Below are positions 1-34,352 of a DNA stretch of 34,352 nt, in pieces. The stretch comes from Candidatus Hebobacteria bacterium (GTDB lineage Bacteria; Armatimonadota; Hebobacteria; Hebobacterales; Hebobacteraceae): the NCBI GenBank assembly GCA_029821885.1, contig JALGXV010000005.1, forward strand, positions 1-34,352. Reading direction: 5' to 3'. The notes below the pieces were generated by a model. That model saw only the letters and a program-made list of their open reading frames with translations. It was not told the origin of the DNA and searched no databases. A program made the position numbers and the translations under genes. Within the stretch, counting starts at the first letter, position 1. Each line of letters begins with the position of its first letter.

Positions 1-175
1 GCAGGGAGAGGGGAACGTAGTCTGGGTAGCTCCGTAGGTAGCTGTCGCCAAGAGGTACGAAATCGCGGCCACGAGGTTGGAGGTTCGCGGTCTGAGGTGG
101 TAGAATAGGGGTGTAACATACCATCGCCGGACGCGGTGGGCGAACGCTGAAAAAGCCAGAGCAGACCTAGCGAAA

Positions 176-205
176 ACGGGTCCCCGAGTTTCCTCGAAGA
201 CCCGT
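176..205 (-). terminator. Intrinsic terminator after initiator tRNA
   Basis: Read on the minus strand this is a hairpin with a 7-bp outer stem (199-205 with 176-182) and an inner 4-bp CGAG/CTCG stem, followed directly by a TTTT run. It begins 8 nt past the encoded CCA of the tRNA, where a tRNA terminator belongs. In positions 1-170 I see no convincing gene or RNA. Confidence 0.75.
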
Positions 206-213
206 CTCAGACT

Positions 214-290
<77 letters not shown>

Positions 291-300
291 TCGTGCCTTC

Positions 301-329
301 ACTATAGCACAGACCAACGCCAGTGTAAA
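301..329 (-). promoter_or_regulatory. Sigma-70-type promoter of the initiator tRNA
   Basis: On the minus strand a -35 TTTACA (324-329) and a -10 TATAGT (301-306) are separated by exactly 17 bp. Each hexamer matches the consensus at 5 of 6 positions. The tRNA 5' end lies 10 nt downstream of the -10, consistent with a short 5' leader removed by RNase P. Confidence 0.85.
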
Positions 330-360
330 CCCCCTGAACAGGCGCCTCCGACGTTCCTCT

Positions 361-1929
361 CTACTCCTCGAGTCGCTCAATCTGGGCGGTGAATTTGCGG
401 TCTCCCCGCCAAGCTCTGATCACGACCGCATCGCCCTTCTTCAGCTCACCCACGACGCTCTGGTAGGCCGCAACGTCGGTGATTTCCTGTCGGTTGATCC
501 TGAAGATGACGTCCCCCGATTGCATGCCGGCCCGCGCGCCCTGTCCACCAGGGCTGACCGCTCGTACAAGCACGCCGCCGGCAATGCCCATTTCCTTCGC
601 TCGATCCGCAGGAACCGTCTCGACGGTGAGGCCAAGCCTGCCGCCCTCGGCTCTCTTCGGCTTGCTCTCGACCGGTTCCAGTGACAGAGTCTCAACGGTC
701 ACCTCGAGGCTCACCGCCTCGCCGTCGCGGAGAACATCCACGGCCACGGTCTTGCCGGGCCTGGTATGCAGCACGGCGTTCACGAACTGGTCAACAGATG
801 TCATCTTCTCTCCGCCGTAGCGCAGGATCACGTCCTCGGCCTGCAGGCCGCCGCGTGAGGCCGCGGTGTCGGGCAGCACTTCCTCCACGAACACGCCGTG
901 CTCGGCCTCATAGACGGACTTCAGAGTGGGTGTCAGCGGAGAGACGAGGACGCCGAGCTGGCCTCTGACCACGGGCTCGCCACCCTTGAGCGCTTCGATG
1001 ACGGACTTCGTGTTCTCGTCGATGGGAACTGCAAACCCGACGCCGATATTGCCGCCGATGGGGCTGGTGAATATCGCTTGATTGATGCCAACGACCTCGG
1101 CCTTGATGTTGACGAGCGGTCCTCCACTGCTGCCGGGGTTGATGGGCGCGTCGGTCTGGATCAGGTCCCTGTACGGCCTGCCGGGAATGTCGGACTGAAG
1201 CTGGCGGTCCTTCGCGCTGATCACACCCACGGTGACAGTCGGCTCGAACCGCAGAGCGCTGTCGAAGCGGCCGCCGACGATGCCGCTGGTGGATGATCGA
1301 GCGGCCCCAAAGGGATAGCCGATGGCCATCACCCACGAGCCCACCTTGGACAGGTCGGCATTCCCCAACTTAGCGGCCTTGAGCTTCCGGTCTGACTCTA
1401 TCTTGATGACGGCCAGATCACTGAGCGCGTCGGCGCCGACGACCTCCGCCGGGTGGGCCTCGCCATCGGGGAAGTGCACTGTCACCTTGTCTGCTGATCC
1501 GACGACGTGGTTGTTGGTGAGTATGTAGCCTTCCGGGTCAATGACCACGCCCGAGCCCTGACCCATCGCGGGCTCTTGAGGGCCCGAAGGCGGCCTGCCA
1601 GGGCCCGGGAAGGGAAACCCCGGTCCGAAGAAGTCGCGGAAGCGTTCCGGGATGTCGTATTCCTCCGTGACGACATCGTCCTTGCGTGCGCTCTGCTCTA
1701 CTTCGATGAAGACGACTGCGGGCTTGACCTCGTCGGCCATCCAGTTGAGACCGGCCTGGAGTGCCTCGAGGACCGCCAGGTCGGCGGGCGGCGCGGCTTC
1801 GGCCGCGGTCTGAGATGTGCGACCCGTCCAGGTCGCGGCAGCGATGCCGATTACCAGTATGAGAAGGAAGCCAACGGGCCACGCGAACTTGGCGTAGCTT
1901 CTCCCGGAGTTGGACTTGTTGACGTACAT
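361..1929 (-). CDS. htrA: HtrA/DegP-type serine protease with two PDZ domains
   Basis: Membrane-anchored periplasmic protease/chaperone of family S1C, 522 aa. Residues 17-34 form a single N-terminal membrane segment. The trypsin-like domain holds the triad His141 (TNNHVV), Asp171 (LSDLAV) and Ser268 (NPGSSGGPL). Two PDZ domains follow at about 340-420 and 430-520. The frame stays open to 2013, but the ATG at 1929 has an AGGAGGGA ribosome site just upstream and begins a sensible anchor, so I chose it. An insertion of about 20 residues sits between the GYPFG strand and the TVTVGVISA strand (about 208-231), where family members are usually shorter. It is the last protein gene before the tRNA, separated by 130 nt from the upstream small membrane protein. 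Confidence 0.93.
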   Translation of the reverse strand: MYVNKSNSGRSYAKFAWPVGFLLILVIGIAAATWTGRTSQTAAEAAPPADLAVLEALQAGLNWMADEVKPAVVFIEVEQSARKDDVVTEEYDIPERFRDFFGPGFPFPGPGRPPSGPQEPAMGQGSGVVIDPEGYILTNNHVVGSADKVTVHFPDGEAHPAEVVGADALSDLAVIKIESDRKLKAAKLGNADLSKVGSWVMAIGYPFGAARSSTSGIVGGRFDSALRFEPTVTVGVISAKDRQLQSDIPGRPYRDLIQTDAPINPGSSGGPLVNIKAEVVGINQAIFTSPIGGNIGVGFAVPIDENTKSVIEALKGGEPVVRGQLGVLVSPLTPTLKSVYEAEHGVFVEEVLPDTAASRGGLQAEDVILRYGGEKMTSVDQFVNAVLHTRPGKTVAVDVLRDGEAVSLEVTVETLSLEPVESKPKRAEGGRLGLTVETVPADRAKEMGIAGGVLVRAVSPGGQGARAGMQSGDVIFRINRQEITDVAAYQSVVGELKKGDAVVIRAWRGDRKFTAQIERLEE

Positions 1930-2059
1930 TCCATCCCTCCTACGGATGATTGCGTGCGGCCCTGTTCCACTTCGGGGGCCCCAGGTGATACCCCTGTGCC
2001 GTAGGTCGAACACGTATGAACGATGGCTGATTCCGGCGGCAGTCTGGGCCTCGCCGAGC

Positions 2060-2455
2060 CTAGTCGTCTTCGGAGTCGGACCTTCTCGAGAGCATCTGAA
2101 TGAGTTCGTTTATCTCCTCTTGCGCCCGTTCCGCGCTGCGCGAGATCGCCCGCTTCGCCGCCTCAAGCTGATCGATGAGGCGCTGACGCTGGTCCCGCGT
2201 CATCTGCCGCGCGTCCCGCAGCATGGTGCGAAGACGTTCGAGTTCCGCCTCCGCGCGCTCGGTTTCGCCCCGTCCGATCGCCTCGGCTGCGTCACGGGCG
2301 CATTCCAGCATGGATGTGAGCCCGGACTCCTGGCCAGCAGTACCTTCCTCTATGAGCCTATCCAGGTCCGCTCGAATGAGACGGATCTGCCATATAGCAT
2401 ACCCATTCGCGGCAATCAGCAGCACGAGCAGCAAGAGCAGAAGACAGCCCCTCAT
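2060..2455 (-). CDS. Small membrane-anchored coiled-coil protein, unknown function
   Basis: 131 aa. The start at ATG 2455 is preceded by AGGAGG; an in-frame GTG at 2491 would overlap the holB stop and adds only a basic tail. Residues 4-20 are a leucine-rich membrane segment (or uncleaved signal), and the rest is a highly charged Glu/Arg-rich helix with heptad-like spacing, ending in a serine/acidic tail. No enzymatic motif is visible. It follows holB at a distance of 28 nt and could be co-transcribed with it. I do not recognise the family; a membrane-tethered coiled-coil of the septum/envelope type is only a guess. Confidence 0.7.
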   Translation of the reverse strand: MRGCLLLLLLVLLIAANGYAIWQIRLIRADLDRLIEEGTAGQESGLTSMLECARDAAEAIGRGETERAEAELERLRTMLRDARQMTRDQRQRLIDQLEAAKRAISRSAERAQEEINELIQMLSRRSDSEDD

Positions 2456-2483
2456 ACGCCTCCTCTCCCCCCCTGAGCCGCGC

Positions 2484-3620
2484 CTACCCACACCACGCCA
2501 CGAGACTGAGGGTTAGTGACTCGAGCGCGATGTCGATATTGGCGTTCCGCTGGAGAGCGTGCTTCGCCTCCAAGATGCTCTCGACGGCGCACTCGGCTCG
2601 GGCCGTGAAGTGAGGCCGGTACTGCCGCGTCAGAGCCTGTTCGTAATCGGGATTGAGCAGCGGGGCATCCTGACCGCCGGCCAGGAGATCCCGGTACCAT
2701 GATACCATGATGTCCAGGCACCAGGGAAGCTCCTCCCTGAGCTCACGATCGCCGACGGCGTGCTCCTCCTGTGGGTCACTGCCTGCTTCGACAGCAAGCT
2801 CCTCTCCGCCATGCGATATCCGCGCGCGGGCCAGCTCGGCGGCCTGCCACTTGATGTCCTCCGCGAGCCGCAGGCTCTCGGGCACGCTGCGCTCGCCTAT
2901 TGCCGCGCACAGATTCAGCAAAGCGTCCCTCACTCTGAGCACCTCGGGCCGCTCTGCTGCGCGGATCGCCCACGCGATCCGGCCCCCGGACAGCCGGGCG
3001 AGCGAAGCGGCAGCCGCCTCAGACAGCCCAAGTCCGATAAGGTGGTTCTCGATGGCGCCGCTGCCGGCAAGCTGGAAGACGACCTCCTGGCACCGAGAGA
3101 CGACGGTGGGCAAGAGGGTGGAGGGCTCGGAGGTGACGAGGAGGAGAACCACGTGCGGCGGCGGCTCCTCCAACAGCTTGAGCAGGGCATTTCCGGCCTC
3201 CGCGGTCAGGCGGTCGGCCGGGGAGATGACGTAGACCTTGTGCCTGCCAATGGCAGGTTTCAGGTAGGCATCCTGGATGAGCGGAAGGGGGGCCTGCCGA
3301 GGCTTGCGAGGGTTCTGGCGGATCTGGTCAATGCTGATCTCCGTGCGCCGTCTGCCTTCGGCGTCGCTGCCAATGCCGACAACTCGCACGTCTGGGTGTC
3401 GGCCGCCGGAGGTGAGCCGGCACGACCGACAGGCGCCGCAGGGGAGGCCGTGCCCGGTATCCTCGCAGTTGAGGGCCTGCGCGAACAGAGCTGCGGCGGT
3501 GGATTTGCCCACCGACTCGGGGCCGGTGAACAGATAGGCATGGGCGACGCGCTCCCGGCAGAGCGCGTTGCGCAGGACCGAGACCGTCCTCTCCTGTCCG
3601 ACGAGGTCCTCGAGCCTCAA
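2484..3620 (-). CDS. holB: DNA polymerase III delta' subunit (clamp loader)
   Basis: 378-aa AAA+ protein of the replication clamp loader. Visible are Walker A GPESVGKS (33-40), a four-cysteine zinc site (Cys52, 61, 64, 67), the degenerate Walker B/sensor region VISPADRLTAEAGNALLKLL (131-150) and the SRC motif at 175-177. The region before KVYVISP is about a dozen residues longer than usual (102-120). The start must be TTG at 3620: the frame is closed by a TAG at 3633-3635 and no other start codon lies between. It follows darA by 15 nt in the tmk-darA-holB order known from Firmicutes. Confidence 0.93.
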   Translation of the reverse strand: MRLEDLVGQERTVSVLRNALCRERVAHAYLFTGPESVGKSTAAALFAQALNCEDTGHGLPCGACRSCRLTSGGRHPDVRVVGIGSDAEGRRRTEISIDQIRQNPRKPRQAPLPLIQDAYLKPAIGRHKVYVISPADRLTAEAGNALLKLLEEPPPHVVLLLVTSEPSTLLPTVVSRCQEVVFQLAGSGAIENHLIGLGLSEAAAASLARLSGGRIAWAIRAAERPEVLRVRDALLNLCAAIGERSVPESLRLAEDIKWQAAELARARISHGGEELAVEAGSDPQEEHAVGDRELREELPWCLDIMVSWYRDLLAGGQDAPLLNPDYEQALTRQYRPHFTARAECAVESILEAKHALQRNANIDIALESLTLSLVAWCG

Positions 3621-3635
3621 CTCCCACTCACCCTA

Positions 3636-3965
3636 TCAGAGCTTCTCCGCTCGCTCGACGTTCAGCACGAAGACCGTAGCGCCGCCAACCTGCACCTTGA
3701 CAGGGTTGGGGATACAGGTGCCGATGGGCTCAATCGTCGGTGGGAAGACGTTGACCAGCTGCTCGCGGGTCTTCGAATGGGCCGCGATGACCTCGATGAC
3801 TTCGTCGACTTGGTCCTCATCCACCCCGATGAGGAACGTCACGTTCCCCTCGCGGAGAAGCCCGCCCGTGGTCGCGATGTTGGTGAACTTGTAGCCTCTC
3901 TCGAGCAGCGCGTCAGTGACCTTCCGCTGGTCCTTATCCTGGACGACCGCGATGACGAGCTTCAT
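3636..3965 (-). CDS. darA: Cyclic-di-AMP receptor DarA/PstA (YaaQ family)
   Basis: 109 aa, the exact usual length of this PII-like c-di-AMP binding family. The N-terminus MKLVIAVVQDKD, the loop TTGGLLREGNVTFLIG and the helix VDEVIEVI are characteristic. The start ATG overlaps the tmk stop as ATGA (3962-3965), so translation is likely coupled. The family is a trimeric signal receptor whose downstream target is poorly understood. Its position between tmk and holB is conserved in Bacillus and relatives, and it implies that this organism makes c-di-AMP, although no cyclase is in the window. Confidence 0.93.
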   Translation of the reverse strand: MKLVIAVVQDKDQRKVTDALLERGYKFTNIATTGGLLREGNVTFLIGVDEDQVDEVIEVIAAHSKTREQLVNVFPPTIEPIGTCIPNPVKVQVGGATVFVLNVERAEKL

Positions 3966-4618
3966 GGTGCCTCTCTCTTCCTCGCTGCAGACGGCAGCCG
4001 TCTTTCCAGCAAGCCCCGCACTACTGCCACGATCTCCCTCTGGACCGCCTCGACGGAGCCCCTCGCATCGACCATCTGCACCCGCTCCCGCTCAGCCTCG
4101 GCCAGTTCGCGGAAGCCCGCGGCTACGCGGGCCAGGAACTCGGGACCCTCCGATTCTAACCTATCCAGCCGCGCTGCGTCCAGTCGCGGCTCGGCCGAGG
4201 ACAGGTCGAGCACGAACGTGAGGTCGGGATTCAGCCCCCCCGTAGCGATCTCGTTGAGGCGCCGCAGGAGGGCCATGTCCATGCCCCTACCGTGCCCCTG
4301 GTAGGCCAGCGTGGAGTCGGCGTGACGCTCACATACGACCACCCGCCCCGCCTCCAGGGCGGGTCGGACGAGCTGGGCGACGTGCAGCGCCCGATCTGAG
4401 AGATAGAGGAACAGTTCCGCCTCCCGCGTGATGGCGAGCGCGGGCGCAAGCAGAATCTCTCGCAGGCGAACGCCCACCTCTGTGCCGCCGGGCTCGCGCG
4501 TCGCCACCGCGTCATATCCATGCTCTCGCAGCCACTCCACGAGCCGGCGCGCCTGGGTGGTCTTACCCGATCCGTCGATGCCCTCGATGGTTATGAAGAC
4601 CCCTCGCATCGCTACCAT
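3962..4618 (-). CDS. tmk: Thymidylate kinase
   Basis: 218 aa; phosphorylates dTMP to dTDP in dTTP synthesis. The P-loop EGIDGSGKTTQ is at 12-22, REPGG at 41-45, and the DR-LH helix and CERHADSTLAYQG substrate motif at about 75-108. Two ATGs, 4618 and 4609, are possible; the first overlaps the EndoQ stop by 7 nt and neither has a strong ribosome site. Tmk is coupled downstream to darA by an ATGA overlap. Confidence 0.95.
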   Translation of the reverse strand: MVAMRGVFITIEGIDGSGKTTQARRLVEWLREHGYDAVATREPGGTEVGVRLREILLAPALAITREAELFLYLSDRALHVAQLVRPALEAGRVVVCERHADSTLAYQGHGRGMDMALLRRLNEIATGGLNPDLTFVLDLSSAEPRLDAARLDRLESEGPEFLARVAAGFRELAEAERERVQMVDARGSVEAVQREIVAVVRGLLERRLPSAARKREAP

Positions 4619-5826
4619 CCCATCGATATCTGCGTGTCGGAGCCGTCCGCCACCGCCTTGCCGTAGCGGCCCCCGCCACCGGCCAGGAGCGGCAGCGCCC
4701 CTTCTCGCGCCTGGACGATCAGATCGGCCAGCTTCTTCCCCACAACCAACTCCAATTCCCCGCGATCAGTCCCATGGAGGACGTTCATTTCCGTGCCAAA
4801 ACGGTTCAGCAGCCGTCCCAGCGACACGGCCCCGATCCCCGGCAGGAACTGCAGTGGCACCTGGTAGTTGTACCGGGGCCTGTGACCGGGCGGCCGCGGC
4901 TCAGCATAGTCCGCGATCTCGGCGATTCGGTCGAGCACTCCCTTGACGATCCGCTCGCCCCCGCAGACGGGACAGAGAATAGCAGGCGGGTCGGCATGAG
5001 CTATCTGCTCGCACTGGAGGCAGAAGGTCCTGTGGTACTTCCCCAGACGTGGGTCGAGCCCGTAGTTCGCCATCACCTTGCGTCCTCGCTCCCGCCGCAA
5101 GGCCCGGACCACCTCCTGGAAACTGGCTTCCTCGAGCCAGAGGAGGTTGTACTCGCGAGCGATCTTGGGAAGGGAGTGGGCATCGGAGTTCGAGAGGAGG
5201 GTCAGCTCCTTCAGCTCGCCGATCCGATCGGCCAGATGGCTGTCCGCGCTCAGCCCCAGTTCCAGGGCCGCAAGATGAGTGGTTCCCCCGTCGCCGAACA
5301 TCTCGGACAGGCGCCGCCCGCAGCTTCCATAGGGGCTCTTGTGTGGCGTGAAGGCATGCGCCGGCACGAACACCCCGCCGGCTGCGGTGGCCATCCGGAG
5401 CAGATCGCGCGCTGGCGCCCGGCAGCGCTGGGAACTGAGATCAAGGTTGGTCACCAAACGCCGCAGGAAGCCAACGAAGACCTCGAGCTGGTCGCGATGC
5501 GCGAAGTAGGAGATGTGGTGCGAGGCGCTGCCATCCTCCTCCACCGTCTCCAGCTCGCAGCCCAGAACAATGGTGGTCGAGCCGCGATAGCGCAGGCCGC
5601 CGCTGGGGAGCTCTACCATCTCGCCGGAGTCGACCAGAGCGTCGATGTCCTGCATCACGGCGGGAGAGCCGCAGTCGATGACTCCCGCGATATCGATGCC
5701 CTTCCGAGTGGCGCATTCCTTCGCTATGTTCTCGAAGGTGAGGTCGCGGGCGGCCGTGATCTTGACCGGTCGCCCGGCGCTGGTCCGCCCTATATGGATG
5801 TGGAGATCGGCATAGAACGTGCGCAT
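4612..5826 (-). CDS. Endonuclease Q-like DNA repair nuclease (PHP domain)
   Basis: 404 aa. The N-terminal PHP metal-dependent domain shows DLHIH (His9, His11), GCELET (Glu91), PAHAFTPHKS (His157) and SNSDAHS (Asp215, His217). A zinc-ribbon follows with Cys269, Cys272, Cys285 and Cys288. The C-terminus has a helix-hairpin-helix-like LPGIGAVSLGRLL. This order matches EndoQ of Thermococcales and some Bacillus (YqxK), which nicks DNA 5' of deaminated bases (uracil, hypoxanthine, xanthine) and abasic sites. The start ATG at 5826 lacks a strong ribosome site but begins exactly at the conserved PHP motif. It sits between udk and tmk and close to dut. Confidence 0.88.
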   Translation of the reverse strand: MRTFYADLHIHIGRTSAGRPVKITAARDLTFENIAKECATRKGIDIAGVIDCGSPAVMQDIDALVDSGEMVELPSGGLRYRGSTTIVLGCELETVEEDGSASHHISYFAHRDQLEVFVGFLRRLVTNLDLSSQRCRAPARDLLRMATAAGGVFVPAHAFTPHKSPYGSCGRRLSEMFGDGGTTHLAALELGLSADSHLADRIGELKELTLLSNSDAHSLPKIAREYNLLWLEEASFQEVVRALRRERGRKVMANYGLDPRLGKYHRTFCLQCEQIAHADPPAILCPVCGGERIVKGVLDRIAEIADYAEPRPPGHRPRYNYQVPLQFLPGIGAVSLGRLLNRFGTEMNVLHGTDRGELELVVGKKLADLIVQAREGALPLLAGGGGRYGKAVADGSDTQISMGW

Positions 5827-5844
5827 CGCGTCATCACACAGCGG

Positions 5845-6447
5845 TCATTTCAGACCGGCGCCCTTCGGCATGGGCGGCGCGCCGAGAGAGCTCTGCGCCT
5901 CCCGGGCGGCTTGCGACAGCAACTCCTCACGCCTGGCGCGTTCACCAGCACCACCGGGTACGATGATGTCGGCGTCCCTCTTCGTGGGCTCGCAGAACTC
6001 CTCGTGCCGGTAGCGGACCGAGTCCAGGTAGAAGTCGCAGATCCCGTCCAGGTCGTAGCCCAAGGCCAGATTGCGTCTGATACGGCGGACGATCCGTTCG
6101 TCCGCGGGCGCGTCAACGAACAGCTTCAGATCCATCATCTCTCTCAGCTCGGGATCGTACAGCACGAGGATGCCTTCGACGATGACGACACCCGCACCGT
6201 CTCGGCGGGCGGCCGCCACGTCCTTCCTCAGAAGCGAGAAGTCGAACGAGTCGGGATGGTTATGATCGGGCCAGGTTCGTCCGCCGGCCGGCGCCGCATG
6301 GCGAGGCAGCTCCTCAGACTTGCGGAAGTACCGGTCCTGGTTGATGACATCGACGGGCAGGGGACCGAGGAGCGCACGCAACTGCTCGGCTACACACGTC
6401 TTGCCCGCCGCGCTTCCGCCGCCGATGCCGATCACAAAGGCAGGCAT
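5845..6447 (-). CDS. udk: Uridine kinase family P-loop kinase
   Basis: 200 aa. The start ATG at 6447 begins directly at the domain; the frame runs open to 6645 but that part encodes no recognisable protein and overlaps dut. Walker A GGGSAAGKT is at 9-17, INQDRYF at about 34-40, the base-binding HPDSFDF motif follows, then VIVEGILVL (Walker B-like) and the Arg-rich lid. The family phosphorylates uridine/cytidine with ATP or GTP for pyrimidine salvage. The gene is 10 nt downstream of dut and 18 nt upstream of the EndoQ gene. A related kinase specificity cannot be excluded. Confidence 0.88.
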   Translation of the reverse strand: MPAFVIGIGGGSAAGKTCVAEQLRALLGPLPVDVINQDRYFRKSEELPRHAAPAGGRTWPDHNHPDSFDFSLLRKDVAAARRDGAGVVIVEGILVLYDPELREMMDLKLFVDAPADERIVRRIRRNLALGYDLDGICDFYLDSVRYRHEEFCEPTKRDADIIVPGGAGERARREELLSQAAREAQSSLGAPPMPKGAGLK

Positions 6448-6457
6448 GGCAGTGCCT

Positions 6458-6907
6458 TCATTCTCCCGTATGCCCGAATCCGCCCTCGCCGCGCGCCGTC
6501 GCGCCCAGCTCCCCACACAGCTCGACCCTGGCCCTAACCGCGGGTGCGACCACGAGCTGCGCGATTCGATCCCCACGTGTGACGCGGAAAGGCTCTCGAC
6601 CGTGGTTGATGAGGACAACGCAGACCTCACCGCGGTAGTCAGCATCGATCGTGCCGGGGGCGTTGACCATGGTCACACCGAACTTCGCCGCCAGGCCGCT
6701 GCGAGGCCGGACCTGGCCCTCGTAGCCTGGCGGGAGCGCGATCTTGATCCCGGTCGGAATGGTGTCGAACTCCCCCGGCGCGAGTTCGACAGGCTCTGGG
6801 ACGGCCGCCCGAAGATCCATCCCCGCCGCCTGCTCACTCATATAGGTCGGCGGCGGCAGATCGCGGGCTTCTGGAAGCTGCTCGACGCGCAGAACGATGG
6901 TGCTCAA
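6458..6907 (-). CDS. dut: dUTP diphosphatase
   Basis: 149 aa; hydrolyses dUTP to dUMP and pyrophosphate. All five trimeric dUTPase motifs are present: AGMDLRA, RPRSGLA, the Asp-bearing GTIDADYRGEV, RGDRIAQLV and the Phe-containing RGEGGFGHTG tail. The open frame continues to a TTG at 7012 with no ribosome site. The in-frame TTG at 6907 gives the normal family length and starts right before the first strand, so I prefer it, although its ribosome site is also weak. It is the first gene of a close-packed run with udk, EndoQ and tmk. Confidence 0.93.
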   Translation of the reverse strand: MSTIVLRVEQLPEARDLPPPTYMSEQAAGMDLRAAVPEPVELAPGEFDTIPTGIKIALPPGYEGQVRPRSGLAAKFGVTMVNAPGTIDADYRGEVCVVLINHGREPFRVTRGDRIAQLVVAPAVRARVELCGELGATARGEGGFGHTGE

Positions 6908-7079
6908 CAGTCCGTCGCTGTCCCTGAAGTTGGTGCCCTCTTCTCCGCCCTCGGCCCCGGGACCTCCCGCTTCTGCGCGGCCGGAGGGCGCGGCGGTGTC
7001 GCGACGAGACAATCAGGCGAGAGATGCCGGCGTTGCTGATCCTCTCGAGGGCAGAGAGGTCACGAAACGAAGGCCGGGC

Positions 7080-7952
7080 TCAGTCGAGTCGCCGCGCGCC
7101 CACATAATTGCGGTAGTAGTAGCCCTTTTCCAGACTATCGACGCGAACGCGCCCCCTCCCGCTGGAGGCGTGGATGAAGTCGCCCTCTCCGACGTAGATG
7201 CCGACATGCGAGATGCCTCGGCCGTTTGTGTTGAAGAACACCAGGTCACCCGATTGAAGCTCTGTCCTGGAGACCTGCCGGCCGAGCTTGTACAGAGCAC
7301 TTGAGTTGTGGGGAGCATCGATCCCGTGAACGGCGAGGACCCGCGCAACTAGCCCGGAACAGTCCATTCCACGCGTGGTCATGCCGCCGTAGCGGTACCT
7401 CACACCGCGATACTTCATGGCCGTCTGCACGAAGCTGTTTCCCTCCGTGCTTCCACTTCGAGGTGCAGCCGGGATCGTCAGGCGGATGCCCACAGGGAGG
7501 ACGGCATCGAGCTGCAGCCCGTTCATGTCGGCCAGGGCCCCCGCCGTGGTCCCATACCGGCGAGCTATCCGCCAAAGGCAGTCGCCCTTCTGGACGACGT
7601 AGAGATCCTGTGCCGGCTCCTCCTCCGTCGTCGGCACTGTTAGCCGCAGTCCCAGGGGCAAGGTCGAATCAAGAGACAGCCCGTTCGCATGGGCCAGCGT
7701 ACGTACCGGGACCCCGTGTTTTCGTGCGAGTGCCCACAGGGTGTCTCCGGCCTGCACCACGTGGGTAAGGGGACGGTCCTGCTGCGCAGCCGCTTCTGTC
7801 GTCGGAGATGCGGGGGACTGCTGGTGTCCAACAGCGGATTCGGCATAGGGCTCGCCGGCTGCAGTCGGCGTATCGGCGACGACTGCTCCGATGATGCTGC
7901 ATAGAAGCCCGGCCACGGCGACGATGACTGCTCTTGTGTCTGGTCTCGGCAA
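7080..7952 (-). CDS. Secreted peptidoglycan hydrolase: two LysM + NlpC/P60
   Basis: 290 aa. N-terminal signal/anchor (about 8-26), a Ser/Ala/Gln linker, LysM repeats at about 63-107 and 117-161 (both with GDTLW/GDCLW cores), then an NlpC/P60 domain with catalytic Cys198 (GMDCSGL), His249 (SHVGIYVG) and a third polar His261 (FIHASS). The family cleaves peptide stems of peptidoglycan, typically gamma-D-Glu-mDAP bonds. The start is one of two TTG codons; the one at 7952 has GGGGAG six nt upstream, while the one at 7958 abuts it. The 160 nt upstream contain no gene. A perfect 6-bp inverted repeat (7041-7046/7054-7059) lies just past the stop. Confidence 0.92.
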   Translation of the reverse strand: MPRPDTRAVIVAVAGLLCSIIGAVVADTPTAAGEPYAESAVGHQQSPASPTTEAAAQQDRPLTHVVQAGDTLWALARKHGVPVRTLAHANGLSLDSTLPLGLRLTVPTTEEEPAQDLYVVQKGDCLWRIARRYGTTAGALADMNGLQLDAVLPVGIRLTIPAAPRSGSTEGNSFVQTAMKYRGVRYRYGGMTTRGMDCSGLVARVLAVHGIDAPHNSSALYKLGRQVSRTELQSGDLVFFNTNGRGISHVGIYVGEGDFIHASSGRGRVRVDSLEKGYYYRNYVGARRLD

Positions 7953-8120
7953 CGCCAACTCCCCGGCGGCAGACCCTGGATAGATGCGTTACGCCTATGT
8001 GGTATATTCCGGCCGACGACCCAAACGCCCGCCCGGGTCGCTGAACTGCCCTTCCCCCCCGCCTGGCGCGCCAGAGCCACGAGAGGCTACCAGAAACAAG
8101 CCATTACGGCAAGCCCCGTT

Positions 8121-8780
8121 TCAGGGCTGGGCCGCCAAGCTCGCGGCCGGAGTTACCACGCCAATCCCGGCCTGTGGGTAGAGGCCGAGAATCAGCAGCG
8201 CCGCCAGCAGCAGAGCGATCCAGAGGACGCGGACCCCGCTCGGGTGAGGAGGTCGGTATAAAGTGGCGGTGAGGAACGCGGGTACCAGGGCAGCGAAGCT
8301 GCCGGCCATGGCGGCCACTGCGGCCCACCCCCATCCCGCCGACAGCAGAGAGCGGTAGATGAGGATCTTCGCATGGAAGCCCAACGCCGGAGGAAGGCCC
8401 ACAAGGCTCAGCCATGCGACGAGCAATCCGGCCGTGGCCAGCCCCCGCCGCGGGGACTCGTGCTCAGCGGCCGCGCCCAGGCTCGCGGCACCCAGGGCGG
8501 CGGCGAGCAGAACCGAGAGCAGCTGCAGAAGAGCCGCGGTCAGCCCGGCGCTCGCCGGCGCTCGGACGGCAGCGGCCAGTCCGAGCAGCGGGTAGGAAAG
8601 CCCCGCGATGACGATCCATGTGAACGCCCGCGAGACTACCGCATGCGCCTCCGGGACCCGTTCTCCTTCCACCGCTCGGCGCGGCCGTATGGCCCACACG
8701 GTGGCTACGAGCAGAAACAGCAGGCCGCCGACAAGGAGTCCCTCTTCCACCATGCGCTTGGCCAGCGAGGGGTCGCTCAT
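8121..8780 (-). CDS. NuoN/MrpD-like C-terminal half membrane subunit
   Basis: 219 aa, about six to seven membrane helices. The segment LSLVGLPPALGFHAKILIY matches the broken helix of the complex I antiporter-like subunits, including the Lys of the GFxxK motif, but the N-terminal two-thirds of a normal NuoN are absent. The start ATG at 8780 overlaps the stop of the preceding subunit (ATGA). The same frame is open up to 9584, but that part is antisense-like Arg/Ala-rich sequence overlapping the upstream gene and I do not count it. Together with the upstream gene it forms a translationally coupled pair; no other complex I or Mrp subunits are in the window. Confidence 0.75.
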   Translation of the reverse strand: MSDPSLAKRMVEEGLLVGGLLFLLVATVWAIRPRRAVEGERVPEAHAVVSRAFTWIVIAGLSYPLLGLAAAVRAPASAGLTAALLQLLSVLLAAALGAASLGAAAEHESPRRGLATAGLLVAWLSLVGLPPALGFHAKILIYRSLLSAGWGWAAVAAMAGSFAALVPAFLTATLYRPPHPSGVRVLWIALLLAALLILGLYPQAGIGVVTPAASLAAQP

Positions 8781-10303
8781 GGCACCCAGGCCGAACCGGC
8801 CGAGGAGGTAAAGAGGAGGCCCCGCAGAGCGGCCTCCGCCCAGTCGGGAGATAGTACTTGCCCCAGGCCCAGAGCCAGCAGGGCGACACTCGCCAGCGAA
8901 ACGCTGAGGACGAGCCAGGGCGAACTCCAGCGTGCGGCCGGGGGCGGCTGCTGTCGTCTGAGCGCCCGTCTCAGCACATCGACGACGGCCAGCGCGATCA
9001 GGACATCGGCTGCGACGATGGCGACTGAGAACCACAGGCGGCCCTCTGCCGCCAGCCCCAAGACCAGGAGTCGCTGTCCGTGGTGCCCCGGCAGCAGCGG
9101 CAGACCGGCCAGCGAAAGACCTCCGAGTAGAACCGCGAGAAGGGATAGCGGCGCCGCGCGGGCGCTCCCGGTCAGGTCGGCCACGACATCGGTGCCAAGC
9201 CGTGCCTTCATGACGCCTGCTCCAGACCAGATCGCGGCGAGGGCAAGCGGCGCGCCGATCAGGTGCAGGAGAGCGGCCTGGGTCAGAGTTGGCGAGGCCG
9301 TTGGCGTCACTATCCCCCCGAGGGAGATGAGAAGAAGTCCCGACTGCGCGACCGTCAGCCAGGCAGCCAACTGGCGAAGCGTTGGCGCCATCCACGCGCG
9401 AACGGCGCCCCACCAGAGGCTCACCACTCCAAGGAAGAGCGCGACGAGGCCAAGCCCGGGCACAGGCTGCGCGAGCAGGGCTCCCGGCAGCAGCTTCATC
9501 AGAGCGGCGCCTCCCGCGATCGGGAGCAGAATGCAGGGAGCCGCGCCCTGGAACGGGACGGAAGCCGCAACGCTTCGGAGCCACTCATGCCCCGGAACCG
9601 ACGCGATTCTCGGCAACAGGCCCAGCAGCACGAGCAGCGTCATTGCGCGCAGACTGCTGGGAGCCGCCGACAGGAGCAGCGGGGAGAGAGCGGCGATGGC
9701 GCTGTCGCCAGCGGCGTGCCAGATGAGCAAGGCCCCTCCCAAGAGGAAGAGCCCGCCCAGGTAGGCGGTAGAGAGGAGCTCATTGGCTGCGCGGCGGCTA
9801 TCGATCAGGCATAGGAGCCAGAGGCAGACGAGCATTGCCTCCAGGAAGAAGACCAGCAGTATGAGGTCAGCGCTCAGGCAGGCCCCGAGCGCGCAGCCCT
9901 GCGCGCAGAGGAGCAGAGCAGCCCGGTGATGCGGACGGGACAGGTTCGGCACGCCAGCCAGGAAGGTATGGAGGAGCATGCCAATGGCTGAGATGAGAGC
10001 TGCCAGGGCGACCGTGAAGCGGTCGGCCTGGAAGCGCAGATGATAGAAGTCGCGGGTCCACCAGTAGTCGACCGATGCGGGGCGGCTGGAGGCAGTGTCT
10101 GCCAGCAGCGATCCGGCGAGAAGCAGGCCCATCAGCGAGGCGAGCAGGCCGAGAAGGAACGGGCCTCTGCGAAGAGATTCGGCCTCCCGCTCGGAGTGCA
10201 CGCGCAGGCTGAGGCGGGGGAAGAGCTCGGCGCAGACGGCGGCAAAGAAAGGCAGAATGAGCAGCCAGTTAAGGACGACTGCGTCTGGGCGGATCCAGGG
10301 CAT
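8777..10303 (-). CDS. NuoM/NuoN-like proton-translocating membrane subunit
   Basis: 508 aa polytopic protein of the antiporter-like family (proton_antipo_M). Against E. coli NuoM the key glutamate is retained as Glu155 (VFFLEAML). The helix-7 lysine before the HxWLPDAH motif appears as Arg232 in PRIASVPGHEWLRS, and the helix-8 lysine is retained as Lys270 (ALMKLLPG). The usual PDAH is lost (RSVA). The start ATG at 10303 has GGTGAGGA about 10 nt upstream. It is followed with a 4-nt overlap by a half-size second subunit. Substrate and partner are unknown; proton or sodium translocation is inferred from fold only. Confidence 0.78.
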   Translation of the reverse strand: MPWIRPDAVVLNWLLILPFFAAVCAELFPRLSLRVHSEREAESLRRGPFLLGLLASLMGLLLAGSLLADTASSRPASVDYWWTRDFYHLRFQADRFTVALAALISAIGMLLHTFLAGVPNLSRPHHRAALLLCAQGCALGACLSADLILLVFFLEAMLVCLWLLCLIDSRRAANELLSTAYLGGLFLLGGALLIWHAAGDSAIAALSPLLLSAAPSSLRAMTLLVLLGLLPRIASVPGHEWLRSVAASVPFQGAAPCILLPIAGGAALMKLLPGALLAQPVPGLGLVALFLGVVSLWWGAVRAWMAPTLRQLAAWLTVAQSGLLLISLGGIVTPTASPTLTQAALLHLIGAPLALAAIWSGAGVMKARLGTDVVADLTGSARAAPLSLLAVLLGGLSLAGLPLLPGHHGQRLLVLGLAAEGRLWFSVAIVAADVLIALAVVDVLRRALRRQQPPPAARWSSPWLVLSVSLASVALLALGLGQVLSPDWAEAALRGLLFTSSAGSAWVP

Positions 10304-10364
10304 CCCGGACGGTCCTCACCACTCCCGTTCTCGGGTCGCGATTCGAACGGCGGCGGCCGTGCCG

Positions 10365-11504
10365 CTAGAGGTCGTCACGCACCTCCAGTTCGAGGGCGTC
10401 AGACTGCGACGGCACGACGATGTAGGCGGTCATCTGGTCCGCGAGCAGCACGTCCCCATCGCCGAGGACCTGTACCCTGACCGAATGCACGCCCGCCTCC
10501 AGATCGCGTGTATCCCACCGGTAGCCATAGGGCGGGAAGTTCATGATGATTTCGGAATGTGAGTCGATGGTAAGAACCACGAACTTAGCGGGCGGCCCAA
10601 CGTAGGCGGCGACGATGTCCACGATCCCGCTCACGGTTGAGCCCGGCTCGGGATAGACTGTCAGCCTCGGCGCGGTCTGCGAAGCTCCCACCTCCGGCGC
10701 GGCAGAGAGAGGCACGCTGGGCCGCCGCGGCGCGGGGGCCGGCGGCGCCCGCTCCTCCCACTCCCGGCCGAGCCCCTCGGCGTCCCACTCACCGCCTTGG
10801 TCCCAGGTCGGCTCTTCCTCCCACTCCGTCTCGGCGAATCCAGTGGCGTCGGTTTCTGCCAGCCAGGAGTACGGGGGCGCATAGGCAGACAACGTGACGA
10901 AGTCGTAGAGCTGCCCCTCCCAGTAGGCATAGCTCATGCAAACCGCGAGGCCGGCCAGATACTCGGCCGCCGAAAGCCGTTGGCCGTCAACGTAAACGGA
11001 AGTCGGGAGAATCTGGAGCCGGTCCACCCACCGGACGACTGCAGGGCAGACCGCCAGGAACTGCTCGGTCTCGATGTCCCTTCCGGCATTCTGATCGCCG
11101 GGTGGCACGACGAAGTCTTCGGGATCCAAGACGGGCGGGCTGATCTCATCCGGCGTGATCGGCACTGTCTCCGGGAGAGCGCCGGTGAATCGCCAGAGGT
11201 AGGTCGTGCGGGCCAGCAGGGCGAACACCTCGGCCGCGGACAAGGTGGCTAGCTGACCCGAGGAGAGCGACACCTGTGCGTAGTCAGGTACTGTGCCCGT
11301 CTGGCGGAGATACTCGGCAACGAAGTCGGCCAGGTCGACGACTGCCTCACCCGTTACAGTCCGAGCGCCCGTCCCTGTTTCCTCCCCGCCGAATCCGGGA
11401 AGTGCCAGGGCCTCGTCGGCAGCGCCTCCCTGGAACTGCGCCAGGCCGGCGGACGGCACGAGGCACAGGAGCGCAGTTACGCCCAGCACTGTGGCACGGA
11501 TCAT
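10365..11504 (-). CDS. Secreted protein with pseudomurein-binding-like repeats and Ig-like domain
   Basis: 379 aa. A signal peptide (MIRATVLGVTALLCLVPSAGLA) is followed by two segments resembling pseudomurein-binding repeats: VPDYAQVSLSSGQLATLSAAEVFALLAR (about 73-100) and LPTSVYVDGQRLSAAEYLAGLA (about 167-188). A Trp/Glu-rich low-complexity linker follows, then a bacterial Ig-like domain at about 275-365 (YPEPGSTVSG through GVHSVRVQVLG). The start has GGGTGA 6 nt upstream, and the gene is 6 nt downstream of alr. The function is probably cell-wall or polysaccharide binding; no catalytic motif is seen. Assignment of the repeats is by eye from the LPxxVxVxGxxLSxxxFLxLLA pattern. Confidence 0.72.
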   Translation of the reverse strand: MIRATVLGVTALLCLVPSAGLAQFQGGAADEALALPGFGGEETGTGARTVTGEAVVDLADFVAEYLRQTGTVPDYAQVSLSSGQLATLSAAEVFALLARTTYLWRFTGALPETVPITPDEISPPVLDPEDFVVPPGDQNAGRDIETEQFLAVCPAVVRWVDRLQILPTSVYVDGQRLSAAEYLAGLAVCMSYAYWEGQLYDFVTLSAYAPPYSWLAETDATGFAETEWEEEPTWDQGGEWDAEGLGREWEERAPPAPAPRRPSVPLSAAPEVGASQTAPRLTVYPEPGSTVSGIVDIVAAYVGPPAKFVVLTIDSHSEIIMNFPPYGYRWDTRDLEAGVHSVRVQVLGDGDVLLADQMTAYIVVPSQSDALELEVRDDL

Positions 11505-11510
11505 CTCGGC

Positions 11511-12734
11511 TCACCCTCTGGGCCCCAGGCCCGAATCAAGCGACTGTTCCTCATCTACGTACACGCGCTTCACGCGCCGGCCGATCGCCGTCGTGACCTC
11601 GTGGACAACCGTACCGGCCCACTCAGCCAGCCTGTTCGCTGTTATCGCGGACTTTCCCTGTCGGCCGAGCAGAATGACCTCGTCGCCAACCTGTGCGCCC
11701 TCGGCATCGGTGGCGTCGATCATCATGTGGTCCATGCACACTGCGCCGATGACCCGACACGGCTGGCCGCGCAGGAGCACGTGAGCACAGTTCGACGCAC
11801 GACGCGGGTAGCCGTCTGCATAGCCGAGAGGAAGGACGCCGACAAGGGATTCGCGCTCGGTCACGTAGGTGCATCCATAGGAAATCGGGCAGCCCGCCGG
11901 GAGCCGATGGAGGAACGAGAGGCGAGTCCTCCAGCTCATCGCGGGCCTCAGGTCCAGCGCCGCCAGTTCGGGTGAATCCGGCTCGATCCCGTACATCAGC
12001 AACCCGGTCCGCACGCCGTCGAAGAGCATTTCCGGGAAGCGCAGAGCGGCCGCGCTGTTCGCGAGATGGCGCATACCGAGGGGTGCTCCCGTCGCCGCCA
12101 CCTCCTCCATGGCCTTCATAAACCGCTCATGCTGAAGCCTCGTGTAGGCGGGGTCGTCAGACTCAGCCGCTGCCAGGTGGGAGAAGATACCCTCCAGCCG
12201 AATGCCGGGGTGGTCGGCCATGAACCGCGCGAAGTCGGCCGCGTTCTCGGGCCGCACCCCGAGCCTACCCATCCCGGTGTCCACCTTGAGGTGGACTCGC
12301 GCCGACTTCTTCAGCCTATCGGCCGCGCGGGAGAGCTCCTCCACCATCGCGCGATCGGTGGCCGTCAGGATGATGTCCAGCCTGACCATCCAGGCGGCCG
12401 CCCGGGGCTCGCCCGGTGCGAGCACGAGCAAGGGGGCGCGTACGCCAGCGTCCATCCGAAGCTCGGCCGCCTCGTTGAGACAGGACACCGCCAGCCCGTC
12501 GGCGCCGGCCTCTAGGGCTGCAGTGGCTGTTGGCACGGCCCCGTGCCCGTAGGCATTGGCCTTCACGACGGCCCACAGGTGGCGCCGGGGGCCGAGGAAC
12601 TGCTTGACAGCGCGGACGCTATGGCGGACCGCCGCGAGGTCGATCTCCGCCCAAGAGTGAGAGGAGGGACGGCGAAGTCCTGGCTGCTCTCTGGCCTCAA
12701 CCTTGCTGTGATCTGTCATGCTGTGATCTGTCAT
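11511..12734 (-). CDS. alr: Alanine racemase
   Basis: 407 aa PLP enzyme converting L- to D-alanine for peptidoglycan. The PLP lysine is Lys58 in AVVKANAYGHG and the opposing catalytic tyrosine is Tyr290 in SYGCTYV; the family motifs HLKVDTGMGRLG and GYADGYPR are intact. The start ATG at 12734 overlaps the sensor kinase stop (ATGA). A 15-bp tandem duplication supplies a second in-frame ATG at 12719, so the protein may start with MTDHS once or twice. It sits between a two-component system and a wall-binding protein. Confidence 0.95.
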   Translation of the reverse strand: MTDHSMTDHSKVEAREQPGLRRPSSHSWAEIDLAAVRHSVRAVKQFLGPRRHLWAVVKANAYGHGAVPTATAALEAGADGLAVSCLNEAAELRMDAGVRAPLLVLAPGEPRAAAWMVRLDIILTATDRAMVEELSRAADRLKKSARVHLKVDTGMGRLGVRPENAADFARFMADHPGIRLEGIFSHLAAAESDDPAYTRLQHERFMKAMEEVAATGAPLGMRHLANSAAALRFPEMLFDGVRTGLLMYGIEPDSPELAALDLRPAMSWRTRLSFLHRLPAGCPISYGCTYVTERESLVGVLPLGYADGYPRRASNCAHVLLRGQPCRVIGAVCMDHMMIDATDAEGAQVGDEVILLGRQGKSAITANRLAEWAGTVVHEVTTAIGRRVKRVYVDEEQSLDSGLGPRG

Positions 12735-12735
12735 G
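12706..12735. repeat. Perfect 15-bp tandem duplication at the alr start
   Basis: The unit ctgtgatctgtcatg occurs twice back to back (12706-12720 and 12721-12735). On the minus strand it duplicates the alr start codon and the following four codons (MTDHS). The upstream copy also carries the stop codon of the kinase gene in its ATGA overlap. Confidence 0.95.
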
Positions 12736-14488
12736 CGACTGGCACTGTGAAGCTGAAGGTCGATCCCTTTCCGACTTCGCTTTCCGCGGATACGCTCCCT
12801 CCATGCGCTTCCACAATTGAGCGCACGATTGCCAAGCCAAGTCCCGTGCCGCCATCCTGGCGCGAGCGGGACGAATCGGCCCTATGGAACCTCTCCCAGA
12901 TAAGTGAAAGCTGATCGGCGGGGATCCCGGGGCCGGAGTCCCTGACCGCCACTCTGACGAACCCGTCTTCCCGGCGGGCCGATACCGCTACTTCGCCCTC
13001 CCGAGGGTTGAATCTCAGGGCATTGGAGAGCAAGTTGACGAGCACCTGGTGCATTCGATCGGCGTCCGCGCGCACGGCTGGAAGATCGCGAGCAATATCC
13101 ACCTCGATTCGAACATCTCTCTGCTCGGCCTGTTTGCCGAAGGACTCGACCGCTTCCTGCACCAGATCCGGCAGGTCGACCTCCTCGAACTGCAACTTGA
13201 CCGCCCCCGACTCGATCCTCGACAGGCTGAGCAGGTCGTTGACCAAGCGAGTGAGGCGCTGCACCTCCCGCACGATCAGAGCCGCGCTTCTCATACGCTC
13301 CTCGGGGGCCCTCGCCGTGCCGTCCGCAATGGCGGCGGCGAATCCGCCGATCGCCGTCAGCGGCGTCTTGATCTCGTGGGAAGCGTCGCTAATGAACTGG
13401 CGACGCATCCGATCCAGCCTCCGCTCGCCTGTGACATCCCTCAGGACAGCAACGGCTCCCCAGCCTCCTTCCTCTCCCGACCGCACGGGCGCAACCTGCA
13501 GCAGGAATTGCCGATGGGGCTGCTCCAGCCCGAACTCCGCGCTGCAGAGTTGGTTCGTCTCCAGGCACTCGGCAAATAGGTGGGGGACGTTTCCGGGCAA
13601 GGGCAGCTCCCGCACCGGGGAGCCCACCACATCCTGCTGAGCGACCCCGAGCAAGTCTCCGGCCTGCGGGTTGAGCAGGGCGATCTTCCCCTCGGTGTCG
13701 ACGGCGATGATGCCTTCCGCAACGGAGGCGAGGATGCCGCGCAGCCGTGCCTGCTCCCGCTCCAGCTCTCCCAGCGTGCTCTGCAGGCTGTCCGCCAGAG
13801 CGTTGAACGATTGCGCGAGCTCCCGGACTTCGGTGGGCTCCTCTATGCTCAGCCGACGGCCGAAGTCGCCGCCCGCCATCTGTGCCACCAGGCCGCTGAT
13901 CCCCCGCAATGGACTGGCGATACGCCTCGACAAAGCGAACGCAGCCAGGAGCGAGACTCCGACCGCGATGAGGACGGCCAGCAGCATGAGGCGGCGCAAC
14001 TGGTAGACGATCTCGTTCACCACACCGCTCAGAGTTGCCCGGACGTAGAGCGACCAGAGCCCGCCGTTGTCGTCCACGAAGTTCCATTGCGCGCCGATCA
14101 TGCTCTCGCCGCAGAGCACCTCGCCCCCCGGCACGACAGCAGCCGCTCCCGGCTCGAGCTCCACCGCGCCGGGCCCGGGAGTCTCCTCGCTCCCTGGTCC
14201 CCTGCCGTATGCTCTGGCGGCGGCGCCGTGGGACACGAGGCATATCTGGGCTCCACTGCTCGCCTCCATCAGGGCAAGGAGCGCTGTCAGTTCCTCCTCC
14301 TTGTCCCGATCGCTGACGAACGGCTTCAGGCCCTCCGCCATGCCGCTGGCGAGAAGGCGCATGTGGTCTGCCGCTCGCTCCATGTAGAGGTTCTCGAAGG
14401 AGGTGGCGAGGAGAATGCTTACCGTTGCAAGGGCGACGAGCAAGGTTAGCAGGTTGGCGAGGAAAACCTTCCAGAAGAGACTACGCAT
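12731..14488 (-). CDS. Membrane sensor histidine kinase (HAMP-PAS, PhoR/WalK type)
   Basis: 585 aa. TM1 about 7-29, an extracytoplasmic sensor loop of about 130 residues with no recognised fold, TM2 about 165-187, HAMP 188-240, PAS 245-355, HisKA with phospho-acceptor His371 (SDASHEIKTPL), and HATPase_c with N box (VLVNLLSNALRF), G1 (DSGPGIP), F (WERFHRAD) and G2 (GTGLGLAI). The ATG at 14488 starts 5 nt after the response regulator stop; the longer frame to 14569 would overlap that gene. It pairs with the upstream OmpR-type regulator. Its gene neighbours (alr, wall-binding protein) suggest an envelope-stress or wall-homeostasis role, by inference. Confidence 0.93.
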   Translation of the reverse strand: MRSLFWKVFLANLLTLLVALATVSILLATSFENLYMERAADHMRLLASGMAEGLKPFVSDRDKEEELTALLALMEASSGAQICLVSHGAAARAYGRGPGSEETPGPGAVELEPGAAAVVPGGEVLCGESMIGAQWNFVDDNGGLWSLYVRATLSGVVNEIVYQLRRLMLLAVLIAVGVSLLAAFALSRRIASPLRGISGLVAQMAGGDFGRRLSIEEPTEVRELAQSFNALADSLQSTLGELEREQARLRGILASVAEGIIAVDTEGKIALLNPQAGDLLGVAQQDVVGSPVRELPLPGNVPHLFAECLETNQLCSAEFGLEQPHRQFLLQVAPVRSGEEGGWGAVAVLRDVTGERRLDRMRRQFISDASHEIKTPLTAIGGFAAAIADGTARAPEERMRSAALIVREVQRLTRLVNDLLSLSRIESGAVKLQFEEVDLPDLVQEAVESFGKQAEQRDVRIEVDIARDLPAVRADADRMHQVLVNLLSNALRFNPREGEVAVSARREDGFVRVAVRDSGPGIPADQLSLIWERFHRADSSRSRQDGGTGLGLAIVRSIVEAHGGSVSAESEVGKGSTFSFTVPVA

Positions 14489-14493
14489 GGCCC

Positions 14494-15249
14494 TCAGGCG
14501 CCATCGGCCCCGCGGGCTGGCTCCGCGTCCTCCGCGGGAAGAGTCTCGAACTTGTAGCCGAGCCCCCACACGGTTGTGATCGAGAAGGATTTCGATTCGC
14601 CGGCCTTGGTCTTCTGCCGAAGACGCTTGATGTGGACGTCGACCGTCCTGGCATCGGACTCGGAGTCATAGCCCCAGATGCGGTCGAGCAACTCCGCTCG
14701 GCTGAACACCCTGGCGGGGCGACTGGCGAGACACCAAAGCAGCCGAAACTCGGTCGGCGTAAGATGGACCTCGTCCCCGTTCACCTCCACCCGGTGCTGC
14801 ACCCGGTCCACCCGCAGCCCAGGGAAGGAGAGCACTTCGGATTCCTCGGCAGCCGACGTGCCGCGCCGGAGGATGGCCTTGACGCGGGCCACCAGCTCCC
14901 GAGGACTGAAGGGCTTCACGACATAGTCGTCCGCACCCAGCTCCAGGCCCACGATGCGGTCAACTTCTTCCGCCCGCGCCGTCAGCATGATTATGGGCAC
15001 TTTCGAGCCAGCGCGGATCTGCCGGCAGACCTCCCAGCCGTCGAGCTCGGGGAGCATCAGATCGAGTATGATGAGGTCCGGGTGGTGCTCGCCATTCAGC
15101 CGCAGAGCCTCCTTCCCGTCCCGAGCGTGGAGCACCTGGAAGCTCTCCTTCTTCAGGTAGAGCTCGATGAGCTCCCTGACCGCGTCCTCATCGTCCACGA
15201 CGAGGATCCTGCGGCCGCGTCCGCCGACCTGACCCGGATCCGCGGTCAC
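14494..15249 (-). CDS. OmpR/PhoB-family response regulator
   Basis: 251 aa. Receiver domain with acidic pocket VVDDED, phospho-acceptor Asp63 (LIILDLMLPELDG), Thr90 and Lys112 (VKPF); the C-terminal winged-helix DNA-binding domain (about 150-240) ends with the typical TVWGLGYKF wing. The start is GTG at 15249: it has GGAGG 6 nt upstream and overlaps the stop of the preceding gene as GTGA. The frame is open to 15537 but that extension lies out of frame over the glutaredoxin-like gene and is Arg/Gly-rich shadow. It forms a pair with the kinase 5 nt downstream. Confidence 0.94.
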   Translation of the reverse strand: MTADPGQVGGRGRRILVVDDEDAVRELIELYLKKESFQVLHARDGKEALRLNGEHHPDLIILDLMLPELDGWEVCRQIRAGSKVPIIMLTARAEEVDRIVGLELGADDYVVKPFSPRELVARVKAILRRGTSAAEESEVLSFPGLRVDRVQHRVEVNGDEVHLTPTEFRLLWCLASRPARVFSRAELLDRIWGYDSESDARTVDVHIKRLRQKTKAGESKSFSITTVWGLGYKFETLPAEDAEPARGADGA

Positions 15250-15527
15250 GTCCCGCCTCCGGCGCCGCCCTCCGCGGGCGCGAGCTCCTCCTCGATGGCT
15301 CGACGAACACGGCTTCTGACGAGGACGCGTCCCATCATCTTCAGCTTGCCGTTCACCACCAGGGCGGGAGGATTGACGACTCCATACTCGAGCAGCTCGT
15401 CCACTTCGTGGACCTGCTCCACCTTCGCGCCCGAGATACCCATCTCGACCACGAGGTCGTCGATGATCTTCCGCAGCTCGTTGCAGAAGAAGCAGCCTTT
15501 GCCGATGATACGGATCTCCAAGCTCAT
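15246..15527 (-). CDS. Glutaredoxin/thioredoxin-like small protein (MTH895-type)
   Basis: 93 aa. Begins with a beta strand and redox motif Cys12-Phe-Phe-Cys15 (GKGCFFCNEL), then VNPPALVVNGKLKMMGRV with the cis-Pro expected of the fold. The length and layout match the compact Thioredoxin_3 / MTH895 group of thiol oxidoreductases. It has GAGG 5 nt before the ATG and is the first gene of the operon starting from the promoter at 15547-15575. It is followed with overlap by the response regulator. Confidence 0.85.
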   Translation of the reverse strand: MSLEIRIIGKGCFFCNELRKIIDDLVVEMGISGAKVEQVHEVDELLEYGVVNPPALVVNGKLKMMGRVLVRSRVRRAIEEELAPAEGGAGGGT

Positions 15528-15546
15528 ACTGCCTCAATCCAGTCCG

Positions 15547-15575
15547 ATTATATCACCGCCCACCGGCGGAAACAA
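15547..15575 (-). promoter_or_regulatory. Extended -10 promoter of the envelope two-component operon
   Basis: Minus strand: perfect -10 TATAAT (547-552) preceded by TGA, giving the extended TGnTATAAT form, with a -35-like TTGTTT (570-575) after a 17-bp spacer. It lies 20 nt upstream of the glutaredoxin-like ATG. From here genes are spaced 6 nt or less, or overlap, down to 8121, except for a 61-nt gap before the NuoM-like gene. Confidence 0.85.
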
Positions 15576-15679
15576 CGATGGTCCCATGAACTAACTATGA
15601 ACGTGCCCCGAAGCCCGGCCCCCCGGCAGCAACGACGAGAACTCGCCGCCGCGCCAGCCATGTCTCACGTGAAGGCCGG

Positions 15680-16417
15680 CTACGACCGGCGCGCGACCGC
15701 CACGAGCGAGACGCCCACTGGCAAGGGGAAGTGCCTCAGCCAGTAGCGCTCCAGCCGGAGCAGCGTCGTCAGTAACCAGTTGACGGGCCTCGGGGGAACG
15801 ATGAACGCCGTCTCGGGGGAGCCCCGCCGCCTGGGCAGAAGACGCTGGATGAGACGCAGGACCGCGATCGGCGGCAGGAGCAGCGCGATGACGGGGGTCA
15901 GCTTCTCGATGCGGAAGCCGGCTCGGGCGAGGATGTGCCGGAGTCGCTTTGCACGATACCGGCGCAGGTGGTCGAGTGCCTCGTCGTGCTCGCTCCACAG
16001 CTCCGGGACGGCGGGGACCGTCACGATGAGGAGCCCCCCCGGCCGGAGCAATCGGGCAAGCTCCCTTACGGTGGCGCCATCGTCGCGTATGTGTTCCAGG
16101 ATGTCGAGGGCCAGCACCACATCTGCCACTTGGCTCCCGAGCGGCAGCGCCTCCGCCGTTGCGAGCAGCAGACGCTTCAGCCCCCGGCGCTGGCAGTAGT
16201 GAAGGGCCTGCGGCGACCTGTCGATGCCAACAGCCATCCCGAGGTCGTCGAGGGCCGCCAGCGTTGCCCCGGTGCCGCACCCCACGTCGATGATCGTGAG
16301 ATCCGAAGCCCGCGCACCGTAGTGCAGCACCAACTCGCGGACGAGCTCCCGTCTGGCCACGAACCACCAGTACGTATCCTCCAACTCGAACATCTTCGCG
16401 AGTTCGGCCGCTCTCAA
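15680..16417 (-). CDS. SAM-dependent methyltransferase (class I)
   Basis: 245 aa. Motif I IIDVGCGTG is at 42-50, then GIDRSPQAL, the motif VVLALDILEHIRDD and LRPGGLLIVTVPA. N-terminal MFELEDTYWWFVARRELV and a hydrophobic, Arg-containing C-terminus (IPR-less LLPPIAVLRLIQRLLPRR) resemble methyltransferases found in polysaccharide or lipid pathways, so the substrate may be membrane-associated. The start is TTG at 16417 with GAGGTG 7 nt upstream; an ATG at 16393 eight codons later is the alternative. It is 16 nt downstream of queA. About 150 nt of non-coding sequence follow and include the next operon's promoter. Confidence 0.85.
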   Translation of the reverse strand: MRAAELAKMFELEDTYWWFVARRELVRELVLHYGARASDLTIIDVGCGTGATLAALDDLGMAVGIDRSPQALHYCQRRGLKRLLLATAEALPLGSQVADVVLALDILEHIRDDGATVRELARLLRPGGLLIVTVPAVPELWSEHDEALDHLRRYRAKRLRHILARAGFRIEKLTPVIALLLPPIAVLRLIQRLLPRRRGSPETAFIVPPRPVNWLLTTLLRLERYWLRHFPLPVGVSLVAVARRS

Positions 16418-16433
16418 TCGGGCACCTCGGGCC

Positions 16434-17459
16434 TCACAGAATGAGCATCGCGTCCCCAAAGCTGAGGAAGCGATAACGCCGTTCGAGCGCCTCGTCATAG
16501 GCGCGCATCACCTGCTCCCGCTCGGCAAACGCGCAGACCAATGCGAGCAGTGTCGAGCGCGGCAGGTGGAAGTTGGTCAGGAGCGCTCCGACCGAGCGGA
16601 AGCGATACCCCGGCATGATGAACAGCTCGGTGCTGGCCTCACCGGCCCGCAGTCGGCCGTCATCCCTCGTCGCTGCCTCCAGCGCTCTCGCAGTGCTGGT
16701 GCCAACGGCCACCACGCGGCCCCCCCGGGACAGGGTGGCCGAGACAGCTTCGGCCGCTTGCTCGGAGATGGAGTAGCTCTCCGCGTGCATGCGGTGGTCC
16801 TCCACGTGCGCTGTGTGGATCGGCCGGAAGGTCCCCAGCCCGATATGGAGCGTGACATACACGACGGCCCCGGCTCGGCTCCGCACGGCCTTCAGTGTGT
16901 GGCGGGAGAAGTGCAGCCCAGCGGTCGGAGCTGCGCTGGCCCCGGCCCTGCGCGCGTAGACGGTCTGGTAGTCGCTCTCGTCCCTCAGCTCCCGCCGCAC
17001 GTACGGAGGCGTCGGAACTTCCCCGGCCGCGGACAGCGCGGCCGCCAAGTCGCCGGTACTGGAGAACCGCAGCACTCTGCTTCCCTCCCGGGTCCGGCCG
17101 ACGACTTCCGCCTGGAGGGCACCCTCCCCGAAGCTCAACCGTCTCCCCACAGGCATCCGTCGGCCCGGGGTGACGAGGGCCTCCCACACGCCATCCCCAA
17201 GTTCAGACAGGAGAAGCACTTCCGCCTTGCCGCCACCAGGCTCTCGGCGGCCTGTGAGGCGGGCGCGGATGACCTTGGTATCGTTGAGGACAACGACGTC
17301 CGTGGGTAGAAGGTGCTCCGGGAAGTCTCGGAAGACGCGATGCTCGATCTGGCCGGAGCCTCGGTGCAGCACGAGCATCCTCGACGAGTCCCGCGGCCGG
17401 GCCGGCTCCTGGGCGATCAAGTCCGAGGGGAGTTCGTAGTCCAGATCCTCGACGAGCAT
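16434..17459 (-). CDS. queA: tRNA preQ1 ribosyltransferase-isomerase
   Basis: 341 aa, the normal length. QueA transfers and isomerises the ribosyl moiety of SAM onto preQ1-modified tRNA to give epoxyqueuosine. Recognisable are the N-terminus DLDYELPSDLIAQEPA, VVLNDTKVIRARL, TAGLHFS, YVTLHIGLGTFRPI and TNFHLPRSTLLALV. The start ATG at 17459 has only a weak ribosome site. No other queuosine genes are in the window. Confidence 0.96.
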   Translation of the reverse strand: MLVEDLDYELPSDLIAQEPARPRDSSRMLVLHRGSGQIEHRVFRDFPEHLLPTDVVVLNDTKVIRARLTGRREPGGGKAEVLLLSELGDGVWEALVTPGRRMPVGRRLSFGEGALQAEVVGRTREGSRVLRFSSTGDLAAALSAAGEVPTPPYVRRELRDESDYQTVYARRAGASAAPTAGLHFSRHTLKAVRSRAGAVVYVTLHIGLGTFRPIHTAHVEDHRMHAESYSISEQAAEAVSATLSRGGRVVAVGTSTARALEAATRDDGRLRAGEASTELFIMPGYRFRSVGALLTNFHLPRSTLLALVCAFAEREQVMRAYDEALERRYRFLSFGDAMLIL

Positions 17460-17630
17460 TCAGTCTGATCACCGGCGGCCGCTGGTCCGGAATCCACCCG
17501 AGCGCGTGCGGGCGGGCGAGCCGACTGGCCCCCGGACGGAGCCGGACGGTCGCTGCCGAGTGAGATCGGAGACGCTGTGGGTCCCGGTGGCTGACATTGA
17601 CGGCTGCTCCGGCTGACCACTTCTGCGCGC

Positions 17631-17670
17631 TGCCTCCCGCGTCCTCCCGCGTCCTCCCGCGTCTTCCCGC
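17631..17670. repeat. Four tandem copies of a 10-bp unit
   Basis: In the 256-nt gap upstream of queA, the decamer gtcctcccgc is repeated head to tail, with two exact central copies and imperfect flanking ones (tgcctcccgc, gtcttcccgc). On the minus strand it reads as four GGGAGGACGC-like purine-rich units. Otherwise this gap (17460-17715) shows no gene and no convincing -10/-35 pair. Confidence 0.9.
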
Positions 17671-17715
17671 GAGGCCGGTGAGGCAGTAGAGGATGACCTG
17701 GCGGAGGAGGCCGCT

Positions 17716-18054
17716 CTACTCGGTTTCGCGCTCCCCGAAGAGCGTGAGCGAACGTTGGACGTAGTCCTCTTCGAGCATGCTGAAGTGCTGTTCGAAGGAA
17801 AGGAGCCACAGCAAGACGACGGCCTTCTCCGGGGTATACTCGAGGACGCGAGAGAAGAAGTCGGCGACGATCTCCTCGTAGCTCCGAGTGTTCTCCTCGC
17901 TGTCGATCACATAGGGGGCGCCTTCACCCGAGTCCTCATGCATCTGGACCTGCAGCCGGTCGAGGAAATCACGGACCGTGGCCGGGGTGGCGCGTTCGAG
18001 GTGCTCCCCGAATTCCTGCTTCACGAGATCGCGCAGTTCAGCTACCGTCAGCAT
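17716..18054 (-). CDS. Small conserved-looking protein of unknown function
   Basis: 112 aa, acidic, predicted mostly helical (LTVAELRDLVKQEF at the N-terminus, VVLLWLLSFEQHFSMLEEDYVQRSL near the C-terminus). I chose ATG 18054 rather than the frame opening at 18096, because it starts the structured part and leaves 25 nt to the hpf stop. No catalytic motif, signal or membrane segment is seen. Its place right behind hpf suggests co-expression with the hibernation factor. I do not recognise the family. Confidence 0.7.
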   Translation of the reverse strand: MLTVAELRDLVKQEFGEHLERATPATVRDFLDRLQVQMHEDSGEGAPYVIDSEENTRSYEEIVADFFSRVLEYTPEKAVVLLWLLSFEQHFSMLEEDYVQRSLTLFGERETE

Positions 18055-18079
18055 ACTCTCCGAGCTTCCCCAGGCCGGG

Positions 18080-18616
18080 TCAGAACTCCGGCTCAATCAA
18101 ACCGTAGTTCCCGTCCCGGCGACGGTATATCACGTTGACCTGTTCCGTCTCGGCATTGCGGAAGACGAAGAAATCGTGTCCCACAAGCTCCATCTGAGCC
18201 GCGGCTTCCTCGGGGTTCATGGGTTTGACCGTGAAGCGCTTGCTCCGGACTAGCCGCGGCTCGAAATCCTCCTCGGCCTCCTCGGCCTCCTCGGCTTCCC
18301 AGGCTTGCCTGGTTTCCGCCGAGCTGCGGTAGCGCTCCATCATCTTGCTTCGCGACTTCTTGACGCGTCGCTCGAGCTTATCCATGAGGCTGTCTATGGC
18401 GGACCGCAGGTCGATCGCACGGTCTTCGCCTCGGACGATGATGCCGTTCGCGTTCAGTACGATCTCGACCACGCGCCACTGCCGCTCGCGGGAACAGGTG
18501 ATGTCGACCGTACCTACCTGCCGCAGCAGTCGCCCCAGCTTCTCCAGCTTCTTCTCCGCCACCTCCTTGAGGTCCGGTGGCACAGTCACTCCCTTTGCTG
18601 TGATGTTGATCTGCAT
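18080..18616 (-). CDS. hpf: Ribosome hibernation promoting factor, long form
   Basis: 178 aa. The N-terminal RaiA/YfiA fold (1-100: MQINITAKGVTVPPDLKEVAEKK..., with a basic helix KSRSKMMERYR) is joined through an acidic Ala-Glu linker (107-119) to the C-terminal dimerisation domain (121-178: LVRSKRFTVKPMNPEEA..., VIYRRRDGNYGLIEP). The long form dimerises 70S ribosomes into 100S particles in stationary phase. AAGGAG lies 6 nt before ATG 18616, inside the end of ispDF, whose stop is only 2 nt upstream. The linker is encoded by near-tandem ctcctcggc triplet runs. Confidence 0.95.
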   Translation of the reverse strand: MQINITAKGVTVPPDLKEVAEKKLEKLGRLLRQVGTVDITCSRERQWRVVEIVLNANGIIVRGEDRAIDLRSAIDSLMDKLERRVKKSRSKMMERYRSSAETRQAWEAEEAEEAEEDFEPRLVRSKRFTVKPMNPEEAAAQMELVGHDFFVFRNAETEQVNVIYRRRDGNYGLIEPEF

Positions 18617-18618
18617 GT

Positions 18619-19761
18619 CTACTCCTTCGGCTCCTCTGTATCCCACCGACGCTTACAGTCCCTGCTGACCGTGGCTACGGCCTGTGTGGCGATACCTTCG
18701 CCCCGGCCCGTGAACCCCATGCCTTCGCTGGTCTTGCCCTTCACGCTTACCCGGGATGTGTCCGTCCCCATCGCACTCGCGAGGGAGCGGCGCATATCGG
18801 CAATGTGCGGTGCGACGCGCGGCTCTTCTGCGATGACCACCGCGTCGACGTTCTCAATGCGCCAGCCCGACTCCTTCACGGTGTTAGACACGCGTTCGAG
18901 CAGAGCAATGCTGCTGATGCCCTCGTACTTGGGGTCAGTGTCCGGGAAATGCCCGCCGATGTCCCCCGCACCGACGGCGCCCAGCAGCGCGTCGCACACG
19001 GCATGGCAGACAACATCTGCATCAGAATGCCCCACCAGACCCCGACTCTCCCGGAACCTCACCCCGGCAAGAACCAGCGGCCGGTCCTCCGCGAAGCGAT
19101 GTGCATCATACCCTATGCCGGTCCTCGTCGTGGTCTGCGGGTAGGTTCCCTGTGTGCCCAACTGGATCATCTGTTCGCCTCGGCCGACATCCTCCGGCCA
19201 CGTGATCTTGATGTTATCGCGATCACCCGGGACGACCTGGACTCGATGGCCCAGTCGCTCCGCCAGCGAGGCATCGTCTGTGCCCTCGAAGCCGGCCGAG
19301 GCCGCCTCCGCGTGGGCCTGCACGAGCAGCTCCCTGCGAAAGGCCTGCGGCGTCTGCACAAGCCACAGGCGGGAGCGGTCGAGCGTCCCGGTGACTCTGA
19401 GCTCCGCGCCAACCTCCTTCACCGTGTCGGTCGCCGGGACGGCCGCAATGGCCGCGCCATGCTCGGCGGCGGCCGCCAGGCACCGGCGGACCAGGCCGGA
19501 CGTGACGAACGGCCGCGCGGCATCGTGGACGACGACCAGGTCGCAGCCCGGGCTCACCTCCGCCAACGCCGCCTGCACGGACTGCTGCCGTCTCGCGCCA
19601 CCGGCGACGACCCGCTCGCTCTGGCTGCTTCCGGGCCGCAGCAAGACCGTTCGCGCTCGTTCCACGTCCTCAGGGGCAACCGCCAACACGATCTCGGCGA
19701 TCTCGTGGCAAGCGCGGAGCACTTCGAGCGAGTAGGAGGCCAGCGGCCTGCCCCCGAGCAT
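18619..19761 (-). CDS. ispDF: Bifunctional IspD-IspF isoprenoid synthase (MEP pathway)
   Basis: From ATG 19761, 380 aa: IspD (cytidylyltransferase, VVHDAARP, VQTPQAF) up to about residue 223, then IspF (MECDP synthase; TGIGYDAHRF, GHSDADVVCHAVCDALLGA, GDIGGHFPDTD). IspD converts MEP to CDP-ME and IspF cyclises CDP-MEP. The ATG cannot be the true N-terminus. In-frame codons upstream encode the conserved IspD start [14 protein letters not shown] and the lysine-bearing SDSKAFAMLGGRPL, including the CTP-binding Gly-rich loop, Arg and Lys. That stretch (to about 19836, open to a TGA at 19885-19887) has no ATG, GTG or TTG and overlaps the end of the PIN/TRAM gene. AGGAGG is present at 19864-19869. 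See findings. Confidence 0.9.
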   Translation of the reverse strand: MLGGRPLASYSLEVLRACHEIAEIVLAVAPEDVERARTVLLRPGSSQSERVVAGGARRQQSVQAALAEVSPGCDLVVVHDAARPFVTSGLVRRCLAAAAEHGAAIAAVPATDTVKEVGAELRVTGTLDRSRLWLVQTPQAFRRELLVQAHAEAASAGFEGTDDASLAERLGHRVQVVPGDRDNIKITWPEDVGRGEQMIQLGTQGTYPQTTTRTGIGYDAHRFAEDRPLVLAGVRFRESRGLVGHSDADVVCHAVCDALLGAVGAGDIGGHFPDTDPKYEGISSIALLERVSNTVKESGWRIENVDAVVIAEEPRVAPHIADMRRSLASAMGTDTSRVSVKGKTSEGMGFTGRGEGIATQAVATVSRDCKRRWDTEEPKE

Positions 19762-19783
19762 TGCGAAAGCCTTGCTGTCTGAG

Positions 19784-20953
19784 CTACGAAGTCTTTCGCC
19801 GCGCCCCGCCGCCGCTATTACCGCGGCCGCGCCTGTCTGAGTGCTGGCGCCCTGCGCCGTCTTCCTCCTGCGGATAGCCGAATATCATCTTGCCGGCCAC
19901 CGTCTGCAGCACGCTGGTAACTGCGATCGGGATCGTCTCGCCGATACGACTCTTGCCGCGCTCGACGACCACCATCGTCCCGTCGTCGAGGTAGGCCACG
20001 CCCTGCTCCGGCTCCTTGCCCTCTCTCACGACGGTCACCGTCATCTCCTCGCCGGGCAGAACGACCGGCTTCACGGCATTCGCGAGCTCGTTGACGTTGA
20101 GGACGCGTATGCCCTGGACCTGTGCCACCTTGTTCAGGTTGAAGTCATTGGTGACGATCACTCCATCCACGTCTTTCGCGAGCTGTACGAGCTTCCCGTC
20201 CACGGGCTCGCCGCTCCGAAACGTCCTCTCGTAATCATCGAAGACGCGCATATCGAGGTCGCGCTCCTGCTGCATGCCGTTCAGGATGTCCAGCCCGCGT
20301 CGACCCCGGTTGCGTCTGAGAGTATCGGATGAATCGGCGATCAGATGCAGCTCCTCCAGCACGAAGTCCGGCAGGAGAATGGGTCCCTCTATGAAGCCAG
20401 CACGCGTGATGTCGGCGATACGGCCGTCGATTATGACGTTTGTGTCGAGCAGCTTCGGCGACGTGCTCGGGTCGGGATTCTCTCCCGCCGACTCGCCGGC
20501 CCGGCCTGGGCCGGGGAAGAAGAAGTAGAGCTCTTCCTTCATGCTCAGCGTTATCGCCACGCCGAAGTAGATGCTCACAATGCCTACCAGCAACACGAGC
20601 TGCGGCCCGAACCCTTCGACTCTGATCAGCACCATTCCCAGCAGCGCCGTCATGCCCAGACCGATGAACACGCCCAGGAGGATGGCCGCCTTGTCTCGGG
20701 CCGGGACGCGCCGCAGGTCGGACAGCAACCCGCCTGATAATTCCAGTGCTTGGCGATAGATGAGGCTCGCGAGAGTGAATCCCAGCACCAGCCCGAGCGC
20801 GCCGAACATGGCCGTGTAGACCTGCTCGAAATACTGGAATGAGGTGGAGTCCTTGTACTTCGCAATGTAGGGGTCAGACCACTGCACCGCCACCCACGCG
20901 GCGATGCTGGCGACAGCCAGGCTGAACGCAAGGCCTATAAGTCGTGCGATCAT
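19784..20953 (-). CDS. Membrane PIN-TRAM domain protein (YacL type)
   Basis: 389 aa. Four N-terminal membrane helices (about 5-25, 47-67, 90-112, 118-138), a PIN nuclease domain from about 165 ([11 protein letters not shown] with Asp170, [37 protein letters not shown]) and a TRAM RNA-binding domain at about 297-357. The last about 27 residues are a basic Gly/Arg/Ser tail whose codons overlap the IspD N-terminus. ATG 20953 has the full AAGGAGGTGA ribosome site; the GTG at 20962 lies inside that site. The PIN/TRAM-ispD-ispF order is known from Firmicutes. Confidence 0.92.
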
Positions 20954-20986
20954 CCGGTTCACCTCCTTCCTGTTCCGACGTTCTCC

Positions 20987-21202
20987 TCAACTCGACACTG
21001 CCCGATACTGCCCGGCGGGCAAGACCCGCTGCTCCGAACCCACCACACCGGAGCCAACCACCTGGGCGTGAAACCACACATCCAGCGCCGCCGGTACGAT
21101 GGTCTTCCTTCGCCGCGGCCTCCGGCTGCGCCTGCTGCGTGGCCAAGCATCACGGAGCCCCGCGCGCCGGCTCTGTAACTCTGATTGCGAGGGAGAGTCC
21201 AT
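20987..21202 (-). CDS. Putative 71-aa basic small protein
   Basis: ATG 21202 is preceded by GGAGGTGAGT, an excellent ribosome site, and the stop lies 33 nt before the PIN/TRAM ATG. The middle is Arg-rich (PRSRRSRRPRRRK), followed by a more regular TIVPAALDVWFHAQVVGSGVV. No family is recognised. Evidence is the ribosome site and spacing only; it could instead be a leader peptide or a chance ORF. A structured RNA segment lies immediately upstream. Confidence 0.4.
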   Translation of the reverse strand: MDSPSQSELQSRRAGLRDAWPRSRRSRRPRRRKTIVPAALDVWFHAQVVGSGVVGSEQRVLPAGQYRAVSS

Positions 21203-21221
21203 ACTCACCTCCGACGCAGTC

Positions 21222-21272
21222 ACGGGTATTCCTGCGTTCCTCCTGAGCAGGAGTGAAACACAGCAGATACCC
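21222..21272 (-). promoter_or_regulatory. Structured leader upstream of the 71-aa ORF
   Basis: GGGTAT (21224-21229) pairs with ATACCC (21267-21272), and inside it CTCCTG/CAGGAG (21240-21253) forms a perfect 6-bp hairpin with a 2-nt gap. The element ends about 20 nt before the ORF start and just before its ribosome site. In the same gap (21203-21631) I see a further perfect hairpin at 21371-21394, but no gene. Confidence 0.4.
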
Positions 21273-21370
21273 ACGCCGGGTCCCACCGCTCAGGGCTCGC
21301 CGTGCGTTTCCCCCGCGCCACCGGATGGGTCTGGAGGAGCAGCGCTTCGGGGGTCCCACTGCGCAGGGCG

Positions 21371-21394
21371 ATGCTCAGCTTCGACCCAAGCTGA
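21371..21394. other. Perfect 9-bp inverted repeat
   Basis: GCTCAGCTT and AAGCTGAGC flank a 6-nt loop (CGACCC). No T-run follows on either strand, so it is not an obvious intrinsic terminator; it may be a regulatory hairpin or a protein-binding site in the 430-nt leader between clpC and the small ORF. Confidence 0.6.
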
Positions 21395-21576
21395 GCGCAG
21401 GATGGGGGCTCGTCGGGGGGGAGCACTGCCCGGGAAGCCGTCCGGGGCCGGTCTGTGGCCACCCGGCTCGTCTCTCGAGGGGTCTGGGGGCGCCAGCGGG
21501 CGCGCCTCTGCAGCCTCCCAACGATCCCACCACGATCACGCCTGGCCCGCCTCGTCAGCTCATGAGATGCACAAGC

Positions 21577-21593
21577 CCCCGCCTGCGGCGGGG
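21577..21593 (-). terminator. GC-rich hairpin downstream of clpC, possible terminator
   Basis: CCCCGCC/GGCGGGG, 7 bp with a TGC loop, lies about 40 nt past the clpC stop. On the minus strand it is followed by GGCTTGTG, only a weak U-tract, so termination would be partial at best. Confidence 0.35.
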
Positions 21594-21631
21594 CCCTGCC
21601 TATCTCCAGGGTCGCCGGCGGGACCCGCCCG

Positions 21632-24136
21632 CTAATGCGTCAACGACGCAAGCTCCTCTTCCTTCCGGAATGCGATGGCGCCGTCCTCCAGCACGGCACG
21701 CACGGAATCTCCCTCCTGGAAGCTGCCATGCAGGAGCGACTCCGAAAGCGGATCCTCGACGAGCCGCTGAATGGCACGCCGCAGCGGCCGCGCACCCAGC
21801 GTCCGGTCGAAGCCTTCTCTGGCCAGCAGGTCCTTGACCTCTTCAGAGACAGTCAGTCGCAGGCCCTGGCTCTCTATCCTCTCCAAGAGCTGCCGCAGCA
21901 ACAGGTCCACGATCTGCTTGACCTGCTCCTGCGTCAGGGCATGGAAGACAATGACCTCGTCCACTCGGTTGAGGAACTCGGGGCGGAAGGTCTGCTTGAG
22001 TCTGTCGAGCACGACATCCTTCATGCGTTGATGGGAGTAGGCCTCCTCGTCCTCGCCGGTTCGCAGGCCCATGCCGACTCCGAGGTCGACCGAGCTGGTG
22101 CCGACGTTGCTCGTCATGATCAGAACCGTGTTGCGCAAATCAACAACGCGGCCCTGCGCGTCCGTCAGGCGCCCGTCCTCCATGACCTGCAGCAGAATGT
22201 TGAAGACCTCGTGGTGGGCCTTCTCTACCTCGTCGAGCAGAATCACCGAGTAGGGCTTCCTGCGCACCGCCTCGGTAAGCTGACCTCCTTCTTCGTAGCC
22301 GACATATCCGGGCGGGGCTCCGATCAAGCGAGACACCGTGTGCCGTTCGCGGTACTCGGACATATCGATGCGGATCATCGCATCCTCGTGGTCGAAGAGG
22401 AACTCCGCGAGCGCCCGGGCGAGCTCGGTCTTCCCGACGCCCGTCGGCCCCAGGAACAAGAAGGAGCCAACGGGCCGCCGCGGGTCTTTCAGGCCCGCAC
22501 GGCCGCGCCGCACGGCCCGCGACACCGCGCGGACCGCCTCCTCCTGTCCGACGATCCGCTCGTGAAGCCGGTCTTCCATCTGGAGCAGCTTCTCCGTCTC
22601 CCCCTCGGCGAGTCGAGACACGGGGACGCCCGTCCAGACCGATACAACGTGCGCGATGTCCTCCTCGCCGACGACATCGCGCTGCTCGGCCCGCTTCTTC
22701 CGCCACTCCTCCTCGAGGCCTGTCAGCTCCTCACGAAGCCGATGTCTCTCGTCGCGGAGTTGGACGCCGCGCTGGTAGTCGGTCTCCTCGCGTTCTAGAG
22801 GGCTGATGCTCACGACCTTCTGAAGCTCGCGAGACACTTCCTCAAGCGACTGCCGCACGCGCTTCACGTCCACCGGTGGCTCGCTTATCCGAAGTCGAAC
22901 TCGAGAGGCGGCCTCGTCCATGACATCGATCGCCTTGTCCGGCAGGAATCGATCTGAGATGTAGCGAGCGGCCAGCCGCGCAGACGCGAGCAGAGCGGCG
23001 TCGTCAATCGTGACGCGGTGGTGCGACTCATACCGCGAGCGCAGGCCCTTGAGGATCTCGATGGTCTCTTCCGTGGTCGGCTCTTCCACCATCACCGGCT
23101 GGAACCGGCGTTCCAGGGCCGGGTCCTTCTCTACGTGCTTCCTGTACTCGCCGAGGGTGGTGGCACCGATGCATTGCAGTTCGCCGCGGGAGAGGGCCGG
23201 CTTGAGAATGTTGGAGGCGTCAATCGCGCCTTCGGCAGCTCCGGCCCCGATCAATGTGTGGAGTTCGTCGACGAAGAGGATGATCTCGCCGTTGGCCTTC
23301 CGTATCTCATCGGTGACCCGCTTCATGCGCTCTTCGAACTCGCCGCGGTACTTCGTGCCTGCGACGAGCCCGGCGAGATCGAGCGCTATCACCCGCTTGC
23401 CGTGAAGGGCCTCCGGGACGTCTTTCCGTATGATCCTCTGCGCCAGGCCCTCGGCGATCGCGGTCTTGCCGACCCCGGGCTCCCCGATCAGGCACGGGTT
23501 GTTCTTCGTGCGCCTGCTCAGGATCTGGATGACGCGTTGGATTTCCTTGTGACGGCCGATGACGGGGTCGAGCTTATCCTCTGTCGCGTATTTAGTCAGA
23601 TCGCGGCCGAACGCGTCCAGCACCGGAGTGCTCGAACGGCCGCGGGCGGTGGGGGCGGCGGCGGCGGCGCCGCCGAGCAACTTGATGACTTCTCTGCGCA
23701 CCTGTTCGAGATCGACTCCGAGCGCCCGCAGCACGCGAACGGCCGTGCTGTCGGTCTCCCGCACGAGACCCAGGAGCAGGTGCTCCGTGTCCACGAAATT
23801 GGGAAGCCCCAGCTTGGGGTTGAGCTCTCTGGCTTCGTCCAGGGCGAGCTCGAGGACCCGGCGCGCGCCCGGGCTCCAGCTCCGAGAGCCCTGTCCCGGG
23901 GTACGCGTGTCCATCAAGTCCATCTGTCGCCGTATTTCATTCTGGGCGCGACCCAGGCTCACCCCGAGTCGTTCCAACACCCGCGCCGCAACACCGTCCT
24001 GTTCGCGAATCAGGCCGAGCAGCACGTGCTCAGTGCCAACGGTACTCCCGCGAAACCGGCGCGCTTCTTCCTTCGCGTACTGAACGACGCGGATGGCAGG
24101 CGGTGTGAATCGCTGCAGTAGCTCGCCGTCCGCCAT
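21632..24136 (-). CDS. clpC: ClpC AAA+ unfoldase
   Basis: 834 aa Hsp100 ATPase that feeds substrates to ClpP. Two Clp_N repeats (about 1-70 and 80-153), a Gly/Ala linker, AAA1 with Walker A GEPGVGKT (218-225) and Walker [11 protein letters not shown], a short ClpC-type middle domain (about 405-470), AAA2 with GPTGVGKTE and [11 protein letters not shown], and the C-terminal D2-small domain. GAGGAGGAAGAG precedes ATG 24136. The McsA, McsB and CtsR genes that accompany clpC in Bacillus are not here; the upstream gene is ilvE, 91 nt away. Confidence 0.96.
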
Positions 24137-24227
24137 CTCTTCCTCCTCTCGGAACCCAACTTCCTCACAGGCCCGGTCCCGGCGAGCGGCCTTCGTCGAA
24201 GGCTCGGCCCCTCAGCGGCCGGACGGA

Positions 24228-25106
24228 TCAGCCTACTGATACACCCTCTGTGACCGTGACCTCTTTGAAGCGCTCCATCAGGCGCTTCGTGATCGGTCCC
24301 GGCTTCCCGTCCCCGATGATCCGCCCGTCACATCGCGCCACGGGCACAATCTCCGCCGCGGTCCCGGTCAGGAAGCACTCGTCGGCCGTATGGACCTCGT
24401 AAACGGTCACCTGCTCTTCCCGCGAAGGCAGCTCCATGGCCTCCGCGAGTTCGAGCACCACCTGGCGCGTGATCCCCTCGAGTAGTCCCGCATGCGGGGG
24501 CGGAGTCTTCAGCACCCCCCCCCGCACGATGAACAGGTTGTCTCCCGTCCCCTCCGTCACGTACCCGAAGTGGTTGAGCATCAGACCCTCGTGGGCCCCG
24601 ACCCGGGAAACCTCTATCATCGCAAGTATGTTGTTGAGGTAGTTCAGGGACTTGATCTCCGGATTAAGGGCCGTCGGCAGGTTCCTCCGCGTCGTGCACG
24701 TGATGAGATCCAACCCCTGCTCATATGCTTCCTCAGGGTAGAGTGAAATACTGGAGGCGATCACTACGATTGTCGGAGGCGTGTGACAATTCATCGGATT
24801 CAGTCCGAGATCGCCCTCCCCGCGGCTCACGACAACTCTGATGTAGCAGTCCTGCAGTTCATTCTGCCGGACGGTCTCGACAATGACGTCCTTCAGCTCT
24901 TCCGGAGTTAGGGGAATATCGAGCGCAATTGCCTTGGCACCCCGATAGAGCCGTTCGAGGTGCTGATCCAGGCGGAATATGCGGCCGTTGTAGCCTCGTA
25001 TGCCTTCGAAGACCCCATCCCCATAGAGGTACCCGCGGTCGAAGACGGAGACCTTCGCCTCGGATTGGGGGACGAACTTCCCGTTGACGTAAACCGATTC
25101 TCCCAC
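24228..25106 (-). CDS. ilvE: Branched-chain amino acid aminotransferase (class IV)
   Basis: 292 aa PLP enzyme, last step of Val/Leu/Ile synthesis. The PLP lysine is Lys152 in PEIKSLNYLNNILA; FDRGYLYGDGVFEGIRGYNGR (about 22-42), VTEGTGDNLFIV and the ADECFLTGTAAEIVPV motif are typical of IlvE rather than D-amino-acid aminotransferase. The start is GTG at 25106, with GGGGA about 8 nt upstream and a promoter at 25137-25165. Confidence 0.9.
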   Translation of the reverse strand: MGESVYVNGKFVPQSEAKVSVFDRGYLYGDGVFEGIRGYNGRIFRLDQHLERLYRGAKAIALDIPLTPEELKDVIVETVRQNELQDCYIRVVVSRGEGDLGLNPMNCHTPPTIVVIASSISLYPEEAYEQGLDLITCTTRRNLPTALNPEIKSLNYLNNILAMIEVSRVGAHEGLMLNHFGYVTEGTGDNLFIVRGGVLKTPPPHAGLLEGITRQVVLELAEAMELPSREEQVTVYEVHTADECFLTGTAAEIVPVARCDGRIIGDGKPGPITKRLMERFKEVTVTEGVSVG

Positions 25107-25136
25107 TAGCCGGTCCCCATACAGATTTCTATCAGT

Positions 25137-25165
25137 ATGTTACCACAAAAGACAGGGGGTGACAA
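25137..25165 (-). promoter_or_regulatory. Sigma-70-type promoter of ilvE
   Basis: Minus strand -35 TTGTCA (25160-25165), 17-bp spacer, -10 TAACAT (25137-25142). The predicted transcript starts about 25 nt before the ilvE GTG. Confidence 0.7.
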
Positions 25166-25225
25166 CCGAGCGGCTTCGTGGGGCTTGTGCAGACCCAGTG
25201 ATGCAGGGGAAACTGGGGAAGGCAG

Positions 25226-25315
25226 CGGAGAGGGAGGGATTCGAACCCTCGATAGAGCTTTTGGCCCTATAACCGCTTAGCAGGCGGATGCCTTCAACCA
25301 CTCGGCCACCTCTCC
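25226..25315 (-). tRNA. tRNA-Ser (GCT)
   Basis: 90-nt class II tRNA with 7-bp acceptor GGAGAGG/CCTCTCC, anticodon loop CTGCTAA (anticodon GCT), a long variable arm (about 17 nt, GGGCCAAAAGCTC-type stem-loop) and T arm GGTTCGAATCC. Discriminator G. No CCA is encoded, unlike the initiator tRNA in the same window. Confidence 0.96.
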
Positions 25316-25329
25316 GGTGAGAGCACCGT

Positions 25330-25358
25330 ATCGTACCACAATCGTGTGGAGGGGACAA
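25330..25358 (-). promoter_or_regulatory. Sigma-70-type promoter of tRNA-Ser
   Basis: Minus strand -35 TTGTCC (25353-25358), 17-bp spacer, -10 TACGAT (25330-25335), ending 14 nt before the mature tRNA 5' end. Confidence 0.7.
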
Positions 25359-25472
25359 GGAGAGGGCGGCCGGACTCGCCGCCCAAGGAGCTGCCACATG
25401 CGTGCGACGAGCCGGGGAGCCGGCGCCGGGACGACACCCGACGCTCACCCGAGATCACCAGACGGAGCAGGA

Positions 25473-25625
25473 CTACCCGGCCGCATGCCCGATGCCGGCT
25501 CCGGGCACCCCGCGGGAGCCGTCGCGCGGGCGCAGCAACACGCGCAGCGCGACAGCGACAGCGTAGACGCCGAGCAGCGCCGCGGCGCCCCAAAACGAAA
25601 CGCCTGCACAAACCCAGCAGACCAT
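25473..25625 (-). CDS. Putative 50-aa single-pass membrane small protein
   Basis: ATG 25625 preceded at about 10 nt by GAGGTGAG. Residues 1-27 form a Cys-containing hydrophobic segment (MVCWVCAGVSFWGAAALLGV), followed by an Arg-rich, Gly-rich tail, which would place the C-terminus in the cytoplasm. It lies 26 nt downstream of another small ORF. Nothing else explains the 25359-25978 gap. The evidence is limited to the ribosome site and hydrophobic profile. Confidence 0.4.
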   Translation of the reverse strand: MVCWVCAGVSFWGAAALLGVYAVAVALRVLLRPRDGSRGVPGAGIGHAAG

Positions 25626-25651
25626 CTTCGTACCACTCACCTCGAACAGAA

Positions 25652-25834
25652 TCAGTGCGCGGCCTGGATTCTCAGGTCCTTGGTCGCAACTGCCAAATGC
25701 TTGAGCTTCCGCCGCTCTGACAGGTGGCGCTCGATTTCCTCCCGGTGAGCGCACCAGTCCCACGCGTCTTCGTGTCGCACTCGTACGGAGTGCCACCGAT
25801 TCGCCCCACCTGTTAGGTGACGATGGAAACGCAT
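25652..25834 (-). CDS. Putative 60-aa small charged protein
   Basis: ATG 25834 has GGAGGA about 7 nt upstream. The product is His/Arg/Glu-rich (REEIERHLSERRKLKHLAVA) and probably helical, with no recognised family. It is followed at 26 nt by a possible membrane peptide, so the two could form a bicistronic unit reading toward tRNA-Ser. The region 25835-25978 between this and the divergent amidohydrolase has no recognisable promoter pair. Confidence 0.4.
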   Translation of the reverse strand: MRFHRHLTGGANRWHSVRVRHEDAWDWCAHREEIERHLSERRKLKHLAVATKDLRIQAAH

Positions 25835-25978
25835 CTCAGCTTCCTCCGCAGCAGCTACACGCTCCACTTCGCTACACAAGCCCTATTCCACAGAACCCAG
25901 GCGCGCCGGGGCGCCCCGCCCGGCAGGTCGGCCCACACCGATGTCAGAAGGATGCCTGGGAACGGGAGGTAGGCAGAG

Positions 25979-26779
25979 ATGAGAGTTGATGCGCATGTGC
26001 ACTACAGTCCTGAGGATGGCTACCTCGACCGGCTGATTGCAGAGGAGCAGCGCCTGGGCTTCGACAAGGTGTGCGTCAACGGAGCGGACTGGATCGAGCA
26101 CCGCGACGCGAACGATGCAGTCGAGCAATCTATGGCGAAGTACCCTGAGATCGTGGTAGGATTCGCTTACTTCCCCCTCGGCCATCGGGAGTCGGATTCA
26201 GTCCGGGAGTTGCACGAACGCGGCTTCAAGGGGCTGAAGTTCATCCGCCCACCCTCCCGCTACGACGACCGAGACTTCTATCCCGTCTACGAGGCGGCGG
26301 AGGAGTGCGGACTCGTCTGCCTCTTTCACACAGGCATCGTGGCGCGCACGCCGAGGGACCGCGAGCACGACGTTGACAATGATCGACACCGGCCGGTGTA
26401 TCTCGATACCATCGCGAGGGCCTTCCCCACGCTGAAGATCGTCGGGGCTCACCTCGGCAACCCGTGGTATGAGGAAGCGGGTATGGCCTGCCGCTGGAAC
26501 CCGAATCTCTACTTCGATCTCAGCGGTTCGAGTCTGAAGAAGAGGCCGCCCGAGTACTTCCAGTCGATCCTCTGGTGGAGCGAGACCGGGCAGTACCGGG
26601 ACCGCGAGGGACGACACCCGTGGCACAAGATCGTCTTCGGGTCCGACGTGGCGGCCGATCAGATCGCCGATGTGGTAGAGGACTACCAGCGGACGATGGA
26701 TGCAACCGGCGTACGACGGGAGGTGCAAGACGCGGTGTTTGGCGGCACCATGGCGAGACTGCTCGGGATCGAAAGATAG
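25979..26779 (+). CDS. Amidohydrolase-2 family metal-dependent hydrolase
   Basis: 266 aa TIM-barrel hydrolase. The metal-binding HxH is in VDAHVHYS (residues 5-7), later ligands in LFHTGIV, GAHLGNPW and the terminal Asp in VFGSDVAADQ. The layout matches the PF04909 group (decarboxylases/lactone hydrolases); substrate unknown. GGGAGGTAGGCAGAG precedes the ATG. It is the first plus-strand gene, divergent from the small ORFs on the left. Confidence 0.88.
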   Translation: MRVDAHVHYSPEDGYLDRLIAEEQRLGFDKVCVNGADWIEHRDANDAVEQSMAKYPEIVVGFAYFPLGHRESDSVRELHERGFKGLKFIRPPSRYDDRDFYPVYEAAEECGLVCLFHTGIVARTPRDREHDVDNDRHRPVYLDTIARAFPTLKIVGAHLGNPWYEEAGMACRWNPNLYFDLSGSSLKKRPPEYFQSILWWSETGQYRDREGRHPWHKIVFGSDVAADQIADVVEDYQRTMDATGVRREVQDAVFGGTMARLLGIER

Positions 26780-26901
26780 GGGGGGGCGCCTGAGACAGCG
26801 CGAGCCAGCTGCTTCCGGAGCGCTTGGGGAGTGCCTGGCTGCAAGAACAAACAGGGCTTCCCGTCGGTCTAATCAGGCAGGACACCACAAAGGGGGATGA
26901 G

Positions 26902-27399
26902 ATGCCTCGGCGGCGCAAGAAGGCCAGAGGCGACGATAGGTCGGCCGACAAGCCGCGTTCTTCGCGCGATCTGCTGCGAGATGCCCTCTCTGAGATCAGC
27001 GAAGGCAAGCAGGAAGTCGACCGGCGCTACGGCTCGAAGCAACGGCACGTAGACGACTACCGGGAGCAGGTGATCGAGCGCTCTGAGAGAGAGGATGTCT
27101 CGGACGCGCTTATGCGACTCACGGAGGAGACTCACGGCAAGCGAGACCGCCTGCTGCCCGAACAGAGGCAGCGGGTGAGGCTGTCCGGCGAGGCCCTGAG
27201 TCGCGATGAGGCCCAGGACGCGGCTGAGGAGGCGGCGCAGGAGTTCCGGGATGAACTCAAGAAGCGGGGGGGCCGCGAGCGGACCCACTACTACCCCGCG
27301 ACTGAGCGGCAGCAGACTGGCGAGGTAGACCGCACCTACCGCGTCCCGCGCCAGAAGGGCAAGAAGGGCAAGAAGAGAGGCCGTCAGCAGGACCGCTGA
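26902..27399 (+). CDS. Highly charged small protein, unknown function
   Basis: 165 aa, about half of residues Arg, Lys, Glu or Asp; N-terminal MPRRRKKARGDDR and C-terminal KGKKGKKRGRQQDR basic tails, a coiled or disordered Glu/Arg-rich centre. ATG 26902 has AAAGGGGG upstream; the frame opens at 26824 without one. No fold is recognised; nucleic-acid binding is plausible from charge only. The gene lies 122 nt after the amidohydrolase, and I see nothing certain in that gap. Confidence 0.65.
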   Translation: MPRRRKKARGDDRSADKPRSSRDLLRDALSEISEGKQEVDRRYGSKQRHVDDYREQVIERSEREDVSDALMRLTEETHGKRDRLLPEQRQRVRLSGEALSRDEAQDAAEEAAQEFRDELKKRGGRERTHYYPATERQQTGEVDRTYRVPRQKGKKGKKRGRQQDR

Positions 27400-27466
27400 G
27401 GCCCCGCAGGGGCCCCCATGCCCCACCCCAGGCTCTTTGGTGCCTGACGGGACATCGATTCCCGTC
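27400..27466 (+). terminator. Hairpins after the charged-protein gene
   Basis: GGCCCC/GGGGCC (27400-27405 with 27409-27414) and GACGGG/CCCGTC (27446-27451 with 27461-27466) follow the stop codon. Neither has a T-run, so they may be weak or factor-assisted 3' ends. From 27467 to the riboswitch I find no convincing promoter hexamers. Confidence 0.35.
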
Positions 27467-27568
27467 GGCCTATCTCAGAAACACGGCGGGTATGTGGAAC
27501 ACCCCATTAGAAGCGACCGAGGACCGCTGACGCTGGCGTTCCTGGGTCGTTGCTCTTTGATAGCGTGA

Positions 27569-27666
27569 GATGTCCCGATAATGGCAAACCCGTCGAAAGA
27601 CGGGGACGCAAAGCCATGGATCTAAGGCTCTCCGGAGCTAAGACTGCCAGGCTGCCGAAGGAGATC
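27569..27666 (+). promoter_or_regulatory. Cyclic-di-GMP-I (GEMM-I) riboswitch aptamer
   Basis: The core GGCAAACC (27583-27590), the GAAA-capped P2 hairpin CCCGTCGAAAGACGGG (27589-27604), GACGCAAAGCC (27604-27614) and the tetraloop-receptor side (ATCTAAG, 27620-27626), then the P3 hairpin and CTGCCAGGCTGCCGAA (27644-27659), match the GEMM-I/Vc2 layout segment by segment. P1 closes between GATgTCC (27569-27575) and GGAgATC (27660-27666). The family binds c-di-GMP and commonly controls pili, flagella and surface adhesion genes. It is on the same strand as the pilin-like genes that begin about 200 nt downstream, and a strong terminator lies between. Confidence 0.95.
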
Positions 27667-27679
27667 TGGTTGAATCTCC
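27660..27679 (+). promoter_or_regulatory. Alternative hairpin competing with riboswitch P1
   Basis: GGAGAT (27660-27665), the 3' strand of aptamer P1, can instead pair perfectly with ATCTCC (27674-27679). The two structures are mutually exclusive. Downstream CCCCC/GGGGG (27680-27695 region) and CTCCCC/GGGGAG (27676-27681/27705-27710) pairings are available when P1 is formed. How this connects to the terminator at 27752 is not evident. Confidence 0.5.
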
Positions 27680-27751
27680 CCCCCTTGACAGGGGGTGGCG
27701 GCCCGGGGAGCCGATCGACCTGGTCTTCTTTTCTGTGTGTTCGCGTTAAGC

Positions 27752-27798
27752 AAGACCCGTTCTGAGAGGCCGTGAGGCTCTCCGGGACGGGTCTTTTT
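27752..27798 (+). terminator. Strong intrinsic terminator upstream of the pilin-like genes
   Basis: AAGACCCGT (27752-27760) pairs with ACGGGTCTT (27787-27795), with an inner GAGAG..CTCTC stem and a short loop, followed by a T run to 27798. It separates the c-di-GMP aptamer from the first gene and is its probable expression platform. Alternatively it merely ends an unregulated short RNA. Confidence 0.9.
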
Positions 27799-27868
27799 CG
27801 TTTGCGCATGTTAACTAAGCTGACCGACCATGGAACAAGTACCGTCAAAAGCGAGAGCAGGCGGCTCG

Positions 27869-28381
27869 ATGAAGGCACGGCGGCGAGCAGCACGCAGCCC
27901 TGGGTATCGGCACGCGGCTGCCACAATGCCCGGTTTGCTACTGGCAGCGGGCGTGGCGGTCATTCTCCTTTCGCTGCCGGCCGGCGCCGATTCGGCCAGG
28001 CTGACGCTGGACGTCGCTGCGCTCTCCTTCCCGTCCGCAGATCCGGACTCTGTCCCACAGGTCAGCGCGATCGAGAATCCGGTGACGGTGGAGGTCACGG
28101 TTCGGTCGGGCAGTCCGTCGATCGTCGACCTGACCGTGCTCTCCTCTGGAGACCTGCGATCGGGGGCCGATGTCATCCCGATCGACCGCGTGAGTTGGAC
28201 GGCGAACGGCGATGGGTTCACATCGGGCGTGCTCAGCAGAGCTGACCCGCAGCCCGTCGGGCAGTGGTTCGGCAAGAGAGTGAACGCAGCTGGCAGTCTT
28301 TGGTTTCAGCTGGAGAACTCGTGGGACTATGCCACGGGCTCCTACAGTCAGACTGTTGTATATACCCTGGTCGCGTACTGA
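27869..28381 (+). CDS. Secreted pilin-like subunit 1
   Basis: 170 aa from ATG 27869 (AGGCGG 4 nt upstream); an ATG at 27830 in the same frame would add 13 residues without a ribosome site. A basic n-region and hydrophobic stretch (PGLLLAAGVAVILLSLPAGA) form a long signal peptide. The mature part is a beta-rich domain of about 130 residues sharing with the next gene ADPD-V, ENPV-V-V, SW/TW-TA-G-GF and the terminal NSWDY--GSYSQTVVYTL. The C-terminal alternating hydrophobic strand resembles subunits of archaic chaperone-usher fibres and spore-coat-U-like proteins. It is the first gene behind the riboswitch-terminator. Confidence 0.75.
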   Translation: MKARRRAARSPGYRHAAATMPGLLLAAGVAVILLSLPAGADSARLTLDVAALSFPSADPDSVPQVSAIENPVTVEVTVRSGSPSIVDLTVLSSGDLRSGADVIPIDRVSWTANGDGFTSGVLSRADPQPVGQWFGKRVNAAGSLWFQLENSWDYATGSYSQTVVYTLVAY

Positions 28382-28415
28382 CCAGATTGAAGATCCTTAG
28401 AGTGGAGGGTGAGAG

Positions 28416-28922
28416 ATGAGAAAGCTGATAGGTGCAACGATAGTAGCGGTCGCCTACGTTGCGCTCATATGCGCGGGCACGCCCGCGGGAGCTGCAACAG
28501 ATCAGCAGACGTTGACGATCAACGCCACCGTGTCGGCGAAGGCGAAGCTGACGCTTGGCGTGGCGGCCATCAACTTCGGAGACGCCGATCCGGATGTCGT
28601 GGCGTCCATAGCGGCCGGCGAGAACCCGGTTTCCGTGACGGTGAAGGCACAGACTGCCGCTGCGTCCGCGGTGACGCTGACCGTGCAGGCCAACGGCGAT
28701 CTCGACTCCGGCACTGACACGATCGCCATCACAAATGTCACATGGACCGCGACAGGAGCCGGCTTCGCGGGCGGCACGATGGATACCGTCGCCCAGTCGG
28801 CTGGTTCCTGGACCGGCCCCGGCCGCAGAGACGGCACGTTCTCCTACTGGCTGGCCAATAGCTGGGACTACCCGCCGGGGAGTTACTCGCAGACGGTCGT
28901 CTACACGCTGACCGCACCGTAG
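28416..28922 (+). CDS. Secreted pilin-like subunit 2
   Basis: 168 aa, paralogue of the preceding gene. Signal peptide 1-26 (cleavage after AGA), then a Thr/Ala/Val-rich beta domain with TINATVSAKAKLTLGVAAINFG, GENPVSVTVKA and the closing WLANSWDYPPGSYSQTVVYTLTAP. GGAGGGTGAGAG precedes the ATG, a better ribosome site than that of subunit 1. The gap to gene 1 is 34 nt. I infer a surface-fibre subunit from the pair, the Thr-rich beta composition and the adjacent chaperone and usher candidates; no direct family match was made. Confidence 0.75.
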   Translation: MRKLIGATIVAVAYVALICAGTPAGAATDQQTLTINATVSAKAKLTLGVAAINFGDADPDVVASIAAGENPVSVTVKAQTAAASAVTLTVQANGDLDSGTDTIAITNVTWTATGAGFAGGTMDTVAQSAGSWTGPGRRDGTFSYWLANSWDYPPGSYSQTVVYTLTAP

Positions 28923-28946
28923 CCCGCCCCCGTGGCTAACGCCCTA

Positions 28947-28986
28947 TGTGCCGGAGGCGGAGCGCGGAAGCGCCGCCTCCGGCACA
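28947..28986 (+). other. Long perfect intercistronic hairpin
   Basis: TGTGCCGGAGGCGG (28947-28960) pairs perfectly over 14 bp with CCGCCTCCGGCACA (28973-28986); the loop adds CGC-GGAA-GCG. No T-run follows. It sits between the second pilin-like gene and the chaperone gene, where such hairpins often stabilise or process the upstream mRNA. A second small TCCCC/GGGGA hairpin ends just before the chaperone ribosome site. Confidence 0.85.
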
Positions 28987-29033
28987 GGGGCGACTGAGTC
29001 CCCAACAGATGGGGAGTCAGGAGGCTCGAGAGA

Positions 29034-29873
29034 ATGTTCAGAGTCATGACTGGTTACATACTGAGTGGTCTCGTGGTAGGCGCCATGCTCGTCCTGTCCG
29101 GCGGCACGGCGGCTGCAGGAGTGTGCTCCTTTGAGGTGTCTCCTCTGACGATGGAGATACAGATCGAGCCCGGCCGTGCCTACACGGGCACCATCGATGT
29201 CACGAACACGGGTGAAGAGGCCGAGCACATCCATGTCTACTCCCAAGACTGGACCCTGAAGCCAGATGGCGTCGTTGTGTTTCTTCCTGCCGGCAAGACT
29301 CCGGGATCGGCCAGCACCTGGGTGCAGCTCATCCCGAGCGAACTCGACCTCGAGCCGGGTCAGACGCAGCGGGTGCGGTATACGATCCGCGTTCCGACCC
29401 AGGCCGCCGGCGAAGCGCGTACTGCAGTGATACTTGAAGCCGAACCACGGGAGCTGTCGATGCCCGGAGGCCCATCCCGCCTGGTCCCGCGGATCGGCAC
29501 GATCATATACGTCCAGTGCGGACCGAAGGACCCTGCGCGGGTACGCGCGGTCCGGTTCGATGTTGACCGGAGCGGGGGCACACTGGCCGTCGAGAACCTC
29601 GGAACGTCCCATCTCCGCTTCAAGGGATATCTTGAGATCCGGGATCAGCGAGGTGCGCTCGTGCGACGCCAGGACCTGAACCCATTCGTCGTTCTGCCCG
29701 CCCCCTTCAACCGCCGCAGTGGGCGACTCGGCCCGGAGGTCCTGTCTGGATTGCCCGCCGGGCGCTATCAGATCACGGCCATCCTCGACCATGGCGGAGA
29801 TGCTCTGCTCGGTGCCCGAATTGAGACCGAACTCGGGCCGGAGCCGCCGATTCAGGTGGCCGGTGAGCCATGA
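29034..29873 (+). CDS. PapD-like periplasmic chaperone
   Basis: 279 aa, signal peptide 1-28. Residues 31-137 read as the N-terminal Ig domain of pilus chaperones: SFEVSPLTMEIQIEPGRAYTG, IDVTNTGEEAEHIHVY, STWVQLIPSELDLEPGQTQRV, YTIRVP and ARTAVILEAEP. The second half (150-279) is a second beta domain with less resemblance. AGGAGG lies 9 nt before ATG 29034; the stop overlaps the usher-like start (ATGA). The length is slightly more than that of classical FGS/FGL chaperones (about 230-250). Function as a subunit chaperone is inferred from domain and context. Confidence 0.75.
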   Translation: MFRVMTGYILSGLVVGAMLVLSGGTAAAGVCSFEVSPLTMEIQIEPGRAYTGTIDVTNTGEEAEHIHVYSQDWTLKPDGVVVFLPAGKTPGSASTWVQLIPSELDLEPGQTQRVRYTIRVPTQAAGEARTAVILEAEPRELSMPGGPSRLVPRIGTIIYVQCGPKDPARVRAVRFDVDRSGGTLAVENLGTSHLRFKGYLEIRDQRGALVRRQDLNPFVVLPAPFNRRSGRLGPEVLSGLPAGRYQITAILDHGGDALLGARIETELGPEPPIQVAGEP

Positions 29874-32095
29874 TGTCTCGGGCCGCAGGCACAGCTCTCG
29901 GGGTGCTGTTTCTCGCCTGCGTCGGACTGCCTGCACTATCCGATGAGGCGATCCCGGAGCGACGGCCGGCCCACCAGCAAGCATTCAAGCTGCCGGAGCC
30001 GCGCGACCTCGGCGACGGCCCGAGATTCCCACTTTCTGAGCTGGGGGCTCGGTTCGGTATCATCGTCACCGTTGTCGACGAGAACGTCCACATCATCCAC
30101 CGCGACGGGAGCGAGCTCAGGCTAAGGGCGTCCTCACCCGGCGAGAGACCACTGGAACTGGGGAAGGCAGAGATTCTGGTCAGCAATGCCGACGTCTGGG
30201 CTCGCGCCAAGGATGTGCCGCGACTGCTAGGACTTCCGGGAACACTGGATGCTGACGCACGAGAGATGACGGTGAGCCTGCCGCCGGACGAGGCACAGCC
30301 GGTGGAAACCTTCCTGGTGGCGAAGCCGGTGGTTCTTTCAGCTCCTCGGAAGCGCGGGCAAACCGCGCGAGCAAGACGGCCGCGCCCCGACAGCCGCGCG
30401 GGCAGGGATAGCTCCGGCCTGGTCACCGAGGTGATGACCGGCGACACGAGTCTCGGCGTTTCGCACTTGTCCCTCCTCAACAGCCCGGGCATGACCGGCG
30501 TCTACCAGCAGGTAACCAGGCCCGCCTCCTCGGATGCCCACCGCACCAGTCGGGACCTCGACCCGCAGTCACCGGTCCGGCACACGGTGGCCCAGTTCTC
30601 AATGGAGATGCACGAAGAGGACCGAGTCTACGCCGCGGGAGACGTGTTCGATCCCCTCTGCGGGACGGCCACCGGCTTCGAGATGCGCACCGCGGTGAAC
30701 GAGGATGCCTGGATTGGCGCCGCGGTCCTTGTGCCCAATGATTCCGTGCGAGAGGATGCGGAAGGTCAGGTCTCCCTGCGAGCCGCGGCCCCAGTCGGGC
30801 CGCACGTGAGCACGGATCTGGCGGTCTCGCTGGATGGTTCGTACAGCCTCTCAGGTCAGTGGCGGCGAGGCAGCACCGCGCTTCGCTCCTCCATCCTCGA
30901 CCGCGCTGACCTCTCTCGGCGCGACGTCTCAGTCGAGCATCAGATCGCCCGGTCAATCCGAGGGTATGCCCGCTCCTCCGAGCTGCAAGGCCTGTACGGA
31001 GCGCGTGCCGATCTCCTGGGTGCGGAGTGGCGACTCGGGAAGGCGCGTCTCGCGCTCGAGCGGACGCGGGGTGTCTCTGGCGACGAGGTCTGGGGCACCG
31101 ACGCCGTCTCCATGTCTCTCCTCCGGGGCCGCTCCGCCAGTACCATCAGGTACCTTGTGCCGCGCGAGGCGGACGGCAGATCCGGGCTCGAATGGTTCGT
31201 CAGCCGATTTCATCCCTCTGGCAGGCAGGTCTTCTTCAGCTCCTCGGCCCCAAGCACTGGAACGGCTCCGACTGACCGCACCTATCGTGTCGGGACATCA
31301 TGGCCCGTCGGGCAGGGCCTGCGGCTGCGCGCCGCTCTGGGATGGGACAGCGAGGAGCTGCACCCGGAGGCCAAGATGGAGTGGCGTCCCTCGCGGGACA
31401 AGGTCATCACACTCCAGTATGGGCCGTTCGACATGGATGCATCGGGCGGCGCCCTCGACACGGCCATCGTGCTCCAGGCCAGCATGGCCTTCGGCGGCAC
31501 GGCCCGCGAGCCGCATGGCACCGGTCGCGTGGTGGGTCAAGTCAGAGATGACAGCGGCCAAGGAGTCGGGGACGTGGCCGTCGTGCTCGAAGAAGTGACC
31601 GTGACCTTCACGCGATCCGATGGGACCTTTGAGTTCCGCGGCGTCAAGCCCGGCCGCCAGATCGTCAAGATCGACGACAACAGGCTCCACGCCGACCTCG
31701 GCGGCCAGTTGCGGCCCCGCGTCGTGTTCGTGAGCGAGAACGGGACCGAGAGCGCCGACTTCGTGGTGACTCGGCTCTGTCGCATATCGGGCGGGGTCTA
31801 TGTCCGATCGGCCGACGGCACACTACGCGAACCATTGCCAGATGCCGTCGTGCAGCTCAGCGACGGCCGCCTCGCGAGAACCAACAGCCAGGGGCGCTAC
31901 AGCTTCGTCGGCCTTGGGCCGGGCCGCTACACCGTTTCGCTTGCCTCCAGCATGGACGTCTCGACCCTGCGCCCGCTGGCGCCAACATCCTGGTCGTTCA
32001 GGTTGCAGCCGGGCGACGAGGTCGACGGCGCCGACTTCACCTTCGAGCGTAGAGAACGGCCTGTCATCTTCGGCTTCCTCACAACCGAGCAGTAG
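29870..32095 (+). CDS. Usher-like outer-membrane protein, highly divergent
   Basis: 741 aa. Signal peptide 1-24. Residues 51-138 (PLSELGARFGIIVTVVDENV, then LELGKAEILVSNADVW and DVPRLLGLPGTLD) resemble a copper amine oxidase N-terminal-like stalk domain. A Pro/Arg-rich linker (160-185) leads to a beta-strand-rich central region (about 240-545) with the GDVFDPLCGTATGFEMRTA motif and alternating polar/apolar strands like an outer-membrane barrel. Two carboxypeptidase-regulatory/SpaA-like beta domains (about 551-635 and 636-725; SDGTFEFRGVKPGR, NSQGRYSFVGLGPGRY) close the protein. This could be a fibre usher, reduced and rearranged compared with FimD/PapC (about 800-850 aa), or an anchored adhesin. 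It is coupled to the chaperone by a 4-nt overlap. Confidence 0.7.
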   Translation: MMSRAAGTALGVLFLACVGLPALSDEAIPERRPAHQQAFKLPEPRDLGDGPRFPLSELGARFGIIVTVVDENVHIIHRDGSELRLRASSPGERPLELGKAEILVSNADVWARAKDVPRLLGLPGTLDADAREMTVSLPPDEAQPVETFLVAKPVVLSAPRKRGQTARARRPRPDSRAGRDSSGLVTEVMTGDTSLGVSHLSLLNSPGMTGVYQQVTRPASSDAHRTSRDLDPQSPVRHTVAQFSMEMHEEDRVYAAGDVFDPLCGTATGFEMRTAVNEDAWIGAAVLVPNDSVREDAEGQVSLRAAAPVGPHVSTDLAVSLDGSYSLSGQWRRGSTALRSSILDRADLSRRDVSVEHQIARSIRGYARSSELQGLYGARADLLGAEWRLGKARLALERTRGVSGDEVWGTDAVSMSLLRGRSASTIRYLVPREADGRSGLEWFVSRFHPSGRQVFFSSSAPSTGTAPTDRTYRVGTSWPVGQGLRLRAALGWDSEELHPEAKMEWRPSRDKVITLQYGPFDMDASGGALDTAIVLQASMAFGGTAREPHGTGRVVGQVRDDSGQGVGDVAVVLEEVTVTFTRSDGTFEFRGVKPGRQIVKIDDNRLHADLGGQLRPRVVFVSENGTESADFVVTRLCRISGGVYVRSADGTLREPLPDAVVQLSDGRLARTNSQGRYSFVGLGPGRYTVSLASSMDVSTLRPLAPTSWSFRLQPGDEVDGADFTFERRERPVIFGFLTTEQ

Positions 32096-32435
32096 GTCCG
32101 GCGCGATTCACCCTCCTATCAGTCGCTCGCACGCGGTGTCGGTATGTCCACGCGAACCTACCCCCTCGCCAATCTGAGCTTGTGCTCCCTCGAGTAGTGG
32201 TACTACAGGAGGCCTTCGCAGGCAAGACGAAGAAGGCTACCTCGGAGGAGGCAGGCGGCAATGCCACAGGACCATCCTGTCGGCACCGGTGTGACGCGCC
32301 TACTGGTCCGAGCGGGCGCCGCGGCACCCGCAACTGCACGACCTCCCTCCTTCCAACGCGCCCGTCTGCAGGTTCCCACCTTCCTCGCAGCCCGAGGTGA
32401 GAGCGATCGAAGAGGAGCAGCACAGGTCGAGGACC
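32096..32435 (+). other. 340-nt gap with no convincing gene
   Basis: Between the usher-like gene and the last gene. Several short ORFs open here but none has both a good ribosome site and protein-like composition. A small GTAGT/ACTAC inverted repeat lies near 32195-32207 and could belong to a promoter or 5' leader of the following gene; no clear terminator for the pilus operon is visible. Confidence 0.5.
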
Positions 32436-34352
32436 ATGTCGAGTTCTCCCATCACTGAGCGCACTCGCAGCAAAGGGAGCGAGCGAGCCGGGGGCGTCAC
32501 CGCCCGGGCCGCCGTGCTCGGCTTCGCGCTGCTGGTCGCCGTGTCAGTCGGCGCGTTCTACGTAGAGCTGGCCTGGCGCAAGATCTACACGTTCGGCTCC
32601 GGCGTTCCCGCCATGGCGCCGGTGGTACTGCTCTTCCTGCTGTCGGGCCTCATGGCGACACGAGTGCTCCGCCGCGTGGCGCTCACACGCCGAGAGCTGC
32701 TGACAGTGTACTCGATCCTCTTGGTCGGCGGTCCGCTCGTCAGCCATGGCATCCTCTTCTGGATGATCCCGAAGGTCGTCGCCTACTACTACGTGGCTAG
32801 GATCCAGCCGCTGTGGGAGACGACGTTCTTCCCCTACGTACCCATGTGGTTCGCGCCAACTGACCCGATCATGGTCGAGGGATTCTTCCAAGGCCATGCT
32901 CGCGTTCCGTGGTCAGCCTGGTGGGTGCCTCTGGGGGCCTGGTCGTCGTTCTTCGCGGCCATCTTCGTCTGCACGCTGTGTGCAGTTGCGTTGGTTCAGC
33001 GCCAGTGGATAAGCAACGAGCGCCTGACGTTTCCCATTGCCCAGATTCCCCTGGAGATGGTCCGCGAGACAAACGGCGGCCGCTCGGCGCGCGCCGGGCT
33101 CCCCATAGCGTGGGTCTTCTGGCTCGGACTTGGGCTATCGCTGCTCGTCAACTTCATGAACTCGCTCTCTTCGAGGGTGCCGAGCATCCCTGCCATTCCA
33201 CTCGGGCCTGTCGCGATCGTTCAGTGGCAGAAGGTCGGCCCGCTGGCCGGGCTGGGCGAGATCGATCTCGTGCTCTGGCCGTGGATGATCGCCATCGCGT
33301 ATCTCATCCCCAAGGAGCTTTCGTTCTCGGCCTGGTTCTTCTGGCTGGTGCGGCTGGCGCTCACTGTGGGCGCGATTGCCGCCGGCCACACGCCGCAGCG
33401 TCCCGAGGACTGGTTCGAGAGCGGATTCCCGGCGCCGCACTACCAGGCCGGCGGAGCCACCCTGGCCCTCTTCCTCTGGGTCGCCTGGGTGGCGCGGCGC
33501 CATCTGAGCCACGTGCTGCGCATTGCCCTGGGCAACCGTTCCGCCAAGGCCGACGCGGGGGAGCCGATAGGCTACCGGCTGGCCCTCATCGGGTTCCTGC
33601 TCTCCTTCGCCTATATGGTCTATTTCTGCTGGGCGGCCGGCTGCCGCGTCCCTGTGGGGGCGGTCATGGTCGGCCTGATCGTGGGCTACTACGTGATGTG
33701 GGCGCGCATCCGGGCGGAGACCGGGATTGGCTTCCTCCCCTTCCCTCTCGAAATACAGGACGGTCTGACCTCCATCGCGGGCAGCACGGCCTTCCGCCCC
33801 CGCGAGATCGTGACGATGATCTCCGCACGGTGGGCCTTCTTCCCGGGCTTCGGCGAGTCGTACGAAGTGGTGACGGGAAACGCGCTGGAGTCATTCAAGA
33901 TCGCCGACGCGGCCCGCATCAACTCCCGGCGCTTGACCGCCGTCATGGTCGCGGGCTTCGTGCTGGCCCTGGTGGTTGGCGTCTTCGTGGTGCTTGCGGG
34001 CTGCTATCACTACGGCTTCTTCGGCCTCGGCATGGGCGGCGCCTACGGTTGGCCCTCCTGGCAGGTCAGGAACGACGGCGGACGCATCTTCGAGTACCTC
34101 AGCAACCCGGCGCCCGTGGACGTCAACGGCATAGCAGGGATACTCGCCGGGATGAGCTTCTCGATCTTCCTGGGGGCGATGCGGCTGCGCTTCTGGTGGT
34201 GGCCCTTCCACCCGGTGGGGTACATCGCGGCGAACTGCTGGGGCATGCACTGGAACTACATGCCGTTCTTCCTCGGTTGGGCCTTCAAGTCTCTCGTCAT
34301 CCGGTACGGGGGATTGCGCCTCTACCGCGCGACCGTGCCGCTGGCGATCGGG
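32436..34352 (+). CDS. Large polytopic membrane protein, DUF6785 type (3' end off window)
   Basis: ATG 32436 with GAGG just upstream opens a frame of 639 codons with no stop up to the right edge, so the gene is incomplete. It encodes a hydrophilic start (SSSPITERTRSKGSER), then many membrane helices with Trp/Tyr/Phe-rich loops (for example YVELAWRKIYTFGSGVPAMA, SNERLTFPIAQIPLEMV, WMIAIAYLIPKELSFSAWFF, FHPVGYIAANCWGMHWNY). The conserved LTFPIAQIPLEMV segment and tryptophan-rich loops recall the DUF6784/DUF6785 proteins common in Armatimonadota, Planctomycetota and relatives, with unknown function and transporter-like topology. It may be unrelated to the upstream pilus locus. Confidence 0.88.
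   Translation, partial: MSSSPITERTRSKGSERAGGVTARAAVLGFALLVAVSVGAFYVELAWRKIYTFGSGVPAMAPVVLLFLLSGLMATRVLRRVALTRRELLTVYSILLVGGPLVSHGILFWMIPKVVAYYYVARIQPLWETTFFPYVPMWFAPTDPIMVEGFFQGHARVPWSAWWVPLGAWSSFFAAIFVCTLCAVALVQRQWISNERLTFPIAQIPLEMVRETNGGRSARAGLPIAWVFWLGLGLSLLVNFMNSLSSRVPSIPAIPLGPVAIVQWQKVGPLAGLGEIDLVLWPWMIAIAYLIPKELSFSAWFFWLVRLALTVGAIAAGHTPQRPEDWFESGFPAPHYQAGGATLALFLWVAWVARRHLSHVLRIALGNRSAKADAGEPIGYRLALIGFLLSFAYMVYFCWAAGCRVPVGAVMVGLIVGYYVMWARIRAETGIGFLPFPLEIQDGLTSIAGSTAFRPREIVTMISARWAFFPGFGESYEVVTGNALESFKIADAARINSRRLTAVMVAGFVLALVVGVFVVLAGCYHYGFFGLGMGGAYGWPSWQVRNDGGRIFEYLSNPAPVDVNGIAGILAGMSFSIFLGAMRLRFWWWPFHPVGYIAANCWGMHWNYMPFFLGWAFKSLVIRYGGLRLYRATVPLAIG

Follow-up and report, generated by a model that had tools for sequence, protein, structure and literature searches.

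Within the window, the 34,352-nucleotide stretch of DNA analysed here, which comes from an uncultured member of the phylum Armatimonadota, four genes preceded by a c-di-GMP-I riboswitch are best read, with a probability of roughly 0.75, as a chaperone–usher-type fibre operon of an undescribed branch that is transcriptionally controlled by this riboswitch. Chaperone–usher pili have been described chiefly from Proteobacteria, with the archaic type extending to Cyanobacteria and Deinococcus-Thermus (PMC4654587). An earlier note on this DNA had proposed a GEMM-I switch ahead of a divergent locus of this type, and the Rfam match, the conservation of the gene set, the profile comparisons and the split between tip and shaft subunits all bear the proposal out. 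Its view that the proteins are too divergent for routine annotation also holds, since no Pfam or NCBIfam fimbrial family matches one of these proteins (P0001–P0004) above its threshold. The locus combines subunits, a periplasmic chaperone and an usher, the last assigned by profile similarity, and from these sequences we infer that it may build an adhesive fibre.

Gene order and spread of the operon

All four genes lie on the plus strand, as previously stated. P0001 (27869..28381, 170 aa; alternative start at 27830) and P0002 (28416..28922, 168 aa) are indeed the two paralogous secreted beta-rich proteins recognized earlier, sharing 47–51% identity; P0001 is without an N-terminal extension and is the predicted tip or initiating subunit, and P0002, with a 14-residue N-terminal extension (ATDQQTLTINATVS), is predicted to form the polymerising shaft. 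They are followed by P0003 (29034..29873, 279 aa), a putative PapD/EcpB-like periplasmic chaperone with two Ig-like domains, and by the usher-like outer-membrane protein P0004 (29870..32095, 741 aa). A hydrophobic signal-peptide-like segment opens each of the four proteins (4/4), and no further transmembrane-helix-like stretch was found in them. Spacing between the genes had been described as short gaps or overlaps, which is correct for P0003 and P0004, where the start of the latter overlaps the stop of the former by 4 bases (ATGA), but not for P0002 and P0003, which are 111 bases apart. Between these two genes lies a strong intercistronic hairpin with 17-nt arms (28947..28986, plus strand), absent from the earlier feature list. 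It is kept in position in the related genome L005 and, with a different sequence, in L025 (z = −8.1, −4.4 and −4.1), and would probably keep the level of subunit mRNA above that of the chaperone and usher mRNA.

We assessed the spread of the gene set in 291 Armatimonadota genomes and a plasmid collection. It is present in 21 of these genomes (chaperone E < 1e-40), and the usher-like gene adjoins the chaperone gene in 21 loci, namely the window and 20 further ones. Deinococcus plasmids carry the set as well, with 143–163 bits for the chaperone and up to 121 bits for the usher. The search for the same gene order in relatives, suggested at the outset, thus succeeded, whereas the implied confinement of the system to its source lineage has to be abandoned. 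About 20 other Armatimonadota, as well as Deinococcus, carry the set unrecognised. L024, with two chaperone-like repeats within one protein, was rejected as a second system of the genome, there being no usher beside it.

The conservation of the gene set in other genomes shows that these open reading frames did not come together by chance. This already contradicts the most improbable of the readings that we considered, in which four unrelated secreted proteins stand side by side and P0004 is an ordinary outer-membrane protein with carboxypeptidase-regulatory domains. That reading can point to CarboxypepD_reg as the only Pfam family above its cut-off in the four proteins, but would have to account for a set kept over two phyla with the chaperone and usher-like genes adjacent in 21 loci.

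Putative chaperone, usher and subunits

That P0003 is a PapD-like chaperone, as proposed earlier, is supported by profile comparison with clean reversed-sequence and decoy controls. A profile built from 21 chaperones of the family matched EcpB/EcpE in hhalign with a probability of 89% (E 2.4e-6, 179 columns), compared with 0.1% for the reversed profile. EcpB/EcpE were the best among 32 E. coli proteins, and in a set of 87 ORFs of E. coli the three highest ranks went to EcpB, YadV and EcpE. Among 177,635 distinct PDB sequences, YadV and EcpB took ranks 3 and 4 after two WxLIP entries, the solved pilus chaperones reaching E 0.16–0.22. The nearest solved protein by profile was the WxLIP protein EfmWxLIP1 of Enterococcus, matched over both Ig-like domains (E 2e-4). 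The domain-1 proline that is invariant across the chaperone–usher superfamily (PMC4654587) is kept in 22 of 23 chaperones, as P101 in P0003. Pfam profiles were of little help: PapD_C was found in 1 of the 21 chaperones (E 0.003), PapD_N matched none of them, and PF06030 appeared in 4 of the 21, below its cut-off. The AlphaFold model of P0003, made from two 94%-identical sequences, was all-beta and, with a mean pLDDT of 49, too poor to decide the fold. Foldseek with this poor model gave TM values of at most 0.32, with WxLIP at ranks 4, 7 and 10 and CfaA no higher than 18 and 30; beta-glucuronidases and phospholipases also matched, which we attribute to the poor quality of the model and disregard.

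The WxLIP similarities raise the possibility of a surface complex in which P0003, as a periplasmic cousin of WxLIP, would hold P0001 and P0002 at the surface and P0004 would serve as a porin-like anchor, with no polymerised fibre. The EfmWxLIP1 match, the PF06030 hits and the Foldseek ranks fit such a complex. We nevertheless regard it as quite unlikely, as the same chaperone profile also finds EcpB and YadV, and P0003 has no C-terminal membrane helix, which is present in WxLIP (PMC10599100). The subunits depart from it too: they have no match to the Pfam WxL domain, and their two W-containing motifs are about 20 residues apart, where WxL proteins have a spacing of about 68 or 106 (PMC9772566). 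A C-terminal YxxxVTWxV-like strand had hinted that the subunits might be WxL proteins, and the idea was dropped on motif spacing and Pfam results.

A narrower alternative leaves the function as it is and places the operon within the archaic or the alternative clade, diverged in sequence only and with the ordinary mechanism. The closeness of EcpB/EcpE, which belong to the alternative ECP system, and the report of archaic systems from Deinococcus-Thermus (PMC4654587) speak for it. However, the super-conserved carboxylate-anchoring arginine of domain 1, named as the feature that best characterises the archaic and alternative chaperones (PMC4654587), is not conserved among 23 members of the family: at the nearest column 20 have Trp, and Arg is confined to the window clade, where it is displaced by one column when aligned to EcpE. 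Together with the usher features described below, this makes membership in either clade rather unlikely.

The identification of P0004 as an usher-like outer-membrane protein also stands, again with clean reversed and decoy controls. The profile of its family matched seven E. coli ushers at 87.9% (E 3.2e-6, 307 columns) over the late barrel and the C-terminal domains; the reversed profile reached 2.3%, and the other barrels LptD, FhuA, BamA, FadL, BtuB, OmpC and PgaA at most 2%. The probability falls to 59% once Deinococcus sequences are added, and the match rests in part on generic C-terminal beta-sandwich domains. P0004 appears to begin with a Cu_amine_oxidN1-like region (residues ~47–140, limits judged visually; of 19 relatives, 3 score for the Pfam domain), followed by a predicted beta-barrel (residues ~190–545) and two CarboxypepD_reg-type domains (from ~554 and ~640). 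By a rough estimate, its barrel segment of ~360 residues has ~19–23 amphipathic peaks; the corresponding figures for FimD are 526 and 27. CooC_C was found weakly in 2 of the 19 ushers (E 0.062). In a Pfam profile search, PF00577 matched neither P0004 nor its relatives, and it was below detection both in 289 of the 291 genomes of Armatimonadota and in those homologues from Deinococcus that were tested; P0004 thus departs from known ushers, which are defined by PF00577 and a 24-strand barrel with a plug. The near absence of PF00577 from the phylum, combined with the lack of conservation at hallmark residues of the described clades, argues for an undescribed variant of the chaperone–usher type, and the different type of the usher N-terminal domain and the shorter barrel likewise count against archaic or alternative membership.

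The subunits provide the strongest mechanistic evidence. At each of the 12 fully readable sites (12/12), exactly one subunit is without an N-terminal extension, and the remaining 1–3 carry one of 14–22 residues. The gap between signal-peptide core and domain is accordingly two-peaked, with 9–18 residues in the short subunit and 24–34 in the others; the P0001 orthologues in L005 and L025 are also without an extension. As judged from these sequences, one short subunit with the rest long is the pattern expected of a tip and of polymerising subunits joined by donor-strand exchange, and a WxLIP-like complex would give no reason for such a rule. Domain searches in the 24 subunits revealed no SCPU match, and the NCBIfam family CPR_Pam_pilin_C covered P0002 over its whole length but with E 0.063, in 1 of the 24; a literature search for 'Pam pilus' found no paper. 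The AlphaFold model of P0002, from four sequences, had a mean pLDDT of 35, too poor to decide the fold.

In the assembly that we propose, P0001 and P0002 would enter the periplasm as incomplete Ig folds, to which P0003 would lend its G1 strand, and the chaperone–subunit pairs would dock at the outer-membrane protein P0004. Having no strand to donate, P0001 would come first and become the tip of the fibre; P0002 would polymerise behind it, each extension being inserted into the groove of the preceding copy, and the fibre would exit through the P0004 barrel.

Proposed riboswitch control by c-di-GMP

The GEMM-I aptamer noted upstream of the genes was checked with a covariance model and proved genuine: RF01051 matches at 27573..27659 (plus strand) over its full model length and scores 90.7 bits (E 5.5e-17), the gathering score being 35, so that the chance level of this match is negligible. 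Its binding-site stretch, GACGCAAAGCC, has A where the consensus of the c-di-GMP-I-GGC subclass has G; the locus aptamer and the other three GEMM-I copies of the genome read GCAAA, as opposed to GCGAA of c-di-GMP-I-GGC. Since the binding-site A is kept, this is an ordinary c-di-GMP aptamer, although close relatives match RF03167 too, and the same letter rules out an RF03167 (GGC variant) identity. L005 and L025 have orthologous aptamers at the corresponding position, so that riboswitch and operon occur together in all three family genomes with the operon (3/3, counting the window genome). Other GEMM-I switches of the genome lie upstream of an HD-GYP/GGDEF protein and of a prepilin/PilX-like operon, and the presence of GGDEF and Omp85 proteins makes both c-di-GMP and an outer membrane plausible. 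Judged by title and abstract, such control of a chaperone–usher-type operon is described in none of eight papers that mention chaperone–usher, riboswitch and c-di-GMP together.

The expression platform consists of an intrinsic terminator hairpin followed by a T run (27752..27795, plus strand), confirming the strong terminator reported before. Two further plus-strand elements are suggested by the leader folds, the minimum-energy fold among them: strand A (GGCTCTCCGG, 27626..27635), the 5′ arm of aptamer P3, and a candidate strand B (CCCGGGGAGCC, 27702..27712). Strand B is complementary both to strand A and to the terminator 3′ arm (27776–27786), with the same logic in L005 and L025, and in the modelled ligand-free fold strand A can pair with strand B. 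Across the three diverged leaders, only in the aptamer-closed fold does freed strand B trap the terminator 3′ arm, whose upstream pairing there amounts to 0.73–0.85, versus 0.00–0.36. Because the full-length terminator prevails in both fold states, this gives only a kinetic hint of the switch direction; when folding during transcription is modelled, there is a slight preference for an ON switch, which we consider the probable direction. Rising c-di-GMP would then close the aptamer and free strand B, which would capture the emerging terminator 3′ arm and allow transcription read-through; the resulting fibre would serve attachment or biofilm formation.

Somewhat unlikely, in our estimate, is an OFF switch, in which c-di-GMP would close the aptamer, the terminator would form and the fibre would be made at low c-di-GMP. 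The 3′-arm trapping, which delays the terminator only in the closed-aptamer fold, argues against it, as does the general role of c-di-GMP as a promoter of attachment. In its favour, both folds end with the terminator formed, and GGTCTTC, a potential antiterminator strand with AAGACC, is already paired upstream in the closed-aptamer fold. There is also a precedent in Cd1, a known OFF switch for c-di-GMP (PMC9262584).

Relation to known systems

More tentatively, the operon may represent a fourth major chaperone–usher clade that is native to both Armatimonadota and Deinococcota. Its usher would have a barrel that is smaller and perhaps has no plug, and an N-terminal domain that has been replaced; its chaperone would link Gram-negative fimbrial chaperones with Gram-positive WxLIP, and in this bacterial family c-di-GMP would switch it directly through RNA. 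A separate, unannotated branch in Armatimonadota and Deinococcus would, if true, widen the known range of the pathway, offer a simpler usher for comparison and make a common origin of fimbrial chaperones and WxLIP testable. With direct riboswitch control, few steps would lie between c-di-GMP and the making of fibres, and thanks to the clean split between tip and shaft, two small proteins suffice for a test of donor-strand exchange.

Compared with c-di-GMP-I riboswitches such as Vc2 and Cd1, the switch is alike in its full-length model match and retained binding-site A, and differs in its target, a chaperone–usher-type operon. With the alternative pathway (EcpA–E of ECP; class 5 CFA/I with CfaA), the operon shares a two-domain Ig-like chaperone whose best profile similarity is to EcpB/EcpE and whose small Foldseek matches include CfaA, N-terminally extended subunits, and an usher-like barrel with C-terminal domains and a weak CooC_C match. 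It differs in the unconserved carboxylate-anchoring arginine of the P0003 family, a predicted tip that is a single-domain subunit without an extension, the usher N-terminal domain and barrel size, and the phyla concerned. The archaic pathway (Csu, CupE), found in Deinococcus-Thermus and Cyanobacteria (PMC4654587), resembles the operon in general layout and in its association with biofilms, which is predicted here; in the operon, however, the subunits are without an SCPU match and the usher without PF00577. The Gram-positive WxL/WxLIP clusters, finally, resemble the operon in the chaperone profile, which matches both Ig-like domains of EfmWxLIP1, whereas here P0003 is without a membrane anchor, the subunits are without a WxL domain and the operon includes an outer-membrane protein.

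Locus layout and riboswitch leader

In the window, four + strand genes lie downstream of a full-length c-di-GMP-I (GEMM-I) aptamer match (27573-27659, + strand, 90.7 bits) and a terminator (27752-27795, +): P0001 (27869-28381) and P0002 (28416-28922), the predicted tip and shaft subunits, P0003 (29034-29873), an Ig-like chaperone, and P0004 (29870-32095), a usher-like outer-membrane protein whose gene overlaps that of P0003 by ATGA. The aptamer heading the locus, and the terminator followed by four co-directional genes, had been proposed in an earlier note, and both stand. All four proteins have signal-peptide-like N-termini, with no membrane helix found besides. P0004 shares 92% identity with its match in Candidatus Hebobacterum abditum, a congener of the Armatimonadota bacterium from which the window comes. 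Because the window's genome encodes Omp85 and GGDEF proteins, its bacterium probably has an outer membrane and c-di-GMP. A strong hairpin (28947-28986, +, z -8.1) between P0002 and P0003, which probably serves a higher output of subunit than of usher, has equivalents at the same place in two family loci with orthologous aptamer and operon, L005 (5078-5117) and L025 (3815-3860, unrelated in sequence).

GEMM-I is common in Armatimonadota (173 of 291 genomes); within the window's family, all three operon-bearing genomes (window, L005 and L025) have it beside the fibre operon, and a scan of 20 other neighbourhoods found it nowhere. The window's genome carries four copies. One of the other three lies ahead of an HD-GYP/GAF/GGDEF protein, another ahead of a prepilin-like/PilX-like operon and the last ahead of an orphan protein of 163 aa; taken together, they look like an ordinary c-di-GMP regulon made up of genes for signalling and for the cell surface. 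The first of these arrangements (L022, G000:C306, 251-2494) suggests feedback in c-di-GMP turnover; the second (L023, G000:C112, 4347-8579) is a prepilin/PilX_N operon with ice-binding-like adhesive domains.

In the ligand-free minimum-energy fold, strand A of the aptamer (27626-27635) pairs with strand B of the leader (27702-27712), leaving the terminator intact. Once the aptamer is closed, strand B is computed to be unpaired and to take up the emerging terminator 3′ arm, a capture that recurs in L005 and L025 despite their differing sequences. GEMM-type riboswitches are known in both ON and OFF directions (PMC9262584). An ON switch is our preference here, rather than a result of the modelling, because the terminator prevails in the full-length leader in closed-aptamer and ligand-free states alike, and base pairing would also permit an antiterminator in competition with it.

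Subunits and chaperone

In donor-strand exchange, all subunits except the tip one would have to donate a strand, so short and long subunits are expected. Indeed, in the subunit alignment 14 residues, lacking in P0001, separate the signal peptide of P0002 from its domain. Across loci, the distance from signal-peptide core to domain is two-peaked (9-18 versus 24-34 residues) in a core-domain profile search; this profile does not cover the second type of subunit, that of L031, L062-L068 and L072. Exactly one short subunit accompanies one to three long ones at all 12 fully readable sites, two of which each combine a pair of contigs from a single genome (L027+L077; L078+L079), and this holds on whichever side of the chaperone-usher pair the short subunit sits. 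The last predicted strand lies a few residues from the C-terminal end of the subunits; pilins likewise end close to their last strand. At L062 (2463-6846), about seven tandem paralogous subunit genes precede a single chaperone and usher.

Members of the P0003 family consist of two Ig-like domains, and S, W, P, G and GxY positions are invariant among them. In profile-profile comparison the family most resembled EcpB/EcpE, from the alternative pathway of E. coli, with a probability of 89% (E 2.4e-6) across 179 columns and of 0.1% for the reversed control; such pairwise probabilities are not database E-values. Fimbrial chaperones also took the top places among 32 E. coli proteins and among 87. 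When the PDB was searched in full and without bias, EfmWxLIP1 scored best (E 2e-4), followed by YadV (E 0.16) and EcpB (E 0.22). The similarity of the chaperone profile to the Enterococcus WxLIP hints, at the level of sequence, at a common origin of WxLIP and fimbrial chaperones. No structure model of good confidence was obtained.

The usher-like protein and the spread of the gene set

Two CarboxypepD_reg-like C-terminal domains occur in 18 of the 19 large proteins; a few have weak porin or OMP matches, and their N-termini carry a Cu_amine_oxidN1 domain in three and NEW3-like domains in others. Against seven E. coli ushers, the large-protein profile reached a pairwise probability (again not a database E-value) of 87.9%, the alignment beginning in the late barrel and taking in the two C-terminal domains; the probability fell to 59% once Deinococcus sequences joined the profile, and seven other E. 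coli barrels gave at most 2%. The presumed barrel is roughly estimated at 360 residues versus 526 in FimD.

A five-sequence chaperone profile detected the chaperone (E below 1e-40) in 21 of 291 Armatimonadota genomes, mostly draft or metagenome-assembled. The search of related genomes called for in the earlier note recovered the gene set: at 21 loci a usher-like gene adjoins the chaperone, and small secreted beta-rich proteins, one or more per locus, are encoded beside the pair. The set is also present on five Deinococcus plasmids (L102-L106), where the genes are annotated as hypothetical or carboxypeptidase-regulatory-like proteins; against the Armatimonadota profiles, the chaperones there score 143-163 bits and three large proteins 46-121 bits. 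The D. deserti chaperone is annotated as a FimB/Mfa2 family fimbrial subunit. L024 (G000:C153, 1385-3121), in the window's own genome, encodes a 578-aa protein with two P0003-related repeats beside a secretin/STN-like 125-aa protein, and similar double-repeat proteins of 560-650 aa are present in many Armatimonadota.

Placement among chaperone-usher systems

Our literature search found no paper that connects chaperone-usher systems to Armatimonadota, and the papers it found on chaperone-usher, riboswitch and c-di-GMP together describe no such operon in their titles and abstracts. The gene set and the tip/shaft rule are those of chaperone-usher systems, and 22 of 23 chaperones have the proline of domain 1, whereas hallmarks of the described clades are missing (chaperone features after PMC4654587). 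The operon matches neither the PF00577 usher family, above cut-off in one of 291 Armatimonadota genomes, nor a classical Pfam chaperone; archaic-type SCPU subunits have no counterpart, and the anchoring arginine of archaic and alternative chaperones is not kept. The single genome with PF00577 (L084/L086, G234:C105) is listed as 6% contaminated. Because the general features are present and the clade hallmarks are not, the operon is predicted from its sequence to work like a chaperone-usher system, yet it is not assigned to any of the three described clades.
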